From Allobosea robiniae (lineage in GTDB: Bacteria > Pseudomonadota > Alphaproteobacteria > Rhizobiales > Beijerinckiaceae), in assembly GCF_900102525.1 (NCBI RefSeq), contig NZ_FNBZ01000007.1, forward strand, positions 186,001 through 250,000: DNA of 64,000 nt, written 5' to 3'. A program made the position numbers and the translations under genes. Positions 1-64,000 of the stretch are shown in pieces. The first letter of the stretch is position 1. Each line of letters starts with the position of its first letter. Under the pieces are notes generated by a model. The model was given only the letters and a program-made list of their open reading frames with translations, searched no databases and was not told where the DNA came from.

Positions 1-245
1 TCATCGGCGCGATCGGCCTCGCCGCCGGCAAGCGTAAGGTCACGCTCCCGGCCGACCTCGCGGTCGATACCGAGGTCGATCTCGGCACGACCGATGGTGC
101 CTATTTCCTGCAGGCGCGCCTGCGCGTCAGCCTGCCCGGTGTCGATCGCGAACTGGCGCAGAGCCTCGTCGAGGAAGCCCACCAGACCTGCCCGTACTCG
201 AAGGCGACGCGCGGCAACATCAACGTGGAGCTGAGCCTGGTCTGA
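1..245 (+). CDS. ohr: Organic hydroperoxide resistance protein (Ohr/OsmC family), C-terminal part
   Basis: The window opens inside this gene; about 80 C-terminal residues are visible, read in the frame whose codons begin at position 3, ending at TGA 243-245. Ohr enzymes are small cytoplasmic dithiol peroxidases that reduce organic and lipid hydroperoxides. The visible part has the family's second-half signature: a VDLG stretch, LPGVD, then the second catalytic cysteine in CPYSKATRGNI followed by a short beta-strand end. The first catalytic cysteine lies outside the window, so completeness cannot be judged. The symbol follows the family, since OsmC paralogues share the second motif. Confidence 0.85.
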   Translation, partial: IGAIGLAAGKRKVTLPADLAVDTEVDLGTTDGAYFLQARLRVSLPGVDRELAQSLVEEAHQTCPYSKATRGNINVELSLV

Positions 246-272
246 CAAGGCCGCCGGCATGGAGGTGATGAC

Positions 273-416
273 ATGAGCATCATTCGCAAACGGAAGATTG
301 CCTTCATCCTGCTGGCGATCGTCGCGCTGGCCGCCGTGCCCTGCGCCTGGGACGCGAGCGATCCTAATGTCGCATCCTGGCTCCCGGCCGTGTTCTCGAC
401 ACTGGTCGGCTCCTAG
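273..416 (+). CDS. Small membrane or secreted peptide, 47 residues
   Basis: A 47-residue open frame starts with ATG at 273, behind a very strong ribosome-binding sequence (GGAGGTGAT, spaced three bases before the ATG), and stops with TAG at 414-416. The product has a basic N-terminus (RKRK) followed by a hydrophobic stretch of roughly 17 residues, then a short polar tail containing Trp and Asp. This fits a single-pass inner-membrane peptide or an uncleaved signal anchor. It lies 27 bases after the ohr stop, so it may be co-transcribed with it. No family was recognised; the call rests on the ribosome-binding site and the amino-acid pattern. Confidence 0.5.
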   Translation: MSIIRKRKIAFILLAIVALAAVPCAWDASDPNVASWLPAVFSTLVGS

Positions 417-555
417 CCGCAGCTAGGCGGGCCGGGCGTCAAGTAAGCGCCCGGCACCGCTCGATACGGTTTTCGGAGCTTCGCCGGAGCCTGTCCGGCG
501 GCTATGAGAAACCCTTGTTGCGAGGCGCCGGTCGGCGGAAGCGGAAAGTTCGGAC

Positions 556-1296
556 ATGGAGCATGTCGACCACATCCTGATCGTCGATGACGACCGCGAA
601 ATCCGCGATCTCGTATCGAGCTATCTCGCGAAGAACGGGCTTCGGACCTCGACCGCCGCGGACGGGCGGCAGATGCGCAGCTTCCTCGACGCCAACAGCG
701 TCGACCTCATCGTGCTCGACGTGATGATGCCGGGCCAGGATGGGCTCGCCCTCTGCCGCGAATTGCGCGCCGGCAAGCACAAGGCGACGCCGATCCTGAT
801 GCTGACCGCCCGCAGCGACGAGATGGATCGCGTCATCGGGCTGGAGATGGGCGCCGACGACTATCTCTCGAAGCCCTTTGCCGCCCGTGAATTGCTGGCG
901 CGCATCAATGCCGTGCTGCGGCGGACCCGGATGCTGCCGCCGAACCTGCAGATCAGCGAAGCCGGCCAGATCCTGACCTTCGGGACATGGCGGCTCGACA
1001 CGGTGCGCCGACATCTCCTCGATGCGCAGGGCACGGAAGTCGCGCTGAGCGGCGCCGAATACCGGCTGCTGCGCGTGTTCATCGACCATCCCCAGCGCGT
1101 GCTCAATCGCGACCAGCTCCTGAACCTGACGCAGGGGCGCGACGCCGAACTGTTCGACCGCTCGATCGACCTGCTGGTCAGCCGCCTGCGCCAGCGGCTC
1201 GGCGACGACGCGCGCGAGCCGACCTATATCAAGACGGTGCGCAGCGAAGGCTATGTCCTCTCGGTCCCCGTCGAGATCACGGAGCCCCGGTCGTGA
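556..1296 (+). CDS. OmpR/PhoB-family response regulator
   Basis: A 246-residue DNA-binding response regulator. Residues 1-120 form a receiver domain with the acidic pair in VDDD, the phospho-acceptor Asp in VLDVMMPG, Thr in MLTAR and Lys in SKPF. Residues 145-240 form a winged-helix trans_reg_C domain (SGAEYRLLRVF, DRSIDLLVSRLRQRLGDD, IKTVRSEGYVL). Its stop overlaps the GTG start of the sensor kinase next to it, so the two are translated together and are almost certainly cognate partners. The signal is unknown; the OmpR/EnvZ-like architecture suggests control of envelope or porin genes, which is inference only. Confidence 0.93.
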   Translation: MEHVDHILIVDDDREIRDLVSSYLAKNGLRTSTAADGRQMRSFLDANSVDLIVLDVMMPGQDGLALCRELRAGKHKATPILMLTARSDEMDRVIGLEMGADDYLSKPFAARELLARINAVLRRTRMLPPNLQISEAGQILTFGTWRLDTVRRHLLDAQGTEVALSGAEYRLLRVFIDHPQRVLNRDQLLNLTQGRDAELFDRSIDLLVSRLRQRLGDDAREPTYIKTVRSEGYVLSVPVEITEPRS

Positions 1297-2618
1297 CCGC
1301 GGCTGCCGCCTTCCGCGTGCTGCCCCGGAGCCTGCGCGCCCGCCTGTTCCTGATCCTGCTCGCGGGGCTGGCGATCGCCTATGGCCTCTCCTTCAGCGTG
1401 CTCTATGCCGAGCGCACCATGGCAGCCAAGGCGGTGATGTTCCGCACGCTGGAGAACGACGTCGCGACCTCGATCGCGGTTCTCGACCGGACGCCGGCAG
1501 CCGAGCGGCCGGAACTACTCGAATGGCTGAGCCGCAGCAACTACAGCCTCGCTCTGGGGCCGGGGCTTGCCGGCGTGCCCAACACCTCGGGTCACGGCCG
1601 CGAGATCGCGGCCAAGTTGGAGAGTGCCGCGGGAACGCGCTTTCCGCTGCGGGTCGAGGCCATCCCGGGCGAAGAGGGTCGCCTCCAGGCCCATCTCGCC
1701 TTGAGCGACGGCAGCCCGCTGACCATCGAGATCACACCGCGCGGCATCATGCCGGTCGCCGACTGGCTGCCCTATGTCCTGGTCGCGCAGATGATCCTGC
1801 TACTGGCCTGCACTTGGTTTGCGGTCCGGCAGGCGATCCGTCCGCTCGGCGAGTTCGCCGCCGCCGCCGACGCGCTCGACCCCAACGCGAAGAGCCCGCC
1901 TCTCAGCGAAGCCGGGCCCAGCGAAGTCGCCCACGCCGCCCGGGCCTTCAACGCGATGCGCGACCGGATCGCGCATTATCTCGAAGAGCGCGTGCAGATC
2001 CTGGCGGCGATCTCGCATGACCTGCAGACGCCGATCACCCGCATGCGGCTGCGTGCCGATCTGGCCGACGACACGCCCGAGAGGGACAAGCTCGTCAACG
2101 ACCTCCGCGAGATCGAGCGGCTGGTGCAGGACGGCATCGCCTATGCGCGCAGCGCCCATAGCAGCGGCGAGAAGAAGACGCGCATCGACCTCACCTCCTT
2201 CGTCGACAGCATCGCCTATGATTATCAGGATACCGGCAAGGCGGTGTCCGTATCGGGTCAGATCGAAGGGGTCGCCTCGACCAAGCCGCATGCGCTGCGG
2301 CGCATCCTGTCAAACTTCATCGACAATGCCCTGAAATTCGCGGGCGCTGCGGAAATCGCGGTGGAGCGCAGAGACGGCGGCGCGATCGCGATCACGGTGC
2401 TGGATCGCGGCCCCGGCATTCCCGAGGAGATGCTGGCCGCTTCCATGCAGCCTTTCTTCCGGCTTGAGCTGTCGCGCAACCGCGAGACCGGCGGAACCGG
2501 GCTCGGCCTCGCCATCGCCCAGCAACTGGCCGCGACGATCGGCGGCTCGGTCAGGCTCAGCAACAGAGCCGAAGGTGGTTTGGCCGCGGAAGTGATCATT
2601 CCTGACGCCAGGCGTTGA
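1293..2618 (+). CDS. EnvZ-like sensor histidine kinase
   Basis: A 441-residue membrane kinase. It starts at GTG 1293, which overlaps the regulator's TGA; a longer open frame continues upstream but only reads through the regulator gene. Two membrane segments (about residues 20-40 and 155-175) bracket a periplasmic loop of about 115 residues. A HAMP linker follows, then the dimerisation helix with the phosphorylated His in AAISHDLQTPITR, and an ATPase domain with N box (NFIDNALKFA), G1 (DRGPGIP) and G2 (GTGLGLAI). The order HAMP-HisKA-HATPase places it with EnvZ-type kinases that phosphorylate and dephosphorylate the adjacent OmpR-like regulator. Confidence 0.92.
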   Translation: MTAAAAFRVLPRSLRARLFLILLAGLAIAYGLSFSVLYAERTMAAKAVMFRTLENDVATSIAVLDRTPAAERPELLEWLSRSNYSLALGPGLAGVPNTSGHGREIAAKLESAAGTRFPLRVEAIPGEEGRLQAHLALSDGSPLTIEITPRGIMPVADWLPYVLVAQMILLLACTWFAVRQAIRPLGEFAAAADALDPNAKSPPLSEAGPSEVAHAARAFNAMRDRIAHYLEERVQILAAISHDLQTPITRMRLRADLADDTPERDKLVNDLREIERLVQDGIAYARSAHSSGEKKTRIDLTSFVDSIAYDYQDTGKAVSVSGQIEGVASTKPHALRRILSNFIDNALKFAGAAEIAVERRDGGAIAITVLDRGPGIPEEMLAASMQPFFRLELSRNRETGGTGLGLAIAQQLAATIGGSVRLSNRAEGGLAAEVIIPDARR

Positions 2619-2806
2619 TTATTGGCGTTTTTCATTGACCACCAACCTTGTAGATGCTTCCAGCAGCGATGGAAACGCAAGTTGGCCTTCCGCCCGGCTG
2701 TCCGCTTCCTGACAGAGATGACATGGCTGTGGCGCTTATGTCTTGTCGCTTTTCGCAAAGCTGCTGCAGGGGAGGTCTGGCCCGACGCCGAGTCAGGTAA
2801 TTGGCG

Positions 2807-3388
2807 TTACCGGCTGCGTCTTAGGCTCCCCAAGGCCAGGTCGGCAGTGTCGCTGAGTTGAGAATCTTTAGCGCCGCCGCGGGCCGCCACCTTGAGGCCC
2901 GAGCGCAGGATCAGCAACATACGGGCGGCGCTAACGGGGTCGATCTCTGTGTCGAGCTCACCGGCCTCCACTCCAGCGCGAACGCGAGCCGCGAATGCCG
3001 CAACGACGGCCGTGGCGGCAGCATCGTTCAGGGCATTGATCTCAGGGTCCGAGCGGCTGAACTCGACGATCGACCCGACACCCAGGCAGCCGCTCTCAAT
3101 CTCGTCGCTGGAACCTAGGCCCACGAGCAGAGCCGCTTTGATGCTTTCGGCAGGCGTCCCTTTCGCGAGAGCCTCGAGCATCAGCGCCAAGGAGCCGGCA
3201 TTGTATTTGCGGAGAGCCTCAAGAAACAGGCCGCGCTTGTCTCCGAAGGCGCCGTACAGGCTTTGCCGGCCGATTCCGATGCCTTTGATCAAGTCACTCG
3301 TCGAGGCCGCTTCGAACCCCTGGCGCGCGAACACCCTGATAGCACTGGCGATCGCTTCTTCCCGGTCGAACTCCGAAGGTCTGGCCAT
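2807..3388 (-). CDS. TetR/AcrR-family transcriptional repressor
   Basis: A 193-residue regulator with an N-terminal TetR helix-turn-helix (REEAIASAIRVFARQGFEAA, TSDLIKGIGIGRQSLYGAFG) and a C-terminal ligand-binding domain of the kind paired with short-chain dehydrogenases or reductases. It is transcribed away from the SDR gene at 3495 and shares a control region rich in ATCAGTC/GACTGAT motifs. The expected behaviour is repression of both genes, relieved by an unknown small electrophile or metabolite. The ligand cannot be deduced. Start ATG at 3388 gives a normal TetR N-terminus. Confidence 0.9.
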   Translation of the reverse strand: MARPSEFDREEAIASAIRVFARQGFEAASTSDLIKGIGIGRQSLYGAFGDKRGLFLEALRKYNAGSLALMLEALAKGTPAESIKAALLVGLGSSDEIESGCLGVGSIVEFSRSDPEINALNDAAATAVVAAFAARVRAGVEAGELDTEIDPVSAARMLLILRSGLKVAARGGAKDSQLSDTADLALGSLRRSR

Positions 3389-3407
3389 AACCCTCTCTAC
3401 AAATTGT

Positions 3408-3479
3408 TGATCGATCAGTCCAGAATATTCTTGACTGATTGGTCCATAACGACGAAAGGATTTTGGATCAATCAGTCAA
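3408..3479. promoter_or_regulatory. Divergent TetR/SDR operator region
   Basis: Between the divergent starts there are three copies of ATCAGTC or its complement. 3431-3445 and 3465-3479 form an inverted repeat matching at 14 of 15 bases, and 3408-3422 carries another half (GATCGATCAGTCCA). The layout is typical of an autoregulatory TetR operator controlling both directions. The SDR ribosome-binding site (GGAGG) lies just downstream. Confidence 0.7.
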
Positions 3480-3494
3480 TAATGGAGGTTCTCG

Positions 3495-4232
3495 ATGAAT
3501 GCCGCTATTTCCCCCTCAGCGCCGGCCCTGATTTTTGGCGGCGCCCGCGGCATGGGAGCAGCTATCGTGCGTCGCCTCGCGGCCGAGGGACGTCCTGTCG
3601 CCTTCACCTATGTCAGCGCGCCGGAGCGGGCTGCCACCCTCGTCCAGGCCGTTGAAACGGGCGGAGGGGCCGGGCTCGCCATCCGTGCGGACAGCGCCGA
3701 TCCCGAGGACGTGCGCCTGGCTGTCGAGACCGCTATCGAGCGCTTCGGCAAGCCAGGGGTGCTCGTGATCAATGCGGGCATCCTCATGAGTGGCGCCATC
3801 GATCAATTCGCGATGGATGACTTTGACCGCATGCTCGCCGTCAATGTGCGCGGCGTGTTCGCCGCGATCCGCTACAGCGCCCCACATTTGTTGGACGGCG
3901 GCCGGATCGTCACCATCGGAAGCAATACCGCCGACCGCATCGGCTCTCCCGCTTCCAGCGTCTACGCCATGACAAAGGCCGCCGTCGCTCAGCTGGTGCG
4001 CGGCGCCGCGCTCGACTTGGCCCCCCGCCAAATCACCATCAACAACGTACAGCCTGGTCCGGTCGAAACTGATATGACCGCCGACCTCATGGCGTACATC
4101 GCTCCCAAGCTGCCGCTGGGTCGTATTGGCAAACCGGAAGAGATTGCCGACCTCGTCGCCTGGCTGACTAGCCCCGCCGCTGGTTACATGACCGGCGCCA
4201 GCCTGACCATCGATGGCGGATGGACCGCCTGA
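3495..4232 (+). CDS. Short-chain dehydrogenase/reductase (SDR)
   Basis: A 245-residue classical SDR of the FabG-like group. The Rossmann cofactor motif is GGARGMGAAIV near the N-terminus; NAG in VINAGIL and the catalytic Ser and YxxxK (VYAMTKAAV) are present, with PGPVETDM and the conserved C-terminal MTGASLTIDGGW. The enzyme should use NAD(P)H to reduce a carbonyl or oxidise an alcohol; the substrate is not evident. A GGAGG ribosome-binding site precedes ATG 3495. Divergent pairing with the TetR gene indicates inducible expression. Confidence 0.92.
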   Translation: MNAAISPSAPALIFGGARGMGAAIVRRLAAEGRPVAFTYVSAPERAATLVQAVETGGGAGLAIRADSADPEDVRLAVETAIERFGKPGVLVINAGILMSGAIDQFAMDDFDRMLAVNVRGVFAAIRYSAPHLLDGGRIVTIGSNTADRIGSPASSVYAMTKAAVAQLVRGAALDLAPRQITINNVQPGPVETDMTADLMAYIAPKLPLGRIGKPEEIADLVAWLTSPAAGYMTGASLTIDGGWTA

Positions 4233-4308
4233 TCTGCCTTATGGCGCATTCGATTGCCTTCCGAATGCGCCGTTCGCAGATCACAGGCCAGACATGCCCT
4301 AACACATA

Positions 4309-4350
4309 GTCCGCTTTCGGGCAGGGGCCCAATGTCTGGCATTGGCGCAG
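4309..4350 (+). repeat. Direct repeat copy 1 (42 bp, flanks the 4523-5710 gene)
   Basis: This 42-bp block begins with a 14-bp sequence (GTCCGCTTTCGGGC) and ends with TGGCGCAG. The copy at 5882-5923 has the same length and orientation and matches at 31 of 42 bases, with the ends conserved and the centre diverged. Similar GTCCGCTTTCGGGC-type intergenic sequences are scattered in some alphaproteobacterial genomes. Confidence 0.6.
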
Positions 4351-4374
4351 GGGCGACGGATCGGGCCGTCTGCC

Positions 4375-4400
4375 CTGGCGTCCCAGATGAGTGGCGAACG
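4375..4400. other. Candidate degenerate attachment site resembling the tRNA-Arg 3' end
   Basis: CTGGCGTCCC at 4375-4384 is identical to 26671-26680, the 3' end of the tRNA-Arg gene that bounds the element on the right, in the same orientation. Over 26 positions the two agree at about 19, including a second block, CGAAC. An integrated element leaves such a duplication at its far end. The identity is short, so chance is not excluded. If real, the element would span about 22.3 kb and include the 395-residue gene at 4523. Confidence 0.25.
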
Positions 4401-4522
4401 GAAGTCGCGCCAACCCAGTCGCTCAGTAAGCCGGCATCGACAATGCCGTCGTCATCGGCGGCAGTACCTTCTACTCAGGCATCGACGCCGTTAGGCGAGC
4501 CAGGCGTTGCGCCCAAACATCC

Positions 4523-5710
4523 TCAAACTGGGCGAATCTTGCGCAGCTTGCTGGCCAAGCTTGGCCGCCCGACAGCCGCGGCCCCATCTATTATAGCGTC
4601 GAGCAGGTTCGTCTTTGACATGATGTGGTGAACGAGCTCCCAGCGGGAGCGCGCAACCCGGTGCTCTTCGAGTGTGCGGTCGAGATATTGGTCATAGTGC
4701 TCGCCCTTCACTCGGTCGCGACCGATGTAGAACACGACTTGGAGGTCCGCGAACTCTTCGGGTGTCAGAAGCTGGAGGGTGGCGTCGTCCAGCTCACGCG
4801 CGATCCGCGCCTCTTCCGAGAACTTGGCCCAGTCCCGATCGAAATAGTCCATACCGAGATCGTCGGGGTCATAAGGCTTGACTGGGTGCGCGTTGGCCCA
4901 GAGATCAAGCGCCGCGACAGCCTTGTTGTCACTGAGGTGGCGAAGCTCCGACTCCAAGCCGACCGAGGCTGCGAGCGGGCGAGACTTCCGGATCGCAGTA
5001 ACTGCAGCTGAGAACTTGCGGCTGCTTAAACCGAAGCGCTCCATGGCCTCCCGCTTCCTGTCGTCGAAGCTCGGCTCGCGCCACGTCGCGTGGTCACCAA
5101 TAATGCTCGTGATTGTTACGAGGTCTGCCCGCGAGCACTCGTCGGTGTGCGTGCCGGTCGGCCGTTCCTCCTCCAGATCGAAGAGGCGCGTCTTGATGCG
5201 CTCCAGGATCGCGCTCATCGCGTCGATGCTGTGCCGGATTAAAGGAAGGTTCACGACCGCGAGCCCATCGAGGCTTCTGCCGCCATCCCGGTTCACTGCG
5301 TAGCGTAGCTCCTGGCCGTCCTGATCGATGTTCGCCAAGCTGACCACGAACGGCTCCAGCTCACCGATTAGCTGGTTGAGCCGCGCGTCGCCGATCTTCC
5401 CGTCGCGCAGATGCTGCCAATGCGATTGAATGTCGTGGTTGACCGGGTGGGCCCCCCCGATCATCCCCATCTTGTGCAGACGGTCGATGGCGAACTTGAG
5501 CGCAAGCTCCAGCCCATGGCGGCAGTTGTAGAGGATTGGCATCGCGAGTGTGTCGCGGCTTCCCATCAGACGCTTGTCGATCACCGCCGCGATCAGCTCG
5601 CGAGCGGCCTCCAGATAGCCGTCGACATAGTTGAGGGCGCTTCCCTGGACCCCCACGCACGCGTTCCACTGACTGTCGTGAATCGTCTCGAAGAATGGGT
5701 CAGTCGTCAT
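4523..5710 (-). CDS. Uncharacterised protein with HEPN-like N-terminal region
   Basis: I do not recognise this 395-residue protein by name. ATG 5710 is preferred (MTTDPFFETIHDSQW); a GTG 13 codons upstream is also in frame. Around residues 55-105 it has a YNCRHGLELALKFAI segment followed by a NHDIQSHWQHL segment, the RHxLEL...LK / HD(I/L)...W pattern seen in several HEPN-like helical families that often belong to abortive-infection proteins. The rest is acidic and helical, without nuclease motifs I can name. It stands alone between two 42-bp direct repeats and near the left edge of the phage-like element, a typical cargo position. A defence role is inference only. Confidence 0.6.
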   Translation of the reverse strand: MTTDPFFETIHDSQWNACVGVQGSALNYVDGYLEAARELIAAVIDKRLMGSRDTLAMPILYNCRHGLELALKFAIDRLHKMGMIGGAHPVNHDIQSHWQHLRDGKIGDARLNQLIGELEPFVVSLANIDQDGQELRYAVNRDGGRSLDGLAVVNLPLIRHSIDAMSAILERIKTRLFDLEEERPTGTHTDECSRADLVTITSIIGDHATWREPSFDDRKREAMERFGLSSRKFSAAVTAIRKSRPLAASVGLESELRHLSDNKAVAALDLWANAHPVKPYDPDDLGMDYFDRDWAKFSEEARIARELDDATLQLLTPEEFADLQVVFYIGRDRVKGEHYDQYLDRTLEEHRVARSRWELVHHIMSKTNLLDAIIDGAAAVGRPSLASKLRKIRPV

Positions 5711-5881
5711 TGCCCTGCCGATGCATAAGATGGTGGACGGCTCTGGCACATTACCGGCCCGAAACCATCGGGCCGCTCACGGCCAAGCTCGGCCTGTCCC
5801 ATTGAATCAGACCGGCTGCAAGCGGACTTTGCGAAGGACCGAGAGGGTCGATAACGGCCCATAGCGGGGCAGCGCCACTCG

Positions 5882-5923
5882 CGTCCGCTTTCGGGCGAGC
5901 ACCTTATGTCCGTTTCTGGCGCA
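5882..5923 (+). repeat. Direct repeat copy 2 (42 bp)
   Basis: This is the partner of 4309-4350 in the same orientation. The first 14 and last 8 bases are identical and 31 of 42 match overall. The pair brackets the lone 395-residue gene, which suggests either insertion by recombination between dispersed repeats or two ordinary members of an intergenic repeat family. Confidence 0.6.
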
Positions 5924-6126
5924 GACTTCGCATAGGCCTGCGCCCTTCAGCTTCCACCCCGCACTTGCGACCTAAGCGATCTTAGCTACCGATTACTCGC
6001 GCGGAACGACAAACTCGAATCTGATAAGGGTTGGTTATCAGATGTTAAAATTGAAAATTGCCCGAGTATCGGGTTGATGCCGGGTCACTATCTCGGACCC
6101 TTAGAGGTGCCCCGCGGAAACGAAAA

Positions 6127-6155
6127 TGGCCCGGCGCTGGTAGGCGACCGGGCCA
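6127..6155. terminator. Stem-loop, possible terminator for the 6198-6509 gene
   Basis: TGGCCCGG at 6127-6134 pairs with CCGGGCCA at 6148-6155 across a 13-base loop, with a run of A residues (AAAA) on the left side that would be a U run for minus-strand transcripts. It lies 43 bases past the stop of the minus-strand gene ending at 6198, so it could end that transcript. Confidence 0.45.
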
Positions 6156-6197
6156 AGTTCGTTGCTTTGTCGAGCGAGGCCGCTTGACAGAAAGATT

Positions 6198-6509
6198 CTA
6201 GCGATTCGAACGCGTACAACAAGATCTGGGGCCTTCGGGGGCGCCGATACCGAGCCTGCGCTTAAATACGGCCTTGGGCCGCTCTACCCCTGCCTCGCGC
6301 AGGCGCCGGAACGCGGCTTCCGCGATATCGGCGATCAACACCTCGGACAGCATGCCCGGCCGGGCCTGGCCCAGGCCGTCGGCCAAGGCGTCGACGATGG
6401 CGGCATCGAGTGCGGCCGCCTGCGCCGCCCGTGCCCGATGCTCTCGGGCACGGGCGGCGGCCTTGCGGCGGCGCTCGGCGGCTCTGGTGGCGGGATGGGT
6501 CTCGGTCAT
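6198..6509 (-). CDS. Small basic protein of unknown function
   Basis: A 103-residue product with a strongly basic, alanine/arginine-rich N-terminal helix (ERRRKAAARAREHRARAAQ), an acidic middle (LDAAIVDALADGLG) and a helical second half (LIADIAEAAFRRLREAG). The pattern suggests a DNA-binding or coiled regulatory protein. It is the leftmost minus-strand gene of phage-like character and is followed by a possible terminator at 6127. I recognise no family, and coding status rests on composition and position. Confidence 0.5.
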   Translation of the reverse strand: MTETHPATRAAERRRKAAARAREHRARAAQAAALDAAIVDALADGLGQARPGMLSEVLIADIAEAAFRRLREAGVERPKAVFKRRLGIGAPEGPRSCCTRSNR

Positions 6510-7008
6510 GCCGGGATCGTGCCTGAACCCTCGGAAAGGTACAAAACGCCGGGACGACGGCCCCGGCGAAACGCCTGGAAAGATCCCCTAGGCCCTTGGG
6601 CCTCTGCGGTCGGGAGCGGAGCTCCCGTTATGCTCTCCCCATCGTCCTGGTCAGCTGTCCTCTCTGATATGGGGGATCCCTAGAATTGGCCTCCGGCCCT
6701 TACTTAGAAATATAACGCGAAGCCGGAGGTTGATTTTTCGGCCAAAACCCCTTGCTGGCTTGGCTTTTCCGGCCATTCTCATTCCCCGCCCGGTCGCCCC
6801 TCAGGCGTTTCCAGCCGCCACGGAATGGCACGGTTCGGCGCTGAACCCGACATCGGGGCGAGGATGGCGCGAGCGGTCGCCGGCGAGCCCGAAAATCGGC
6901 ATGAAAAGGCGTCCAACAGGACTGAAACGGCGAAAACGGCCGTCACGAAGACAGCCGTTCTCGATCCCCGGTAAGGGGCGTCCTATCCGATTGTCTGGGC
7001 GATCCCGC
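6510..7008. other. Gene-free stretch with three hairpins downstream of the primase-helicase gene
   Basis: About 500 bases lie between two minus-strand genes without a credible frame. Three exact inverted repeats are present: 6590-6595 with 6598-6603 (loop of 2), 6611-6617 with 6621-6627 (loop of 3) and 6690-6697 with 6722-6729 (24-base AT-rich spacer with a TTAGAAATATAA core). The last is followed by a T run. Possible roles are a terminator pair for the primase gene, the small gene's promoter, or part of a replication origin. Confidence 0.5.
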
Positions 7009-10000
7009 CTACGCCGCGATGGGCGTGGCCACTCTCCACGGCGGCGGCTTGACCTCACTCGGCAAGATGCCGTGCCTCGCGAGGATGATGGCAGCGCCGA
7101 ATTCGAGCCGCTGGCCGTCCAGTGTCAGAGCGCAGTGCCCCCACTTCTCCCAGGCGGCCTCAAGCTCGGCTACCGCGGCGTCACGGCGAGCGGCGCGGAT
7201 CTCCTCGATCGAGGCCGTGTCGGCATTGGGCAGCGTCGAGAGCGCCCGGTCGAGCGCATCGGCGGCCTTGCGGCGGGTGGTGGTGTCCGCCTCGATCAGA
7301 TCCCACACATCGAACCTGTCGAGCTCGCGACCGGCGATGTGAGAGGCGCTGCGCAGGGCCTCGCCGATGTTGGAAACCCACGGCGCGATCTTGACCTCGC
7401 GGGGCTCGGCGCCGCCGTCCTCCCAGACCCTAGCCGACGAGTAGCCGAGCAGCTCGCGGTGCTCCAGGCGCCCGATCGCGTCGGAGATCGCGGTGTCGGT
7501 ACCGATGTCCGGGGCGATCCGCCCGCCGGCGATGGGATCGAGCACGCCGCCAAGGCGACCGACGATCGAGGCGAGGTCGACGCGACGCGGATTGTCTTCC
7601 ATGAGATCGTACAATGTGACGACGTCATCGACGATGATGCCTTCGGGGAGGCAGGTAGCCATCACGAAAGCCACCGGCGCGGTCTCGTCGTCGCGGTAAA
7701 CGGGTCGGAGACGACCGATGGCCTGCCGGATCTCCTCCTCGCGGAACTGCCGATTGATGGCGTTGTGCCACTTCATGTGATCGGGGTAGCCGGTGCAGGC
7801 CAGCGTCAGGTCGCCGCCGTTGCGAAGCTGAACCCTGCGCTCGCCGACATGGGCACGCAGGTCCTTTCCGTCGATCTTGCCGGTCCCTTCGACGTCGTAC
7901 GGCAGCTCGTCGATTTCGCTGCAGCGGGCAAACAGGCCTGCATAGCCATCGATGACGGCGACGGGGCTCGTCATCCTGCCGACGCAGACCATGGCGCCGT
8001 GGCGTGAGGCGAAATTCAGGCCCTTCATGGCGCCGTAGTGTCCGAAATCCACGTTGTCGGGATACGCGCCCTGCATCAGGTCTCCGCGAACCGCCTTCGT
8101 GCTCGCGACCAGGACGCGGGTGTGGCCGTACATCGTCGCGACGCGGCCGATCATCGATCGTACCTCTACCTGGCGGTCGGCGGCACGGATGCGGCCGGCC
8201 ATGTCACGATGCCTGGCGGTCGGGAGCAGCGACAGGTCCGACGCGGTCTCGGGGATGAGGACGACCCGGAGGTGAAGCGGCACCTCGACCTCGGTAACCT
8301 CGATCTCGCGACCGGTGAAGACCACGCGGAGCAGGTCCGGATTCGCCGAGGCGTCCATGAGGAAGGTGGGAAGGCCGATGAAGTTCAGTTTGCGGAACCA
8401 CGCGACGCGGACGACGTCGCGCTTGCCGCCGGGCACGTCGTGCTCAGTGAGGTACTGAATCGCCCTGTCGGCGGAATGCTTGGCGAGGCGCTTGCTCTCG
8501 TCGAAATCATGACCGGAGATCTTAGCCTGCTCGCGAGACTTGGCGTCGAGCTCAAGCCAGGTCAGCCGCTCCTCGACGAGGGTCCAGAACCGCTTCTCCA
8601 GCCAAAGGTCCTTCGACTGCGGACGCGAGGTCAGCACCTCGACCTGGGCCATCGTCATCGCGGGCTTCACCTCAAGGCCGTCGTGATCGGCACGGCGGCA
8701 GACGTCCAGCGCGCTCTCGACGAGCTCGCGCCCTCGGAAGGGGCGCCCGTTCGAGCGGCGGTCGGTGAACTCGAAGAACGTCTGCGCGACATCCTTTCCG
8801 GCGATCAGGGCCCGGGTGGCGACCTCCGCCGCCTTCTCGCGGTCGATCACCAGCTCAAAGGCGTCGACGCCGGCCTCCTTGTCCTTCTTGCTGAGACGGG
8901 GCTCGGCACGGGGAAGGCGCAGGCTTTCGAGCGGCAGGAAGGCGACCTGCGCCACCTGCGACCAGATCGCTTCATCGATGAAGACCGCGCAGACGGACTC
9001 TTTCAACTGACGCGGGATGGGAAGGGTCAGATACGCGTGCGGCAAGAACACGATGTCCGCATGCTCCACCAGGGCCAGCTGCGCCATAGCCGCGCAAGCC
9101 GACGCCATCGGGCAGACTTTCTCCTCCCAGTCTCCGCCGACGGTTTTCACGCGCTGGCGGCACAGTCCCGAACCGGGCAGGCCGGCGGTGTAGAGAGCGG
9201 ACATCTGCTCCGAGTAGTGACAGCCGGCGGTGATCTTGCCCATCCACGCCATCGAACGCAGTCCGCTGGCTTCCTTCAGGACCTCGTCCCAAATGGCGCT
9301 GATCTGCTCGGGCGAGGCCTCTTCCAGCGCGGTCCCCTGCACCTCGGCGATGTTGTTATGAGAGGGCAGCATGAAGGCGATCGGCATGCCGAGGCTGCCG
9401 CGGGCCTGAACCAACTCGCGGATGATGCGGACCGTCATCGTCGTCTTGCCCGATCCGGTCGGGCTCTTGAGGAGACGGATGGCTTCGAGCGCCTCGGACA
9501 TTGCCCGGCGCAGGCCTGCCCGGCGGATCGAGGAGCGCTTCTCGTCATCCTCGGCGGCGGCGAGCTTGCCGACATGCTCGGGATCGAGGGCGAGCGCGTC
9601 GCGAGCGTCCCAGAGCGGGGTCAGGAAGCCGCGAATCGTCGCATCGATCGTCGCGGCGGTCTGCTGACCAGCGGCGATTCGCGCGTCTTTACTTAGAAGC
9701 GCGCGCTGCGCGGCCACCGATCCGCAGGCCGGCGTCGCAGAGAGAATGTTGGACGGCGAGCGGCGGCGCTTCTTCGCGGACCGGACAAAATCAAGGTCAG
9801 CGTCGGCGCGGCGCTCGATCGCGAAGACACCCTCCGGCTTCGCGTAAGCTTTGCCGTCGTCAGCAATATGAACAGTGCGCTCGCGGAAGGCGCCTTCGAC
9901 GAGCTTCGCCGCCGTGCGGTCGAACAGTTCAGCGACGCGGCGCTCGATGGCCGCGTCGGAATGCCAGTCCCCGCTCCGCTCGACATAGCGTAGGGCTTCC

Positions 10001-11220
10001 TCAATCGCGCGCTTCCTGATCTGCGCCAGCGCGGGGCCACCCGCGCGTACATGAGGCGCGTTGTGGAGCACCCAAGCCAGGGTGCGATCCATGGTCCAGT
10101 CCTTGCGGCCATCGAAGACGACGTCGCGGCCGCCGCGGACATCCCAAACGCCCCGACGCTGCCTGTGTCCCGGCGTGGCGATGCGCAGCGTCGGGTCGTA
10201 CTCGATCTCGTCGAAAGCACTCGACACCGAGGTCGCGCGTACGAAGCCGGCGATGGGTTCGACCTCATGCAGGCGCCGCAGGAACTCGTCGACCTTGTCC
10301 GCATCGATCTCGGGCAGCGTCTCCGGCCCACTCTCATTCGGCTGGGAGAAGTTCTCGCCCCACGGCCAGAAGAACGGCCGCTGCGTGCGGTGGTGGTACC
10401 CATAGATCGTGATCAGCGATCCGCCGGCGAGCACCTCGATCGCATCCGTCGAGCCGGCCTCGATCGCGGCGGCGGAGTTCGAGGCGAAGTTCAGTTTGCG
10501 ACCCCGCATTTGTCGGGATGCGGACAGCGCTTCGCGGTAAAGGAGGACCCACTTCGGCGCCATACCCTGGCGCTGCATCGGGGTGTGGCCTAGAACCTCG
10601 ATAGCCAAGGCGCGGATCTTCTCCGCACGGAAGGCATCGTAGACGTCGATGTCGATGACGCGGACGCGTTGGCCCGGCTCGGTGCCTTTACCGCAGATCA
10701 GCGCGACGTTGTCCCGACCGGACCAAATCGCCATCGCGGAGTGGTCAGCATCGGTGACGCCGTTCTCTACGAAGGCTGACCATCGGATGATCTCGCGGCC
10801 GATCTTACCCGGCTTCCGGCTGCCATTCCGGCTCTGCGGTATGACGGGCCAGCCGAGCGCGTGGGCCTGGCTGCCGAAAGTCGAGAAGGGTTCGAGCTCA
10901 ACCTCGCGGCCGCCGATTCGCGGAGCGGAAGGGTCCACGACCTTCGCGCCAGGGAACCGCGCGGCGAAGGCGGCGCCCAAAATGTCGGCGGCGGAACGTC
11001 CGTCTGCCGGCTGATTTTCAAGGACTATGTTCCTATCATCGCAGCTCTTAGCGACTCCTTTCAGAGGGGAAACGACCCCCTCGGAGGCTAGGACTGAATT
11101 CCCTTGGATTTCAATTCGACAAATCTTTGTCACTTTGACCAGCCTCACAGAAAGCAACGCGGAAGAATCGGCATCTCGGTGCCGTTCCATCAATGCTAGC
11201 ACCGATGATGCATAGCGCAA
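7009..11220 (-). CDS. Primase-polymerase fused to an SF2 (XPD/DinG-like) helicase
   Basis: A 1403-residue replication protein. Residues about 115-290 look like a bifunctional primase/polymerase (AEP) domain: GWPVIP, the metal-binding D-x-D in VIDIDVYD (190-194), and LAGGSLITIYGYHH. Residues about 580-1180 form a helicase: Walker A SPTGSGKTT (586-594), Walker B IDEA (748-751) and motif VI QAIGRLR (1166-1172). Four cysteines (667, 687, 703, 709) lie between Walker A and B, followed by ADIVFLPHAYL, which is how XPD/DinG helicases hold an iron-sulfur cluster. TTG 11220 is chosen because AAGGG precedes it; ATG 11190 is the alternative. It should prime and unwind element DNA. It faces the 11346 operon across a shared control region. 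Confidence 0.85.
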   Translation of the reverse strand: MRYASSVLALMERHRDADSSALLSVRLVKVTKICRIEIQGNSVLASEGVVSPLKGVAKSCDDRNIVLENQPADGRSAADILGAAFAARFPGAKVVDPSAPRIGGREVELEPFSTFGSQAHALGWPVIPQSRNGSRKPGKIGREIIRWSAFVENGVTDADHSAMAIWSGRDNVALICGKGTEPGQRVRVIDIDVYDAFRAEKIRALAIEVLGHTPMQRQGMAPKWVLLYREALSASRQMRGRKLNFASNSAAAIEAGSTDAIEVLAGGSLITIYGYHHRTQRPFFWPWGENFSQPNESGPETLPEIDADKVDEFLRRLHEVEPIAGFVRATSVSSAFDEIEYDPTLRIATPGHRQRRGVWDVRGGRDVVFDGRKDWTMDRTLAWVLHNAPHVRAGGPALAQIRKRAIEEALRYVERSGDWHSDAAIERRVAELFDRTAAKLVEGAFRERTVHIADDGKAYAKPEGVFAIERRADADLDFVRSAKKRRRSPSNILSATPACGSVAAQRALLSKDARIAAGQQTAATIDATIRGFLTPLWDARDALALDPEHVGKLAAAEDDEKRSSIRRAGLRRAMSEALEAIRLLKSPTGSGKTTMTVRIIRELVQARGSLGMPIAFMLPSHNNIAEVQGTALEEASPEQISAIWDEVLKEASGLRSMAWMGKITAGCHYSEQMSALYTAGLPGSGLCRQRVKTVGGDWEEKVCPMASACAAMAQLALVEHADIVFLPHAYLTLPIPRQLKESVCAVFIDEAIWSQVAQVAFLPLESLRLPRAEPRLSKKDKEAGVDAFELVIDREKAAEVATRALIAGKDVAQTFFEFTDRRSNGRPFRGRELVESALDVCRRADHDGLEVKPAMTMAQVEVLTSRPQSKDLWLEKRFWTLVEERLTWLELDAKSREQAKISGHDFDESKRLAKHSADRAIQYLTEHDVPGGKRDVVRVAWFRKLNFIGLPTFLMDASANPDLLRVVFTGREIEVTEVEVPLHLRVVLIPETASDLSLLPTARHRDMAGRIRAADRQVEVRSMIGRVATMYGHTRVLVASTKAVRGDLMQGAYPDNVDFGHYGAMKGLNFASRHGAMVCVGRMTSPVAVIDGYAGLFARCSEIDELPYDVEGTGKIDGKDLRAHVGERRVQLRNGGDLTLACTGYPDHMKWHNAINRQFREEEIRQAIGRLRPVYRDDETAPVAFVMATCLPEGIIVDDVVTLYDLMEDNPRRVDLASIVGRLGGVLDPIAGGRIAPDIGTDTAISDAIGRLEHRELLGYSSARVWEDGGAEPREVKIAPWVSNIGEALRSASHIAGRELDRFDVWDLIEADTTTRRKAADALDRALSTLPNADTASIEEIRAARRDAAVAELEAAWEKWGHCALTLDGQRLEFGAAIILARHGILPSEVKPPPWRVATPIAA

Positions 11221-11345
11221 GATCGACCCTTCTAATCGTTACTTTCATCGTATGACGTACGTTTAGAGGATCGATATCCCCTAAAGTGAAAGTATTGATT
11301 GGATCGACCTTGTAAATCGGCGATTCGTCTACTTTGCTGGCGCCC
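11221..11345. promoter_or_regulatory. Divergent control region with nested dyads
   Basis: This region separates the primase-helicase gene from the ten-gene plus-strand operon. TCGTA-N5-TACG at 11248-11261 resembles the paired operators at 20804-20838. An inverted repeat TACTTTCA/TGAAAGTA (11240-11247, 11287-11294) and a second dyad TTTAG/CTAAA (11262-11266, 11281-11285) are nested around it, and a diverged 18-bp direct repeat sits at 11221 and 11302. This is the best candidate for the element's main transcriptional switch. Confidence 0.55.
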
Positions 11346-11666
11346 ATGAACTGCGGCCTGGCATCCGTTGCACTCCCACCCCGCCGGCTTCCTCGGAAGC
11401 CGGCGACGGGTAGGACTATCCGCCTGCGCGCCATCGAGCGCCTGGCTCGCGACGTGCTGCGTCGACGAGAGAGCGGCCCGTTCACTTATCGTCATTTCGC
11501 AGCGCTGCTCGGCGACACCGAGGACCAGGCCTCCAAGGACCTGACGACGATCATGTCGCGTCGCGATGGCCTGGGCTGGGACCGGATCGTGGTCGTCGCC
11601 GAAGCTATGGACGTCGATCCGGCGACCCTGTTCGCCCCCGTCACCATCGGGAGGACCGAGCTGTGA
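11346..11666 (+). CDS. Small HTH-like regulator, first gene of the ten-gene operon
   Basis: A 106-residue basic protein from ATG 11346 (a TTG four codons upstream is also open). The N-terminal third is Arg/Pro-rich; the rest (about 40-100) reads as a helix-turn-helix fold with FTYRHFAALLGDTEDQASKD as the recognition part, then WDRIVVVAEAMDVDPATLFAP, a tail common in Cro/C1-type regulators. It is immediately downstream of the palindromic control region, so it may autoregulate. Its stop overlaps the next start (GTGA). No exact family is recognised. Confidence 0.65.
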   Translation: MNCGLASVALPPRRLPRKPATGRTIRLRAIERLARDVLRRRESGPFTYRHFAALLGDTEDQASKDLTTIMSRRDGLGWDRIVVVAEAMDVDPATLFAPVTIGRTEL

Positions 11667-11965
11667 GCGCCGTGGTCTCGACGAGAGAGATTGGCCTTCA
11701 GTGGCGCTCGACGGTGCTCGACGAGTGGCGTGTGGACCTGGCCGACGCGATCGTCCGCGAGATCTCCAGGCGCCGGCTCACGGCAGCCGAGGTCGCCCGC
11801 ATCTGCGGCTACTCGTCGGTGAAGCAGGTCGGCGAGGACCTCGGCTACATGCGCGACCGCTTCCGCGACGGCGAAGGCGAGCCCGGCATCACGCGGCTCC
11901 TCCGCTACGCTCACTATCTCAACGTTCCGGTCAGCCGTTCGGTCGTGGCGAGGGCCGCGGCATGA
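11663..11965 (+). CDS. Small HTH-containing protein
   Basis: A 100-residue product from GTG 11663, overlapping the preceding stop. The central RRLTAAEVARICGYSSVKQV is a plausible helix-turn-helix and the C-terminal LLRYAHYLNVPVSRSVV resembles the end of a Cro-like domain. Together with the preceding gene it gives a tandem pair of small DNA-binding proteins at the head of the operon. Its stop overlaps the ATG of the resolvase gene. Function beyond DNA binding is not evident. Confidence 0.65.
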   Translation: MSAVVSTREIGLQWRSTVLDEWRVDLADAIVREISRRRLTAAEVARICGYSSVKQVGEDLGYMRDRFRDGEGEPGITRLLRYAHYLNVPVSRSVVARAAA

Positions 11966-12504
11966 CGCGGATCGTCGCCCTGGACCTCGCGACCATCGCC
12001 GGCGTCGCCATCGAACGACCGGATGGATCGATCCGTCGCGAGACCGTGGACCTATGCGAACTGGCCCAGGTGCCGAAGCACAAGGCCGCCCGCAATCACG
12101 GTCGGCTCTTCATCGCGCTGGAGTGCCTCGTCGACATCATCTTGCGAGGCGCGGAGCCGGGCGTCATCGCGATCGAGGACGACACGGGACGTAACAAGGC
12201 GACCGCAGCCTTGCTCGCCGGCTACCGGGCCATCGTCACCTGCGCGGCCACCAAGGCCGGCGTGCGGGTCATCTCCGACATGAACGCCTCCGACGCCCGC
12301 AAGCTGGCGGGACTACCCGCCGGCGGGACGTCGAAGGACGTCGTCACCGCCAAGGCCCGACGCCTGTTCTCGATTCCGGCGACCGCGACCGACGACGAGG
12401 TCGACGCGGAGATCCTCCTACACGCCACCCGCGCCCGCCTCGCCCAAGAGGAGTTCGCGCGCCTGGTGAAGTCGAAAACCAAACGCACCAGGAGGGCGGC
12501 ATGA
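11962..12504 (+). CDS. RuvC-like Holliday junction resolvase
   Basis: A 180-residue RNase H-fold nuclease of the phage RuvC type. It begins with a beta strand carrying the first catalytic acid (IVALDLATIAGVAI), has a second acid in VIAIEDDTG, a helix NKATAALLAGYRAIV, and the C-terminal acidic cluster ATDDEVDAEILLH. RuvC-like enzymes cut four-way junctions with dual incisions, which a replicating phage needs to debranch DNA before packaging or segregation. A longer open frame upstream is only the overlap with earlier genes; ATG 11962 overlaps the previous stop and gives the canonical N-terminus. Confidence 0.8.
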   Translation: MTRIVALDLATIAGVAIERPDGSIRRETVDLCELAQVPKHKAARNHGRLFIALECLVDIILRGAEPGVIAIEDDTGRNKATAALLAGYRAIVTCAATKAGVRVISDMNASDARKLAGLPAGGTSKDVVTAKARRLFSIPATATDDEVDAEILLHATRARLAQEEFARLVKSKTKRTRRAA

Positions 12505-13337
12505 CGCTCCGCACGACCGCCGCCGGCATCGCGATCATCAAGGAATTCGAGGGCTTCGTCGGAAAGGCCTACCTGTGCCCGGCCGGCGTCCTCACCATCG
12601 GCTACGGACACACCAGCGCCGCCGGACTGCCTCAGGTAGTGAAGGGCATGCTGATCAATCGGCAGCGCGCCGAGGAGATCCTGCGCGCCGACGTCGACGT
12701 CTTCGAGAACGCGATCGAGAAGCTGATCGAGAAGGCCAAGGTCAACGTCGTCTACGCGCACGAATTCGATGCGCTGGTCTCCCTCGCGTTCAACATCGGT
12801 GTTGGCGCCTTCGCGAAGAGCACGGTGCTGAAGCGCCTCCTTCGCGGGGACAAGAAGGGCGCCGCCGACGCGATGCTCGCCTGGAACAAGGCGACGGTGA
12901 AAGGGGCCAAGGTCGTCCTCACCGGCCTCAATCGCCGACGTCAGGCAGAGCGCGCGCTCTTCCTCGGCGATTATAAAGTCGCACAGGCCATCGCCCCGAC
13001 CTGCGGGCCCATGCCTCAGGCCGTCTGCGCCCCCGAGAAGCGCGAGCCGATGCGGAAGTCCACCACGGGCAACGCCGCGGTTGCCGGTGGCGGCGCCGGT
13101 GTCCTTGTCGCCTATGAAGGCGCCAAGCAGGTCTTAGCCGTCGCCGGCGACGTAAGGAGTTCCGCCGCTGACGCTGCGGGTCTGATCCCCGGCGTGCCGG
13201 ACAGTGCGGCCCTGCTTGTCGGGCTTGGACTGATCGCCGCCGTCGGCTTCGGCATCGTCTGGTACCGCCGCTGGAGGAAGAGCCGAGAGGACGAGGTACA
13301 GGAGTTTGAGGCCGTCGACCAGTACGGAGCGGCCTGA
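12501..13337 (+). CDS. GH24 endolysin with C-terminal membrane segment
   Basis: A 278-residue lysozyme. Residues 1-155 are a T4-type muramidase (glycoside hydrolase 24): catalytic Glu in IKEFEGF, then Cys in place of the usual Asp (YLCPAG) and TIGYGHT, giving the E-8-C-5-T spacing known in many prophage lysozymes; FNIGVGAF and NRRRQAERALF follow. After about residue 170 comes a region with a glycine/valine-rich hydrophobic stretch and a clear transmembrane helix (ALLVGLGLIAAVGFGIVWY, about 235-255) ending in a charged tail. The anchor is unusual for a soluble endolysin and suggests membrane tethering or a fused pore-forming part. It starts at ATGA overlap with the resolvase. Confidence 0.88.
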   Translation: MTLRTTAAGIAIIKEFEGFVGKAYLCPAGVLTIGYGHTSAAGLPQVVKGMLINRQRAEEILRADVDVFENAIEKLIEKAKVNVVYAHEFDALVSLAFNIGVGAFAKSTVLKRLLRGDKKGAADAMLAWNKATVKGAKVVLTGLNRRRQAERALFLGDYKVAQAIAPTCGPMPQAVCAPEKREPMRKSTTGNAAVAGGGAGVLVAYEGAKQVLAVAGDVRSSAADAAGLIPGVPDSAALLVGLGLIAAVGFGIVWYRRWRKSREDEVQEFEAVDQYGAA

Positions 13338-13663
13338 TGGATGTCCTAGCCTACATCGTCGCCAGCATCGCCGCCGTGCTTGCGGTCGTCGCAGCCATGC
13401 CCGGCGGGCTGGCCTTGATCACGGCGGGGTTCGCCCTCGTCCGCGACAGCAAGCTCGCCCAGTGGTTCGTCGTGGCCATCGGCATCCTACTGGCCATCGC
13501 GGCGATCCGGCGTGACGGCGAGAAGAAGGGCAAGGCGGCCGCGCTGAAGGATGTCGATGCCGCGAATCGGCGCGCAGTCGAAAAGCGGGCCGAAATCGAC
13601 CGCAAGGCAGCGGCAGACGCCGAGCAGACGATTCGCGACGAGTTGAAGAGGTGGTCGCGATGA
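13337..13663 (+). CDS. Holin/i-spanin-like small membrane protein
   Basis: A 108-residue protein with two hydrophobic helices in its first 55 residues (LAYIVASIAAVLAVVAAM and WFVVAIGILLAIAAI), then a highly charged helical tail likely to form a coiled coil (KKGKAAALKDVDAANRRAVEKRAEIDRKAAADAEQ, shown in parts here). It directly follows the endolysin (TGATG overlap) and precedes a lipoprotein gene that overlaps its end, the arrangement of Rz/Rz1 spanin pairs. Two membrane helices also fit a class II holin. The exact lysis role is inference. Confidence 0.65.
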   Translation: MDVLAYIVASIAAVLAVVAAMPGGLALITAGFALVRDSKLAQWFVVAIGILLAIAAIRRDGEKKGKAAALKDVDAANRRAVEKRAEIDRKAAADAEQTIRDELKRWSR

Positions 13664-13998
13664 AGATGGCCACTCGAATCGACGGCACCGCTTTCCCCTG
13701 CGCCTCCCCGGCGATCAGGGCATACCACCGTGTCCTACGCTGGATCTTGGGCGGGCTCGCTGCTGCGTTCGCGCGGCCATTCCACAGCTTCGGGATGGCT
13801 CTCTCCTTCTGCCTGTTGTTCGGCATCGTCCTCGGTGGCTGCACGACCCTGTCCGGCGGCCAGGGTGGGAACGCCTGTCAAATCATGAAGGCGATCCGGC
13901 CAACTGCGGAGGATGCCGACACGGTGAGCGTCGAACTCGGCCGGCAGATCGTCGCGCACAATCGGTACGTCGAGGAAGTCTGTGGAGCCCGGCCATGA
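13660..13998 (+). CDS. Putative lipoprotein, o-spanin candidate
   Basis: A 112-residue product from ATG 13660, overlapping the previous stop (ATGA); a GTG three codons upstream is also in frame. After a long basic leader, a hydrophobic segment (MALSFCLLFGIVLGGC) ends in a lipobox-like LGGC, followed by a short hydrophilic domain with two more cysteines (NACQIM, EEVCGA). A lipid-anchored small protein encoded right after an integral membrane partner is how outer-membrane spanins appear. The leader of about 55 residues before the lipobox is longer than usual, so the lipoprotein call is moderate. Confidence 0.6.
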   Translation: MKMATRIDGTAFPCASPAIRAYHRVLRWILGGLAAAFARPFHSFGMALSFCLLFGIVLGGCTTLSGGQGGNACQIMKAIRPTAEDADTVSVELGRQIVAHNRYVEEVCGARP

Positions 13999-14393
13999 GC
14001 ATCGACTGGGCCCTGTCGGGCTATCACGTGATCATGCTGATCGGCGCCGGCTCTGCCGTGGTCGGCGGCTACTACGTCATGCGCCACGTCGTCGGGCAGC
14101 ACGATAAGAAGCTCACCGCGGTCGCGACGCGGATGGACGCGCAGGAGCGGCTCGAAGAGCGGACCACCGCGACGATCTCGACGCATGAGACCCGAGTCTC
14201 AAAGCTGGAGGCCAGCCACGACGCGCTGCGCGAGAGCTTGTCCGCTCACAAGATCTTCGCCGCCGAGACCTTCGCCCGGAAGGACGAGGTGAGCCTGGCG
14301 GTCAAGGAGGTGAAGGACAGTGTCGAGGGCATGCGGAAGGATGTGATCGACGCGATCCTCACCAGCCGCAGGCCTAGCGGGGGATCGCGCTGA
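13995..14393 (+). CDS. Single-pass membrane protein with coiled-coil tail
   Basis: A 132-residue protein with one N-terminal membrane helix (about 10-30, VIMLIGAGSAVVGGYYVM) and a long helical, charged C-terminal region with heptad-like spacing. It starts in ATGA overlap with the preceding lipoprotein gene and ends in TGATG overlap with the next. Proteins of this shape occur in phage lysis cassettes, as spanin-like subunits or holin partners. No specific family was recognised. Confidence 0.65.
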   Translation: MSIDWALSGYHVIMLIGAGSAVVGGYYVMRHVVGQHDKKLTAVATRMDAQERLEERTTATISTHETRVSKLEASHDALRESLSAHKIFAAETFARKDEVSLAVKEVKDSVEGMRKDVIDAILTSRRPSGGSR

Positions 14394-14689
14394 TGGCACT
14401 GACGGTCCTGCTTCCGATCCAGGACCTCCCGCTGATTGCGGCGCTGGCCCTTCTGTTCGCCATCGCGATCCCGCCCTTCGCAATCGCCGGGCCCTGGTAT
14501 CGCCGGGGTGTCGCGGCCGCAGCATATGCGATGGCCCGCATCGTCCTAGCCGTGCTCTGCGGGCTTGGCCTGTGGACCGCCGCCACGGTCGGCGGCGCCT
14601 TCTTCCAAGTCGCGATCGCCGCGAAGGTTCGATCCGAGGCCCCGCCGTCGAGCCCGCCGAAACACGCCAATCCCGAGAGGCCTGCGTAA
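14393..14689 (+). CDS. Small protein with two membrane helices (holin candidate)
   Basis: A 98-residue, strongly hydrophobic product: helix one spans about residues 12-32 (LIAALALLFAIAIPPFAIA) and helix two about 42-68 (AAAYAMARIVLAVLCGLGLW), joined by a short basic loop; the C-terminus is polar and proline-rich. This topology is typical of small phage holins that open the membrane for endolysin release. Its stop and the next gene's ATG share bases (TAATG). It and the 13337 product are alternative holin candidates. Confidence 0.6.
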   Translation: MALTVLLPIQDLPLIAALALLFAIAIPPFAIAGPWYRRGVAAAAYAMARIVLAVLCGLGLWTAATVGGAFFQVAIAAKVRSEAPPSSPPKHANPERPA

Positions 14690-16002
14690 TGAGTGACAAC
14701 CTCGTCGGTCGCGAGCAGGAAGTTCTTGAAGCATTGAAGCGTGGCGGTTCGCAGCGCGCGGCCGCAGCCATTCTCGGGGTCCATCATGCCAGCGTCAGCC
14801 GGGCCCTGCGGCGGCTCGACGGCGAGCGGAAAGATACCGAAGCCGCCGTAGCTACCGATTGCACGCGCAGCGTCCGCGAGCAGGCCGAGAACGGCGAACT
14901 GGGCTACCAGCCGGTACTGCCTGGCTATGCGATCAAGGAGACGACGGTCGTCTACGACGCCGCCGGCGAGGTCGAGCGGACCAGCGTCAAGCAGTCCCGT
15001 GCTCCGGGCGCCGCCTTCGACGTGCCGGCCGGCCAAGAGGTGAAGGGCGTCAGCGCGCTCCTGGACCTGACCGGTCGCGAGATCCTCAAATGGGTGAAGA
15101 CCGGCAAGGAAGCCGGCCCAGGACTGGAAGACGTCGTCACGGCGATCAAGGCCGCCTTCGCCGACTACTCGCCGGCGGCCCGTCGCACCAAGGCGCCGGC
15201 CTATACCGACGCGTCGTTGCTGACGCTCGTCCCGCTCGCGGACTGGCATATTGGCATGCACGCCTGGGGGCGAGAAGTCGGGACCGATTGGGACCTCAAG
15301 ATCGCGGAGCACGTGATCGGCCGCAGCGCAGAGGAAGCGATCGAGCGCTCGCCGGCGAGTGAGGTCTGCGTCGTCCTTGGCGGCGGCGATCTCCTCCATG
15401 CGGACAACCAGGACAACCGCACGGCGAGGTCAGGCAACCAACTCGACGTCGACGGCCGCTACCAGAAGGTCGTCGGCGTCGCGACACAGCTGCTGGTCCG
15501 CACTGTCGACGCCGCGCTGCGACGGCACAGGACCGCTGTCGTCCGAATCCTGAAGGGGAACCACGACGAGCACAGCGCCATTGCCGCCGCATATTTCATG
15601 CTGGCTTGGTATCGGAACGAGCCCCGTGTCACCGTCGACGTCGACCCATCTCTCTTCTGGTGGATGCGGTGGGGCCAGACGATGTTCGGCGCCACGCACG
15701 GGCACGAAGCCAAAGCCAAGGACATGGCCTCGATCATGGCGCACCGCCGAGCCGAGGACTGGGGCCGCACCCGCTTTCGGTACGTGCATACCTTCCACCT
15801 GCACCACCAGGCCAAGTTCACCACCGAGGGCCAGGGCGTGATCACTGAGATCCATCAGGCGCCGGTGCCGCAGGACGCCTGGCACTACGGGTCTGGATTC
15901 CTCTCCGGTCGCTCCATCCAGTCGATCACCTATCACCAAGATTTCGGCGAGGTGTCCCGCGCCCGCGTCGCGATCCTCGACGGTGCAAGAGAAGCGGCAT
16001 GA
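14689..16002 (+). CDS. HTH-calcineurin-like phosphoesterase
   Basis: A 437-residue two-part protein. Residues 5-45 are a helix-turn-helix (REQEVLEALK, SQRAAAAILGVHHASVSRAL). Residues about 180-400 carry a binuclear-metal phosphoesterase core: DWHIGMH (D-x-H), GGGDLLHAD (GD), LKGNHDEHS (GNHD), ATHGHEAK and HTFHLHHQ (H-x-H). Such phage proteins are predicted phosphodiesterases acting on nucleic acid or nucleotides; the HTH suggests DNA targeting. The earlier in-frame ATG at 14572 only reads through the previous gene; 14689 overlaps its stop. The substrate is unknown. Confidence 0.85.
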   Translation: MSDNLVGREQEVLEALKRGGSQRAAAAILGVHHASVSRALRRLDGERKDTEAAVATDCTRSVREQAENGELGYQPVLPGYAIKETTVVYDAAGEVERTSVKQSRAPGAAFDVPAGQEVKGVSALLDLTGREILKWVKTGKEAGPGLEDVVTAIKAAFADYSPAARRTKAPAYTDASLLTLVPLADWHIGMHAWGREVGTDWDLKIAEHVIGRSAEEAIERSPASEVCVVLGGGDLLHADNQDNRTARSGNQLDVDGRYQKVVGVATQLLVRTVDAALRRHRTAVVRILKGNHDEHSAIAAAYFMLAWYRNEPRVTVDVDPSLFWWMRWGQTMFGATHGHEAKAKDMASIMAHRRAEDWGRTRFRYVHTFHLHHQAKFTTEGQGVITEIHQAPVPQDAWHYGSGFLSGRSIQSITYHQDFGEVSRARVAILDGAREAA

Positions 16003-16472
16003 AGCCCGGCTATCGCCCGACTGGCGGGGTTGTTCCGAAGCCTCCGGCGACAGGCAGTGGCGTGAAACCGCCTGTCGCCAGCCGCCTCGTCGCAGAGAAC
16101 CCGAAGGCGGCCGCCGGACGTCTCAAGGTCAACATGGGCGCCATCCCGCCCATCTCGATGTTGTACCTGGCCGCAGCGCACGATCTCGGCGCGACGAAGT
16201 ATGGCGTCGCGAATTGGCGGGAGGCTCCCATCCGCGCCCGGGACTACGTCGCACCCCTTATGCGGCACCTGACCCAATGGGCCTCCGGCGAGGATCTCGA
16301 CGTCGGCGAATCCGAGTTGCCGCATCTGGCCATGCTCATGGCGACGGCATCGGTCCTTCTCGACGCCTGGACCCACGGCGCGCTGGTCGACGACCGCATT
16401 CAGACGCCGGAGTTCACTTCCAAGATGCGCGAGATCGCCGCGCTCAAGAAGGGCTGGCCGGTCAGTTCGTGA
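15999..16472 (+). CDS. dATP/dGTP diphosphohydrolase-like (DUF5664) protein
   Basis: A 157-residue protein with a Pro/Lys-rich N-terminus and a helical core containing YLAAAHDLGATKYGVANWRE, a paired helix APLMRHLTQWASGEDLD and ESELPHLAMLMATASVLLDA. This pattern matches the MazG-related phage family described as dATP/dGTP diphosphohydrolase N-terminal or DUF5664, which trims selected dNTPs to monophosphates and can shift nucleotide pools during infection. It is the last gene of the overlapping run (ATGA with the phosphoesterase). Confidence 0.75.
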   Translation: MKPGYRPTGGVVPKPPATGSGVKPPVASRLVAENPKAAAGRLKVNMGAIPPISMLYLAAAHDLGATKYGVANWREAPIRARDYVAPLMRHLTQWASGEDLDVGESELPHLAMLMATASVLLDAWTHGALVDDRIQTPEFTSKMREIAALKKGWPVSS

Positions 16473-16860
16473 CCGCATAGGGTCGCGCCTATACCCCCCT
16501 TGCCTATCCCCCGCAGAACCGCAGAACCGTCAGCACATCCCAGCACATCCCAGCACCCCCCAGGACCTGTGTTTCTGCCGTAAGCAACTGCAGACATTGG
16601 GGGATTCGGAGTGGGTCGGCATGCTCGGGTCATGCTGCATTTGATCGACGCCGCAAACTCGGCGCCAAATGCATCTTAAAATGCCTGGACTGCGCACCAA
16701 ACCAAGTCAAATGCGTTGCTTAAGTCCTTGTAATTGCACGGTCGCCGAGTCAATCTTTGGACAAGCGACGAGATCAGCTCTTCCACCGGCTGGGCTCACT
16801 CAAACGCCCAGGGTCAGGGGTCCAAACTCTGGCCCGCTTCCTTTCTTTTAGGGGCGCACA
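16473..16860. other. Gene-free stretch with tandem and inverted repeats (possible origin or promoter)
   Basis: 388 bases separate the ten-gene operon from the 16861 gene. Tandem short repeats occur: an 8-mer twice (16513-16528) and a 10-mer, CAGCACATCC, twice plus a partial third copy (16531-16560), so phased by about one helical turn. TGCATTTG at 16636-16643 pairs with CAAATGCA at 16666-16673, and TCAAATGCG recurs at 16708. The second half is AT-richer. The combination fits either iterons of a replication origin or the promoter of the 16861 gene. Confidence 0.45.
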
Positions 16861-17544
16861 ATGGCGACGGTTCGAGCGGTCAAGGCGATATCGAAGGCTG
16901 ATACGGTTCTACGGGATGGCATCTGGAAGGACGCCGACGAAAAGCTCTGGAAGCATAAAGAGGCGGGTGGCTTCGTCACAGTGCCGAAGACGATGCCGTA
17001 CATTGCTCGCCTTATGGACGAGACTGCCAAGAACACGCCCTTGAGCCCAACATATCAGGCTCTGTGGTCGTTCACGTGGTCGAACGACGGGTTCGTGAAG
17101 CTCGGGAAGATTCGGGACATTGCCTATGCGGCCGGCTTTAACGGCGAACGCGGCATCAGGACGCTGCGCGGACGCCTCAAGAAGCTGGTCGCTCTGGGCT
17201 TCATAAGAATGCAGGCGAGTGGCGGGCAGGAGAGCGGGATGATCTACATTCCCAATCCCCACCAGGTGATCATCGACCACATGGCGACCGACACGCCTGT
17301 ATTCAGGAAGGAGACCTACACGTCATTCCTGCAACGGGCGATCGAGATCGGTTGCAAGGACGTGAAGGAGTTGATCGCGAAAGCTGATGAAGCGGAGGCA
17401 GAGGAGGAAGAGGCCGAGCCGGAGACCCCGCCCGTGCGGAGGAGGCCGCTCAAGAAGACCGGCTTCAAGGCCGTGCTGGACAAGCCTGTTTCAAGCATCA
17501 AGAAGCCGGTGCGGAGGCCGAAGCGCAGGCCGGCTTCGGAGTAA
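16861..17544 (+). CDS. Conserved mobile-element protein with winged-helix-like core
   Basis: A 227-residue protein. Residues 30-130 (LWKHKEAGGFVTVPKTMPYI, TPLSPTYQALWSFTWSNDGF, YAAGFNGERGIRTLRGRLKK LVALGFI) resemble uncharacterised proteins of plasmids and integrated elements whose core reads as a winged helix. The C-terminal 60 residues are charged: an acidic run (EAEAEEEEAEPE) then a Lys/Arg/Pro-rich tail. It stands alone behind the repeat-rich region at 16.5-16.86 kb, the arrangement of a replication initiator or partition regulator with its binding sites. That role is inference; initiator motifs are not evident. Confidence 0.6.
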   Translation: MATVRAVKAISKADTVLRDGIWKDADEKLWKHKEAGGFVTVPKTMPYIARLMDETAKNTPLSPTYQALWSFTWSNDGFVKLGKIRDIAYAAGFNGERGIRTLRGRLKKLVALGFIRMQASGGQESGMIYIPNPHQVIIDHMATDTPVFRKETYTSFLQRAIEIGCKDVKELIAKADEAEAEEEEAEPETPPVRRRPLKKTGFKAVLDKPVSSIKKPVRRPKRRPASE

Positions 17545-17655
17545 GGTCAAGCCCGCTATGCGTGGTGGGACGGCCTTTGCGATCTCGGCATGTCGATTTC
17601 CTCTTGATCCTTGCTTGTGCGCCCCATGTGCGCACATTTCGTTCCCTACTGGGGC

Positions 17656-18045
17656 TCATGTCAGCCCGAGATGCGCCTCGATCCCGTCGACCATGCCTTC
17701 GCCGGCGATTACGAAGACGGCAGACTTTGGGTTCCCGATCCACTCGCCCGCGCCCGCCATGATCACGAACATGGTCCCACCCGTCTCCACCCGACTACGG
17801 GCGTCCTCACCGCGGAAGCCGGCGACGGCCGTATTGACGCGTCGGGACGGTTTAGGATCGTTCAGGACGAACGGCGGGCTGTGCGCCGCGATGAAATGAG
17901 CCGTCGCCGGATCGCGCACGAGCTCATCATAGAGCGGCCGGACCAGCACGATCTCGATACCGAGGGCGAGCAGGTCAGGCATCTCGCCGGACTCGACGAT
18001 GAGATCGTAGGCATCGACCGACGTGATGACGACGAAGCTCATCGC
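17656..18045 (-). CDS. PIN-like small protein of unknown function
   Basis: A 129-residue product from ATG 18045 (the frame continues upstream through the previous gene). It opens with a beta strand and acid (VVITSVDAYDLI), then LALGIEIVLVRPLYDELVRDP, HSPPFVLND and a C-terminal strand FVIMAGAGEWIG. The layout resembles PIN-fold proteins, although not all expected acids are clear. It is the last gene of the operon behind the paired operators at 20.8 kb, and its start overlaps the end of the gene before it. Confidence 0.55.
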   Translation of the reverse strand, partial: AMSFVVITSVDAYDLIVESGEMPDLLALGIEIVLVRPLYDELVRDPATAHFIAAHSPPFVLNDPKPSRRVNTAVAGFRGEDARSRVETGGTMFVIMAGAGEWIGNPKSAVFVIAGEGMVDGIEAHLGLT

Positions 18046-18395
18046 ATGCGCTCCAGGCGATCGCGCAGGTGCTCGATGTCGTCCCAGCCGGCGAGTGGTA
18101 CATGGTGCACGTGGCTTCGGGCCTCGCCAAGCCGATACCAGCGCGACAGGCACCGCGCGATCGTGCGGCCTTGGTCGATCCAGAGCACCGGCGACGTCGT
18201 GATCAGCGATTTCCCGAGACGTGGATGGTCGGCCCAACCCGCCAACGCAGGGAGATCCAACGCGCGGTGCGAGACCGGATACCAGCCGTCCAGCGGGACG
18301 GCCTCGATCGTCGCGTCGGGCCGCCAGCCGCTGCGCAGGAGATCGAGGTCGCGGTAGGCGGAGCGCAGCTTTTCATCGAAGGGGAGATCACTCAT
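18039..18395 (-). CDS. DUF6634-like protein
   Basis: A 118-residue protein from ATG 18395: a short N-terminal helix (LRSAYRDLDLLRSG), then VPLDGWYPV, LPALAGWADHP, LGKSLITTSPVLWID and RCLSRWYRLGEA. The order of short Trp/Tyr-rich motifs matches my recollection of the DUF6634 family, found in alphaproteobacterial mobile elements without a known function. It overlaps both neighbours in the minus-strand operon, so translation is coupled. Confidence 0.6.
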   Translation of the reverse strand: MSDLPFDEKLRSAYRDLDLLRSGWRPDATIEAVPLDGWYPVSHRALDLPALAGWADHPRLGKSLITTSPVLWIDQGRTIARCLSRWYRLGEARSHVHHVPLAGWDDIEHLRDRLERMR

Positions 18396-18903
18396 CGCCG
18401 CCCTCCTTCTCGAACCGATGAGCGCGGATGCGGAAGCCAACGTTGCGGATCTTCTCGGTCTTCACGCGGATCACGTCGGAGCCCGGCCGCGCGTGCTCGT
18501 CGCAGGCGGCGTAGATGTAGCCGCCGGGCCGGGTCTCGCGCATTGCCGCATGAGCCCCGCAGACCTCGCACATGCTCGCGCTGATTTCCTCGGCTGCCTC
18601 GACCAGCTGATCGATCCGTCCGGAGTGGTCGTCGCCGGTCCAGTAGCAGCGCAGCTGACCGAACTTCTCCTTCACCTGGGTGAAGCGGAAGTCGCCGTCG
18701 GCTTCGACGTCGAGAAGTTCGCACAAGGCTTCGATCAGGTCCGTCCACCCTGGCCCGCATTCAACCGGCGCCATCAAGCGGAACGGCCAGCGGCGGCGCA
18801 AGCGCACGGACCACGCCTCGTCGACCGGGATACCGGCGGCGAGGCGGCGAGCGCGGACGAGGGCGACCTGGTTGGCGAGGCTGGCTTCCACGGGGCTACG
18901 CAT
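18388..18903 (-). CDS. Zinc-finger phage-type protein
   Basis: A 171-residue protein from ATG 18903. The central VKEKFGQLRCYWTGDD and IDQLVEAAEEIS lead into a C-x2-C ... C-x2-H cluster (CEVCGAHA and ACDEHA) that should bind one zinc. Proteins with this KFG(Q/T)LR-then-zinc-knuckle layout are common in phages and prophages, with no established role. It overlaps the genes on both sides by a few bases. Confidence 0.65.
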   Translation of the reverse strand: MRSPVEASLANQVALVRARRLAAGIPVDEAWSVRLRRRWPFRLMAPVECGPGWTDLIEALCELLDVEADGDFRFTQVKEKFGQLRCYWTGDDHSGRIDQLVEAAEEISASMCEVCGAHAAMRETRPGGYIYAACDEHARPGSDVIRVKTEKIRNVGFRIRAHRFEKEGGDE

Positions 18904-19177
18904 GACGGCTCTCCAGCAGCAGCGGACTTTCGTCCTGAATCGTGAGGGCGAAGGGGATCGGCGGGAGGCCGGGGTCGCCGAGGGGCGGCCCACTGGCGGC
19001 CCGCTCGGCCTCTGCGATCGCCATGACGAGGCCGACGTTGCGCGTGAGGCCTCGGGATTCGACGAGGCGGGCGATCCCCCGCACGCGGCGGTATGAAGCC
19101 GTGGCCTGGTGCGGGCAGATCAGCCCGTTCCACATGGCGGCGTCGATTTCGTCCGCGATGCGCTCGAATTCGGTCAT
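18896..19177 (-). CDS. Small protein of unknown function
   Basis: A 93-residue product: an acidic N-terminal helix (MTEFERIADEIDAAMW), CPHQATASYRRVRGIARLVE, then MAIAEAERAASGPPLGDPGL and a hydrophilic end. It starts ten bases after the AAA+ gene's stop and overlaps the next gene, so it is part of the same transcript. No family was recognised. Confidence 0.55.
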   Translation of the reverse strand: MTEFERIADEIDAAMWNGLICPHQATASYRRVRGIARLVESRGLTRNVGLVMAIAEAERAASGPPLGDPGLPPIPFALTIQDESPLLLESRHA

Positions 19178-19187
19178 CGTGGCCTCC

Positions 19188-20777
19188 TCAATGACGGGCC
19201 GCGAAGGCCTGCCGGCCGGCGACGATGGTTTCGATCATGCGGCGGACGGCGCGCATCGAGCCGCCGGACCAGTGCTCCGCAACGAGGTCGAGTTCCTCGC
19301 CATCCAGGTCCGGCATCCAGCGATCGTCGGTGTTCCGCTCGCGGCGCAGGTCAGCGACGATCTGCCGTGCGACGACGGGCAGATGCTCGGCTCCGGGCGC
19401 CGGGACCGTCAGCACGCGCAGGCGGTCGAGGAGCGGCGAGATTACCCCGTTGAGGCCGTTCGCGGTGGCTAGATAGCTGACTTGCGAGATGTCGACGGGC
19501 AGCTCGATGCCTGTGTCCAGGATCGCACGGGACGTCGCCGGTTCGAGCATCGGGACGAGCGCGTCCTGGAGATTGCCGTTGTGGCGGCTCGTCCCGGACT
19601 TCTCGATCTCGTCGACCACGACGACGGGGTTCGCCGCCATCGCCCGCAGGACGGCTTGCAGGCTGGTCGACCCGCGAGCTGTCGCCCATTGAGCGTTCGT
19701 TCCTGCAAACGACCCGTCCGCTACGGCGGACGCGCTGTATAGCGTCGGCTCTAGCCCGATGGCACGGGCCAGCGCCATAGCCAAAGACGACTTGCCGGTG
19801 CCGGGCGGCCCGAGCAGCAGCGTCGGGCGCAGCCGAATCCAGTCTGTGCCGACGAGGTCCATCAGGATCGTCTCGATCGCCGACGCCGCCCACGGCCACC
19901 GCGCGCAGAGATCCCGAGCGACCGCGCCGAGGTCACCTTCGAAGCGGATCAGCGGCAGCGCCTTGCCTGCGATATCGTAGAAGGCATATGCCGGGCTGTC
20001 GGAACGCGGCTTCTTCACCATGGTAGGCAAGACGACGATCTCGGGCTTCTTCGGCGTCGCCAAGATCACCGGCCCATCTTCCGGCTCGGGGATTTCGTCT
20101 TCGTCCATGAAGTGCTCGATCACGGCCGCATCGCTCTTGGGGCGGGCGTTCTGGTACTGGTCGAGCCATTCCCGCATCGATGTCGCGGTGTCACCAGCGC
20201 GGCGGCGGAGGTCGAGCATCAGCGCTACCCGCCGCACGACACCGATGACATGGCGCTCCGGCATGCCAACCGAGGTCATCGCCGTCTCCAGCAGCCCCGC
20301 GCGCAGGTGAGATTGCGGAACATGCGCGAGCCGAGCGAGCGCGTGCACGGCCACCCGCCTCTGCGCAGCTTCGTCGCCGAGGTTGCAGAGATAGATATCA
20401 GCCCGTACCTCGCACTCGGCGAGCCGCAATAGATACGCGGGATTCCATTCCGGGCGCCGCCGCATCGCGGCCTTCCGAAGCGCAAGAACGGGCGTGAACG
20501 ATGGCTTGTTGGCCATGGCACGCAGAGCGCGCTCGACCGCAGGTGGAAGCGCAGGCAGGCCCGGCGGGCTTGCATCATGCAACATCCCAACGGCCCACAT
20601 CGCGGCGTCGGTTTCCCAGTTCAATTCGCGGGGGTGCCAGCCGGCGAGAAGCTCAGTCGTAGTCGGGCTGTCGGTCCCGGCCATATGAGCTTGCTTGCGC
20701 TGCTCGGCGGCGATGACGTCGGGTACCAACATCGCGATTTCGCGATCGGTCTCGTCATATTCGCCGTTCGTGCTCAT
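19188..20777 (-). CDS. Lon-type AAA+ ATPase without protease domain
   Basis: A 529-residue protein. ATG 20777 is chosen because GGAGG lies at ideal distance; a GTG two codons upstream is also open. The first 270 residues are helical and unfamiliar. Residues about 318-475 form an AAA+ module: Walker A LLLGPPGTGKSS, Walker B VVVVDEIEK, the pore-side AGTNAQW region, sensor 1 SYLATANG and an arginine near LLDRLRVLTV. The sequence after Walker B (LQDALVPMLEP) is like Lon, but no Ser-Lys protease domain follows. It likely remodels a protein or complex. It heads a five-gene minus-strand operon behind two palindromic operators. Confidence 0.85.
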   Translation of the reverse strand: MSTNGEYDETDREIAMLVPDVIAAEQRKQAHMAGTDSPTTTELLAGWHPRELNWETDAAMWAVGMLHDASPPGLPALPPAVERALRAMANKPSFTPVLALRKAAMRRRPEWNPAYLLRLAECEVRADIYLCNLGDEAAQRRVAVHALARLAHVPQSHLRAGLLETAMTSVGMPERHVIGVVRRVALMLDLRRRAGDTATSMREWLDQYQNARPKSDAAVIEHFMDEDEIPEPEDGPVILATPKKPEIVVLPTMVKKPRSDSPAYAFYDIAGKALPLIRFEGDLGAVARDLCARWPWAASAIETILMDLVGTDWIRLRPTLLLGPPGTGKSSLAMALARAIGLEPTLYSASAVADGSFAGTNAQWATARGSTSLQAVLRAMAANPVVVVDEIEKSGTSRHNGNLQDALVPMLEPATSRAILDTGIELPVDISQVSYLATANGLNGVISPLLDRLRVLTVPAPGAEHLPVVARQIVADLRRERNTDDRWMPDLDGEELDLVAEHWSGGSMRAVRRMIETIVAGRQAFAARH

Positions 20778-20803
20778 CGCCACCCTCCATCGCTTGGAGG
20801 GTT

Positions 20804-20838
20804 TTCGTATCAGCTACGAATTTCGTAGTCGATACGAA
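20804..20838 (-). promoter_or_regulatory. Two tandem palindromic operators upstream of the AAA+ operon
   Basis: Two perfect copies of TTCGTA-N5-TACGAA stand back to back: 20804-20820 and 20822-20838, centres 18 bases apart. The pair also makes a larger near-palindrome. Their position, 27-61 bases upstream of the AAA+ start, is where a repressor would block transcription. A related site (TCGTA-N5-TACG) lies in the other main control region at 11248-11261. The cognate regulator was not identified. Confidence 0.75.
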
Positions 20839-20851
20839 AGGAATGGAACGG

Positions 20852-21226
20852 TTACTCGGCCTTGTCGCGTACCGGAGGGTTCTTAGCCTTCGGCTGCGGG
20901 GCCCCCTTCGGTACCGCGCCGGGATCGGAGAGCTTGTCTGCCGCAGCGTGGAGCTGGGCCGCTACGACATGGGGGTTGAGCCCAAGTGCCTGGAGTTCGT
21001 CAGTCAGTGCCTTGATACTGTCGGCAACCTTATAGTCCTCGATCAGATCGCGGGCGCTGCGCACATGCGCATAGGCCTCTTCGGGAACGTTCTCCGTCGG
21101 CTTAGCGGCCCAGGTCTGCACCGTTCTAAGATTATAGTTCCGCGCAACGGCGAGACGCCATTGCCAATTCTTCCCGTACGCCTGCGTCGCCGCCGAGCGG
21201 AACTCTATGTCGCGAAGCTTGCCCAT
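20852..21226 (-). CDS. HTH-like phage protein
   Basis: A 124-residue protein; ATG 21226 is chosen as the first methionine clear of the upstream gene. WQWRLAVARNYNLRTVQTWA reads as a helix-turn-helix, followed by ENVPEEAYAHVRSARDLI and a helical region, and a Lys/Pro-rich tail. It ends 14 bases before the paired operators at 20804-20838. A regulatory role, possibly at those operators, is possible but not shown by the sequence. Confidence 0.6.
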   Translation of the reverse strand: MGKLRDIEFRSAATQAYGKNWQWRLAVARNYNLRTVQTWAAKPTENVPEEAYAHVRSARDLIEDYKVADSIKALTDELQALGLNPHVVAAQLHAAADKLSDPGAVPKGAPQPKAKNPPVRDKAE

Positions 21227-21252
21227 TCGGGCAGAATAAGCGTCCGCGCTTA

Positions 21253-21816
21253 TCAGACCGTCAACCCGCCCGGCACGACGACCTCTTCGATATCGGCCGG
21301 CTGCTCGGGCCTCGGGCGGGCGTCCAGCCGGGTCTTGATGGTCGGCCATGACACCGGCGTGAATCCGTAGACGTCAACGCCGACGTCTTCCGAGTGATAC
21401 GTGCCTGGCAGGCTGCCATGCGAATGGCCGTAGAGGTGCACCGCGCCGTGGTGCAGGCCGGCCCAGGACCGCAGCGCGTAATGGCACATCACGATGCGCT
21501 GGCCGTCGACGCTGGTCTCGCGGATCTGCGAGACGTCCGACCAGGGCAACGCCTTCGTGTGAGCATTGTCATGGTTGCCTTCGATCAAGAACTTCTGACC
21601 GTGCAGCTGGCTGAAAACCCGCCTCGTCGATCGCGGATCGGCGCGGTAGGCGAAGTCGCCCAGGAAGTAGACCTGATCGCTTTTCGCGACCGTAGCGTTC
21701 CAGTTCGCAATCATGCAGCGATCCATCTCATCTACCGACGAGAAGGGGCGCTTGCAGATTTCGATGATGCGCGCGTGGCCGAAATGCGTGTCGGCCGTGA
21801 ACCAGGTCTTGGTCAT
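21253..21816 (-). CDS. Phage-type metallophosphoesterase
   Basis: A 187-residue single-domain enzyme with every calcineurin-like motif: TADTHFGHARI (D-x-H), YFLGDFAYR (GD), EGNHDN (GNHD), VMCHYALRSW and LYGHSHG (GHxH). Members of this small-phosphoesterase family occur in many phages. AGGAGG lies nine bases before ATG 21816, which decides the start over an in-frame methionine 17 codons upstream. This is the second phosphoesterase in the element; the substrate is unknown. Confidence 0.88.
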   Translation of the reverse strand: MTKTWFTADTHFGHARIIEICKRPFSSVDEMDRCMIANWNATVAKSDQVYFLGDFAYRADPRSTRRVFSQLHGQKFLIEGNHDNAHTKALPWSDVSQIRETSVDGQRIVMCHYALRSWAGLHHGAVHLYGHSHGSLPGTYHSEDVGVDVYGFTPVSWPTIKTRLDARPRPEQPADIEEVVVPGGLTV

Positions 21817-21880
21817 GTCGTCCTCCTGACGACATTCTTGAAGGCAGACCAAGCAAGGGACCAGCACGTCCGCCTGAGCA

Positions 21881-22318
21881 TCACTCTCCCAAGCCGCGGA
21901 TGATGAAAAGCAGCGCCTCCAAGCGCGGCCATTGATTTACTGCGTCGAGAGTTGGTGGCTCGACCTTCATGATCGCAGCGATGCGCACGGCCTCATCCAA
22001 GAACGGCTGTTGATGTTGTCCGAAATTCGGATCTCCACGTTCGTGGAGCGCCTGGTGGATCATCTCATGCAGCAGGATGAGATAAGAGGCTTCCACCTTG
22101 GCGTGCTCTTTAACGTCGCCCGCAATCACACGGTCCTCATCGAACTCGAACTCATCGTCGATGTAGATGCCGCGGCCTCTCTTCTCATAGAATCCGTGAG
22201 CATTAAGGCCCTCGTCACCGCCGATCTCATCCCAGTCGATCAAGGCGAGAGGCTTCAGTTCATCATTGAAGAAGCGCTTGTTGATCTCAGCCCACATGGA
22301 GTTCAGGCGCTCATTCAT
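21881..22318 (-). CDS. SprT-like zinc metalloprotease
   Basis: A 145-residue protein from ATG 22318. MWAEINKRFFNDELKPLAL is the usual N-terminal SprT segment (a helix leading to the F-x-x-x-L part), GRGIYIDDEFEF follows, and the zinc-binding helix is LLHEMIHQAL (HExxH), with a further His in GQHQQPF. SprT/Spartan-type proteases act on DNA-bound proteins in cells; phage versions are uncharacterised. It is divergent from the 22424 gene. Confidence 0.82.
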   Translation of the reverse strand: MNERLNSMWAEINKRFFNDELKPLALIDWDEIGGDEGLNAHGFYEKRGRGIYIDDEFEFDEDRVIAGDVKEHAKVEASYLILLHEMIHQALHERGDPNFGQHQQPFLDEAVRIAAIMKVEPPTLDAVNQWPRLEALLFIIRGLGE

Positions 22319-22363
22319 AATCGGTCTCGATCTCTTCGGAGCGCGATCATCGCACGGGAATAA

Positions 22364-22377
22364 CGAATCGCTATCAT
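22364..22377 (+). promoter_or_regulatory. Shared 14-bp promoter motif, copy 1
   Basis: CGAATCGCTATCAT ends 46 bases before the ATG at 22424 and is repeated exactly at 25807-25820, 54 bases before the ATG at 25875. TATCAT resembles a -10 hexamer, while no -35 consensus is visible at 17 bases in either copy, suggesting activator-dependent promoters that switch on together. Confidence 0.5.
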
Positions 22378-22423
22378 GAGACGTGGCCGTCGCCACACGC
22401 GGCCTCGCGCTCAGGAGGCGGCG

Positions 22424-22861
22424 ATGAAGAAGCACTGGAAATCCCCCCACTCCGCTGGCCCTTACGACTTGGCCGTCAAGGGTGTCATGCGGTTCCGCGA
22501 TGCCGATGAGAAGCTCGATGCCCTCTTCCTCGACGAGGTCGACTGGAAGGGCCTGCATGAGGCCGAGCGGCTCGGGTTAGTGAAGACGGTCGGGTCTGAG
22601 ATCGGTTTCGTTCTCGGGTCCATCTCGCTAACCGCGATCGGCAAGGACTTTCATGCCGCCTTAAATGGCAACCCGGTTTCCGACGAGGTCGACCGTGATC
22701 GCCGCCGCGATCTCGTCCCTTACGCCGAGGTTCTCGCAGAGTTCGGCAAGGAGATCGCCGACCGCGAGGCGCGGCCGCCGGCCGACAAGGGACGGCTCGC
22801 GAAGCAGCGACTGGCAGCGATGTTCGAGGGGCTGGGATACCGACCGGACGCGATGGCATGA
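22424..22861 (+). CDS. Small protein of unknown function
   Basis: A 145-residue product preceded by AGGAGG eight bases before ATG 22424. It is charged and helical: GPYDLAVKGVMRFRDADEKL, FLDEVDWKGLHEAERLGLV, then GFVLGSISLTAIGKDFHAAL, which is like the wing of a winged helix, and a C-terminal helical tail. A winged-helix domain is possible but unproven. Its stop overlaps the next ATG. It is the first gene behind the 22364 promoter motif. Confidence 0.6.
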   Translation: MKKHWKSPHSAGPYDLAVKGVMRFRDADEKLDALFLDEVDWKGLHEAERLGLVKTVGSEIGFVLGSISLTAIGKDFHAALNGNPVSDEVDRDRRRDLVPYAEVLAEFGKEIADREARPPADKGRLAKQRLAAMFEGLGYRPDAMA

Positions 22862-23139
22862 ATCCCCGCCCCATCATCTCCGCCGATGGCGCGTGGTCTT
22901 TCGATCCCGACGACCTGATCGCCTGCGGCTACCAGAGCACAGGCAGGCGGTTCCCCGATGGTCACGTCGGAATCGGCCGCGTGGAGTCGCTCGCCCGTGA
23001 GTTCGACGTCACCATGTCCAGCCTCGCCCTCTTCCGGACTGGGGCTGTCGGCACCGATGTCGAATGGGAATACTTCTACACCCCCGATAGGAAGCCCGGT
23101 TTCTGTGGGTCGCCGCTGTTGCCGCCGGGAGCATGGTGA
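22858..23139 (+). CDS. Small protein of unknown function
   Basis: A 93-residue product in ATGA overlap with the preceding gene. It contains SADGAWSFDPDDLIACGY, FPDGHVGIGRVESLAREFDV and WEYFYTPDRKPGFCG, without recognisable motifs. Its end overlaps the start of the next gene by seven bases, so these three small genes form one transcript. Confidence 0.55.
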   Translation: MNPRPIISADGAWSFDPDDLIACGYQSTGRRFPDGHVGIGRVESLAREFDVTMSSLALFRTGAVGTDVEWEYFYTPDRKPGFCGSPLLPPGAW

Positions 23140-23384
23140 TGACCCCGGACGACGACACCAAGGCTTGGCTCGATTCCGCTGCCTGCGAGCATGAGTGCCG
23201 GGATCGCGCCGCCGGCGGGCGGGAATGCCGCGACAAGTGTGCGCGATGGCTGCAGGCGATCGAGGCCTGGAGGAAGGCGACGCCGGAGAGGAGGACCGGG
23301 TTCGTCAGCCGGCGGCGCCATGAATCTTCTGCGCGGACTTTTAGCGGGCCTTTCCGTGCACCTGCTTCGGATACCACGCCGTGA
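23133..23384 (+). CDS. Cysteine-rich small protein
   Basis: An 83-residue product overlapping the previous gene. Its centre holds four regularly spaced cysteines (CEHEC and CRDKC separated by ten residues), a possible zinc site. The C-terminal 30 residues are basic and low in complexity, and the last 44 bases overlap the convergent membrane-protein gene that ends at 23341, so the true stop or reading of the tail is less certain. Confidence 0.5.
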   Translation: MVMTPDDDTKAWLDSAACEHECRDRAAGGRECRDKCARWLQAIEAWRKATPERRTGFVSRRRHESSARTFSGPFRAPASDTTP

Positions 23385-23886
23385 ACTTCACGGCTGCGAA
23401 CAGCGCGGCGATGGTTGCCCAGACGCCGAGGCGGGGCGGCACGTCGGGCCGGTAGATCCACAGCAGGTCGACGGCGACAAGCACGACGAATGCCGCCGCC
23501 CACGCCGCCGAGATGACATAGCTCGTCTTGACGAACGTAGGGCCCGACCAGAGCTCAGGAGCCACGCTCTCGCGGGCGTACTGGAGGGTGAACGGCTTCC
23601 CGATCAGCATCGAGACGATCACGATCAGCAGCAGGCCCAGGTCGACCCGCAGTCGCACGTCGATGATCGACCAAGCCGGTTGGAATGCCAGGAACCACCC
23701 TGCCAGGCCGGCGAACAGGAGCACGGTCCCGATCTCCAGGATCTTCGGCGACCGGCCTTGCATCATGTCGCGGACCAGCATCGCGATGGACACCGCCGCT
23801 CCGGCCAGGAGGCCGTCAAGAGAGCCGAGCGCACGATCCACCAGCGCGAAGGCCAGGAAGGGCGCGAATGCGAGTAGAATGTTCAT
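23341..23886 (-). CDS. YciB/septation-protein-like integral membrane protein
   Basis: A 181-residue protein with about five hydrophobic helices (LLAFAPFLAFALVD, LLAGAAVSIAMLV, IGTVLLFAGLAGWF, VDLGLLLIVIVSMLIG, AAWAAAFVVLVAVDLLW). The RSPKILEIGTVLLF stretch and overall spacing recall YciB/IspA-like membrane proteins in Rhizobiales. It lies convergent to the small-gene run at 22.4-23.4 kb. A cargo or exclusion function is possible; nothing in the sequence decides it. Confidence 0.65.
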   Translation of the reverse strand: MNILLAFAPFLAFALVDRALGSLDGLLAGAAVSIAMLVRDMMQGRSPKILEIGTVLLFAGLAGWFLAFQPAWSIIDVRLRVDLGLLLIVIVSMLIGKPFTLQYARESVAPELWSGPTFVKTSYVISAAWAAAFVVLVAVDLLWIYRPDVPPRLGVWATIAALFAAVKFTAWYPKQVHGKAR

Positions 23887-23983
23887 TGGTGTCGACCCAG
23901 CCGCGATCGATCGGGAATAGCGTTAGGGCATGTTCGAGTCGAGTACGAGCATCATGCAGTCATCCGCAGCGCCTCCTGGGCGG

Positions 23984-24640
23984 CTAGCGTCTAGCACCCC
24001 GGATGTTCCACGCCGGTAGGATGTGACTGATCAACCCGGCCTCCAGACCAGCTGCCATATTGACCGGCATAGAATGCCATTCGGCTGGCTTGGGTATGGC
24101 GACGAGCAGCTCGACGACGCTGCCGCCTCGCAGGGCGTCGAGGATCAGTCCCTTCACTCGCTGCAAGGTCCGCATGTTCTCATTGCCGCGCCGGTAGTGA
24201 CCCATCCGCGTATGCAGCGTCGTCAGCGTCACGCCGACATAACAAACCACATCGTCCACGACGAAGGCGTAGACGCCTGGCTCCTTCGGTGCCGGCTCTG
24301 AGAGCTCAAACCCATCGTCGCCGGCGAGCAGCCATTGCCCGTTCCGACGGAATCCCCCCGATGAGAGAAGGTAGTCCGACCCGATGGGCTGGATTTCCTC
24401 ATCGCCGGTGGCGGTCTCGACCTCCACCTCGACCGGCTCGCGATCGAGCACGACGTCGCGGGTTCGCCCCAGGCTGATGCCAGACCGCTCAAGGACGTGG
24501 CGGGCGTGTTGATATCGAATGCCGAGAAGCTTCGCGATCTCCGTGCGGAGGTATCCCGCCTTCGCCAAGGCGCGGATCTTATCGGCTTTGGTCTTCATGC
24601 CTTCCAAGGCAGGAAGAACGTTTTCCCGATCGTACGTCAT
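23984..24640 (-). CDS. HTH-GIY-YIG nuclease-like protein
   Basis: A 218-residue two-domain protein. Residues 20-52 read as a helix-turn-helix (KIRALAKAGYLRTEIAKLLG, then RYQHARHVLERSG). Residues 120-205 match a GIY-YIG domain: GVYAFVVDDVVCYVGVT supplies the GVY and YVG strands, RMGHYRRG the conserved Arg (145), and AAGLEAGLI the catalytic-type Glu (200). GIY-YIG enzymes cut DNA with one metal ion; in phages they serve as homing or restriction-like nucleases. Its ATG overlaps the stop of the secreted protease gene, so both are made from one transcript, an odd pairing. Confidence 0.75.
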   Translation of the reverse strand: MTYDRENVLPALEGMKTKADKIRALAKAGYLRTEIAKLLGIRYQHARHVLERSGISLGRTRDVVLDREPVEVEVETATGDEEIQPIGSDYLLSSGGFRRNGQWLLAGDDGFELSEPAPKEPGVYAFVVDDVVCYVGVTLTTLHTRMGHYRRGNENMRTLQRVKGLILDALRGGSVVELLVAIPKPAEWHSMPVNMAAGLEAGLISHILPAWNIRGARR

Positions 24641-25710
24641 GCGATGCAGTTTTGCCCTGCCAGGCGAACGTTCTGCTCGAAGCTTTGGTTGTTGAAGCCG
24701 TACAGGCTGTAGACGTCGCGGATGGTCCCGACGACCCCGAACGGAGCCATCGTAACGCGCGCATCAGCGGCGGCCAGATTCCCTACCCAGGGGCCGGAGA
24801 TTGTTAGTACGTCGCCCTTCACCTCCAGCTTGATGTCCTTGCGGGAAATGTCCTTACCCGCGACGTGGATCTCTTCAAAATTCTCGGTGTCCTTGATGAA
24901 ATCGCTGCTGTAGGGCGAACCTTTCGCCGTCACCGTGAAACGCATGTTCTTGGCCCGGCAGAAGATCGTGACCTGCTTGCGAGCGTCCTTTGACCTGGCA
25001 AATGCGACGATGCCTTTGCCGTATCCCTCAATCTGCCACTTATCGAGTGCGTTGGGAGCGAAGGCGATGTTAGCTCGACGGATCTCGTCGATCGTCAGCC
25101 ACTTCATGTCGTTGGCACCCCTCTCGACCATCATTTCGATAATCGACGGATCAATGCCCATGGCCATGAAGTGCGTCAGGACAAGGCTCAAGGCCTGTTG
25201 AGGAGTCGAGAAGCTATTCGTCAGATCCTCGACCGAAACCGGCTTGTCGCCATAAAGCCGAGCGAAATCGATGCCCATCTGGTGCACGCCGACCCGGCTA
25301 CCTTCGCTGGCGTCCCGCTCCACGCCGCCGGCCAATGCGAAGACGCAAGCGCTAGCGCATATGCCTGGAGCTGGCTCGGAAAACTCACCGATCTTCACCG
25401 TCTTCGACACGGCGGTCCGAAATCCATTCTTCCTGATGATCTCACCCAGCCTGATGCCGCCGATGACGCTGCCTCCACCCGAGTTCAGGACGATCCGCTG
25501 CCGTTTCCAAATTGCGACTGTCTTGATGAAGGCCTCGAATTGGGCTGGCGTTTCTGCCGTGATCTCGCCATCGGCGTAGATCCAGGTGCTTTCGGAATCT
25601 ATCCGCGCTGCGCCGTTGAAGTGCTCCGAGAATTCCATCGCGGACGCTGGCCCCCAGCCAAGGACCGCAAGGAATGCGCTGAGGGCGATCGTAGGAAGCT
25701 TGGAAGGCAT
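24637..25710 (-). CDS. Secreted ClpP/crotonase-fold protease-like protein
   Basis: A 357-residue protein with a Sec signal peptide (hydrophobic about 8-20, cleavage after ASA near 24). Residues 45-210 have the ClpP-fold pattern found in periplasmic proteins of Rhizobiales: ADGEI, LNSGGGSVIGG, the nucleophile serine in GICASAC (about 120), AGG, and the His in VGVHQ (about 143). The C-terminal 120 residues are a separate beta-rich region. It heads an operon whose second gene is a GIY-YIG nuclease. Most likely it acts in the periplasm; a role in lysis or envelope is a guess. Confidence 0.8.
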   Translation of the reverse strand: MPSKLPTIALSAFLAVLGWGPASAMEFSEHFNGAARIDSESTWIYADGEITAETPAQFEAFIKTVAIWKRQRIVLNSGGGSVIGGIRLGEIIRKNGFRTAVSKTVKIGEFSEPAPGICASACVFALAGGVERDASEGSRVGVHQMGIDFARLYGDKPVSVEDLTNSFSTPQQALSLVLTHFMAMGIDPSIIEMMVERGANDMKWLTIDEIRRANIAFAPNALDKWQIEGYGKGIVAFARSKDARKQVTIFCRAKNMRFTVTAKGSPYSSDFIKDTENFEEIHVAGKDISRKDIKLEVKGDVLTISGPWVGNLAAADARVTMAPFGVVGTIRDVYSLYGFNNQSFEQNVRLAGQNCIA

Positions 25711-25739
25711 GTCGGTCCTCTGTGGCGGCGGTTCTATTG

Positions 25740-25771
25740 GCTATCACACAACCCTCGCGCGTGCGGATAGC
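25740..25771. promoter_or_regulatory. Inverted repeat upstream of the protease operon
   Basis: GCTATC at 25740-25745 pairs with GATAGC at 25766-25771, thirty bases upstream of the ClpP-like start at 25710. GCTATC is also the core of the 14-bp motif at 25807-25820 just to the right, so this block may be a shared operator for both directions. Confidence 0.4.
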
Positions 25772-25806
25772 TCTCTGCGCCGCATGGCGCGCCAGCAGGA
25801 AATTTC

Positions 25807-25820
25807 CGAATCGCTATCAT
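25807..25820 (+). promoter_or_regulatory. Shared 14-bp promoter motif, copy 2
   Basis: Identical to 22364-22377 and likewise about 50 bases before a plus-strand start (25875, which has AGGAGG). The two blocks are otherwise unrelated in sequence, so the identity suggests a common regulatory factor. Confidence 0.5.
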
Positions 25821-25874
25821 AAGGAGCGGGCTCGCCATCCCGCGCTGCCCAACCTGCTTGAGGAGGCAGCAGAG

Positions 25875-26405
25875 ATGAGCACCGCAGAGAAGACCGATAC
25901 CACCACTATGGTGTCGCATCCCTTTCCCTGGCGCGCGCTGGCGCCGACCGAACTGCTCTCGGACGAGCACGATGTCGTCGACGCCAACGGCTCACTGGTC
26001 GCCGGCGACGTCGAGCCCGACACCGCTAAGGCCTTGGTCGACGCCGCGAACACTCAGTTCGCCTTGTCCCAGTTGACCAGCATCACCCTCCCGGGCGCCG
26101 TCTACGAACTGGACGCCGCCGGCGAGCGGGAGATTCAGCGGATGGTGCTGGAGCCGGGGAAGATCTACCCGCTGCCGCCCGGCGAAGAGCTTCACGGCAT
26201 CCCCGACCCCCGCATCGCCGCCCTGGAGGCCGCGCTGGTCCAGGTCGTCTCGAAATTCCACGAAGCCACCGTCGAGGCGACGGGCGAAATCCGCATGTCT
26301 GTCGAGGCGGCCGACGACGAGGTCAGGGACATCGTTGAAGGCCTGGGGCTGGCCAAAGACTTGTGGGGCAACCCGGCCGAGGCAGAGGCGGCGGTGTCGT
26401 CATGA
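25875..26405 (+). CDS. Phage-type protein of unknown function
   Basis: A 176-residue acidic product from ATG 25875 with AGGAGG nine bases upstream; an upstream in-frame start is less likely because it has no ribosome-binding site. It contains a flat, polar N-terminus, DANGSLVAGDVEPDTAKALVDAAN (like a common phage motif DANG.....), and helical, acidic second half. No catalytic motif is visible. It is the first of two overlapping genes at the right end of the element, transcribed from the shared 14-bp motif. Confidence 0.6.
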   Translation: MSTAEKTDTTTMVSHPFPWRALAPTELLSDEHDVVDANGSLVAGDVEPDTAKALVDAANTQFALSQLTSITLPGAVYELDAAGEREIQRMVLEPGKIYPLPPGEELHGIPDPRIAALEAALVQVVSKFHEATVEATGEIRMSVEAADDEVRDIVEGLGLAKDLWGNPAEAEAAVSS

Positions 26406-26575
26406 GGCTGATGCAGGCCCAACTTCAATTCGACGAAGAGGAGGACCGCGCCCGGCGTAACCAGCGCGCTTTCGCCCGTCTGTGGGTCGGATGCCGCGAC
26501 GTTTCGCGGCGAAAGGGTTACGCCCTTGACGTTTCAGAGAAGCACTGGAAGCAGGCCGAGCGCGAGACGCGCTGA
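26402..26575 (+). CDS. Small charged protein, last gene of the element
   Basis: A 57-residue product in ATGA overlap with the previous gene. It is rich in acidic and basic residues (FDEEEDRARRNQRAFARLW) and ends with WKQAERETR. Its stop is 97 bases before the tRNA. Excisionase-like small basic proteins often sit here, but no winged-helix motif is visible. Confidence 0.45.
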   Translation: MRLMQAQLQFDEEEDRARRNQRAFARLWVGCRDVSRRKGYALDVSEKHWKQAERETR

Positions 26576-26582
26576 AGCGATC

Positions 26583-26604
26583 CTGTCCAAATCTTGTCCA
26601 AGTC
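26583..26604 (+). repeat. Tandem 11-bp repeat next to the tRNA
   Basis: Two adjacent 11-mers, CTGTCCAAATC and TTGTCCAAGTC, differ at two positions. TGTCCAA repeats near a tRNA attachment site resemble arm-type binding sites for tyrosine recombinases, which would be a trace of the missing integrase. They lie about 70 bases left of the tRNA 3' end. Confidence 0.4.
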
Positions 26605-26671
26605 GCGCCCTCGGCTCTGGCCGGGGGCGTCCTCTCTCAGGGACGGCGCAAACAATATCAATGGTTTATGC

Positions 26672-26748
<77 letters not shown>

Positions 26749-26776
26749 GCACGAAACTCCGTGTAGCATAATCGCG

Positions 26777-27550
26777 ATGCGGGTGAAGTCCCTTCTTGTC
26801 ATCGTCATATTCGCGACCCTCGCCACCCCGCCGGCGCGGGCTGCTTCCGGCTGCGCGCCCGCCGAAGCCGCCGTGACCGTGCAATTGTCCGGTCTGGATC
26901 CCGCCGGGGACCTGCTGCTGGTCGATGGCCGAAGATTGCGGCTCGTCGGCCTCGCGCCGCGCCAGAGTCCAGAGGAAGCATCGCGTTTCGATGCAGGCCT
27001 GCGCGGCTTCCTCGGTCGCCCGCTCGGCCTGACCGTCCTCGGCGAACCCGATCGCTGGGGGCGGTTTCCTGCGCGGCTGACGATCCCGCCGACGTCACCC
27101 GGCGAACCGACGCTGGACCTCGCACAGCAGCTGCTGCGGCAAGGTGCCGCCCTCCCTCTGCACGAACCCGGTTCGTCCCCCTGCGAGACACCGCAAAAGG
27201 CTTCCGTTCAGGCAACGGTAACATCTGGGCCGCAACCTGCGTCGCTGACGGCGGTCGATGGCCATGATCTCGCCGCGGTCAAGGCGCAGGAGGGACGTTA
27301 CGTCATGCTGGAAGGCCGGATCGCCTCGGTCGGCGAGCGTTCCCAGCGGACCTATCTGAACTTCTCCCGCCGCCCGAAGCAGGCTGCCTCGATCGTCCTG
27401 TCGCGCAGTCTCTGGCGCGAACTGAAGCGCGCCGGCTGGACCGCGAGCCATCTCGGCGGTAAACGGCTGCGTGCCTATGGTGTCCTTGCCGGGCGCGACG
27501 GCCTCCTGCTCGAGGTCGCATCCCGTTCGGCACTGGAACTGATCGACTGA
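26777..27550 (+). CDS. Secreted protein with thermonuclease-like and OB-like regions
   Basis: A 257-residue exported protein. A signal peptide spans residues 1-22 (LLVIVIFATLATPPARA). Residues 30-140 resemble a degenerate staphylococcal-nuclease fold: DGRRLRLVGLAP and GEPDRWGRFPARL, but the full catalytic set is not evident. Residues 170-255 form a second beta-rich part (GRYVMLEGRIASVG, LNFSRRP, GKRLRAYGVLAGRDGL), similar to nucleic-acid-binding OB folds in exported Rhizobiales proteins. It starts 29 bases right of the tRNA start and precedes a lipoprotein protease by four bases, so the two are likely co-transcribed. Confidence 0.7.
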   Translation: MRVKSLLVIVIFATLATPPARAASGCAPAEAAVTVQLSGLDPAGDLLLVDGRRLRLVGLAPRQSPEEASRFDAGLRGFLGRPLGLTVLGEPDRWGRFPARLTIPPTSPGEPTLDLAQQLLRQGAALPLHEPGSSPCETPQKASVQATVTSGPQPASLTAVDGHDLAAVKAQEGRYVMLEGRIASVGERSQRTYLNFSRRPKQAASIVLSRSLWRELKRAGWTASHLGGKRLRAYGVLAGRDGLLLEVASRSALELID

Positions 27551-27554
27551 GGAC

Positions 27555-29039
27555 ATGCTGGAGCTCTGGCCCGCATCGCTTTCGCGACATTCGAAGCGGC
27601 TGGCAGCCATCGTGCTGCCGGGCCTGCTGCTCGTCGGCTGCCTCGGCGACCAGAGTTCTCTCCTGCCGGCGAGCTCCACCTCCGAAGGCGAGATCGCGCC
27701 GCGCATCAGTACGGTCCAGCGCGCCTCCGACCAGGAGCACCAGCGCCTGCTCGCGGCCTTCGGCGGCGAATACCGCGCGCCGCGTGCCCGCGCCGCCCTC
27801 GACGAGGTCGTCCAGCGTCTGGCAAAGGCCGGCGAGGGCCAGATCGGCCATTACGAGATCACCATCCTGAATTCCCCGGTGGTCAACGCCTTCGCGCTGC
27901 CCAATGGCCGGCTCTACGTCACGCGGGGCCTGCTGGCGCTCGCCAACGACACCTCCGAGATCGCCTCCGTGCTGGCGCATGAGATCGCGCATGTCACGGC
28001 GCAGCACGCCGTCGAGCGCGCCGAGAAGGAAGCGGAATCGGCGCTGGTCAGCCAGGTCGTCTCGCAGGTCCTGAAGGACCCGGGGCGCGACGCAGCCGTG
28101 CGCGCCGGCTCGAAGCTCTCGCTGGCGAAGTTCTCGCGACAGCAGGAACTCACCGCCGACCAGATCAGCGTCCGCAACATCGCCCGCGCCGGCTACGACC
28201 CCTATGGCGCCGGGCGCTTCCTCGCCACGCTCGGCCGCAACACCGCCTTCCGCAGCAGCGGCCAGAACCAGAGCGCCGACGACAAGCGGCTCGACATCCT
28301 CTCCAGCCACCCGCAGACACCCGAGCGCGTCGCCGCCGTCACCGCCGCCGCCCGCCAGATCGCCGCGCCCGGCATCGGCGAGCGCGATGCCAATCGCTGG
28401 CTGAACGCCATCGAGGGCCTGGCCTATGGCGACGACCCGCGCGACGGCGTGGTCCGCGGCCGGCGCTATCTCAACAGTGCGCTGCGCATCGCCTTCAGCG
28501 CGCCGGATGGTTTCAGCCTAGAGGCGGCCCAGGACATGGTCATCGGCGTCAGCGCCAACGGCGCGCAGGCCCTGCGCTTCGATTCCGTCACGCTGAAGAG
28601 CGGCCAGACGCTGGAATCCTATGTCGCCGCCGGCTGGATCGAGGGCGTCGAAACGACCGGCATCGAGAAGACCGAGATCGGCGGGCAATCGGCCATCCTC
28701 GCCCACGGCAAGGGCACCGACTGGATCTTCAGGCTCGCCGCCGTGCAGATCGGCGACCGGGTCTATCGCTTCATCCTGGCGGCACGCGGCGGTAGCGATC
28801 CGGAACGGCAGATGCGGGGCATCGTCGAGAGCTTCCGGGTGATGACGCCCGCTGAGGCTCAGGCCGTCCGCCCGATGCAGATCCGCCTGGTCGCGGCCGA
28901 GGCCGGCGACACCATCGCAGCCATGGCGGAGCGCATGCCCGAGCAGGACCGGCCGGGCGAGCTCTTCCAGCTGCTCAACGGACTCGATCGCAATGCGTCG
29001 CTGACGCCCGGCCAGCGCTACAAGGTCGTCGCCGAGTAG
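27555..29039 (+). CDS. M48-family lipoprotein metalloprotease with LysM domain
   Basis: A 494-residue protein. The N-terminal hydrophobic stretch ends in LVGC, a lipobox, so it is probably lipid-anchored in the envelope. The protease core has the zinc motif HEIAH (about residue 140), the third ligand in TADQISVR, and the following helical part. Residues 300-430 are a region of unknown function, and the C-terminal 50 residues fit a LysM-like fold (AEAGDTIAAMAERM, LFQLLNGLD, GQRYKVV). BepA/LoiP-type members quality-control outer-membrane proteins; that role is inferred from family and location. Confidence 0.88.
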   Translation: MLELWPASLSRHSKRLAAIVLPGLLLVGCLGDQSSLLPASSTSEGEIAPRISTVQRASDQEHQRLLAAFGGEYRAPRARAALDEVVQRLAKAGEGQIGHYEITILNSPVVNAFALPNGRLYVTRGLLALANDTSEIASVLAHEIAHVTAQHAVERAEKEAESALVSQVVSQVLKDPGRDAAVRAGSKLSLAKFSRQQELTADQISVRNIARAGYDPYGAGRFLATLGRNTAFRSSGQNQSADDKRLDILSSHPQTPERVAAVTAAARQIAAPGIGERDANRWLNAIEGLAYGDDPRDGVVRGRRYLNSALRIAFSAPDGFSLEAAQDMVIGVSANGAQALRFDSVTLKSGQTLESYVAAGWIEGVETTGIEKTEIGGQSAILAHGKGTDWIFRLAAVQIGDRVYRFILAARGGSDPERQMRGIVESFRVMTPAEAQAVRPMQIRLVAAEAGDTIAAMAERMPEQDRPGELFQLLNGLDRNASLTPGQRYKVVAE

Positions 29040-29139
29040 CGCGCGCCTTCACAAGGCCGCGAGTCTACGCGAGCTCCTCCCGCATCGCGCGCGTTCGCCG
29101 CTATGATCGGCGCAAGGCCATGGTTCAAGGGAGGCAAGG

Positions 29140-30009
29140 ATGGCGCTCGATCGCCGGATCGTCGAACTCTACGACGAGTACACGCACAAGCCGCTCGACC
29201 GCCGCATCTTCATGAACCGGCTCCTCGCCATCGCCGGCACCGCGGCGGCGGCGGAAGCAGCGCTCGCCCTGCTGGAGCCCAACTACGCCCAGGCCCAGCA
29301 GGTGGCGCCGGACGATGCCCGCATCACCGCGAGCCGCTTCGACCAGACCGTCGATGGCGTGGCGCTGAAGGGCTATCTCGTCACGCCCAAGGCCGAGGCC
29401 AAACGCGGCGGCGTCCTCGTCATCCACGAGAACCGCGGCCTCAATCCCCATATCGAGGACATCACCCGCCGCATGGCGCTGGAGGGCTTCACCACGCTCG
29501 GGCTCGATTTCCTCACCCCGCTCGGCGGCACGCCCAACGACCCGGACGCCGCGCGCGCGCTCTTCCCGCAGCTTTCGGTCGAAACGGTCGTCGCCCAGGG
29601 CCGCGCCGCACTGAAATACCTGGCCTCGCGGCCGGATGCTACGGCCAAGACCGGCGCTGTCGGCTTCTGCTGGGGCGGCGGTTCGGTCAACGATCTCGCG
29701 GTCTCCGCCCCCGAGCTCGCGGCCGGCGTCGTTTTCTACGGGCGCCCGCCGGATCTCGCCAAGGTCCCGCAGATCAAGGCGCGCCTCCTGATCCAGCAGG
29801 CCTCGCGCGACACCCGCCTCGTCCAGATGCTGCCGGACTATGAGAAAGCGCTGAAGGCTGCCGGCATCCAGTACGAGGCCATCGTCTATCCCGATGTCGA
29901 CCACGCCTTCATGAACGACACCAGCGCCGAACGCTACAACGCAGCGACGGCCGGACAGGCCTGGGCGAAGACGGTCGCTTTCCTGAAGGCGGGAACGGGG
30001 ACGGCCTAG
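29140..30009 (+). CDS. Exported dienelactone-hydrolase family protein
   Basis: A 289-residue alpha/beta hydrolase. The N-terminus has a hydrophobic part (RLLAIAGTAAAAEAALALL) preceded by RRIFMNR, like Tat-exported members of this family. The catalytic triad is that of dienelactone hydrolase: Cys nucleophile in GFCWGG (about 174), Asp in the SRDTR region and His in VDHAF. HENRG near residue 97 supplies the oxyanion/Glu region. It should hydrolyse an ester or lactone; the natural substrate is unknown. A perfect terminator follows the stop. Confidence 0.88.
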   Translation: MALDRRIVELYDEYTHKPLDRRIFMNRLLAIAGTAAAAEAALALLEPNYAQAQQVAPDDARITASRFDQTVDGVALKGYLVTPKAEAKRGGVLVIHENRGLNPHIEDITRRMALEGFTTLGLDFLTPLGGTPNDPDAARALFPQLSVETVVAQGRAALKYLASRPDATAKTGAVGFCWGGGSVNDLAVSAPELAAGVVFYGRPPDLAKVPQIKARLLIQQASRDTRLVQMLPDYEKALKAAGIQYEAIVYPDVDHAFMNDTSAERYNAATAGQAWAKTVAFLKAGTGTA

Positions 30010-30031
30010 GTCACGCCCGGTTCGACCCAAC

Positions 30032-30061
30032 AAAAACCCGGCGGTCGCCCGCCGGGTTTTT
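30032..30061. terminator. Bidirectional rho-independent terminator
   Basis: A perfect stem, ACCCGGCGG with CCGCCGGGT, around a four-base loop is flanked by A5 on the left and T5 on the right, so it can end both the plus-strand hydrolase and the minus-strand CarD-type gene. Confidence 0.92.
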
Positions 30062-30084
30062 CGAAACGATAGGGAACGAACCGC

Positions 30085-30681
30085 TCAGGCAGCCTCTTCC
30101 GCCAGATCGTCGTTGTCGCCCTCCATCTCGGCCTCGGCTTCCGCCTCGGCCTTGCTGAGGCGGCGCGGCGACTTGGCGAGCTGCCCCTCGATCTTCTTGA
30201 GCGCCTCGGTCTCGGTAATGTCGTCGACCACCGCGATCTCGCGAGTCATGCGGTCGAGGGCGGCTTCATAGAGCTGGCGCTCGGAATAGGACTGCTCGGG
30301 CTGGGCCTCGGACCGGTAGAGGTCGCGCACTACTTCGGCGATGGCGACGAGATCGCCCGAATTGATCTTCGCTTCGTATTCCTGCGCGCGGCGCGACCAC
30401 ATGGTGCGCTTGACGCGGGCGCGGCCGGTGAGCGTCGTCAGCGCCTTGGTGACGCAGTCGGCATCGGCGAGCTTGCGCAGGCCGACGCTGGCGGCCTTGC
30501 CGGTCGGGACGCGCAGCGTCATCTTGTCCTTGGCGAAGCCCACCACGAACAGCTCAAGTTTGAAACCTGCGACTTCCTGCTCCTCGATCGCCGTGATCTG
30601 ACCGACACCATGGGACGGATAGACGACATACTCGCCCGTCTTGAAACCATGGCGCACAACAGCTTTCTTCGCAGTAGACAT
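30085..30681 (-). CDS. carD: CarD-type transcriptional regulator
   Basis: A 198-residue protein from ATG 30681. It opens with the CarD/CdnL Tudor-like domain: KTGEYVVYPSHGVGQITAIEEQEV, LELFVVGFAKDKMTLRVPTGKA, then the helical DNA-binding part (MWSRRAQEYEAKINSGD, VRDLYRS, YEAALDRMTREIA). The C-terminus is acidic and rich in Glu/Ala. CarD binds RNA polymerase beta and stabilises open promoter complexes, notably at rRNA promoters. The frame's extended upstream part has no ribosome-binding site and was not used. Confidence 0.92.
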   Translation of the reverse strand: MSTAKKAVVRHGFKTGEYVVYPSHGVGQITAIEEQEVAGFKLELFVVGFAKDKMTLRVPTGKAASVGLRKLADADCVTKALTTLTGRARVKRTMWSRRAQEYEAKINSGDLVAIAEVVRDLYRSEAQPEQSYSERQLYEAALDRMTREIAVVDDITETEALKKIEGQLAKSPRRLSKAEAEAEAEMEGDNDDLAEEAA

Positions 30682-31058
30682 GCCGTTACGACTCCTGACC
30701 GGCCCGCTCGACGCGAGCGCGTGATGATTTAGCCTCCGGCCGGTTGGCAGGAGGCTTCCGCCTGACGCGACGCTTGAAGAACGCACCGCTTCACGCTCCC
30801 TAGTCGATTGTTTCATTGTGCCCTGCCGAGAACGACGATCGAAGCCCCGGCGGCAAAGCCGGCTCTTTCATCGTCTGTGATCTCTGGGGGCGCCCCGATT
30901 GCAGGAACCTCGCAGGGGCATGCGGAACGACTTCGACTAAGGCTAGCTTGTAACACAAAAAACACGCCGAATCAAAGGTAAACGCCGGACGGCGTTCCTC
31001 TGCGGCAGCATGGCGAGGTCGTGGTTAATGCAGCGCGGCCGGCAAACGCCCGCCCGGA
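30682..31058. other. Gene-free control region between carD and fdxA
   Basis: No credible open frame is found. The stretch should hold the carD promoter and the end of the ferredoxin transcript; an AT-rich patch (GTAACACAAAAAACAC around 30950) and a weak stem around 30845-30862 are the only distinct elements. Confidence 0.5.
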
Positions 31059-31394
31059 TCAGTCGCCTTCGCCCGGTTCCGGCGAGAGCATCTCGAGCTT
31101 CCCGGCGACGCCGTCGAATTCCTTGGCGTCGGCCGGCGGGTCCTTCTTCTGGGTGATGTTCGGCCAGCTCGCCGCGAATTTTCCGTTGATCTGCAGCCAG
31201 CTTTCGAGGCCCGGCTCGGTGTCCGGCTTGATCGCCTCGGCCGGGCATTCCGGCTCGCAGACGCCGCAATCGATGCATTCGTCGGGGTGGATGACGAGCA
31301 TGTTCTCGCCCTCATAGAAGCAGTCGACCGGGCAGACCTCGACGCAATCCATGTACTTGCACTTGATGCAGTTCTCGGTGACCACATAGGTCAT
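31059..31394 (-). CDS. fdxA: 7Fe/4Fe-type ferredoxin
   Basis: A 111-residue bacterial ferredoxin of the Azotobacter FdI kind. The N-terminal [21 protein letters not shown] and CPVDCFYEG, then [12 protein letters not shown], provide the cysteines for a [3Fe-4S] and a [4Fe-4S] cluster. The C-terminal extension ([24 protein letters not shown]) is the standard tail. It carries electrons in the cytoplasm, with unknown partners. The cluster order CarD, ferredoxin, S4 protein and helicase is common in related genomes. Confidence 0.95.
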
Positions 31395-31564
31395 GGGCCG
31401 GCCCTTCCAACGCTTCTAAACAGCCCCATAAACCCTTGCCCGGCGCAGGTTTCAAGGTCGTTTTAATGATCTTAGGCAGAACGATTTGTCATCCGGGACG
31501 TGCCGCGGAGAAGATTTCACCCTCCGGCCCGCTTTCGGCGCCTGCCGCCCGACAGGGCGCGGAT

Positions 31565-31873
31565 TTAATCCTCGCCTCCGGCCTCCGCAAGCGGCGCATC
31601 GCCGCTGCCGCCGTCGAGCCGCTCATAGAGTTCCTGGGCGACCACGAAGGAGCCGCGCCGCTCGGCAAAGCCGAGGACCCTGACCACTACGGTCGCATGC
31701 GGCAGGGCGAGCGTCAGCACCGCTCCGACCTTGATGCCCTGCGCCGGATTATCGCAGCGCCGTCCTTCGATCCGGACATGCCCGTCCTCCACCAGACGCA
31801 CGGCTGCCGGGCGGTTGCGGGCGAAGCGCGCAAACCAGAGCCATTTGTCGAGGCGCTGACGATCGTCCTGCAA
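31565..31873 (-). CDS. S4-domain RNA-binding protein (HSP15-like)
   Basis: A 102-residue protein. Residues 7-55 form an S4 RNA-binding domain (RLDKWLWFARFARNRPAAVRLVEDGHVRIEG shown in part), followed by VKVGAVLTLALPHATVVVRVLG-like strands and an acidic Gly/Asp-rich end. HSP15 binds dissociated 50S subunits carrying a nascent chain. No ATG is available; TTG 31873 follows GGGAGG at about 12 bases and is taken as the start. It lies just past the stop of the helicase gene. Confidence 0.85.
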   Translation of the reverse strand: MQDDRQRLDKWLWFARFARNRPAAVRLVEDGHVRIEGRRCDNPAQGIKVGAVLTLALPHATVVVRVLGFAERRGSFVVAQELYERLDGGSGDAPLAEAGGED

Positions 31874-31931
31874 GCCGCCCGCGCCTCCCTGATCAGTGAT
31901 CCGAGGACGGCGACTTCACGCGGAGCCACCT

Positions 31932-32027
31932 CGTCATCCCGGGCCTGACCCGGAATCCATTGGAGAGCGCCGAGCCCTTCGATGGATTCCGGATTGTCGC
32001 CGCCATCGCGGCTCGTCCGAAATGACG
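31932..32027. repeat. Dispersed intergenic palindrome (REP-like)
   Basis: An imperfect palindrome bounded by CGTCAT and ATGACG with an inner pair GGAATCCAT (31952-31960) and ATGGATTCC (31982-31990). Elements of the type 'CGTCATCCCGGGCCTGACCC' are scattered between genes in Bosea-like genomes. Related elements occur here at 38889 and 53101. Confidence 0.6.
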
Positions 32028-32050
32028 GCGTGTTTCCACCGAAGCCTGCC

Positions 32051-35000
32051 TCAGTTCTTGCCGCCTTCGAGCTGGGCCTTGAGGGCCGCGAGCTTGGCGA
32101 AGGGCGAATCCGGATCCGGCTCGCGATTGGCCGGGCGCGGACGCGGCGCCTGCTGGAAACGCTCGGCACCACCGCCCCGCTCCTCGCGCCGCGGACCGCC
32201 GGGGCGGCCGTCGCGCTTGAAATCGGGACGCGGACCACGATGGCCTTCAGGCCGGCCCTGCCGCTGCGGCTGGTCGTCGCGGCGCGGACGCTCGCCCTGG
32301 CGTTCCTGACGCTGTGCCGGCGCGCCCTCGCCACCGGCGGCTGCCGCGGGTCGGTTGTCAGGCCGTCCGTCACGACGCGGACCACCCGGGCGCCCGTCGC
32401 GCTGCGGCCGGTCGCCACCACGGCGCTCGCCCCCTTCGCGACGCGGCTCGCCATCGCGGCGGCCACGCGGATTGCCCTGCTCGGGCCGGCGCCCACCCTG
32501 GTGACGATGCGGCCGCCAGACCTCGATCAGTTCGGGCTCGGCAGGAGCGGCGTCGGCAGCAGGAGCTTCCGTGGCAGAAGCTTCGGCAGGCGCAGCCTCC
32601 TCGGCAGCAGCAGCCGGCAGAGCAACCAGCGCATCGGCCGGCACCGGCTCGCGCACCGTGTCCAGCTCGGCTTCGGTCAGGATCGGCGTATCCGCCGTCT
32701 CGACCGCGGGCGCTTCGGCGACAACAGCCTCGCCTTCCGCCAGAGCATCCTCGTTCAGCGCAGCCGCCGGCTCGCTCGGGCCTTCGGCCCCGGCAGCGGG
32801 CTCAGCCTCAGTCTGCGCGGCTGCGACTTCACCCTCCGTGGCGGCGCCCTCAGTACCAGCTTCCGCCGCCGGGGCCACGACAGGCTGGGCCGGCTCGGTC
32901 GCAGCCGGGGGCGGCGCCAGCGGCACGGTGATCGCAGGACCCGGACGCTTCACCGAGACATAGCCGAGCGAACGCAGGATCGAGGCGAAATCCTCGCCGG
33001 CGCAGCCAACGAGCGAAGTCATCGCGCCCGTGGCGACAAAGCCGTCCTGATCGGCGGCGCCGGTGGGCGGCACCCCTTGCGTAACGCCGGGGCGATAGGC
33101 GATCGCCGGACGGATGAGGTCGGCGAGGCGCTCCAGGATATCGACGCGCACCGCCCGCTCGCCGCAGACGCGATAACCGGCAGCGCGGTAGAGCCCCTTC
33201 GGCACGGCCTTGTCGACCGGGAAGGAGGTACGGCCGGACGCCGCCAGATGCGCGATGTCGTCGAGCCCGGCCGTCTCCGGCCCGCCATGCTTCAGCGCCC
33301 AGAGCTGGGCGGCGAGCGCACGCGGCGCGGGCTTCAGCAGCGCCGGCATATAGATGTGGAAAGCACCGAAACGGATGCCGAGCTGGCGTAGCGCCGCGCG
33401 GCCCTCCTGGTCGAGCGCCTTCATCTCGTCACCGACCTTGGCGCGTTCGAGCACGCCCAGCGCCTCGGCCGCCTGATAGGCGATGCCTCGCGCAATGCCG
33501 GTGACGTTCTCGGCCGCTTCCAGAATCTGGACCGCGCCGAGCAGGCGGGTGACGTGATTCTTCAGCCAGAGATTGAGCCGGCCTTCGACCTGCTCACGTG
33601 CGGGGCCGGTGAGATGCTCTTCCACCAGCAGGCGCAGTCGTGGCTCGAGCACCTTCTCGCCGGCCGTCAGGCGCGCGACCGGCTCGCCGGTCCAGCGCAC
33701 CAGCCCGTCATGCGAGAGCAGGAAGGCATCGTCGCCCGCCAGCACGACGCGCGCCGCCCGCGCCTCGATCTCGGAGCCGAGCGCCTTCATCGCCGCCAGG
33801 TTCAGGGCCTTGACCTCCGGCCCCCCGGCCTTCGGATCCGCCGTAAAGCGGAAGCCCTGCAGCATCCCCACATGCTGGCCCTCGACGAGCACGTCGCCCG
33901 TCGCGGTGACCTCAGCCTCCAACATCGCATTCTCCCGCAAGCGGCGCATCAGGACACTGGTGCGCCGATCGACAAATCGGTGGGCCAGACGCTCGTGCAG
34001 AGCATCCGACAGCTTGTCCTCTACAAGACGCGCCATGCCCTGCCAATGCTCTGGATCAGGTAACCAGTCGGGACGATTGGCGACGAAGGTCCAGGTCCGG
34101 ACCTGCGCGATCCGCGCCGAGAGCGTATCGATCTCGCCATCGGTCCGGTCGAGCGCAGCCAGTTGCGCCGCATACCAGTCGGCATCGAGCCGGCCATGGC
34201 GCATCAGCCTGAGATACAGCGTCGTGGCGAGATCGGCATGCTGCATCGGCGAAATCTTGCGGTAATCCGGCAGGCCGCAGACCTCCCAGAGCCGCTCGAC
34301 GCCGGCGCGGCCCTGCGCCAAGCGTACAATATCCGGGTCCTTCGCCAGGATTTCCAGCGTCGACATGTCCTCTGCGATCAGTGCGCGCGTCAGCCCCTGC
34401 TCGGAGGGCTGGAGGTTGAGCGTCTCAAGCAGGCCGCCGATCGAGCGCAGGTCGAGATCGGAATTGCGCCACTGCATCTGGCGGATCGGCTCAAAGCGGT
34501 GATTCTCGATCGCGTCGACCAGTTCCGCATCGAAAGGCGGGCAGCGCCCGCTGGTGCCGAAGGTGCCGTCGCGCAGATGCCGCCCGGCGCGCCCGGCGAT
34601 CTGGCCGAACTCGGCCGGATTGAGCTTGCGATAGTGGTGCCCGTCGAACTTCTTGTCGGCGGCGAAGGCGATGTGGTTGACGTCGAGATTGAGCCCCATG
34701 CCGATCGCATCGGTCGCGACGAGATAATCGACATCGCCGGACTGGTAGATCTCGACCTGGGCGTTGCGGGTCCGCGGTGAGAGAGCGCCAAGCACCACGG
34801 CCGCCCCGCCCTTCTGCCGGCGGATCAGTTCTGCGATGGCATAGACCTCCTCGACCGAGAAGGCGACGATGGCCGAGCGCGGCGGCAGGCGCGTGATCTT
34901 GCGATCACCGGCGAAGGTCAGGTTCGACAGGCGCGGGCGCGTGACGACGTTCACGCCGGGCATGAGCTGCTCGATCAGCGGGCGCATCGTCGCAGCGCCG

Positions 35001-35416
35001 ATCAGCATGGTCTCGGCCCGGCCTCGCCGGTTGAGCAGCCTGTCGGTGAAGACATGGCCGCGGTCGAGATCGGAGGCGAGCTGGATCTCGTCGATCGCCA
35101 CGAAATCGACGGCAAGGTCACGCGGCATCGCCTCGACCGTGCAGACCCAGAAGCGCGGCCGCTCCGGCTTGATCTTCTCCTCGCCGGTGACGAGCGCGAC
35201 GGCCTCGGGGCCGACCTTGTCGACGACGCGCTGATAGACCTCGCGCGCGAGCAAGCGGAGCGGCAGCCCGATCATGCCGGTGGGATGGGCGACCATGCGC
35301 TCGATGGCGAGATGGGTCTTGCCGGTATTGGTCGGACCCAGCACGGCCGTGACGCTATTGGCGCGGGCGGCGGGCGGCAGCGAACGGAAAGGAAGCAAGG
35401 CGAAGGAGCCGATCAA
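32051..35416 (-). CDS. SUV3-like DEAD/DEAH RNA helicase with long Arg/Gly-rich tail
   Basis: A 1121-residue helicase. Residues 20-360 form the core: Walker A LGPTNTGKTH, Ia LLAREVYQRV, Walker B DFVAIDEIQLA, motif III GAATMRP, IV/V region VATDAIGMGLNLD and motif VI QIAGRAGRH, with the spacing seen in mitochondrial SUV3 RNA helicases and their alphaproteobacterial relatives. Residues 700-1121 are low complexity, alternating Pro/Ala/Glu and ending in an Arg/Gly/Asp-rich tract, probably an unstructured RNA-binding tail. TTG 35416 is the only start before the Walker A. Likely roles are RNA degradation or ribosome assembly. Confidence 0.9.
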   Translation of the reverse strand: MIGSFALLPFRSLPPAARANSVTAVLGPTNTGKTHLAIERMVAHPTGMIGLPLRLLAREVYQRVVDKVGPEAVALVTGEEKIKPERPRFWVCTVEAMPRDLAVDFVAIDEIQLASDLDRGHVFTDRLLNRRGRAETMLIGAATMRPLIEQLMPGVNVVTRPRLSNLTFAGDRKITRLPPRSAIVAFSVEEVYAIAELIRRQKGGAAVVLGALSPRTRNAQVEIYQSGDVDYLVATDAIGMGLNLDVNHIAFAADKKFDGHHYRKLNPAEFGQIAGRAGRHLRDGTFGTSGRCPPFDAELVDAIENHRFEPIRQMQWRNSDLDLRSIGGLLETLNLQPSEQGLTRALIAEDMSTLEILAKDPDIVRLAQGRAGVERLWEVCGLPDYRKISPMQHADLATTLYLRLMRHGRLDADWYAAQLAALDRTDGEIDTLSARIAQVRTWTFVANRPDWLPDPEHWQGMARLVEDKLSDALHERLAHRFVDRRTSVLMRRLRENAMLEAEVTATGDVLVEGQHVGMLQGFRFTADPKAGGPEVKALNLAAMKALGSEIEARAARVVLAGDDAFLLSHDGLVRWTGEPVARLTAGEKVLEPRLRLLVEEHLTGPAREQVEGRLNLWLKNHVTRLLGAVQILEAAENVTGIARGIAYQAAEALGVLERAKVGDEMKALDQEGRAALRQLGIRFGAFHIYMPALLKPAPRALAAQLWALKHGGPETAGLDDIAHLAASGRTSFPVDKAVPKGLYRAAGYRVCGERAVRVDILERLADLIRPAIAYRPGVTQGVPPTGAADQDGFVATGAMTSLVGCAGEDFASILRSLGYVSVKRPGPAITVPLAPPPAATEPAQPVVAPAAEAGTEGAATEGEVAAAQTEAEPAAGAEGPSEPAAALNEDALAEGEAVVAEAPAVETADTPILTEAELDTVREPVPADALVALPAAAAEEAAPAEASATEAPAADAAPAEPELIEVWRPHRHQGGRRPEQGNPRGRRDGEPRREGGERRGGDRPQRDGRPGGPRRDGRPDNRPAAAAGGEGAPAQRQERQGERPRRDDQPQRQGRPEGHRGPRPDFKRDGRPGGPRREERGGGAERFQQAPRPRPANREPDPDSPFAKLAALKAQLEGGKN

Positions 35417-35704
35417 ATCGCCCGCCCATACGGGCGGGAGCGTGGACGGGGTCGATGCAGGTCTTAAGAGCAGGCCTTACAAGAACGAGTCTGGAACGAA
35501 GCGGGGCCGAATCGCTGACTCCGGCAGAATCGGGTTTTGTTCCCTTTTCGGAATCCGTGCCCTGGCGGCATGGGCCATATCGTCATCGCGCCCTCCCGGA
35601 ATGGCGTGGCAGAGCAGCGCAAAAGCCGCCCGGCAGGAATCCTATTTAAGCCTTTTCAGCCCGGAGACGAGAGGCAAGGCAGATTTCCGATTTGCCCGCG
35701 CGCC

Positions 35705-36151
35705 TCAATGATGAGCGTGGTCGCACTGCCCATGATCGGCCAAGGCCTCGATGATCGCGCAATCGCAGGCCGCGACGCCGCCCGAGCAGGTCGTCGCGAT
35801 CCGCTCCAGCTCCTTCTCCAGCGAGCGCAATTTCGCGATCTTGTCGCGGACCTCGTCGAGATGGGCGACCGAAATCGCATGCGCCTCGTCGCAAGCCATG
35901 CCCGGCGTATCCGAGAGCTTCAGAAGGGTGCGGATGTTCTCGACCGCGAAGCCGAGATCGCGCGCATGCTTGATGAAGGCGAGCCGCTCGGCATGGCGCC
36001 GGCCATAGCGGCGCTGGTTGCCCTCGGAACGCTCAGGCGGCGGCAGCAGACCGACCTGCTCGTAATAGCGGATGGTCTCGACCTTGACCCCGGTGCGGTC
36101 AGCGAGCGCACCGATCGGCATCACGCGCTCGAGTTTGCCGGCAGCAGTCAT
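35705..36151 (-). CDS. MerR-family metal-type transcriptional regulator
   Basis: A 148-residue regulator from ATG 36151 with GAGGTG six bases upstream (an internal ATG is at 36121). Residues 10-80 are a MerR winged helix (IGALADRTGVKVETIRYYEQVGLLPPPERSEGNQRRYG in part); a long dimer helix follows. Cysteines at the C-terminus (GMACDEAH, TTCSGGVAACDC) and a His-rich end suggest a metal site as in CadR/ZntR/PbrR. A palindrome upstream is the likely operator. No efflux gene is nearby, so the target is elsewhere. Confidence 0.9.
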   Translation of the reverse strand: MTAAGKLERVMPIGALADRTGVKVETIRYYEQVGLLPPPERSEGNQRRYGRRHAERLAFIKHARDLGFAVENIRTLLKLSDTPGMACDEAHAISVAHLDEVRDKIAKLRSLEKELERIATTCSGGVAACDCAIIEALADHGQCDHAHH

Positions 36152-36165
36152 CGCAGCACCTCAAG

Positions 36166-36186
36166 AAGCTGTAGTCTCTACAGCTT
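36166..36186 (-). promoter_or_regulatory. MerR-type operator
   Basis: AAGCTGTAG and CTACAGCTT form perfect 9-bp arms around a 3-base centre, lying 15 bases before the MerR ATG. A dyad of this size between promoter elements is the normal MerR autoregulatory site. Confidence 0.75.
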
Positions 36187-36220
36187 TAGATAGCGCTCTG
36201 CTTCCAGCTTGCAAGTCCGA

Positions 36221-37195
36221 TCAGGCCACGCCCATCGCCAGCAGGTCATGGACATGGACGAGCCCGGCCGGGCGGTCTTCGGCATCGACCACGATCAGCG
36301 CCGTGATCCGGCTGCGGTTGACCAGTTCCAGCGCCTCGACCGCGAGGGTGTCGAGACCGACGCGGCGCGGATTCACCGTCATGATATCGCGCGCCCTGAG
36401 CGAGACCCCACCGCCCATCGCTGCCTTGCGACGCAGATCGCCGTCGGTGACGACACCGGCGAGCTTGCCGTTCAGGTCCATCACCACGGCACAGCCGAAA
36501 CCCTTGTCCGAGATCATCGCAATGACGTCGGGTAGCAGCGTGTCCAAACCGATCAGCGGCAAATCGGCACCACGATGCATGATGCTCTCGACGGTCTTGA
36601 GCTGTGCACCAAGCTTGCCGCCGGGGTGGTAGACGAAGAAATCCTGCCGCGAGAAGCCGCGCGCCTCCAGCAGCGCCACGGCGAGTGCATCGCCGAGCGC
36701 CATCTGCATCGTCGTCGAGGTCGTCGGCGCGAGCCCGTTCGGACAGGCCTCCGTCGCCTTCGGCAGGACGAGCGCGATATCGGCTTCCTTGCCCAGCGTG
36801 CTCTCGGCATTGGCGGTGATGGCGATCAGCCCGACGCGGAAGCGGCGCGTGTAACCGACGAGTGCTGCAAGCTCCACGGCCTCGCCCGACCAGGACAATG
36901 CGATCACCACATCCTCGGGCTGGACCATGCCGAGATCGCCATGGCTCGCCTCAGCCGGGTGGACGAAATGCGCGGGCGTCCCGGTCGAGGCCAGCGTCGC
37001 CGTGAGCTTGCGCCCGACATGGCCGGACTTGCCCATGCCGGAGACGATCACGCGCCCGCTCGAGCCCCGGATCATCGCCACGGCCTCAGTGAAAGGCTGG
37101 CCCAGCCCATCCGCCAGGGCGGCATGGAGTGCATCGAGCCCGGCGCGCTCGGTGGCGATGGTGCGGAGGGCGGAATCGCGGATATCGGCTGTCAT
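36221..37195 (-). CDS. kdsD: Arabinose-5-phosphate isomerase
   Basis: A 324-residue enzyme: SIS domain (residues 30-190; GSSGRVIVSGMGKSGHVGRK, STGTPAHFVHPAEASHGDLG) followed by two CBS repeats (205-320). KdsD/KpsF converts ribulose 5-phosphate to arabinose 5-phosphate, the first step of Kdo synthesis for lipopolysaccharide. Full length for the family. It lies 70 bases right of the MerR start, on the same strand but with no evident link. Confidence 0.93.
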   Translation of the reverse strand: MTADIRDSALRTIATERAGLDALHAALADGLGQPFTEAVAMIRGSSGRVIVSGMGKSGHVGRKLTATLASTGTPAHFVHPAEASHGDLGMVQPEDVVIALSWSGEAVELAALVGYTRRFRVGLIAITANAESTLGKEADIALVLPKATEACPNGLAPTTSTTMQMALGDALAVALLEARGFSRQDFFVYHPGGKLGAQLKTVESIMHRGADLPLIGLDTLLPDVIAMISDKGFGCAVVMDLNGKLAGVVTDGDLRRKAAMGGGVSLRARDIMTVNPRRVGLDTLAVEALELVNRSRITALIVVDAEDRPAGLVHVHDLLAMGVA

Positions 37196-37345
37196 GCCGC
37201 GCGCTGTAGCACGGCGCCATCAGTCATTTCCACCGCCTGTCGACGCAGTCGACCAGTGTTGACGGCTCCTTAACCCTGTTCGTTCTAACTCCATTAACCA
37301 TGCGCGAGATCCGCGCGCCCCGTCTTCTGGAGCCCTGCGACGCCC

Positions 37346-38881
37346 GTGTCCGGCCGCGCGACGACCCTGCTTCTGTCCGGAACGGCTTTGGCCGGGCTTG
37401 CGCTCGCCCATACGGCGGCGCAGGCGCAGCAGATGCCGCGCGGCAACCTCAGGACCGGCACGCCGGCTTACGTCGCGCAGCAGCCGGCAGCTCCCCAGCC
37501 CGATCTGACGCCCGCCACCGCCGAGCCGGAAGCCGTCCGCGACCCCGCCGGGCTGGTCCAGCGGCAGGGGTCGGCGGTTTCGGGGCAGCAGCCGCCGCGC
37601 GCCAGCCAACCGATCCAGGCGCCGACGCTGCGCGGCGTCACCCAGCGCCAGTTCCGCGCGCCACCGCCCGCTGTCACGGTGCTGCCACCGCCACCACCTC
37701 CCGCTCCCCCGCCGCCCCGGCGCCGCCCGGCGAGCGAGGAAGACCCCTATGCCGCGCTCGGCATCCGGATCGGCTCGGTCACCTTGCGTCCCTCGGTCAC
37801 CAATTCGATCGGCTACGACACCAATCCGCAGCGCACATCGGCGCCGGGCACCAAGGGCTCGGCCTATAGCCGCCACGAAGGCGAACTGGCGATCCAGTCC
37901 GACTGGAACGTCCACGAGCTCAAGGGCCAGCTGCGCGGCGGCTACCTCGAATTCTTCCGCAACAAGGACGCCTCCCGTCCCGATGCCGAGGGCAATCTCG
38001 ACCTGCGTCTCGATGCGACCCGCGACACCCGCATCCTCCTGGAATCGCGGCTCAAGCTCGACACGCAGCGACCGGGCTCGCCGGACCTGACCGCCAACGT
38101 GACCGGCCGCCCGCAGATCTACCAGTATGGCGCCTCTGCCGGCGTCACGCATGACATCAACCGGCTGCAATTGACGCTGCGCGGCTCGGTCGACCGCAGC
38201 GACTACGAGGATGCCCGCCTGTCAAACGGTGCAATGCTGTCGCAGAAGGACCGGAACATGACCCAGTACGGCCTGCGCCTGCGCGCCGCCTACGAGGTCA
38301 CGCCCGGCTTCAAGCCCTTCGTCCAGGCCGAGATCGACCAGCGCGACTTCGACGAGAAGAGCGATTCGAGCGGCTATCGGCGCTCCTCGAACGGCGTGAC
38401 CGGGCGCGTCGGCTCGACCTTCGAGATCAGCCGGCAGCTCACCGGCGAGATCTCGGGCGGCTATCAGGACCGCAAATATGATGATACGCGCCTGAAGAAC
38501 CTGCGCGGCTTCGTCGGCGACGCCGCAGTGCTGTGGTCGCCGACGCCATTGACCACGGTGACGCTGCGCGGCGGCGCCGAGCTCGGCGACACCACGATCG
38601 CCGGCTCGTCGGGCACGACCGTGCGGCGCGCGACGCTGGAAGTGGCGCATGCCTTGCGCCGCAACCTCACCGTCACCGGCTTCACCAATTTCAGCCGCAC
38701 CGAATATGACGGCCAGGGCCTGCGCGAGGACTACACCAATGTCGGCGCGCGGCTCGAATACAAGCTGACGCGCACCTTCGCCGTGCGCGCGAGCTTCACC
38801 CATGAGCGCCTGAACTCGACGGCACCGGGCTCGGATTACACCGCGAATGTCTCGCTGGTGGGGCTCAGGGTGCAGTTCTAG
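37346..38881 (+). CDS. Outer-membrane beta-barrel protein
   Basis: A 511-residue exported protein from GTG 37346. A signal peptide (LLLSGTALAGLALAHTAAQA) is followed by a Pro/Ala/Gln-rich linker to about residue 135 with a poly-Pro run, then about 370 residues of alternating amphipathic strands ending in LRVQF, a typical barrel terminus with a final Phe. It belongs to the BBP2-like beta-barrel group. The function of the linker-barrel form in Rhizobiales is not established. Confidence 0.8.
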   Translation: MSGRATTLLLSGTALAGLALAHTAAQAQQMPRGNLRTGTPAYVAQQPAAPQPDLTPATAEPEAVRDPAGLVQRQGSAVSGQQPPRASQPIQAPTLRGVTQRQFRAPPPAVTVLPPPPPPAPPPPRRRPASEEDPYAALGIRIGSVTLRPSVTNSIGYDTNPQRTSAPGTKGSAYSRHEGELAIQSDWNVHELKGQLRGGYLEFFRNKDASRPDAEGNLDLRLDATRDTRILLESRLKLDTQRPGSPDLTANVTGRPQIYQYGASAGVTHDINRLQLTLRGSVDRSDYEDARLSNGAMLSQKDRNMTQYGLRLRAAYEVTPGFKPFVQAEIDQRDFDEKSDSSGYRRSSNGVTGRVGSTFEISRQLTGEISGGYQDRKYDDTRLKNLRGFVGDAAVLWSPTPLTTVTLRGGAELGDTTIAGSSGTTVRRATLEVAHALRRNLTVTGFTNFSRTEYDGQGLREDYTNVGARLEYKLTRTFAVRASFTHERLNSTAPGSDYTANVSLVGLRVQF

Positions 38882-38888
38882 CAGCCAC

Positions 38889-38980
38889 CGTCATGCTCGC
38901 CCTTGTGGCGAGCATCCATGTCTTGATCACTACCTTCGACAGCGAAGACGTGGATGGTCGAGACAAGCCCGACCATGACG
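38889..38980. repeat. Dispersed intergenic palindrome (REP-like)
   Basis: Starts with CGTCATG and ends with CATGACG. An inner perfect hairpin, ATGCTCGCC (38893-38901) with GGCGAGCAT (38907-38915), and outer arms containing GTCTTG/CGAAGACG make a long imperfect dyad between two convergent genes. Sequences of the form ATGGTCGAGACAAGCCCGAC recur in Bosea-like genomes. Confidence 0.6.
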
Positions 38981-38988
38981 GTAAGCGT

Positions 38989-40830
38989 CTACTCCATCCC
39001 TTCCAGCTCGATGATCATGCCTTCGATCATCCGGAGCCCGATCTGCCAGAAGCCCGGGTCCTTCGCATCGAGCCCAAAGGGCGCCAGCAGCTCGCCATAA
39101 GGCTTGCTGCCACCGGCCGAGAGCAGCGCGAAATAGCGCTCCTGGAAGCCCTCGGCGGCATTCTGGTAGACGCCGTAGAGCGAGTTCACCAGGCAATCCC
39201 CGAAGGCATAGGCATAGACGTAGAAGGGCGAATGGATGAAGTGCGGGATGTAGCACCAATAGGGCTCGTATCCGCTCGACAGCCGGATCGCCGGGCCGAG
39301 ACTCTCGGCCTGCACGCTCATCCAGAGCTCGCAGAGCGCCTCCGGCGTCAATTCGCCCTCGCGGCGGGCCTCATGGACCTTGCGCTCGAAGGTATAGAAG
39401 GCGATCTGGCGCACGACCGTGTTGATCATGTCCTCGACCTTCGCCGCCAGCATCGCCTTGCGCTGCTTCGGGTCGGAGGTCGTATCGAGCAGCTTGCGGA
39501 AGGTCAGCATCTCCCCGAAGACGCTTGCCGTCTCGGCGAGCGTCAGCGGCGTCGGCGCCATCAGGGCCCCGTTCGGCGCCGCGAGCACCTGATGCACGCC
39601 GTGCCCCAGCTCATGCGCCAGCGTCATCACGTCGCGCGGCTTGCCCTGGTAGTTCAGCAGCACATAGGGATGCGCGGATGGCACGGTCGGGTGAGCAAAC
39701 GCGCCCGGTGCCTTGCCGGGACGCGGCGGCGCATCGATCCAGCGCTCGTCGAAGAAGCGCTTCGCGATCGCCGCCATCTCCGGCGAGAAGGCGCCATAGG
39801 CCGAGAGCACGGTCTCGCGCGCCTCGGTCCAGGGAATCGTGCGCTGCTCGACCTGCGGCAGCGGCGCATTACGGTCCCAGAAATCCAGCTCCTCGCGGCC
39901 GAACCACTTCGCCTTCAGGCGATAGTAGCGATGCGACAGGCGCGGATAGGCCTCGCGCACCGCGGCGACGAGAGCGTCGACCACTTCACGTTCGACTCTG
40001 TTCGCGAGATGGCGCGAATCCGCGACATCCTCGAACTTGCGCCAGCGGTCGGAAATCTCCTTGTCCTTGGCGAGCGTGTTGGTGATCAGCGCGAAGGTGC
40101 GAAGCTCCTTGCGGAACACCGTGCTCAGCGCCTCCGCGGCCTTGCGCCTGACCTCGCCATCGCTGTCCTGCAGCTTGTTGAGCGTGAGTTCGAGCGTCAG
40201 CTCCTCGCCATCGACGGTGAAACGCAGCGAGGCGATGGTCTCATCGAAGAGCCGGTTCCAGGCTGCCGCCCCCGTCATCGATTTCTCGTGGAACAGCGCT
40301 TCGATCCGGTCGTCGAGCTGGTGTGGCTTGTCCTTGGCGAGGTCTTCGAGCCAGGGCTTCCAGTGCGAAAGCGGCGCCTGGCCTGCGACCTTCGCCAGCA
40401 GGTCCGGCTCGATCCGGTTCAGCTCCAGCTCGAAGAACAGGAGTTCGGTGATCGCGGCGTTGAGCTTGTCCTGCGTGTCGCCATAGAACTTGGCGCGCTG
40501 CGGATCGGTGGTATCGCCGGAATAGACGAGGCCGGCATAGGCGCCGATCCGGCCGAGCCGATCGCTCAGGCCTTCATAGCTCTTGACTGCTGCGGCCAGC
40601 GCCTCGCTGCCGTCAGGCGCGGCAGCGAGGTCCCCGAGCTTGCCGCGATAGCGGCCGGCCAGCGCCTGCGCCTCGGCAAGCCCGCGCTCCAGATCGCCCT
40701 TGAACTCCTGTGATTCGATGCCGGGATAGAGATGGGTCAGGTCCCATTCCGGCAGGTCGCCGGTAGCCTGGACCGATTTCGCCGCCCCCGCCTTGGTGGC
40801 GGAACGCCGGACGGTTTCATGAAAACCCAT
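38989..40830 (-). CDS. pepF: M3-family oligoendopeptidase F
   Basis: A 613-residue peptidase. ATG 40830 is chosen because GGAGGT lies at eight bases; a longer in-frame start has none. The catalytic zinc motif is HELGHGVHQ in the C-terminal half (MTLAHELGHGVHQ), with E for the third ligand downstream (LAETASVFGE). The N-terminal 200 residues show the usual helical M3 layout (TGDLPEWDLTHLYPGIES). PepF cleaves peptides of 7-17 residues in the cytoplasm. Confidence 0.93.
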   Translation of the reverse strand: MGFHETVRRSATKAGAAKSVQATGDLPEWDLTHLYPGIESQEFKGDLERGLAEAQALAGRYRGKLGDLAAAPDGSEALAAAVKSYEGLSDRLGRIGAYAGLVYSGDTTDPQRAKFYGDTQDKLNAAITELLFFELELNRIEPDLLAKVAGQAPLSHWKPWLEDLAKDKPHQLDDRIEALFHEKSMTGAAAWNRLFDETIASLRFTVDGEELTLELTLNKLQDSDGEVRRKAAEALSTVFRKELRTFALITNTLAKDKEISDRWRKFEDVADSRHLANRVEREVVDALVAAVREAYPRLSHRYYRLKAKWFGREELDFWDRNAPLPQVEQRTIPWTEARETVLSAYGAFSPEMAAIAKRFFDERWIDAPPRPGKAPGAFAHPTVPSAHPYVLLNYQGKPRDVMTLAHELGHGVHQVLAAPNGALMAPTPLTLAETASVFGEMLTFRKLLDTTSDPKQRKAMLAAKVEDMINTVVRQIAFYTFERKVHEARREGELTPEALCELWMSVQAESLGPAIRLSSGYEPYWCYIPHFIHSPFYVYAYAFGDCLVNSLYGVYQNAAEGFQERYFALLSAGGSKPYGELLAPFGLDAKDPGFWQIGLRMIEGMIIELEGME

Positions 40831-41035
40831 TCGCTCGATACCTCCGCGCACTAAAACAAGCCCATCCATAGGCCGGCACGGGCCCGGGGATCAACGGCGG
40901 CTGTTCGTCACCCCGACGACCGGCCCCGGCTTAAACCCCCGCTTAACTCTTCTGGCCGACCATGCCCCAGAACGGAACAGGCGATTCCGCCGACGCCCAA
41001 GATTTCTTTCATATTGCCCGGGCCTTCGAGGTGCC

Positions 41036-42529
41036 ATGACCGACACCGTCCTCATCGTCGACGATGATCCCGTCCAGCGCCGCCTGCTCGACGCCATGCT
41101 GAAGCGCTTCGGCTATGACGTCGCGACTGCCGAGAACGGCGAAGCGGCACTTACCCTGCTCGGCGCGCCCGAAGGCGAGCGCTTCAATGCCGTCGTCCTC
41201 GATCTCAACATGCCCGGCCTCGACGGCATGGGCGTGCTGGCGGCGTTGCGTGAGCGCGGCAGCGAGCTCCCCGTCATCGTCCAGACCGCCAACGGCTCGA
41301 TCGAGACCGTGGTCACCGCGATGCGCGCCGGCGCCGTCGATTTCGTGGTCAAGCCCGTCGGCGCCGAGCGCCTGCAGGTCTCGCTGCGCAATGCCCTCAA
41401 GCTCGGCGCGCTCGAACACGAATTGCGCCATATCAAGCGCCGCGCCTCGAACACGCTGGGCTTCCGCGACCTCGCCACCAAGAGCCCGGACATGGCCCGC
41501 GTCGTCCGGCTGGCGGAGCGCGCAGCGAAATCGAACATCCCGATCCTGATCGAGGGCGAGTCGGGCGTCGGCAAGGAGGTGCTGGCGCGCGCGATCCAGG
41601 GCTCCAGTGACCGCAAGGGCAAGCCTTTCGTCACCGTGAATTGCGGTGCGATCCCGCATAACCTCGTCGAATCCATCCTGTTCGGCCACGAGAAAGGCGC
41701 CTTCACCGGCGCGACCGAGCGTCATCTCGGCAAGTTCGTCGAGGCCAATGGCGGCACGCTCTTCCTCGACGAGGTCGGCGAATTGCCGCTCGACGCACAG
41801 GTCAAGCTACTGCGCGCCATCCAGGAGGGTGAGGTCGACCCCGTCGGCGGCAAGAAATCGGTGCGCGTCGACATCCGCCTGATCTCGGCGACCAACAAGA
41901 GCCTGCTCGATCAGGTGAAGCGCGGCGAGTTCCGCGAGGACCTGTATTACCGCCTCAACGTCTTCCCGATCACGCTGCCGCCCCTGCGCCAGCGCCGCGA
42001 GGACATCGTCGATCTGGCGCGGGGCTTCCTCGCCCGCTTCGCCGCCGAGGAAGGCCGCAAGCTCACAGGGTTCACGGCCGAGGCGGCCGCCCTGGTCACC
42101 GGCTATGACTGGCCGGGCAATGTCCGCCAGCTCGAGAACGCCGTGTTCCGCGCCGTCGTCCTGGCCGATGGTCCCGAGCTCGACATCACCGAATTCCCGC
42201 AGATCGCCGCGCAGATGGACGGCTACGAGGTCCGGATTCCGCCGGCCCCCGCTCCGCTGGCCCGCATCGACCAAGGCGAGCCACCGCCGCGCATCATCCA
42301 GATGCCGGTGCGCGACCCCAATGCCCTCGACATGGTCGCCGGCTCCGACATGCGCAAGCTCGACGATCTCGAACGGGAGATCATCACCTTCGCGCTCGCG
42401 CATTACCGCGGCCATATGTCCGAGGTCTCGCGCAAGCTCGGCATCGGCCGCTCGACGCTCTACCGCAAGCTCAAGGATTACGGGCTGATCGAGAGCGAAT
42501 CCAACGGCGACGAAACCGACGCGGCCTGA
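41036..42529 (+). CDS. Sigma-54-dependent response regulator (NtrC family)
   Basis: A 497-residue regulator. Residues 1-120: receiver (VDDD, LDLNMPG with the phospho-acceptor Asp, KPVGA). Residues 150-385: AAA+ activator module with Walker A EGESGVGKE, the sigma-54 loop GAFTGAT, Walker B GGTLFLDEVGE and GNVRQLENAVF. Residues 440-480: Fis-type HTH (MSEVSRKLGIGRSTLYRKLKDYG). It should open sigma-54 promoters on phosphorylation. No kinase gene is adjacent. Confidence 0.93.
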   Translation: MTDTVLIVDDDPVQRRLLDAMLKRFGYDVATAENGEAALTLLGAPEGERFNAVVLDLNMPGLDGMGVLAALRERGSELPVIVQTANGSIETVVTAMRAGAVDFVVKPVGAERLQVSLRNALKLGALEHELRHIKRRASNTLGFRDLATKSPDMARVVRLAERAAKSNIPILIEGESGVGKEVLARAIQGSSDRKGKPFVTVNCGAIPHNLVESILFGHEKGAFTGATERHLGKFVEANGGTLFLDEVGELPLDAQVKLLRAIQEGEVDPVGGKKSVRVDIRLISATNKSLLDQVKRGEFREDLYYRLNVFPITLPPLRQRREDIVDLARGFLARFAAEEGRKLTGFTAEAAALVTGYDWPGNVRQLENAVFRAVVLADGPELDITEFPQIAAQMDGYEVRIPPAPAPLARIDQGEPPPRIIQMPVRDPNALDMVAGSDMRKLDDLEREIITFALAHYRGHMSEVSRKLGIGRSTLYRKLKDYGLIESESNGDETDAA

Positions 42530-42634
42530 GCTGCAACGAACCGAATGGGGCGGTCTGTTGCACCGCCGCATCTTGTCTCAACCAACCGAGTCACGCAGAA
42601 CTGGCGTCATTCGGCAGCAATCGGGATAGCGACC

Positions 42635-44542
42635 ATGCGTCCTCGCCATTGGGCGAAACTGACCTCGGCATCCGCCTTGGCCATCATCCTGGGATGCCTC
42701 CCGCTCCGCGCCGAGACCCCTGCCGCAACCGATGCAACGCTCGGCATCCCGCTGCCCGAGCAGCCGGAACTCAGGCTGTCCGACGTCGCGCCATCGACCG
42801 CCCCGGCGCAGGCCGCGACCGCGCCTTCCGCTGACGCCGAGATCGTCACCGGTACGGTCACGACCGGCAACCGGCCGCTGGATCCGGCCAGACAGGATGC
42901 CGCCGCCCCGCTCGATAGCGAGGAGCCGCTCACGCTCGATATCCCCGCGGTCGAGATGCCGGCGGCCGATCCGGCCCTGACCCCCGTCGTCAAATCCCCC
43001 GAGCCGGTCGAGACCGCCCCGCAGCCTGGCCCGCTGCGCACCGTCGAGCCGCTGGTGCCGCTGCCGGAGATGCCGAAGGTCGTCGTCGAGGTACCGCCGG
43101 GTTCCGAGTTTGCGGCAGCCGTCGCAGCCGCCCTGCCGGATGCGCTGACGCTGCGCCGCCTCGGCGAGCGCGAACGCAATGAGATCGTCGCCGCCTATCA
43201 GGCCAATGAGAACCGTCCTTTCTGGGTCGGGAGCAAGGGCTGGAACGAGGCCGGCAAGCTTATCGCGACGCAGCTCGGCCGCGCCGCCGAGGACGGCCTG
43301 CGCCCGAACGACTACCCCCTCCCCGTCTTCGAGGCGAGCGACAAGGCCAGGCTCGCCGAGGCCGATATCCGCCTCTCCGCGCTGGCCGTGCTCTATGCGC
43401 GCGACGCCCGCGGCGGCCGCCTCAACCCGCGCCAGCTCTCCAAGCTGATCACGCCGACGCTCTACCTGCCCTCAGCGACCGAGGTGCTCTCGGAGCTCGC
43501 GGGCGCCGCTGACGCCGACGCCGTGCTCGCCGCCTACAATCCGCCCCACGAGCAGTACCGCCGCCTCAAGGCCAAGCTCGCGGAGATGCGCGAGCATCTC
43601 GACGACACCCCGCTGGTTCGGATTCCCGCCGGCCCGCCGCTCAAGCTCGGCATGCGCGACGAGCGCGTGGCGCTGGTGCGCGCGCGTCTCGGCCTTGGGC
43701 CCAGCGAGGAACCGGTCTTCGATCGCTCCACCGCGCTGGCCTTGGCCGATTTCCAGAAGAAGGCCGGCCTGCCGGCCAACGGCATCCTCAGCGAGCGCAC
43801 GCTGGCCGCGCTCGGCAAGCCCGCGAGCGCGCGTGGCGAGGAGGACATCATCGCCCAGATGGAGCGCTGGCGCTGGCTGCCGCCCGATCTCGGCACCGAC
43901 CACATCATCGCCAACGTGCCGGAGATGCGGGTGCGCGTCATCCGCTCCGGCAAGGTCGTGCACGAGACCCGCGCCATCATCGGCAAGCCGGATTCGGCGA
44001 CGCCCATCTTCTCGCACAAGATGGACCACGTCATCGTCAACCCGTCCTGGTACGTGCCGCCCTCGATCCTGAAAAAGGAATTCCTGCCCGGTCTCGCAGC
44101 CGATCCGAACTATGCCGCCAAGCGCGGCTATATCGTCACCCGCACCAAGAGCGGCGGCATTTCGGTGCGCCAGCCGCCGGGCGAGCGCAACGCGCTCGGC
44201 TGGATCAAGTTCATGTTCCCGAACGAGCACGCGGTCTATCTGCACGACACGCCCAACCGTCGCCTGTTCGCTGGGGAAAGACGGGCGCTCAGCCACGGTT
44301 GCGTGCGCGTCGAGAACCCGTTCGCGCTGGCCGACCAGGTGCTCGGCCCGGAATGGACGCATGAGCGCCTGAAGCGCCTGATCGGCAAGGGCGAGCGTCG
44401 GATCAACCTGCCGCAGCCGCTACCGATCCACCTCGTCTACAACACCATCGTCGTCGGCGATCATGGGCAGATCCACCGCTTCGACGATGTCTACGGTTTC
44501 CACAGGCTGGTCAGGCAGGCCCTGGAGCATCAGGGCGGTTGA
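42635..44542 (+). CDS. L,D-transpeptidase (YcbB/LdtD-like)
   Basis: A 635-residue exported enzyme. A signal segment (LTSASALAIILGCLPLRA) leads into a Pro/Ala-rich stretch, a scaffold around 180-330, a peptidoglycan-binding motif (LGMRDERVALVRARLG near 355) and a YkuD catalytic domain (about 420-600) with HDTPNRRLF and SHGCVRVEN holding the catalytic Cys. LdtD-type enzymes make 3-3 cross-links in peptidoglycan. It neighbours a MepK-like gene, as ycbB does in Escherichia coli. The longer frame upstream has no signal-peptide sense, so ATG 42635 is used. Confidence 0.9.
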   Translation: MRPRHWAKLTSASALAIILGCLPLRAETPAATDATLGIPLPEQPELRLSDVAPSTAPAQAATAPSADAEIVTGTVTTGNRPLDPARQDAAAPLDSEEPLTLDIPAVEMPAADPALTPVVKSPEPVETAPQPGPLRTVEPLVPLPEMPKVVVEVPPGSEFAAAVAAALPDALTLRRLGERERNEIVAAYQANENRPFWVGSKGWNEAGKLIATQLGRAAEDGLRPNDYPLPVFEASDKARLAEADIRLSALAVLYARDARGGRLNPRQLSKLITPTLYLPSATEVLSELAGAADADAVLAAYNPPHEQYRRLKAKLAEMREHLDDTPLVRIPAGPPLKLGMRDERVALVRARLGLGPSEEPVFDRSTALALADFQKKAGLPANGILSERTLAALGKPASARGEEDIIAQMERWRWLPPDLGTDHIIANVPEMRVRVIRSGKVVHETRAIIGKPDSATPIFSHKMDHVIVNPSWYVPPSILKKEFLPGLAADPNYAAKRGYIVTRTKSGGISVRQPPGERNALGWIKFMFPNEHAVYLHDTPNRRLFAGERRALSHGCVRVENPFALADQVLGPEWTHERLKRLIGKGERRINLPQPLPIHLVYNTIVVGDHGQIHRFDDVYGFHRLVRQALEHQGG

Positions 44543-44719
44543 ATGGGGGCCCGCTCGCGGCGGGCTCCATTTCGCCATGATCCCTCTTTAGCCACCTTGC
44601 CTGGGAAATTCTTGGCGCGGCGATTGCCGGCTCGCTAACGAGTCGTTAACGCTTCTCCGCAACTGTTCGTTCACGTTTACTACGCCGCTTCGGCGGGGCA
44701 CCGAGACGGGTCAGACAGA

Positions 44720-46507
44720 TTGGGCAGGACAACCGCCACGCTTGCAGGATGCGCGCCGTCCGGCACGAAGCCAGCCGCGCGACATGCGCTGGCGCTCGGC
44801 CTGGCCCTGGCCGCATCGCTCATCGGCGTCCGCGGCACGCAGAACGCGGTCGCCAATGGCGACACCCGCACCATCACGATCCAGCACATGCACACGAAGG
44901 AAGAGACGACCGTCACCTTCAAGCGTGACGGTCGCTATGATTCGGCTGCGCTGGAGAAGCTGAACTGGGCTTTGCGCGACTGGCGCACCGACGAGCCGAC
45001 CCGCATGGATCCGCGGCTCTTCGACGTGATCTGGGAAGTCCAGCGCCAGCTCGGCTCCGAACAGCCCTTCCATGTCGTGTCTTCCTATCGCGCGCCCGGC
45101 ACCAACGCGATGCTGCGTCGCCGCTCGCGCGCCGTCGCCAAGCACAGCCAGCACATGCTCGGCAAGGCGCTGGATTTCTACCTGCCGGATACGCCGACGG
45201 CCCGCATTCGCGAGGTCGGCATGCGGCTCCAGCGCGGCGGCGTCGGCTTCTATCCCAACGCACACACGCCCTTCGTCCATCTCGATGTCGGTTCGGTCAG
45301 GTCCTGGCCGCGCATGACCCGCGATCAGCTCGTGCGTCTCTTCCCGGACCAGAAGACCGTGCACCTTCCGGCCGACGGGCAGCCGCTGGCCGGCTACGAT
45401 CTCGCCAGGGCCGAGATCCTCTCCGGCGGCGGTGCCGTTGCCGGCTATGCCACCGCCGATCTCGACGAAGGCGCCGTCATCGCGTCGGGCCGCAAGAGCC
45501 TCTGGGCCTCGCTGTTCGGCGGCGACGACGAAGAGGCCGATGCCCGCCCGGCAGCGCGCGGCCGGCGCGGTGCGCCGCGCCAGCAGCCGACGGTCATGGC
45601 CTATGCCAACACGGGCTACAACGACGGCAATTCGGCGGATGGCGGCCGCTTCGCCGTCGCCATGGCACCGGCTGCCGACCCGGTGACGCGCGAGCGCTCG
45701 CAACGCCTGGCCCCGCGGATCACGACGGCGCCGCCGCAACAGCCCCCCGCCCCGGAACCCGCGCCCCAACCGGCCATGGCCGCTGCCGCACCGCCGCGCG
45801 CGCAGGAGAACCGGCCGCAGCTGATCGATGCGCCACTGCCGCTGGCGCGGCCGCGCGGCCTGCCCGTGCCCGCCGATGACGGCGCTCCCGTCCAGATTGC
45901 CGCCCTGCCTTCGGCCGGCGGCGCGCTCGCCTTCGCCCCGCAGCCCGACCAGAAACTGGTGCTCGCGTCCCTGCCGCCGCGCCGCCCCGGCGAGGTCGCC
46001 GGCCCGAGCGAGATCGTCGTGGCCGGCCAGCCCACCAACGCCCCGCTGCCGCCGATGCGACCGACGGCCCTGGCCGATGCAGCCATCGCTTCGCTGCGCG
46101 GCACCGGCGCTCCCGAATCACCCCTCGCCCAGGCCTCCGAAGGGCGCCTCGTCACCGCCTCGCTGCCACCGGTGCGCCCGCGCGAGGGCGGCGTCAGCTT
46201 CGCGACCGCGACTCAGCGCTCCGTTCCGGTCCCGGAAGCGGAAGAGCCCGAGGACGCGGCCGACATGGACCGTGGCGGCTTGAATTCCCTGTTCGCTGCG
46301 GTCTCCCGCACCGGCAGGGCGCCCGGCAAGCCGGTGAATGTCGCGACAGCCCGCGCCCGCGCGGCCGGACCGTCGGGCGCTCCGATCGCCGGCCCGAGCC
46401 CGGCGGCAGCGCTGGGCTTCAGCCATGCCGACCCGCTCGACGCCAAACCCGGCACCTTCACCGGCCCGGCCGTCCGCCCGCTGCCGACGAATTTCGTCCA
46501 GAACTGA
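44720..46507 (+). CDS. DUF882 / MepK-like peptidoglycan endopeptidase with long tail
   Basis: A 595-residue exported protein starting at TTG 44720. A membrane/signal region (LALGLALAASLIGVRG) is followed by an M15-like peptidase domain, residues 40-205: HVVSSYRAPGTNAMLRRRSR, KHSQHMLGKALDFYLPD and PFVHLDVGSVRSWPR supply the His/Asp zinc ligands. This is YcbK/MepK family, which in Escherichia coli trims 3-3 cross-links. The remaining 350 residues are Pro/Ala-rich low-complexity repeats (LASLPPRRPGE, ASLPPVRPREG), not part of the catalytic core. Its position after an LdtD-like gene fits. Confidence 0.85.
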   Translation: MGRTTATLAGCAPSGTKPAARHALALGLALAASLIGVRGTQNAVANGDTRTITIQHMHTKEETTVTFKRDGRYDSAALEKLNWALRDWRTDEPTRMDPRLFDVIWEVQRQLGSEQPFHVVSSYRAPGTNAMLRRRSRAVAKHSQHMLGKALDFYLPDTPTARIREVGMRLQRGGVGFYPNAHTPFVHLDVGSVRSWPRMTRDQLVRLFPDQKTVHLPADGQPLAGYDLARAEILSGGGAVAGYATADLDEGAVIASGRKSLWASLFGGDDEEADARPAARGRRGAPRQQPTVMAYANTGYNDGNSADGGRFAVAMAPAADPVTRERSQRLAPRITTAPPQQPPAPEPAPQPAMAAAAPPRAQENRPQLIDAPLPLARPRGLPVPADDGAPVQIAALPSAGGALAFAPQPDQKLVLASLPPRRPGEVAGPSEIVVAGQPTNAPLPPMRPTALADAAIASLRGTGAPESPLAQASEGRLVTASLPPVRPREGGVSFATATQRSVPVPEAEEPEDAADMDRGGLNSLFAAVSRTGRAPGKPVNVATARARAAGPSGAPIAGPSPAAALGFSHADPLDAKPGTFTGPAVRPLPTNFVQN

Positions 46508-46510
46508 ATT

Positions 46511-47119
46511 CTATTCCCGGTCGATCGGCCAGGTCTTGAACACGTCCAGCGCCTCGCAGGCACGCGCCTGCTCGGCCAGGGCCGGCCAACGCTCCTCGGG
46601 GGCGAATTCCGGGATCACGAAGCGGCAGAAGCCCCAGGCGATGGCCGCGGCGATATCGCTCGGCAGCAATTCCGGCCCGGCCGTCAGCTCGCCCTCCCTG
46701 GCCGCCGCGTCGAGCAGGTCGAGCGCGACGTGCAACTGGGTGACGATGCGCTCCTGCCACGGCGCATAGCGCTGTGCCTCCGGGCGCTTGCGCTCGTATT
46801 CGATCGAGACCGCCTTGTCGGCGGCGACGATGCCGATGCCGGTCAGCGCCAGATCGCGCCGCCGCGCCACGCCTTCGATCGGGCGCAGCGAGCGGCCGGC
46901 GACATCCTCGAAATGCTGGATGATCAGCAGGGATTCGCTGATGGCGATGCCGTCATCGGTCACCAACGTCGGCGCCTTGATCAGCGGATTGATCGCCCGG
47001 AATTCCGCCATGTGCCGGAACACCGAGACCGAGCGATGCTCGAACGGCACCTCCAGCAACGTCCCCGTGATCGCCGCGCGGCGGACATAGGGGCTATCGA
47101 GCATTCCGACGAGCAGCAT
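46511..47119 (-). CDS. Glutathione S-transferase family protein
   Basis: A 202-residue GST. The N-terminal thioredoxin-like half has MLDSPYVRRAAITG, KAPTLVTDDGIAISESLLI (the conserved cis-Pro and Glu-Ser); the C-terminal half is helical. It lacks an obvious catalytic Cys and may use Ser or Tyr near the N-terminus. The substrate cannot be inferred. It ends three bases from the convergent DUF882 gene stop. Confidence 0.85.
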   Translation of the reverse strand: MLLVGMLDSPYVRRAAITGTLLEVPFEHRSVSVFRHMAEFRAINPLIKAPTLVTDDGIAISESLLIIQHFEDVAGRSLRPIEGVARRRDLALTGIGIVAADKAVSIEYERKRPEAQRYAPWQERIVTQLHVALDLLDAAAREGELTAGPELLPSDIAAAIAWGFCRFVIPEFAPEERWPALAEQARACEALDVFKTWPIDRE

Positions 47120-47197
47120 CGCGACCTCCGTTTCAGCACGGCGGCAGAGTGCCGAAACCCCGCTACAAAGCCACGCGAATTCGCGTGATGCGCGGGA

Positions 47198-48190
47198 TCA
47201 CGCCGCTTGATGCTCGCGGGCGGCAGCTGGCGTGAGCTGTTCGCTCAGCGGCTCGTCCAGCCTCAAGCCCCGCTGATGCGCCTCCATCTGGCATGGATCC
47301 CAATAAGGCGTGCCGCCGAAACGCTCGACCAGCAGGTCGATCAGCACCCGGACCTTTCCGGGGACATAGGCGCCGGGCGGACGCACGACATAGAGCGCCC
47401 GCGTCGGCATCGGATAATCCAGCAGGATCGGCTCGACAGCGCCGGAACGGATCGCATCCGAGGCGATGAAGGTCGGCAGCACGGTCAGCCCGAGCCCCGC
47501 CACGGCCCAGGACAGCAGCGTGTCGCCGCTGTCGGAACGCATGCGCCCGGGGGGCCGCACCGTGATCCAGCGTTTCCCGGTACGGAATACCCAGTCCTGG
47601 TCGTTCATGCCGCTATAGAGCAGGCAGTCATGATCATTGAGATCGGCGGGAATCGCCGGACGGCCGCGCCGCGCGAAATAGGTCGGGCTGCCGACGACCG
47701 TCGCGTGGACCGGCGCGATCTTCCGGGCGATCAGGCTGGAATCCTTGAGCGAGCCGATCCGGATCGCGGCGTCGAAGCGCTCGCCGATCAGGTCGACATA
47801 GCGGTCGCTCGCCTGCACATCGATTTCGAGCCGCGGATAGAGCTGCGCGATCTCGCCCAGCAGCGGCGCGACATGCCTGTTGCCGAAGGTCATCGGCATG
47901 GCCAGCCGCAACCGCCCGGCGACGCCGCCGGCCCGCTGCGCCACCGCCTCCCGCGCCTCGTCGAGCTCGGCCAGGATGCGCTCGCTGCGCCCCTTGAATT
48001 CGAGCCCGGCCTCGGTCGGAGCAACCCCGCGCGTCGTGCGGCTGAGCAATCTTGTGCCGAGCTCCTCCTCCAGCCGGCTCACGCGCCGGCTGACGATCGA
48101 TTTCGCCACGCCCAGGCTCTGCGCCGCCCGGCCGAAACCGCCGGCATCGACCACGGCGATGAAGCTTCGGATATCGTCGAGCTCCGCCAT
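47198..48190 (-). CDS. LysR-family transcriptional regulator
   Basis: A 330-residue regulator from ATG 48190, with GGAGGAA upstream. Residues 1-60 are a winged HTH (IRSFIAVVDAGGFGRAAQSLGVAKSIVSRRVSRLEEELG in part), and 90-290 the LysR substrate-binding fold. It is divergent from a nitroreductase gene across 185 bases, so it probably controls that gene and itself, in response to an unknown effector. Confidence 0.9.
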   Translation of the reverse strand: MAELDDIRSFIAVVDAGGFGRAAQSLGVAKSIVSRRVSRLEEELGTRLLSRTTRGVAPTEAGLEFKGRSERILAELDEAREAVAQRAGGVAGRLRLAMPMTFGNRHVAPLLGEIAQLYPRLEIDVQASDRYVDLIGERFDAAIRIGSLKDSSLIARKIAPVHATVVGSPTYFARRGRPAIPADLNDHDCLLYSGMNDQDWVFRTGKRWITVRPPGRMRSDSGDTLLSWAVAGLGLTVLPTFIASDAIRSGAVEPILLDYPMPTRALYVVRPPGAYVPGKVRVLIDLLVERFGGTPYWDPCQMEAHQRGLRLDEPLSEQLTPAAAREHQAA

Positions 48191-48375
48191 CGGCGTTCCT
48201 CCGTCAGCAACAGTCTGGTGCCCATTATGAGGGTTCTGATGCGGGAAGTGAACCGCTACCTCTCCACCATCAGATATCGAGCCCTGCTTTCGCCGAAAGG
48301 CGCACGGGGCCGGGTTCGAAAAGCCGACCCGCCTCCTTGGCTTGCCGGCGACACGCATTCAAGGACGAGGAAGAC

Positions 48376-48963
48376 ATGCTCGACAAACTCAAGAAGCGCC
48401 GCACGCAATACGCTCTCGGCAAGAAGCTGCCGGTTTCCGAAGCTCAGGTGGATGGCTTGGTCAGAGAGGCGATCCGCCTGTCGCCCTCCAGCTTCAATTC
48501 GCAGAGCTCCCGCGCCGTCATCCTCTTCGGCAAGGAGAGCGACAAGTTCTGGAACATCGCCAGGGAGGCGCTCCGCGCCATCGTGCCGGCCGCCGATTTC
48601 GAGGGGACGAGCAAGAAGATCGACAGCTTCGCGAGCGGGGCCGGGACGGTGCTGTTCTACGAGGATCAGGAGCCGGTGCAGACGCTCCAGACCAATTTCC
48701 CGCTATACGCGCACAACTTCCCGATCTGGTCCGAACATTCGACCGGCATGGCGCAGTTGGCGGTCTGGACCGCGCTTGCCGATGCCGGCATCGGCGCGAG
48801 CCTGCAGCACTACCATCCGCTCGTCGACGCGGAGGCCGCCAAGGCATGGAACATCCCGGCATCCTGGAAGCTCACCGCCCAGATGCCTTTCGGCTCCAAC
48901 GAGGCCGGCTTCGCGGAAAAGACCTTCATCGATGATGAAGTGCGCTTCCGCACCCACGCCTGA
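48376..48963 (+). CDS. Nitroreductase-family protein
   Basis: A 195-residue flavoenzyme of the NfsB/YdgI-like group. KKRRTQYALGKKLPVS is the N-terminal FMN-binding region (RRT.Y), SPSSFNSQSSRAVILF holds the second, and ADAGIGASLQHY the conserved Gly near the phosphate. FMN-dependent, NAD(P)H-using reduction of nitro or quinone compounds is expected. ATG 48376 has GAGGAAG upstream and is preferred to the earlier frame start. The divergent LysR gene likely regulates it. Confidence 0.9.
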   Translation: MLDKLKKRRTQYALGKKLPVSEAQVDGLVREAIRLSPSSFNSQSSRAVILFGKESDKFWNIAREALRAIVPAADFEGTSKKIDSFASGAGTVLFYEDQEPVQTLQTNFPLYAHNFPIWSEHSTGMAQLAVWTALADAGIGASLQHYHPLVDAEAAKAWNIPASWKLTAQMPFGSNEAGFAEKTFIDDEVRFRTHA

Positions 48964-49029
48964 CCGAGACTGGAAACGCTTGGCGCAGGGCTTCCGAGTC
49001 AACGCCGTCGCCCGACGCTCATTCCAACG

Positions 49030-49065
49030 AAAAGCCCCGCATCGGGAGACCGATGCGGGGCTTTT
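49030..49065. terminator. Rho-independent terminator
   Basis: AAAAGCCCCGCATCG pairs with CGATGCGGGGCTTTT around a six-base loop, with A and T runs on the two sides. It ends the nitroreductase transcript and can work in both directions. Confidence 0.92.
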
Positions 49066-49106
49066 TCATGCCTGTTCGATAGCCTCTGAGACTGCTTGGC
49101 AACTCG

Positions 49107-49208
49107 CTGCGGTGAGGCGAATGGCGGTGTTTTCGAGAACCGGAGCGGAGCGTACCTTAGTACGTGAGCACCGGAAGCGCAGAAAACGCCGTCAGTCGCC
49201 CACCGCAG
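49107..49208. repeat. 102-bp imperfect palindrome (MITE/REP-like)
   Basis: The sequence folds on itself around a four-base centre at 49156-49159: CGTAC/GTACG innermost, then imperfect arms of about 45 bases ending with CTGCGGTG (49107-49114) and CACCGCAG (49201-49208). It lies between a terminator and the UPF0335 gene, with no reading frame of its own. Size and symmetry fit a miniature transposable element or a folded RNA. Confidence 0.6.
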
Positions 49209-49226
49209 TAGAGGTGCGAAGCGGTC

Positions 49227-49469
49227 TCAGGCGGTTTCGCCAACGGCCTGCAGGTAGAGGTCGAGGATCGCTTCCTCTTCCTTGCGCTCGTCGAGATCGC
49301 GCTTGCGCAGCGCCACGACCTTGCGCAGCACCTTGACGTCGTAGCCGGTGCCCTTGGCCTCGGCATAGACCTCCTTGATGTCGTCGGCGATCGTCTTCTT
49401 CTCTTCCTCGAGCCGCTCGATGCGCTCGACGATGCTCTTCAGCTGGTCGCCAGCAACCGGATCGTCCAT
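49227..49469 (-). CDS. UPF0335 (DUF2312) family protein
   Basis: An 80-residue protein, normal for the family, starting at ATG 49469. It is almost entirely charged helix: [63 protein letters not shown]2312 proteins are alphaproteobacterial and remain uncharacterised; a coiled-coil GapR-like nucleoid role is known for the Caulobacter homologue, which also has this length and composition. Here that function is by homology only. Confidence 0.92.
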
Positions 49470-49731
49470 CTGATAACCTTCTCGGTACGAAATTGGCCGG
49501 CAGCGTTCGCCCGGATCGGGCCCGCCCGTCAAGACTGAACTGGCCTTCGCCCCGCCGATCTCAACAGTCCTGATGCCGCATCGCAGCAACCGACCGTTCG
49601 GTTGGCAGCGAGGTCCGTTCAAAAAGTATGATTACATCGCCAGACGGCTGATGACGCCGCCACGCGCCCGACCTACAAGGAAGCGAACAGGCTCGCCGCT
49701 AAGCGGCACAGAACGCAGGGAGTCGCGGGGC

Positions 49732-51036
49732 GTGCCGCAGTCCATCACCACGATCGGAACGATGCGCGCGACCGCACGCGCGATCTTCGATGCCGCCGTC
49801 GCCCGCGCCCATCCCTCGGGCTGCCTGCCGCAACACCTGCCCTCAGCCCCCGCAACCGGGCGCCTGATCCTGCTCGCCGCCGGCAAGGCCGCCGGCAGCA
49901 TGACGGCACTGGCCGAAGCGCATTATCTCGACCAGGGCTTCCCGCGCGAGCGCCTGTCCGGCCATGCCGTCGCCCGGCACGGCTACACCGCCCCGACCCG
50001 GCATATCCCGATGGTCGCAGCCGGCCACCCTGTCCCCGATCAGGGCAGCATCGACAGCGCCGAACGCGCGCTCGCGCTCGCCACCGCCGCCACGGAAGCC
50101 GACCTCGTGCTCGTGCTGCTCTCGGGCGGCGGCTCGGCGAATTGGGTCGCCCCGGCCGGCGGGCTAACGCTCGCCGAGAAACAGGCAGTCAACAAGGCTT
50201 TGCTGCGCTCCGGCGCCCCGATCGGCGAGATGAACATCGTCCGCAAGCGGCTGTCGCGGATCAAGGGCGGCCGGCTCGCGCTCGCCGCCGCCCCGGCGCG
50301 CGTCCTCACACTCGCCATTTCCGACGTGCCCGGCGACGAGCCGGCCGCGATCGCCTCCGGCCCGACCGTCGCCGACCCCAGCACGACCGCCGAGGCCCGC
50401 GCCATCGTCGCCCGCTACGGGCTCGACCTGCCGCCGGCCGCCCGCAACCTGCTCGACGATCCCGCAAACGAGACGCCGAAGCCCGGCCACCCCGCTTTCG
50501 CCAACAGCGAATTCCGCATCATCGCCCGCCCGGCCGATGGAATGGCGGCAGCGCGCGCGGCGGCAGAAGCCGCCGGCTATGCGGTGCACGATCTCGGCGC
50601 CGATCTCGAAGGTGAGGCGCGTGACGTCGCCGCCGCCCATGCCGGGCTCGCCCGACGCCTGAAGCGGGAGGGCAAGCGCAGCGCCATCCTCTCCGGCGGG
50701 GAGCTCACCGTGACCCTGCGCGGCTCCGGCCGCGGCGGCCCGAACCAGGAATATGCGCTGGCGCTCGCGATCGCATTGGCCGGCGAACCCGGCATCGTCG
50801 CGCTCGCCGGCGACACCGACGGCACCGATGGCGGCGGCGGCGAGGCTACCGACCCGGCCGGCGCCCTGGTCGATCCCCAGACTTTGGCTCGCGCCGCCGA
50901 GATCGGCCTTGATCCCGCCCGATCCCTCGCCGACAACGATTCGACCGGCTTCTTCGAAGCGCTCGGCGATTTGCTGCAGCCGGGACCGACACTGACCAAT
51001 ATCAACGATTGCCGCGTGATCCTGATCGAACCGTGA
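49732..51036 (+). CDS. Glycerate 2-kinase (GckA-type)
   Basis: A 434-residue class II glycerate kinase. The N-terminal DUF4147 half has LLAAGKAAGSM, GGGSANW and NIVRKRLSRIKGGRLA; the C-terminal MOFRL half has LSGGELTVTLRGSGRGGPNQE and DTDGTDGGGGEATDPAGA. It phosphorylates D-glycerate to 2-phosphoglycerate in serine-cycle or glyoxylate metabolism. Start is uncertain: GTG 49732 (GGGAG upstream) is used, ATG 49762 is the alternative. A pyruvate kinase gene is close by, as in many Rhizobiales (gckA-pyk). Confidence 0.9.
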   Translation: MPQSITTIGTMRATARAIFDAAVARAHPSGCLPQHLPSAPATGRLILLAAGKAAGSMTALAEAHYLDQGFPRERLSGHAVARHGYTAPTRHIPMVAAGHPVPDQGSIDSAERALALATAATEADLVLVLLSGGGSANWVAPAGGLTLAEKQAVNKALLRSGAPIGEMNIVRKRLSRIKGGRLALAAAPARVLTLAISDVPGDEPAAIASGPTVADPSTTAEARAIVARYGLDLPPAARNLLDDPANETPKPGHPAFANSEFRIIARPADGMAAARAAAEAAGYAVHDLGADLEGEARDVAAAHAGLARRLKREGKRSAILSGGELTVTLRGSGRGGPNQEYALALAIALAGEPGIVALAGDTDGTDGGGGEATDPAGALVDPQTLARAAEIGLDPARSLADNDSTGFFEALGDLLQPGPTLTNINDCRVILIEP

Positions 51037-51038
51037 GA

Positions 51039-51479
51039 ATGCCGGGCTCTCCTCGAACGGTCCTTCCCCTCGCCTTCTGCGCGGCCGCGTTCCTCGGGAG
51101 CGTGGCGCCGGCGAAAGCCGATCTGCGCATGTGCAACACCACGTCGAGCCGCGTCGGCGTCGCGATCGGCTATCGCGATGCGCAGGGCTGGATCACCGAG
51201 GGCTGGTGGAACATCAGCCCGCGCGGCTGCGAGACGCTGCTGCGCGGCACGCTGGCGGCACGCTTCTACTATGTCCACGCCCTCGATTACGACAAGGGCG
51301 GGGAGTGGACCGGCAAATCGGTCATGTGCGTGCGCAACAAGGAATTCACGATCCGGGGCATCGAGGATTGCCTGGCCCGCGGCTATGACCGCGCCGGCTT
51401 CTTCGAGGTCGATACCGGCGAGCAGAAGAGCTGGACGATCCAGCTCACCGATACCGGCAGCGGCACGCCGCGGCCCTGA
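51039..51479 (+). CDS. DUF1036 secreted protein
   Basis: A 146-residue exported protein from ATG 51039, two bases after the kinase stop. The signal peptide (LPLAFCAAAFLGSVAPAKA) is followed by the DUF1036 body: LRMCNTTSSRVGVAIGYRD, WITEGWWNISPRGCETLL, FYYVHALDYDKGG, FTIRGIEDCLARGYDRAGFF. The conserved cysteines probably form disulfides in the periplasm. Function unknown. The gckA-DUF1036-pyk order is a frequent arrangement in this group. Confidence 0.9.
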   Translation: MPGSPRTVLPLAFCAAAFLGSVAPAKADLRMCNTTSSRVGVAIGYRDAQGWITEGWWNISPRGCETLLRGTLAARFYYVHALDYDKGGEWTGKSVMCVRNKEFTIRGIEDCLARGYDRAGFFEVDTGEQKSWTIQLTDTGSGTPRP

Positions 51480-51652
51480 CCGGCTTACGCGGGGCTATGG
51501 TCTCGGCATAAGGTGACGATCGACGCGAGGCCTGGCCGGGCCTGCGGACAAGAACCGGAAGCGAGGCCCCGGCAACGGGCAGACCGCGCTCCATGATGGA
51601 TGAAAGGGTGCGGCCGGGGGCGTATGGGCTTGCCGGTCGCAGGGGAAGAGCA

Positions 51653-53092
51653 ATGAAGCGCGAACGCCGGATCAAGATCATCGCCACGCTTGGCCCCGCC
51701 TCCGCGACCGAGGAGATGTGCGCAAAACTGTTCGAAGCCGGCGTCGACGTGTTCCGGATCAACATGAGCCACACCCAGCGCGAGACGCTTCAGGAGAAGG
51801 TCGCGATGCTGCGCGGTCTGGAGGGCAAGTTCCGCCGTCCGGTCGGCATCCTCGCGGACCTGCAGGGCCCGAAGCTGCGCGTCGGCCAGTTCGGCGGCGA
51901 CGGCGGCGTCATGCTGGCGAAGGGCGCGCGATTTACGCTCGATTCCGACCCCGCCCCCGGCGATGCCAAGCGCGTCCACCTCCCCCACCCCGAGATCCTG
52001 AGCGCGCTCGAGCCCGGCCACCACCTGATCCTCGACGACGGCAAGCTGCGCCTCGTCGTGGAGAAGGCCTCGGACAAGGCTGCCGTGACCAAGGTGTTGA
52101 TCGGCGGGCGGCTGTCGTCGCGCAAGGGAGTGAGCCTGCCCGACACCACCATTGCCGTCTCGGCCATGACCGAGAAGGACCGCGCCGATGCCGAGGTCGC
52201 GGCCGAGGTCGGCGTCGACTGGATCGCGCTCTCCTTCGTGCAGCGGCCCGAGGACATGGCGGACTTGCGCAAGATCGTGCGCGGCCGGGCGCTGGCGCTC
52301 GCCAAGATCGAGAAGCCGCAGGCCGTCGCGCGCATGGAGGAGATTATCGATGCCTCCGATGCGATCATGGTCGCGCGCGGCGATCTCGGCGTCGAGATGC
52401 CGCTGGAGCAGGTGCCGGGCACGCAGAAGCGCCTGACCCGCATGGCCCGCCTCAAGGGCAAGCCCGTCGTGGTCGCCACCCAGATGCTGGAAAGCATGAT
52501 CACGAGCCCGGTGCCGACCCGGGCCGAGGTCTCCGACGTCGCCACCGCCGTTTTCGAGGGCGCGGATGCGGTCATGCTCTCGGCCGAGAGCGCCGCCGGC
52601 CAGTATCCGATCGAGGCGGTGACGATGATGAACCGCATCGCCGAGGAGGTCGAGGGCGATGCGATCTACCGCTCGATCCTCGAATCGCAGCGCAACGAGC
52701 CTGAGGCCACCGGCGCCGACGCCATCGCCAAGGCCTCCCACGAGATTGCGGAGACCCTGAACCTCAAGGCGATCTGCGCCTGGACCTCATCGGGCTCGAC
52801 CGCCTTCCGCATCGCCCGCGAGCGCCCGAACTCGACGGTGATCGCGCTCACCCCCAACCGCGCCACGGCGCGCCGGCTGACGCTGGTATGGGGCGTGCAC
52901 GCGATCGTCACCAAGGATGCCAGCGACGCCGACGACATGGCCTTCCGCGCCTGTAAGTTCGCGGTGCGCGAGCATTACGCCAAGCTCGGCGACCGGATCA
53001 TCGTCGTCGCCGGCGTGCCCTTCGGCACGCCCGGCGCGACCAACATGGTCCGCATCGCCTTCGTCGCGCAGGAGCATGTCGAGAAGGCTTGA
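51653..53092 (+). CDS. pyk: Pyruvate kinase
   Basis: A 479-residue enzyme: RIKIIATLGPAS (N-terminal), FRINMSHT (substrate loop), ADLQGPKLRVG, ALSFVQRPEDM, AKIEKPQA (catalytic Lys), MVARGDLGVEMP (metal ligands) and a C-terminal regulatory domain. It makes pyruvate and ATP from phosphoenolpyruvate. The start is ATG 51653, after a G/A-rich ribosome-binding region. A REP-like element follows the stop. Confidence 0.96.
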   Translation: MKRERRIKIIATLGPASATEEMCAKLFEAGVDVFRINMSHTQRETLQEKVAMLRGLEGKFRRPVGILADLQGPKLRVGQFGGDGGVMLAKGARFTLDSDPAPGDAKRVHLPHPEILSALEPGHHLILDDGKLRLVVEKASDKAAVTKVLIGGRLSSRKGVSLPDTTIAVSAMTEKDRADAEVAAEVGVDWIALSFVQRPEDMADLRKIVRGRALALAKIEKPQAVARMEEIIDASDAIMVARGDLGVEMPLEQVPGTQKRLTRMARLKGKPVVVATQMLESMITSPVPTRAEVSDVATAVFEGADAVMLSAESAAGQYPIEAVTMMNRIAEEVEGDAIYRSILESQRNEPEATGADAIAKASHEIAETLNLKAICAWTSSGSTAFRIARERPNSTVIALTPNRATARRLTLVWGVHAIVTKDASDADDMAFRACKFAVREHYAKLGDRIIVVAGVPFGTPGATNMVRIAFVAQEHVEKA

Positions 53093-53100
53093 GGCGGGAA

Positions 53101-53209
53101 CGTCATTCTCGGGCGAAGCGTAGCGCAGACCCGACAATGACGTTCAGAAGAGGCTTCGTAAGACGCGATCGCCCCTCCGGCATGAGATGCTCGGGTCAAG
53201 CCCGAGCAT
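53101..53209. repeat. Pair of REP-like palindromes
   Basis: Two dyads sit in the gap: CGTCATT..TCGGG with CCCGA.AATGACG (53101-53142), and a perfect hairpin ATGCTCGGG/CCCGAGCAT (53187-53209). The motifs are related to those at 31932 and 38889. They could end the pyk transcript. Confidence 0.6.
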
Positions 53210-53230
53210 GACGGATAGGGCTACGGGCGC

Positions 53231-53884
53231 TCAGGCGTCCCGCCCGTCGACCTCGGTCTTCAGCGCATCGACCGCCTTCTTCACCGCGTCGAACTGCGGG
53301 TAGATCTCCAGCGCCTTGCGGAAGGCTGCCATCGCGGCCTTGTCGTCGCCCTGCTGGCGTAGGATCATGCCCAGTCCCATCATGGCGCCGTAATGGCGCG
53401 GCTCGCGCTTCAGCGTCTCGCCGATATCGAGCATGGACCGGATCGAATCGCCGAGGAGATAAAGCGCATTGGCGCGCTGGTTCCAGGCCTCGGCCCAGTC
53501 CGGCTGCAGGCTGATGACGCGGTCGAGCAATTCGATCGCGAGCTCGTTCTGCTTGTCCTTCAGCGCCTGCTGGGCCCGGGTCATCAGCAGATCCGCGGTA
53601 TCGGAGCCGGAGCGCGCCCAGCGCCGCTGGATCAGCCTGGCGACGCCCTCGGCCTCTTCCTGCGTCTCGGCATCGTGTAGGCGCTGGAACAGCCGCTCCA
53701 GCGTCGCCGCCGGGCTGCGTTGCGGCGCAGTCGGCGTCACCGGATTATCCGCCTTGTCGTCGGGCGCGACGATGCCAGGCCGCGACGGTGGCGTGGGCTG
53801 GGCCTGGGTCGCGCCGATCGCGAACGGGCCGGCTGAGGCCAGCAGCAGCGCGAAGACGGCAGGCGCGATGCGAAAACGGATCAT
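53231..53884 (-). CDS. Secreted TPR protein
   Basis: A 217-residue protein with a signal peptide (VFALLLASAGPFAIGATQAQ) followed by a Pro-rich segment and three to four tetratricopeptide repeats (AQQALKDKQNELAIELLDRVISLQPDWAEAW in part, NALYLLGDSIRSMLDIGETLKREP, ILRQQGDDKAAMAAFRKALEIYP). TPRs bind protein partners; this type appears in periplasmic proteins of unknown role. Start ATG 53884. Confidence 0.9.
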   Translation of the reverse strand: MIRFRIAPAVFALLLASAGPFAIGATQAQPTPPSRPGIVAPDDKADNPVTPTAPQRSPAATLERLFQRLHDAETQEEAEGVARLIQRRWARSGSDTADLLMTRAQQALKDKQNELAIELLDRVISLQPDWAEAWNQRANALYLLGDSIRSMLDIGETLKREPRHYGAMMGLGMILRQQGDDKAAMAAFRKALEIYPQFDAVKKAVDALKTEVDGRDA

Positions 53885-53946
53885 GGTCGCAACTCTAGCC
53901 GCCACTGCCGCCTCGTCAAATCACAGCCGGGCGAGCGCGCAACGCA

Positions 53947-53978
53947 AAGAGCGGGCACGCCATCGGCGTCCCGCTCTT
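53947..53978 (-). terminator. Terminator of rpmJ
   Basis: AAGAGCGGG with CCCGCTCTT plus inner ACGCC/GGCGT form a stem with one bulge; on the minus strand the T-rich side follows. It lies 46 bases past the rpmJ stop. Confidence 0.8.
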
Positions 53979-54024
53979 CAAAACCCCAACCGAGACAGTT
54001 GCGCGACCGCAGTCGCGCAGGGTC

Positions 54025-54150
54025 TCAGCCCTGACGCGCCTTGAAGCGCTTCTGGACCTTGTTGATGATGTAGACGCGGCCCTTGCGGCGCACGAGCTGG
54101 TTGTCGCGATGACGCGCGCGCAGCGACTTCAGCGAATTACGGATCTTCAT
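54025..54150 (-). CDS. rpmJ: 50S ribosomal protein L36
   Basis: A 41-residue protein with the L36 pattern [18 protein letters not shown] and [22 protein letters not shown]. It lacks the zinc-binding Cys/His set of the other L36 form, which marks it as the zinc-independent (YkgO-like, C-minus) type used in alphaproteobacteria. L36 is an rRNA-binding protein of the large subunit. Terminator follows at 53947. Confidence 0.95.
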
Positions 54151-54394
54151 CGTCTCAACTCCATCGGCCTGCCCTTGCGAGACGGGCCGGTCAAAAACCT
54201 TCAGTCTGCGACGCGGACCGTAACGATCCTCACCGCCCATGCAATGGTGCGACTGATGCGATGCCGGCTGTATACGGATTTTTCCGTGGATCGCAAGTGT
54301 GATCGCAGCCCGGCAAGCAGGAAATCCGCTTTTCCTCCTCTGGAACCTGGACGACAAGATTGCGTTTCGATCCTCGCTCACACGGAGAACCGCC

Positions 54395-54604
54395 ATGCGC
54401 CTGCCCCTTCTCGCCTCGATCCTCACCACGACCCTGATGCTCGGCGCCTGCGGCAACACTGTCGAACAACGCATCGGCGGCGCAGCCGTCGGTGCCGGCA
54501 CCGGCGCAGTCGTGGCCGGGCCCGTCGGCGCCGTCGTGGGCGGCGCGGCCGGCGCCGTCTCCGGTCCCTCCGTCGTGCGCGCCACGCGCCGCGCGACGCG
54601 CTGA
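54395..54604 (+). CDS. Small glycine-zipper lipoprotein
   Basis: A 69-residue lipoprotein: signal ending with the lipobox LGAC (residues 16-19), then a glycine-zipper helix ([30 protein letters not shown] in part), and a basic tail. Proteins of this kind insert in membranes and are abundant in Rhizobiales. ATG 54395 has a CGGAGAA ribosome-binding site upstream. Nothing more specific can be said. Confidence 0.8.
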
Positions 54605-54865
54605 TCCGGCCCAGACCATCGCCCGCAGACCGGCGCTCACGCGCAGCCTGCGGGCACGTCTCAGCGCCCGGCCCGGCTCCTGGCCGACTGCGCCGCTCCG
54701 GCGTCACCGCCAGCCAGAACCGCCCCTGTGCGTCGACCCGAACCCGTTCGGAGGGCGATCACAACAATTCGATGACTTCTCGATTTTGAGGGTTGCCAAG
54801 ACGAAATGGACCGGCTATCTCCCCCGTCATCAGGCCGGACGCAACGCGTCATGACGCTCTGAGAC

Positions 54866-54942
54866 GCGCCCGTAGCTCAGCTGGATAGAGCATCAGACTA
54901 CGAATCTGAGGGTCAGAGGTTCGAATCCTTTCGGGCGCGCCA
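54866..54942 (+). tRNA. tRNA-Arg (anticodon ACG)
   Basis: A complete 77-base cloverleaf with encoded CCA: acceptor GCGCCCG/CGGGCGC, D arm, anticodon stem TCAGACTACGAATCTGA with ACG, T arm AGAGGTTCGAATCCTTT, discriminator G. Distinct from the CCT tRNA-Arg at 26672. Confidence 0.95.
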
Positions 54943-55384
54943 TTTCCATACATCTCTGTGAACATCGTCGACCGCGAGCGATAGCCCGGCGGCGGTCCGT
55001 TCCAGAGACGCTTCATCACCAATACGCGAACGACACCGTCATCGACCTCGAGGCGATCGATAACGACGTGTCGCCGGGGTGATGTTTTCGCGCTTGGTCG
55101 ACCGAAGCTTTCGCTACCGACGTGATCGAAAGCTGGGGGCGGAGCAGTCTCAAGTCCAATCCAGCGCGCCGACGATCTTGATACCGTCGACGATGCACGC
55201 ACTGCTCCTTTTGAGCGAGACATCGCTTCTGGCGTCGTGCTCCAGTAGCTGTTCCCCTCAGGATGATGGTGGCGGAACGATCTCCGATCGTTCCGCCACC
55301 ATCATCCTGAGAGACGGCCACCGACATGACCGATCGCCAGGCACCGGCCCGCTACGGCATCCAGGCTAGGTTTTGCTCGTAGCG
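54943..55384. other. Gene-poor stretch past tRNA-Arg(ACG)
   Basis: No convincing gene. On the minus strand a short reading frame has IDRLEVDDGVVRVLV, weakly like the C-terminal end of serine recombinases, and could be a decayed remnant of an element inserted past the tRNA. A perfect 26-bp hairpin lies at 55257-55311. Confidence 0.45.
55257..55311. repeat. Perfect 26-bp inverted repeat (55-nt hairpin)
   Basis: The left arm 55257-55282 and the right arm 55286-55311 are exact reverse complements with a three-base loop (TCC). There is no T run after either arm, so a simple terminator is unlikely. It is much more perfect than the REP elements elsewhere in the window. Confidence 0.85.
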
Positions 55385-56776
55385 CTACAGCGCTTTGACC
55401 ACCGCTTCCACGGCTCGCTGCGTTGCATCGACAACCTGGTCGGCCTCCTGCCGCGTCAGGCAGAGCGGCGGGGCAAAGCCGAGGATGTCGCCCTGCGGCA
55501 TGGCGCGGGCGATGACGCCCTGTTCCAGCAGGGCGGCAGCGATGCGCGGACCGACCTTCTGCGAGGCGTCGAAGAAGACGCGATCATCCCGGTCGCGGAC
55601 GAACTCGACCGCCGCCAGCAGGCCTTCGCCGCGGACCTCGCCGACGTGGGCGTGGCTGCCGACTGCCTCCTTCAGCGCCGCGTTGAAATAGGCACCGACC
55701 TCGCCGGCATTGCGCACGAGGTCGAGCTCATCGACCAGCTCGAGATTGGCGACGCCGGCTGCCGCGCAGAGCGGATGCGAGGAATAGGTCCAGCCATGGC
55801 CGATCGGGCCGTATTCGTCCGAGCCCTGCTCCAGCACGCGCCAGAGCTTCTCCGAGACGATGACGCCGGAAAGCGGCGCATAGGCCGAGGTCAGTCCCTT
55901 GGCGATGGTGATGAGATCGGGCTCGATGCCGTAATGGTCGGAGCCGAACATGCTGCCGAGACGCCCGAAACCGGTGACGACCTCGTCCGCGATCAGCAGG
56001 ATGTCGTGCTTCTTGAGCACCGCCTGGATCTTCGCCCAGTAGCCGACGGGCGGCGGCACGATGCCGCCGGTGCCGAGCACCGGCTCGCCGATGAAGGCGG
56101 CGATCGTCTCAGGTCCCTCGGCCTGGATCAGCTCCTCCAGCTTGTCGGCGCAATGCTGCGAGAACTGCTCCTCGCTCATGCTGCGATCCTCGCGACGGTA
56201 GTAGTACGGCGCTTCGGTGTGCAGGACCGGCGCCTTCGGCAGGTCGAAGAGGTTGTGGAAGGCGGCAAGACCCGTGAGGCTGCCGGTCATCACGCCCGAG
56301 CCGTGATAGCCGCGCCAGCGCGAGATGATCTTCTTCTTCTCCGGCCGCTTCAGCACGTTGTTGTAGTACCAGACCAGCTTGAGATTGGTCTCGTTGGCGT
56401 CCGAACCCGAGAGGCCGAAGAAGACCCGGCTCATGCCCTTGGGCGCGCGCTCGACCACCATTTTGGCGAGCCGGATCGAGGGTTCCGAGCCATGGCCGAC
56501 ATAGGCGTGGTAATAGGGCAGCTTCGCCGCCTGCTCGGCGATCGCGTCGGTGATGGATTTCCGGCCATAGCCGACATTGACGCAGTAGAGGCCTGCGAAG
56601 GCATCGAGACTGCGCTTGCCGTCACGATCGACGATGTAAACGCCCTCGCCGCCGGCGATGATGCGGTTCGGCGTCTCGCCACGGGCATGCTGGCCCATAT
56701 GCGTCGAGGGATGAAAGAAGTGGTCGCGGTCCCAGGCGTCCAGTTCGTTGTCGGTGCGGGCGGGTTGGTCGAGCAT
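55385..56776 (-). CDS. Class III aminotransferase, probable diaminobutyrate aminotransferase (DoeD-like)
   Basis: A 463-residue PLP enzyme: GSDANETNLKLVWYYN, RWRGYHGSGVMTGSLTG, IADEVVTGFGRLG (Asp for the pyridine ring) and ITIAKGLTSAYAPLSG (Schiff-base Lys). Last gene of the ectoine cluster, 35 bases after an aldehyde dehydrogenase. In characterised ectoine degradation, a DoeD aminotransferase converts 2,4-diaminobutyrate to aspartate semialdehyde; that role is inferred from location. Confidence 0.85.
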   Translation of the reverse strand: MLDQPARTDNELDAWDRDHFFHPSTHMGQHARGETPNRIIAGGEGVYIVDRDGKRSLDAFAGLYCVNVGYGRKSITDAIAEQAAKLPYYHAYVGHGSEPSIRLAKMVVERAPKGMSRVFFGLSGSDANETNLKLVWYYNNVLKRPEKKKIISRWRGYHGSGVMTGSLTGLAAFHNLFDLPKAPVLHTEAPYYYRREDRSMSEEQFSQHCADKLEELIQAEGPETIAAFIGEPVLGTGGIVPPPVGYWAKIQAVLKKHDILLIADEVVTGFGRLGSMFGSDHYGIEPDLITIAKGLTSAYAPLSGVIVSEKLWRVLEQGSDEYGPIGHGWTYSSHPLCAAAGVANLELVDELDLVRNAGEVGAYFNAALKEAVGSHAHVGEVRGEGLLAAVEFVRDRDDRVFFDASQKVGPRIAAALLEQGVIARAMPQGDILGFAPPLCLTRQEADQVVDATQRAVEAVVKAL

Positions 56777-56811
56777 GACGGTAATCCTTCGCGAAAGCGG
56801 GAAACGACGCC

Positions 56812-58329
<1,518 letters not shown>

Positions 58330-58455
58330 GACCATCCTCCCTCGATTGACGACGAGGCTAGGCGGAAGAGTGACGAGACTGTCTTCGAAGTGCCGGCTGC
58401 GCGCCGAGACAGTCTCGGAAGTTCAGGGCGGCGCCGATAGATTGTCGGCGCGACT

Positions 58456-59235
58456 TCAGCCCAGTACCGAGGCCAGGAATTCCCGGGTGCGCGGCTGCTC
58501 CGGCGCGCTGAAGATGCGCTCCGGCTCGCCCTGCTCGCAGATCCGGCCCTTGTCGAAGAAACAGACCCGGTCGGAGACCTCGCGGGCGAAGCGCATCTCG
58601 TGGGTGACGAGCAGCATGGTGAGGTCGTGCTCGCTGGCGAGGCCGCGAATGACCGAGAGCACCTCGCCGACGAGCTGCGGGTCGAGCGCCGAGGTCGGCT
58701 CGTCGAAGAGCAGCACGCGCGGGCGCATGGCGAGCGCGCGGGCGATCGCGACGCGCTGCTGCTGGCCGCCGGAGAGCTGGGCCGGGTAATGGTCCTTCTT
58801 GTCGGCGAGCCCGACCATGGCGAGGAGGTCGACGGCCCGGCATTCGGCCTCGCCGCGCGGCAGGCCGAGCACGCGCAACGGTGCCTCGACGACATTGCGC
58901 AGCACGGTCATGTGGGGAAACAGGTTGAAGCTCTGGAAGACCATGCCGACATGGCTGCGGATCTGGCGCAGATGCCCGTCCGACGCCTTGAACGGCCCGC
59001 CGGCATTCGGCTCGTGATAGGGCATGCCGGCGAGCGTCAGCCGGCCCTCCTGGAACGGCTCCAGCGTCATTAGGATGCGCAGCACCGTCGACTTGCCCGA
59101 GCCCGACGGGCCGATCAGCGTGACCTTCTCGCCGCGGGCGACGCTGAAGTTGAAATCGTCGAGCACGGTCAGCGCGCCGAAGCGCTTGGTCACGCCGGCG
59201 AACTCGATGATGGGCGCATGAGTGTTCTCGGTCAT
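58456..59235 (-). CDS. ehuA: Ectoine/hydroxyectoine ABC transporter ATPase
   Basis: A 259-residue ATPase of the polar amino-acid class: Walker [10 protein letters not shown]-loop [13 protein letters not shown], signature [15 protein letters not shown], Walker [12 protein letters not shown] and His in THEM. The family plus the neighbours (EhuB, EhuC, EhuD) identify the ectoine system, which imports ectoine and hydroxyectoine. Its ATG overlaps the EhuD stop. Confidence 0.9.
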
Positions 59236-59924
59236 CGCAGCGGGATCCCTGCTTTCGGCAGCGCCTTCTGCAGCCGGTGCAGGCCGGCCGAGCAGATCAG
59301 CGTGAGGAGGAGGAAGATCAGGCCGACCAGCGTCAGCGGCACCAGATATTCGAAGGTGCGCTCGCCGATCATGTTGGCGAGCCCCATCATCTCGAGCACC
59401 GTGACGACGGAGAGCACCGGCGTCTCCTTGATCATGGCGACGAGGTAGTTACCCATCGCCGGCAGGATACGCGGCACGATCTGCGGCACGACGATGTCGC
59501 GATAGGTCTGCATCCGGGAGAGGTTCAGCGCGGTCGCCGCCTCCCACTGCCCACGCGGCACAGCCTCGATGCCGCCGCGATAGACCTCGGAGGTGTAGGC
59601 CGAATATTGCAGCCCGAGCGCGATCGCCCCGGTCAGGAAAGCCGGCAGTGTTATCCCGTAGTCCGGGAGCACGTAGTAGAGGAAGAAGAGCTGCACCAGC
59701 AGCGGTGTGTCGCGCAAGAACTCAACGACGACAGCCGTCGTCCAGGACACGGACGTGAACCGGCTGCGGCGCAGCAGCGCGAAGACGAGGCCGAGCACCA
59801 GCGCGATCGCGAAGCCGGCCGCTGCCGCCTGCAGGGTCACGGTGAGACCGATGAGGATGATCGGCAGGATCGAGGACGCGTAGGTCAGCGGTGTTGTCGT
59901 ATCCCATTCGAAGCCGTACATCAT
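59232..59924 (-). CDS. ehuD: Ectoine ABC transporter permease
   Basis: A 230-residue permease with about five transmembrane helices (for example [20 protein letters not shown]) and the amino-acid-type permease EAA loop ([21 protein letters not shown]). ATG 59924 is preferred to the frame start at 59966 since GAGGAG lies six bases upstream. Pairs with EhuC to form the channel. Confidence 0.9.
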
Positions 59925-59934
59925 GCGCGGCTCC

Positions 59935-60600
59935 TCACGAATGCGCCGCGCGCGGGAAGGCCGCACCGCGCCGGACGAGCCGCTCGATCAGCCGCATGAG
60001 CAGCATCAGCACCAGCGACATCGCGAAATAGCCGACGAGCGTCAGGCTGTAGATGCCGGCACTGTCGAGGGTGAGGTTGCGGATCGACTGAGCCCGGAAG
60101 GTCAGGTCGGCGATCGAGATCAGCGAGACCAGCGAGGAGAGCTTCAGGGTTTCGATGGCGAGGTTGCCGAAGGCCGGCATCATCTCGACCAGCGCCTGCG
60201 GCAGCGTGATGTGGATCAGCGTCTGGGCCCGGCCGAAATTCAGGGCCCGCGCCGCCTCATGCTGCTGGACCGAGACCGATTGCAGCGCGCCGCGAACGAT
60301 CTCGGAGCCATAGGCGCCGACATGCAGTGAGAGCACCAGGATGCCGGTGGCGACCGGCTCGAAGCTGATCCCGACCAGCGGGAGGGCGTAATAGAACCAG
60401 AACAGCTGGACGAGCAGCGACGTCCCGCGGAAGAGCTCGGTGTAGCAGAGCGCCACCATCGACAGCACGCGCCCGCCCTCGGCGCGGGCGATACCGGCCG
60501 CGAAGGCCGCGACCGCGCCGATCGCGATCGCCGACACGGTGATCCCGGCGGTGATCAGGGCCCCGCGCGACAATGCAGGCAGATAGGACAACCATTCCAT
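59935..60600 (-). CDS. ehuC: Ectoine ABC transporter permease
   Basis: A 221-residue permease of the same family, with helices such as LITAGITVSAIAIGAVAAFA and LTLVGYFAMSLVLMLLM and the EAA loop (HEAARALNFGRAQTLIHITL). It ends ten bases before ehuD starts. Both permeases are similar to EhuC/EhuD of Sinorhizobium. Confidence 0.9.
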   Translation of the reverse strand: MEWLSYLPALSRGALITAGITVSAIAIGAVAAFAAGIARAEGGRVLSMVALCYTELFRGTSLLVQLFWFYYALPLVGISFEPVATGILVLSLHVGAYGSEIVRGALQSVSVQQHEAARALNFGRAQTLIHITLPQALVEMMPAFGNLAIETLKLSSLVSLISIADLTFRAQSIRNLTLDSAGIYSLTLVGYFAMSLVLMLLMRLIERLVRRGAAFPRAAHS

Positions 60601-60680
60601 CCGGCAGGCTCCGCGACAACGTTGAACAGGCGTGGAGTTCCGCCCGCCACCGGGCGGGCGGAATGATGTCGGCTAACGCC

Positions 60681-61532
60681 TCACTTGCCGGCGCAGAGGT
60701 CCGCGACCTTGCGATCCGCCGCCGCCTTGATGCTGGCTTCCGACAGTCCGTAGGTGCCCAGAATTTTCTTGTAGTCGTCGGTCTTGCGGAACTCGACCAG
60801 CGCGGCGTTGAAGGCGTCGCGCAGCTCCTTGTCCTCGGGCCGGAAGGCGAAGCCGCCGAAATTGCGGACAGGCTTGCCGTTCACCACCGGGTCGGTGAAG
60901 GGCGCGACCTGCTCGACATTGGCCTGGCCCTTGGCGAGCGAGGCGACAGTGAGCTCGGTCGCAGCATAGGCGTCGGCGCGGCTCTGGACGGTGGCGAGCG
61001 CGTCGGCATTGGCCGTGATGAAGATCACCTGGCTGTCCTTGACGCCGACGGCGCGCAGGAAGTCGATATTGTTGGCGCCGGAGACGACCGCGACCTTCAG
61101 CGAGGGGTCCTTGGCGATGTCGGCATAGGTCGTCAGCTTCTTCGGGTTGCCCTTCTTCACCAGCAGGCCCTCGCCATAGGACGAGTTCGGTTCGGTGAAG
61201 GAGACCTGCTTGCAGCGCTCCGGCGAGATGTTCTGCTCGGCCGCGACGAAGTCGAAGCGCTTGGCCTTGAGGCCGGGGATCAGCGTGCCGAACGGCGTGA
61301 CCGACCAGTTGGCCTCGGCGATGCCGAGCTTCTTCAACACGGCATTGGCGACGTCCGGGCCGATGCCGGCGGAAGTGCCGTCATCCTTCATGTAGGAATA
61401 GGGCACCTCGTTGGCGGTCGCGACGCGGATATAGCCCTGGTCCTTGACGTCCTTGAGCGTGGTGGCGCCGGCGGCGGCAAGCCCGGTGGCGAGAGCAATG
61501 GCGGAGAGACCCGCGATCTTCAGAAACGGCAT
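60681..61532 (-). CDS. ehuB: Ectoine/hydroxyectoine-binding periplasmic protein
   Basis: A 283-residue periplasmic binding protein. Signal peptide (IAGLSAIALATGLAAAGA), then an SBP_bac_3 fold (GYIRVATANEVPYSYMKDDG in part, VTPFGTLIPGLKAKRFDFVAA, FAFRPEDKELRDAFNAALVEF). EhuB captures ectoine for the EhuACD importer. ATG 61532 is used, GAGGAG upstream; a TTG two codons earlier is possible. Confidence 0.92.
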   Translation of the reverse strand: MPFLKIAGLSAIALATGLAAAGATTLKDVKDQGYIRVATANEVPYSYMKDDGTSAGIGPDVANAVLKKLGIAEANWSVTPFGTLIPGLKAKRFDFVAAEQNISPERCKQVSFTEPNSSYGEGLLVKKGNPKKLTTYADIAKDPSLKVAVVSGANNIDFLRAVGVKDSQVIFITANADALATVQSRADAYAATELTVASLAKGQANVEQVAPFTDPVVNGKPVRNFGGFAFRPEDKELRDAFNAALVEFRKTDDYKKILGTYGLSEASIKAAADRKVADLCAGK

Positions 61533-61637
61533 GTGCAATTCTCCTCTGGTTGATGTTTCTCCGCGTGCCGATTGCTTCGGCTTGGCTGGCGTCTTCGCGC
61601 CGGCGGATTGGCTTGGACCGGTCGCCGGCCGAATGGG

Positions 61638-62651
61638 TCAGGGCGCCTCCCTCAGCACGGCGAGGACGGAGAGGCAGTCGCCGGCCTTGATCAGCCCGGG
61701 GACGTGACGCGCGGCGAGCACGCCGTCCATGGCGGCCCGGTACTCGGCCGGCGCGAGCCCGGTCTTCCCGACGGGATAGACCCGGACGATGACGTCGCCG
61801 GCGCGCACCGGCGCGCCGAGGTCGTGCTCGAAAACGATCAGCCCATCATCCCCGGCGAAGGTGAAGCAATCGGCCGAAGGCATGTCGAGCCAGCGGGTCG
61901 GCGCCGTCTCGGGCGTTCCGGCAAGGATGCCAGCGTGCCTGAGCAGGTTGCCCGCGCCGCGCCGTGCGACGCCGATGCTCGTCGCGCTCGCCGTCCCGGC
62001 GCCGCCGAGCTCGGTTGTGACGAAGACCTTGCCCATCTCCTCGACGGTGGTGTCGAGCATGCCGACGGCGTCGATCTCCAGCATCTTCATCGAGTAGGGC
62101 GCGGAGAAGGCCGCGACCGCCGCAAAGCAGCGTGCCTCCTGCGCCTTGTCCGGCAGCTCGTGCGCGGCGGCATAAGGCAGGAAGTCGAGCGTCTTTCCGC
62201 CGGAGTGGAAGTCGAGGACGATATCGGCGAGCGGTACGAGATGGCGCGTGACGTAATCCGCGATCTTCTCGGTGACATTGCCATCCGGGCGGCCCGGAAA
62301 GCTGCGATTCATATTACCCTTGTCGATCGGCGAGGTCCGCGTGCCCGCGCGGAAGGCCGGGTAGTTCAGCGCCGGCAGGATGATCACCCGGCCCGAGACC
62401 TCGGCTGGATCGAGCGAGCGTGCCAGCTCGAACAGCGCTGCCGGCCCCTCATATTCGTCGCCATGGTTCGCGCCGGTCAGCAGAGCGGTCGGCCCCTCCC
62501 CGTTCGCGACGACGCAGATCGGGATCATCACCGAGCCCCAGGCGCTGTCGTCGCGGCTATAGGGCAGGCGCAAGTGGCCATGCTGCACACCCGGCGCCGA
62601 GAGGTCGATCGTCGGCGTCACCGGCGAGGGGCGGGGTGAAGCGGTCAGCAT
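61638..62651 (-). CDS. doeB: N-alpha-acetyl-L-2,4-diaminobutyrate deacetylase
   Basis: A 337-residue zinc enzyme of the succinylglutamate desuccinylase/aspartoacylase (M14-like) family: GANHGDEYEG (His, Glu ligands), DFHSGG (His), TELGGAGT. DoeB (also called EutE) removes acetyl from the product of ectoine ring opening, giving 2,4-diaminobutyrate. It begins four bases after the doeA stop, so the two are coupled. Confidence 0.92.
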   Translation of the reverse strand: MLTASPRPSPVTPTIDLSAPGVQHGHLRLPYSRDDSAWGSVMIPICVVANGEGPTALLTGANHGDEYEGPAALFELARSLDPAEVSGRVIILPALNYPAFRAGTRTSPIDKGNMNRSFPGRPDGNVTEKIADYVTRHLVPLADIVLDFHSGGKTLDFLPYAAAHELPDKAQEARCFAAVAAFSAPYSMKMLEIDAVGMLDTTVEEMGKVFVTTELGGAGTASATSIGVARRGAGNLLRHAGILAGTPETAPTRWLDMPSADCFTFAGDDGLIVFEHDLGAPVRAGDVIVRVYPVGKTGLAPAEYRAAMDGVLAARHVPGLIKAGDCLSVLAVLREAP

Positions 62652-62655
62652 CGCA

Positions 62656-63834
62656 TCACTCCTTGACGAAGAGCTGGCGCGGCACGTTCGACAGGCATTC
62701 GACGCCGCGCTCCGTGATCGCGATGCTTTCGGTGATCTCGAGGCCCATATCCTCGAGCCAGAGGCCGGTCATGAAATGAAAGGTCATGCCGGGCCTGAGT
62801 TCGGTCCGGTCACCGGGGCGCAGGCTCATGGTGCGCTCGCCCCAATCCGGCGGATAGGACAGGCCGATCGGATAACCGGTGCGGTTGTCCTTGATGATCC
62901 CGTACCGCTTGAGCACCGCGAAGAAGGCGTTGGCGATGTCCTCGCAGGTATTGCCCGGCTTTGCCGCGGCGAGGCCGGTCTCCATGCCTTCGAGCGTCGC
63001 CTTCTCGGCGTCGAGGAAGGCCTGCGTCGGCTTGCCCAGGAAGACGGTGCGCGAGAGCGGGCAGTGGTAACGCTTGTAGGCGCCGGCGATCTCGAAGAAG
63101 GTGCCCTCCCCCAGGCGCATCGGCTTGTCGTCCCAAGTCAGATGCGGGGCCGAGGCATCGGCGCCCGAAGGCAGCAGCGGCACGATCGCGGGATAGTCGC
63201 CGCCGAATTCGGGCGTGCCGCGGATGCCGGCATCATAGATCTCGGCGACGAGATCGCATTTGCGCATGCCGGGTTCGACGACCTCGACGATGCGCTGGTG
63301 CATCAATTCGACGATGCGGCCGGCCTTGCGCATGTAATCGAGCTCGGTCGCGCTCTTGACAGCACGCTGCCAGTTCACCAGCCCGCCGGCATCCGTGAAG
63401 CGCGCGTTCGGCAAGTGTTTCTGCAGCGAGGCGAAGGCCGCCGCCGAGAAATAGTAATTGTCCATCTCGACCGCGATCGAGAGCTTGCCCCAGCCACGCT
63501 CGGCGATGATCTGCGCGAGCAGATCCATCGGGTGACGCTCGGTCGACTGCACATAGTGGTCGGGATAGCCGATGATGCTGTCATGGCCGATATAGGCGGT
63601 GCGCTTGGCGCCGTTCGCATCCTGCTTGCGGCCATACCAGATCGGCTCGCCGGTCGGCGGCACCAGCACGCATTGATGGACATAGAACGACCAGCCATCA
63701 TAGCCGGTGAGCCAATGCATGTTGGAGGGGTCGGTGACGACCATCAGTTCGACCCCGGCTCGCTCCATGGCGGCGCGGGTCTTGGCGAGGCGCTCGGCAT
63801 ATTCCTCGCGGGTGAAGTTCAGGGTCACGGTCAC
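62656..63834 (-). CDS. doeA: Ectoine hydrolase
   Basis: A 392-residue peptidase-M24-fold protein (GTG 63834; a second GTG two codons inside). YAERLAKTRAAMERAGVELM, WLTGYDGWSFYVHQCVLV, VEPGMRKCDLVAEIYDAGIRG, GTFFEIAGAYKRYHCPLSR and FHFMTGLWLEDMGLEITESI are the family landmarks. DoeA (EutD) opens the ectoine ring to N-acetyl-diaminobutyrate. The start overlaps the eutC stop (GTGA). Confidence 0.92.
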   Translation of the reverse strand: MTVTLNFTREEYAERLAKTRAAMERAGVELMVVTDPSNMHWLTGYDGWSFYVHQCVLVPPTGEPIWYGRKQDANGAKRTAYIGHDSIIGYPDHYVQSTERHPMDLLAQIIAERGWGKLSIAVEMDNYYFSAAAFASLQKHLPNARFTDAGGLVNWQRAVKSATELDYMRKAGRIVELMHQRIVEVVEPGMRKCDLVAEIYDAGIRGTPEFGGDYPAIVPLLPSGADASAPHLTWDDKPMRLGEGTFFEIAGAYKRYHCPLSRTVFLGKPTQAFLDAEKATLEGMETGLAAAKPGNTCEDIANAFFAVLKRYGIIKDNRTGYPIGLSYPPDWGERTMSLRPGDRTELRPGMTFHFMTGLWLEDMGLEITESIAITERGVECLSNVPRQLFVKE

Positions 63835-64000
63835 GCGGTGTCTCCCGCTTCGGCTTTGGTGTCGATGGTCTGCCCGGCGCCGGCAGTGCGGGCGCGGGCG
63901 GCGGCGAGATTGGCGATCGCGGTGTCCTGCACGCCGGTGCCGGTCAGGTCCGCCAGGGTGATTTCGTCGGTGCGTGTCCGGCCGGGGCGTTGGCCGGCGA
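63831..64000 (-). CDS. eutC: Ectoine utilization protein EutC (partial)
   Basis: The C-terminal part of an ornithine-cyclodeaminase/mu-crystallin family protein, cut by the right window edge. Visible: GRTRTDEITLADLTGTGVQD and TAIANLAAARARTAGAG. The position right before doeA and the ITLADLTGTGVQDTAIA ending match EutC of ectoine operons. Its start and catalytic part are outside. Confidence 0.8.
   Translation of the reverse strand, partial: AGQRPGRTRTDEITLADLTGTGVQDTAIANLAAARARTAGAGQTIDTKAEAGDTA

Follow-up and report, generated by a model that had tools for sequence, protein, structure and literature searches.

The window, the whole 64,000-nucleotide stretch of DNA that was analysed, carries on its minus strand a gene in which an AEP-type prim-pol domain and an SF2 helicase resembling XPD and DinG are joined in one frame. 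The same fusion is found again on plasmids and chromosomes of alphaproteobacteria and on two IMG/VR contigs. It is probably, if with considerable room for doubt, a mobile-element primase-helicase of alphaproteobacterial phage-like loci, islands and large plasmids, with a DinG/XPD-type and presumably iron-sulfur motor. On the best reading this motor takes the place that SF3 or DnaB would have in a mobile-element primase-helicase. The frame and its N-terminal half comprise:

7009..11220, minus strand: frame of the fusion gene (1403 codons, TTG start)
7009-10980 or 7009-10938, minus strand: likely coding part of the fusion gene (GC3 step and TTG/GTG candidates)
10231..10893, minus strand: AEP prim-pol domain, residues ~110-330 (phrog_1156, Pfam in homologues, ORF904 fold)
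10645..10653, minus strand: motif I, D190-x-D192 (30/30 rows)
9886..10188, minus strand: helical domain after the prim-pol, residues ~345-445 (model helices and 9aam match)

The preliminary description read 7009-11220 as a single protein of 1403 residues. The frame itself stands, and a chance ORF is ruled out by full-length homologues that keep the active sites, but the start is probably over-extended. GC3 is 0.5-0.6 before residue 81 and 0.7-0.9 over the next 220 codons, and homology among relatives begins near residue 105-112. Because of this step and this onset, the true start is probably TTG 10980 (~1323 residues) or GTG 10938 (~1309 residues), with the first ~80 codons of the frame probably untranslated.

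Conservation is given for a 30-row alignment of full-length fusion homologues. Left out of it were a gene split over two frames (L021, Acetobacter persici), L057/L032 with the N-terminal part in another frame, the partial matches L060, L061 and L064, and L028, L030 and L031 (duplicates of L048, L058 and L056, on contigs of equal length). Similar pairs that are adjacent in the tree (for example L019/L020, L022/L054, L023/L052 and L044/L045) were kept, so a count of 30/30 represents fewer independent cases.

The N-terminal half is a prim-pol by profile, fold and active-site residues. The phrog_1156 profile (DNA primase) matches residues 110-319 (E=6e-13). Pfam Prim-Pol (PF09250) matches 9 of 14 family members at E<=1 (best 2.7e-10) and has no match at E<=1 on the window's own protein. 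The structural model of this part aligns with pRN1 ORF904 (1rni) over 186 residues (Z 13.3, rmsd 3.3), which bears out the AEP-type primase region proposed earlier, and in a Foldseek search ranks 1-7 were entirely prim-pols. The D-x-D noted at 190-192 is present there, with D190 and D192 found in 30/30 homologues. Position 262 is acidic (E or D) in every row and is taken, by its position, to be AEP motif III. The motif II histidine (sxH) was not found in the 30-row alignment at its expected place, which reads R217-x-G-x-x-P-K/R. R217 and K/R223 are present in 30/30 rows; H276 is invariant but lies further downstream in sequence. Helices follow at model residues 273-342, and the match to 9aam covers model residues 10-344, or about residues 109-443 of the fusion.

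The C-terminal half carries the following features:

7501..9537, minus strand: XPD/DinG-like SF2 helicase, residues 562-1240 (modelled stretch; fold comparison)
9442..9465, minus strand: Walker A SPTGSGKT, residues 586-593 (G591 and K592 in 30/30)
8971..8976, minus strand: Walker B, D749-E750 (30/30)
8371..8970, minus strand: insertion of ~200 residues from Walker B to motif III
8344..8355, minus strand: motif III, D956-A-S-A (D956 and A957 in 30/30)
7705..7725, minus strand: motif VI, Q1166-xxG-R1170-x-R1172 (Q, R and R in 30/30)

Single-sequence searches with the window's protein recovered little: Pfam gave a sub-threshold ResIII match and nothing else, phmmer against the PDB two weak unrelated matches (best E 0.27), and NCBIfam nothing useful. 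The model of residues 562-1240 (pLDDT 83.5, pTM 0.83) was more informative. In Foldseek, the first 15 ranks all go to DinG, XPD, CasDinG or chains from TFIIH/NER complexes, the last of which are taken to be XPD. E. coli DinG (6fws_A) is matched at E=3.6e-12, with TM-scores across these ranks of just 0.33-0.43. VIA-align places 470 residues on 6fws_A (Z 18.8, rmsd 6.6) and gives generic DEAD-box proteins up to Z 16.9 over about 270 residues. Other SF2 groups (reverse gyrase, DEAH-box, UvrB) are ranked by Foldseek below DinG/XPD. Comparison of profiles agrees with the fold. An hhalign search against a 7-sequence DinG profile aligned the segment between Cys3 and Walker B (P 94.7, E 6e-8), and the local score against DinG was 84.5 for the pre-cut region (maximum of 100 column-permuted controls: 23.4) and 64.3 vs 19.3 without Walker A. 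Membership of a different SF2 group was rejected from the Foldseek ranking and from the score of the DEAD-box protein RhlE (a single sequence, no profile), 25.1, barely over the permuted maximum of 23.4. The PADLOC type IV DinG model matches 16/20 members at E<=1, with a best value of 8.6e-10 and 2e-4 for the window's protein; PADLOC Cas3 models also match, more weakly.

SF2 motifs I, II and VI occur in the expected order. The spacing from D749 to D956 is 207 in the window's protein and 178-273 across the 30 rows; the insertion sits where XPD and DinG presumably carry the Arch domain, and it may be Arch-like. The DExH histidine is missing (H in 0/30 rows at column 752), whereas all seven DinG sequences compared keep H251. 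The second arginine of motif VI is one residue closer to the glutamine than in DinG (+6 vs +7), and in the tree the family forms a branch separate from these seven sequences. The XPD/DinG-like identity proposed earlier thus holds for the fold but not for membership of DinG/XPD proper: because the DExH histidine is absent in 30/30 rows, the fusion helicase is classed from its sequence as a sister family.

The fusion gene lies inside a ~70-kb island integrated in tRNA-Arg, of which the window contains:

26672..26748, minus strand: tRNA-Arg(CCT), right attachment site of the ~70-kb island
19188..20783, minus strand: AAA+ ATPase gene, candidate partner (PF00004, E=4e-13)

No repeat of the tRNA end of at least 14 nt occurs inside the window; the second copy is 70 kb leftward. 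The family of this AAA+ ATPase gene is found upstream of the fusion gene in 13/34 neighbourhoods compared. A Gabija-like gene pair also lies within the island. The island holds no phrog_2 terminase, the one terminase family searched for, whose sole match in the genome is on contig C17.

Eight fusion carriers elsewhere are plasmids of 115-1324 kb. Viral contigs scanned with the window protein alone gave no match; profile scans gave three loci, and a scan with A2 led to these three contigs once more. Two fusion loci, L050 (Devosia faecipullorum) and L062, both of those tested for this, lie near phage tail genes, with a tape-measure gene downstream of the fusion in each. The distribution on large plasmids and phage-like DNA therefore suggests an unusual form of self-copying by mobile elements. 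Among homologues, identity in one half correlates with identity in the other (Mantel r 0.70, reached in 0/2000 permutations). Helicase relatives that lack the prim-pol are found on plasmids, so fusion to a prim-pol is not required for the helicase to work. Since the fused L026 clusters with these stand-alone plasmid helicases in the tree, fusion of a prim-pol to this helicase subfamily may have happened more than once. Recent capture of a host DinG was rejected: E. coli DinG was matched in 2/21 genomes searched and not in the window's genome, and the family branches apart.

The best-surviving alternative to a replicative role, although an improbable one, is accessory fork rescue, in which the DinG-like part would clear R-loops, G-quadruplexes or protein roadblocks and the prim-pol would reprime, while host DnaB replicates the element. 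The closest known motors (DinG, XPD, FANCJ) are repair, roadblock or accessory helicases; the plasmid carriers presumably rely on the host replisome; and the host genome encodes DnaB and has no E. coli DinG match. Fusion to a prim-pol of the plasmid-replication type, the occurrence on virus contigs and the proximity of tail genes nevertheless suit a replication module better. DnaB_C matches the window's genome and 14/14 controls (10 of these over the cut-off), while none of the two virus contigs and seven plasmid records searched gave a hit. The lack of an own DnaB proves little, because large plasmids normally borrow that of the host; the virus contigs without DnaB_C may also be fragments.

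Four cysteines lie between the Walker motifs of the helicase:

9220..9222, minus strand: C667, putative ligand 1 (30/30; in register with DinG C120)
9160..9162, minus strand: C687, putative ligand 2 (30/30; no counterpart column in DinG)
9112..9114, minus strand: C703, putative ligand 3 (30/30; in register with DinG C199)
9094..9096, minus strand: C709, putative ligand 4 (30/30; in register with DinG C205)

They follow Walker A (K592) and precede Walker B (D749-E750), as first described, and conservation is complete: all four belong to the 29 columns that are invariant across the 30 full-length homologues, while the 11 remaining cysteines of the protein are present in 1-18 of 30 rows. An earlier 14-row alignment gave 13 of 14 for C667 and C703 and 14 of 14 for C687 and C709 (exceptions: L026 and L034); the lower counts are alignment-dependent, since the cysteines of L026 and L034 sit a few columns off. 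A cluster site of the XPD/DinG kind, as proposed earlier, is matched at three positions, those in register with E. coli DinG C120, C199 and C205 (which are assumed to be cluster ligands), and unmatched at C687. On these grounds the four cysteines probably hold an iron-sulfur cluster, presumably [4Fe-4S]. That they bind Zn2+ instead or are merely structural, leaving a primase-helicase without an iron-sulfur cluster, is quite unlikely. The variable spacing across homologues (12-37 residues from Cys2 to Cys3, 5-17 from Cys3 to Cys4) and the lone C687 would fit it, and the iron is inferred; set against this are the DinG register of the other three, the score of the stretch far over permuted controls, a G-K motif ahead of C667 where DinG has G-R ahead of C120, and a location between motifs I and II that is that of the XPD/DinG cluster.

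It is very unlikely that the protein is a defence or anti-defence effector unwinding invading DNA in the manner of CasDinG or DdmD, the prim-pol serving as a nucleic-acid sensor: the PADLOC matches, the DdmD chains at Foldseek ranks 16 and 18-21 and the Gabija-like pair of the island lean that way, but no nuclease family is among the Pfam matches of 14 members (E<=1; neighbour families partly annotated), and the prim-pol active-site acids are conserved, unlike in a mere sensor.

As a mobile-element primase-helicase the protein would work as follows. The C-terminal SF2 motor of XPD/DinG kind, presumably with a [4Fe-4S] domain between motifs I and II, would run 5'->3' along the lagging-strand template, and the duplex would be split by the cluster domain and the Arch-like insertion. 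The pRN1-type prim-pol, tethered via the helical domain, would prime the freshly exposed strand and might also extend its own primers. A bolder proposal, tentative at best, is that an Fe-S helicase of XPD/DinG descent, non-hexameric and covalently joined to its primase-polymerase, serves as the main fork helicase of tailed phages and islands in place of an SF3, SF4 or MCM ring, and that the cluster could make replication redox-sensitive. Counted against the primase-helicase reading were the helicase relatives without prim-pol, the repair or accessory nature of the closest motors and the island without phrog_2 terminase, and also the absent DExH and motif II histidines, the motif VI shift, the missing Pfam Prim-Pol match of the window's own protein, the low TM-scores and the DEAD-box Z-score.

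If the reading is right, an XPD/DinG-type motor joins the known partners of mobile-element primases, and bacteria offer a single-chain system for testing a monomeric Fe-S helicase coupled to primer synthesis. With cluster and primase in the same protein, the fusion would bear on the role of Fe-S clusters in DNA-processing enzymes. Annotation would also be corrected: in six annotated plasmid records the relatives are called 'bifunctional DNA primase/polymerase' and the ~650-residue helicase goes without a name, the second half being a 'hypothetical protein' in one of the six.

Among the matches listed in the open-licence PMC literature there is no description of a prim-pol/XPD-DinG fusion. TOTE conflict systems were dropped as an AEP-helicase precedent; in the accessible part of PMC12458937 they consist of TPR, OB, TBP and Effector, and 'primase' occurs 0 times. 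All3500-type proteins come closer, as an AEP fused on mobile elements to a domain with remote SF2 similarity (Kazlauskas et al. 2018, PMC5862659, accessible text). There the SF2-like part is linked to pVOG1685/9714, of which 9714 most resembles the UL9 origin-binding protein. By this description they are set apart from the present fusion, the AEP being of the PrimPol-PV1 supergroup and the SF2 part UL9-like; XPD and DinG occur 0 times in the accessible main text, another count giving one 'ding'.

CasDinG of type IV CRISPR shares the helicase fold and the PADLOC signature. It differs in setting: cas-like genes are near the fusion in 1/6 annotated plasmid regions (Bosea RAC05, ~6-10 kb off). DinG (6fws) and XPD/Rad3/FANCJ resemble the fusion in overall fold and in four cysteines between motifs I and II. 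DinG also shares an insertion of ~200 residues between motifs II and III (D248 to S459-x-T461) and the Q and R of motif VI; unlike the fusion, it has the DExH histidine, the second motif VI arginine at +7, Cys2 elsewhere and no fused prim-pol. The pRN1 ORF904/Sulfolobus islandicus prim-pol (1rni, 3m1m, 9aam) matches in layout, with prim-pol fold, helical domain and helicase in one chain. Its motor, however, is presumably an SF3 helicase, and RxGxxPK/R at the motif II place sets the present family apart. In the accessible part of PMC4538821 the motor of ORF904 is termed a helicase/translocase domain. Two phage primases have a prim-pol homologous to that of the fusion by profile, those of Stenotrophomonas phage Suzuki (E 1.6e-32) and Bordetella phage BPP-1 (Bbp29; E 2.2e-29), both within a 7-sequence set; neither matches the helicase profile at the inclusion threshold (Suzuki E 0.41, Bbp29 not reported). 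Compared with T7 gp4 and DnaB-DnaG, the fusion would be a single-chain counterpart built from different parts.

The fusion protein of prim-pol and XPD/DinG-like helicase is the sole match to itself in its own 5.28-Mb genome (21 contigs). It is encoded by the following frame:

7009-11220, minus strand: open frame of the fusion gene, 1403 codons from TTG

D190-x-D192, the Walker A K592, C667, C687, C703, C709 and the Walker B D749-E750 all either lie at the positions given in the preliminary description or are consistent with it. Third-position G+C is low in codons 1-80 and high in later codons, and homology begins at about residue 105-112. Judged from the sequence, the true start is therefore probably the TTG at 10980 or the GTG at 10938.

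The helicase had been described as XPD/DinG-like, and its predicted structure supports this. An AlphaFold2 model of residues 562-1240 was built from 20 sequences (pLDDT 83.5, pTM 0.83). Foldseek returned 25 PDB matches at E <= 0.001: ranks 1-15 were DinG, XPD, CasDinG and chains of TFIIH/NER complexes, the latter taken to be XPD, and rank 16 was DdmD. TM-scores across ranks 1-15 were 0.33-0.43, and therefore the domains of the model do not superpose as one body. In VIA-align DinG (6fws_A) gave Z 18.8 over 470 residues with an rmsd of 6.6, and S. aureus DinG (9ii8_A) Z 17.0 over 428 residues. XPD-type chains of complexes aligned over 464-507 residues and archaeal XPD over 384-429; DEAD-box proteins reached Z 16.9, yet across about 270-290 residues.

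Sequence comparison agrees with the DinG/XPD-like predicted fold. In a PDB profile search DinG was the top match, a weak one (E 0.013). A second helicase profile detected FANCJ (0.0026), DinG (0.043) and RecA chains (best 0.0007), the last matched through Walker A only. Against the DinG profile hhalign gave P 94.7 and E 6e-8. The local score of the motif I-II region was 84.5 with DinG, whereas 100 column-permuted controls reached 23.4 at most and RhlE scored 25.1; without Walker A it was 64.3 versus 19.3 for controls. The fusion helicases nevertheless differ from DinG/XPD: none of the 30 has H at the fourth DExH position, the residue following D-E being mostly R, and unlike in DinG the second motif VI Arg lies at +6.

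The four cysteines proposed as cluster ligands held up among homologues: C667, C687, C703 and C709 are each present in 30/30 aligned full-length sequences, an alignment with 29 invariant columns, and the window protein's 11 remaining Cys are kept in 1-18 of the 30 rows. An initial alignment of 14 rows had two of the four at 13/14. The spacing between the first and second Cys is nearly constant (19 residues in 28/30 rows), that between the second and third is 12-37 residues, and that between the third and fourth 5-17. Methylobacterium and Agrobacterium plasmids encode stand-alone helicases of this family whose alignments also show the Cys. C120, C194, C199 and C205, which we take to be the DinG cluster ligands, are invariant in seven aligned DinG proteins. 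With the DinG profile hhalign paired C703 with C199 and C709 with C205, and when the alignment was restricted to the motif I-II region, C667 also fell on C120. The rival explanation of the four-Cys site is a zinc site.

The prim-pol model (residues 100-561) had a pLDDT of 80.8 and a pTM of 0.56. For this model Foldseek ranks 1-7 were all prim-pols, either of pRN1 or Sulfolobus or of phage NrS-1, with E values between 5.8e-5 and 1.9e-3. VIA aligned it with 1rni (Z 13.3, 186 residues) and with 9aam (Z 13.2, 263 residues, taking in the helical domain behind the catalytic part). The window protein is matched by the DNA primase family phrog_1156 (6e-13); Pfam Prim-Pol matched 9/14 members and not the window's own protein. 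D190, D192 and an acid at 262 are each found in 30/30 sequences. At the expected place of AEP motif II, presumably sxH, the fusion proteins carry R-x-G-x-x-P-K/R.

Among plasmids, tblastn with the fusion protein found 18 records, 4 of them with a single place covering at least 80%; the 31 matching phage records matched over the prim-pol part only. Whole-genome searches gave matches in 12/397 genomes of the order and 9/385 of the class (own genome counted in both), several of these matching over the prim-pol alone or the helicase alone. A profile scan of genome contigs reduced 75 candidate stretches to 20 loci (Thalassospira, Salipiger, Methylobacterium, Devosia, Acetobacter, Pelagibacterium and others), and of the three loci detected by a scan of viral contigs, two were matched across nearly the whole core. 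In 14 sequences the core is 23-33% identical to that of the window protein. The helicase profile matched 14/398 genomes of the phylum, own included. Among seven loci from this search, L104 looks like DinG itself, and the prim-pol profile matched L101 well and L100 weakly. Three loci (L098, L099, L102) encode proteins of 985-1301 residues with a related Cys-containing helicase after N-terminal stretches of about 350-450 residues, which had no prim-pol profile match.

In a FastTree phylogeny of 46 helicase domains rooted on seven DinG, one clade holds 29/30 fused sequences, with a weak support of 0.74. The remaining one (L026:138-4388, from a Rhodovastum linear plasmid) branches with stand-alone alphaproteobacterial plasmid helicases (L076, L077, L078). 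The fusion of prim-pol with this helicase subfamily may therefore have arisen repeatedly, or have come apart in some lineages. Prim-pol and helicase identities correlate (Mantel r 0.70, reached in 0/2000 permutations).

The fusion gene lies near the right end of an island on contig C16 of the window's genome, G000:

G000:C16:142327-212713 (window up to 26713), in tRNA-Arg(CCT): composite genomic island of ~70 kb with att repeat and integrase
C16:142577-143995, just inside the left island end: tyrosine integrase with arm-binding domain
G000:C16:155525-159148 (L123), same tRNA island, left of the window: adjoining genes of an OLD-type ATPase with TOPRIM and a UvrD-like helicase
19188-20783, minus strand: AAA+ ATPase gene, of a family recurrent near fusion genes

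The right flank was matched in 31/31 genus genomes searched, own included. Synteny with five relatives ends at the tRNA-Arg (26672) or close to it and restarts 70 kb leftward, at C16:~142.3 kb, directly in L124 and after ~1.4 kb in L120; for the other three, the fetched stretch held the right flank alone. The 3' part of the tRNA and the ~142.3 kb point share an identical sequence of at least 42 nt, seen as three successive 40-mers.

Besides the fusion gene, the right end encodes a RuvC-like resolvase, lysozyme, Rz-like spanin, exonuclease, another endolysin-type protein, phosphoesterase and the AAA+ ATPase. A scan of ten proteins of the left part found a Gabija-like pair besides the integrase and two methylases, the others being transport, redox or metabolic proteins; an OLD-type TOPRIM ATPase with a UvrD-like helicase is, we assume, the make-up of the Gabija defence pair. 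A defence role of the fusion protein is a rival explanation of its function. Because phage-like, defence and metabolic genes are mixed, the island may consist of nested insertions; no phrog_2 terminase was found within it. Neither Pfam nor PHROGs gave a match at E 0.01 for a 408-residue frame with strong coding bias (4523-5749, minus strand).

The AAA+ family occurs in 13 of 34 neighbourhoods, always on the same strand and upstream of the fusion gene. These neighbourhoods were the window's and those of 33 loci, and reached at most 10 kb to either side, some less. The N-terminal ~300 residues of the ATPase had no family match, and the protein is a possible loader or replication partner. Both loci tested, L050 (Devosia faecipullorum) and L062, have tail tape-measure genes downstream, on the opposite strand. 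DnaB_C matched neither of two virus contigs and none of seven plasmid records; it did match the window's genome and 14/14 control genomes, 10 of the 14 over the cut-off.

The comparisons establish the parts, fold, conservation and setting of the fusion protein, and a mechanism may be proposed by analogy. The DinG and XPD families have 5'->3' polarity and an Fe-S wedge. From these families and pRN1 ORF904, we propose that the motor would move 5'->3' along the lagging-strand template and pass the newly exposed strand to the tethered prim-pol. The type IV CRISPR DinG-HNH is reported to move 5'->3' (PMC10910872) and pRN1 ORF904 to make and extend primers (PMC4538821). The rival to such a replicative role is a fork-rescue enzyme.

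AEP-helicase fusions are already known on mobile elements, some with domains remotely similar to SF2 (PMC5862659); a look-up of its main text and of that of PMC4538821 gave 0 mentions of XPD and DinG. No description of a prim-pol/XPD-DinG fusion was found among the matches listed in the open-licence literature, outside which most subscription papers lie. Prim-pol/helicase fusions themselves are filed as known, and as new here one whose motor belongs to an XPD/DinG-like sister family.
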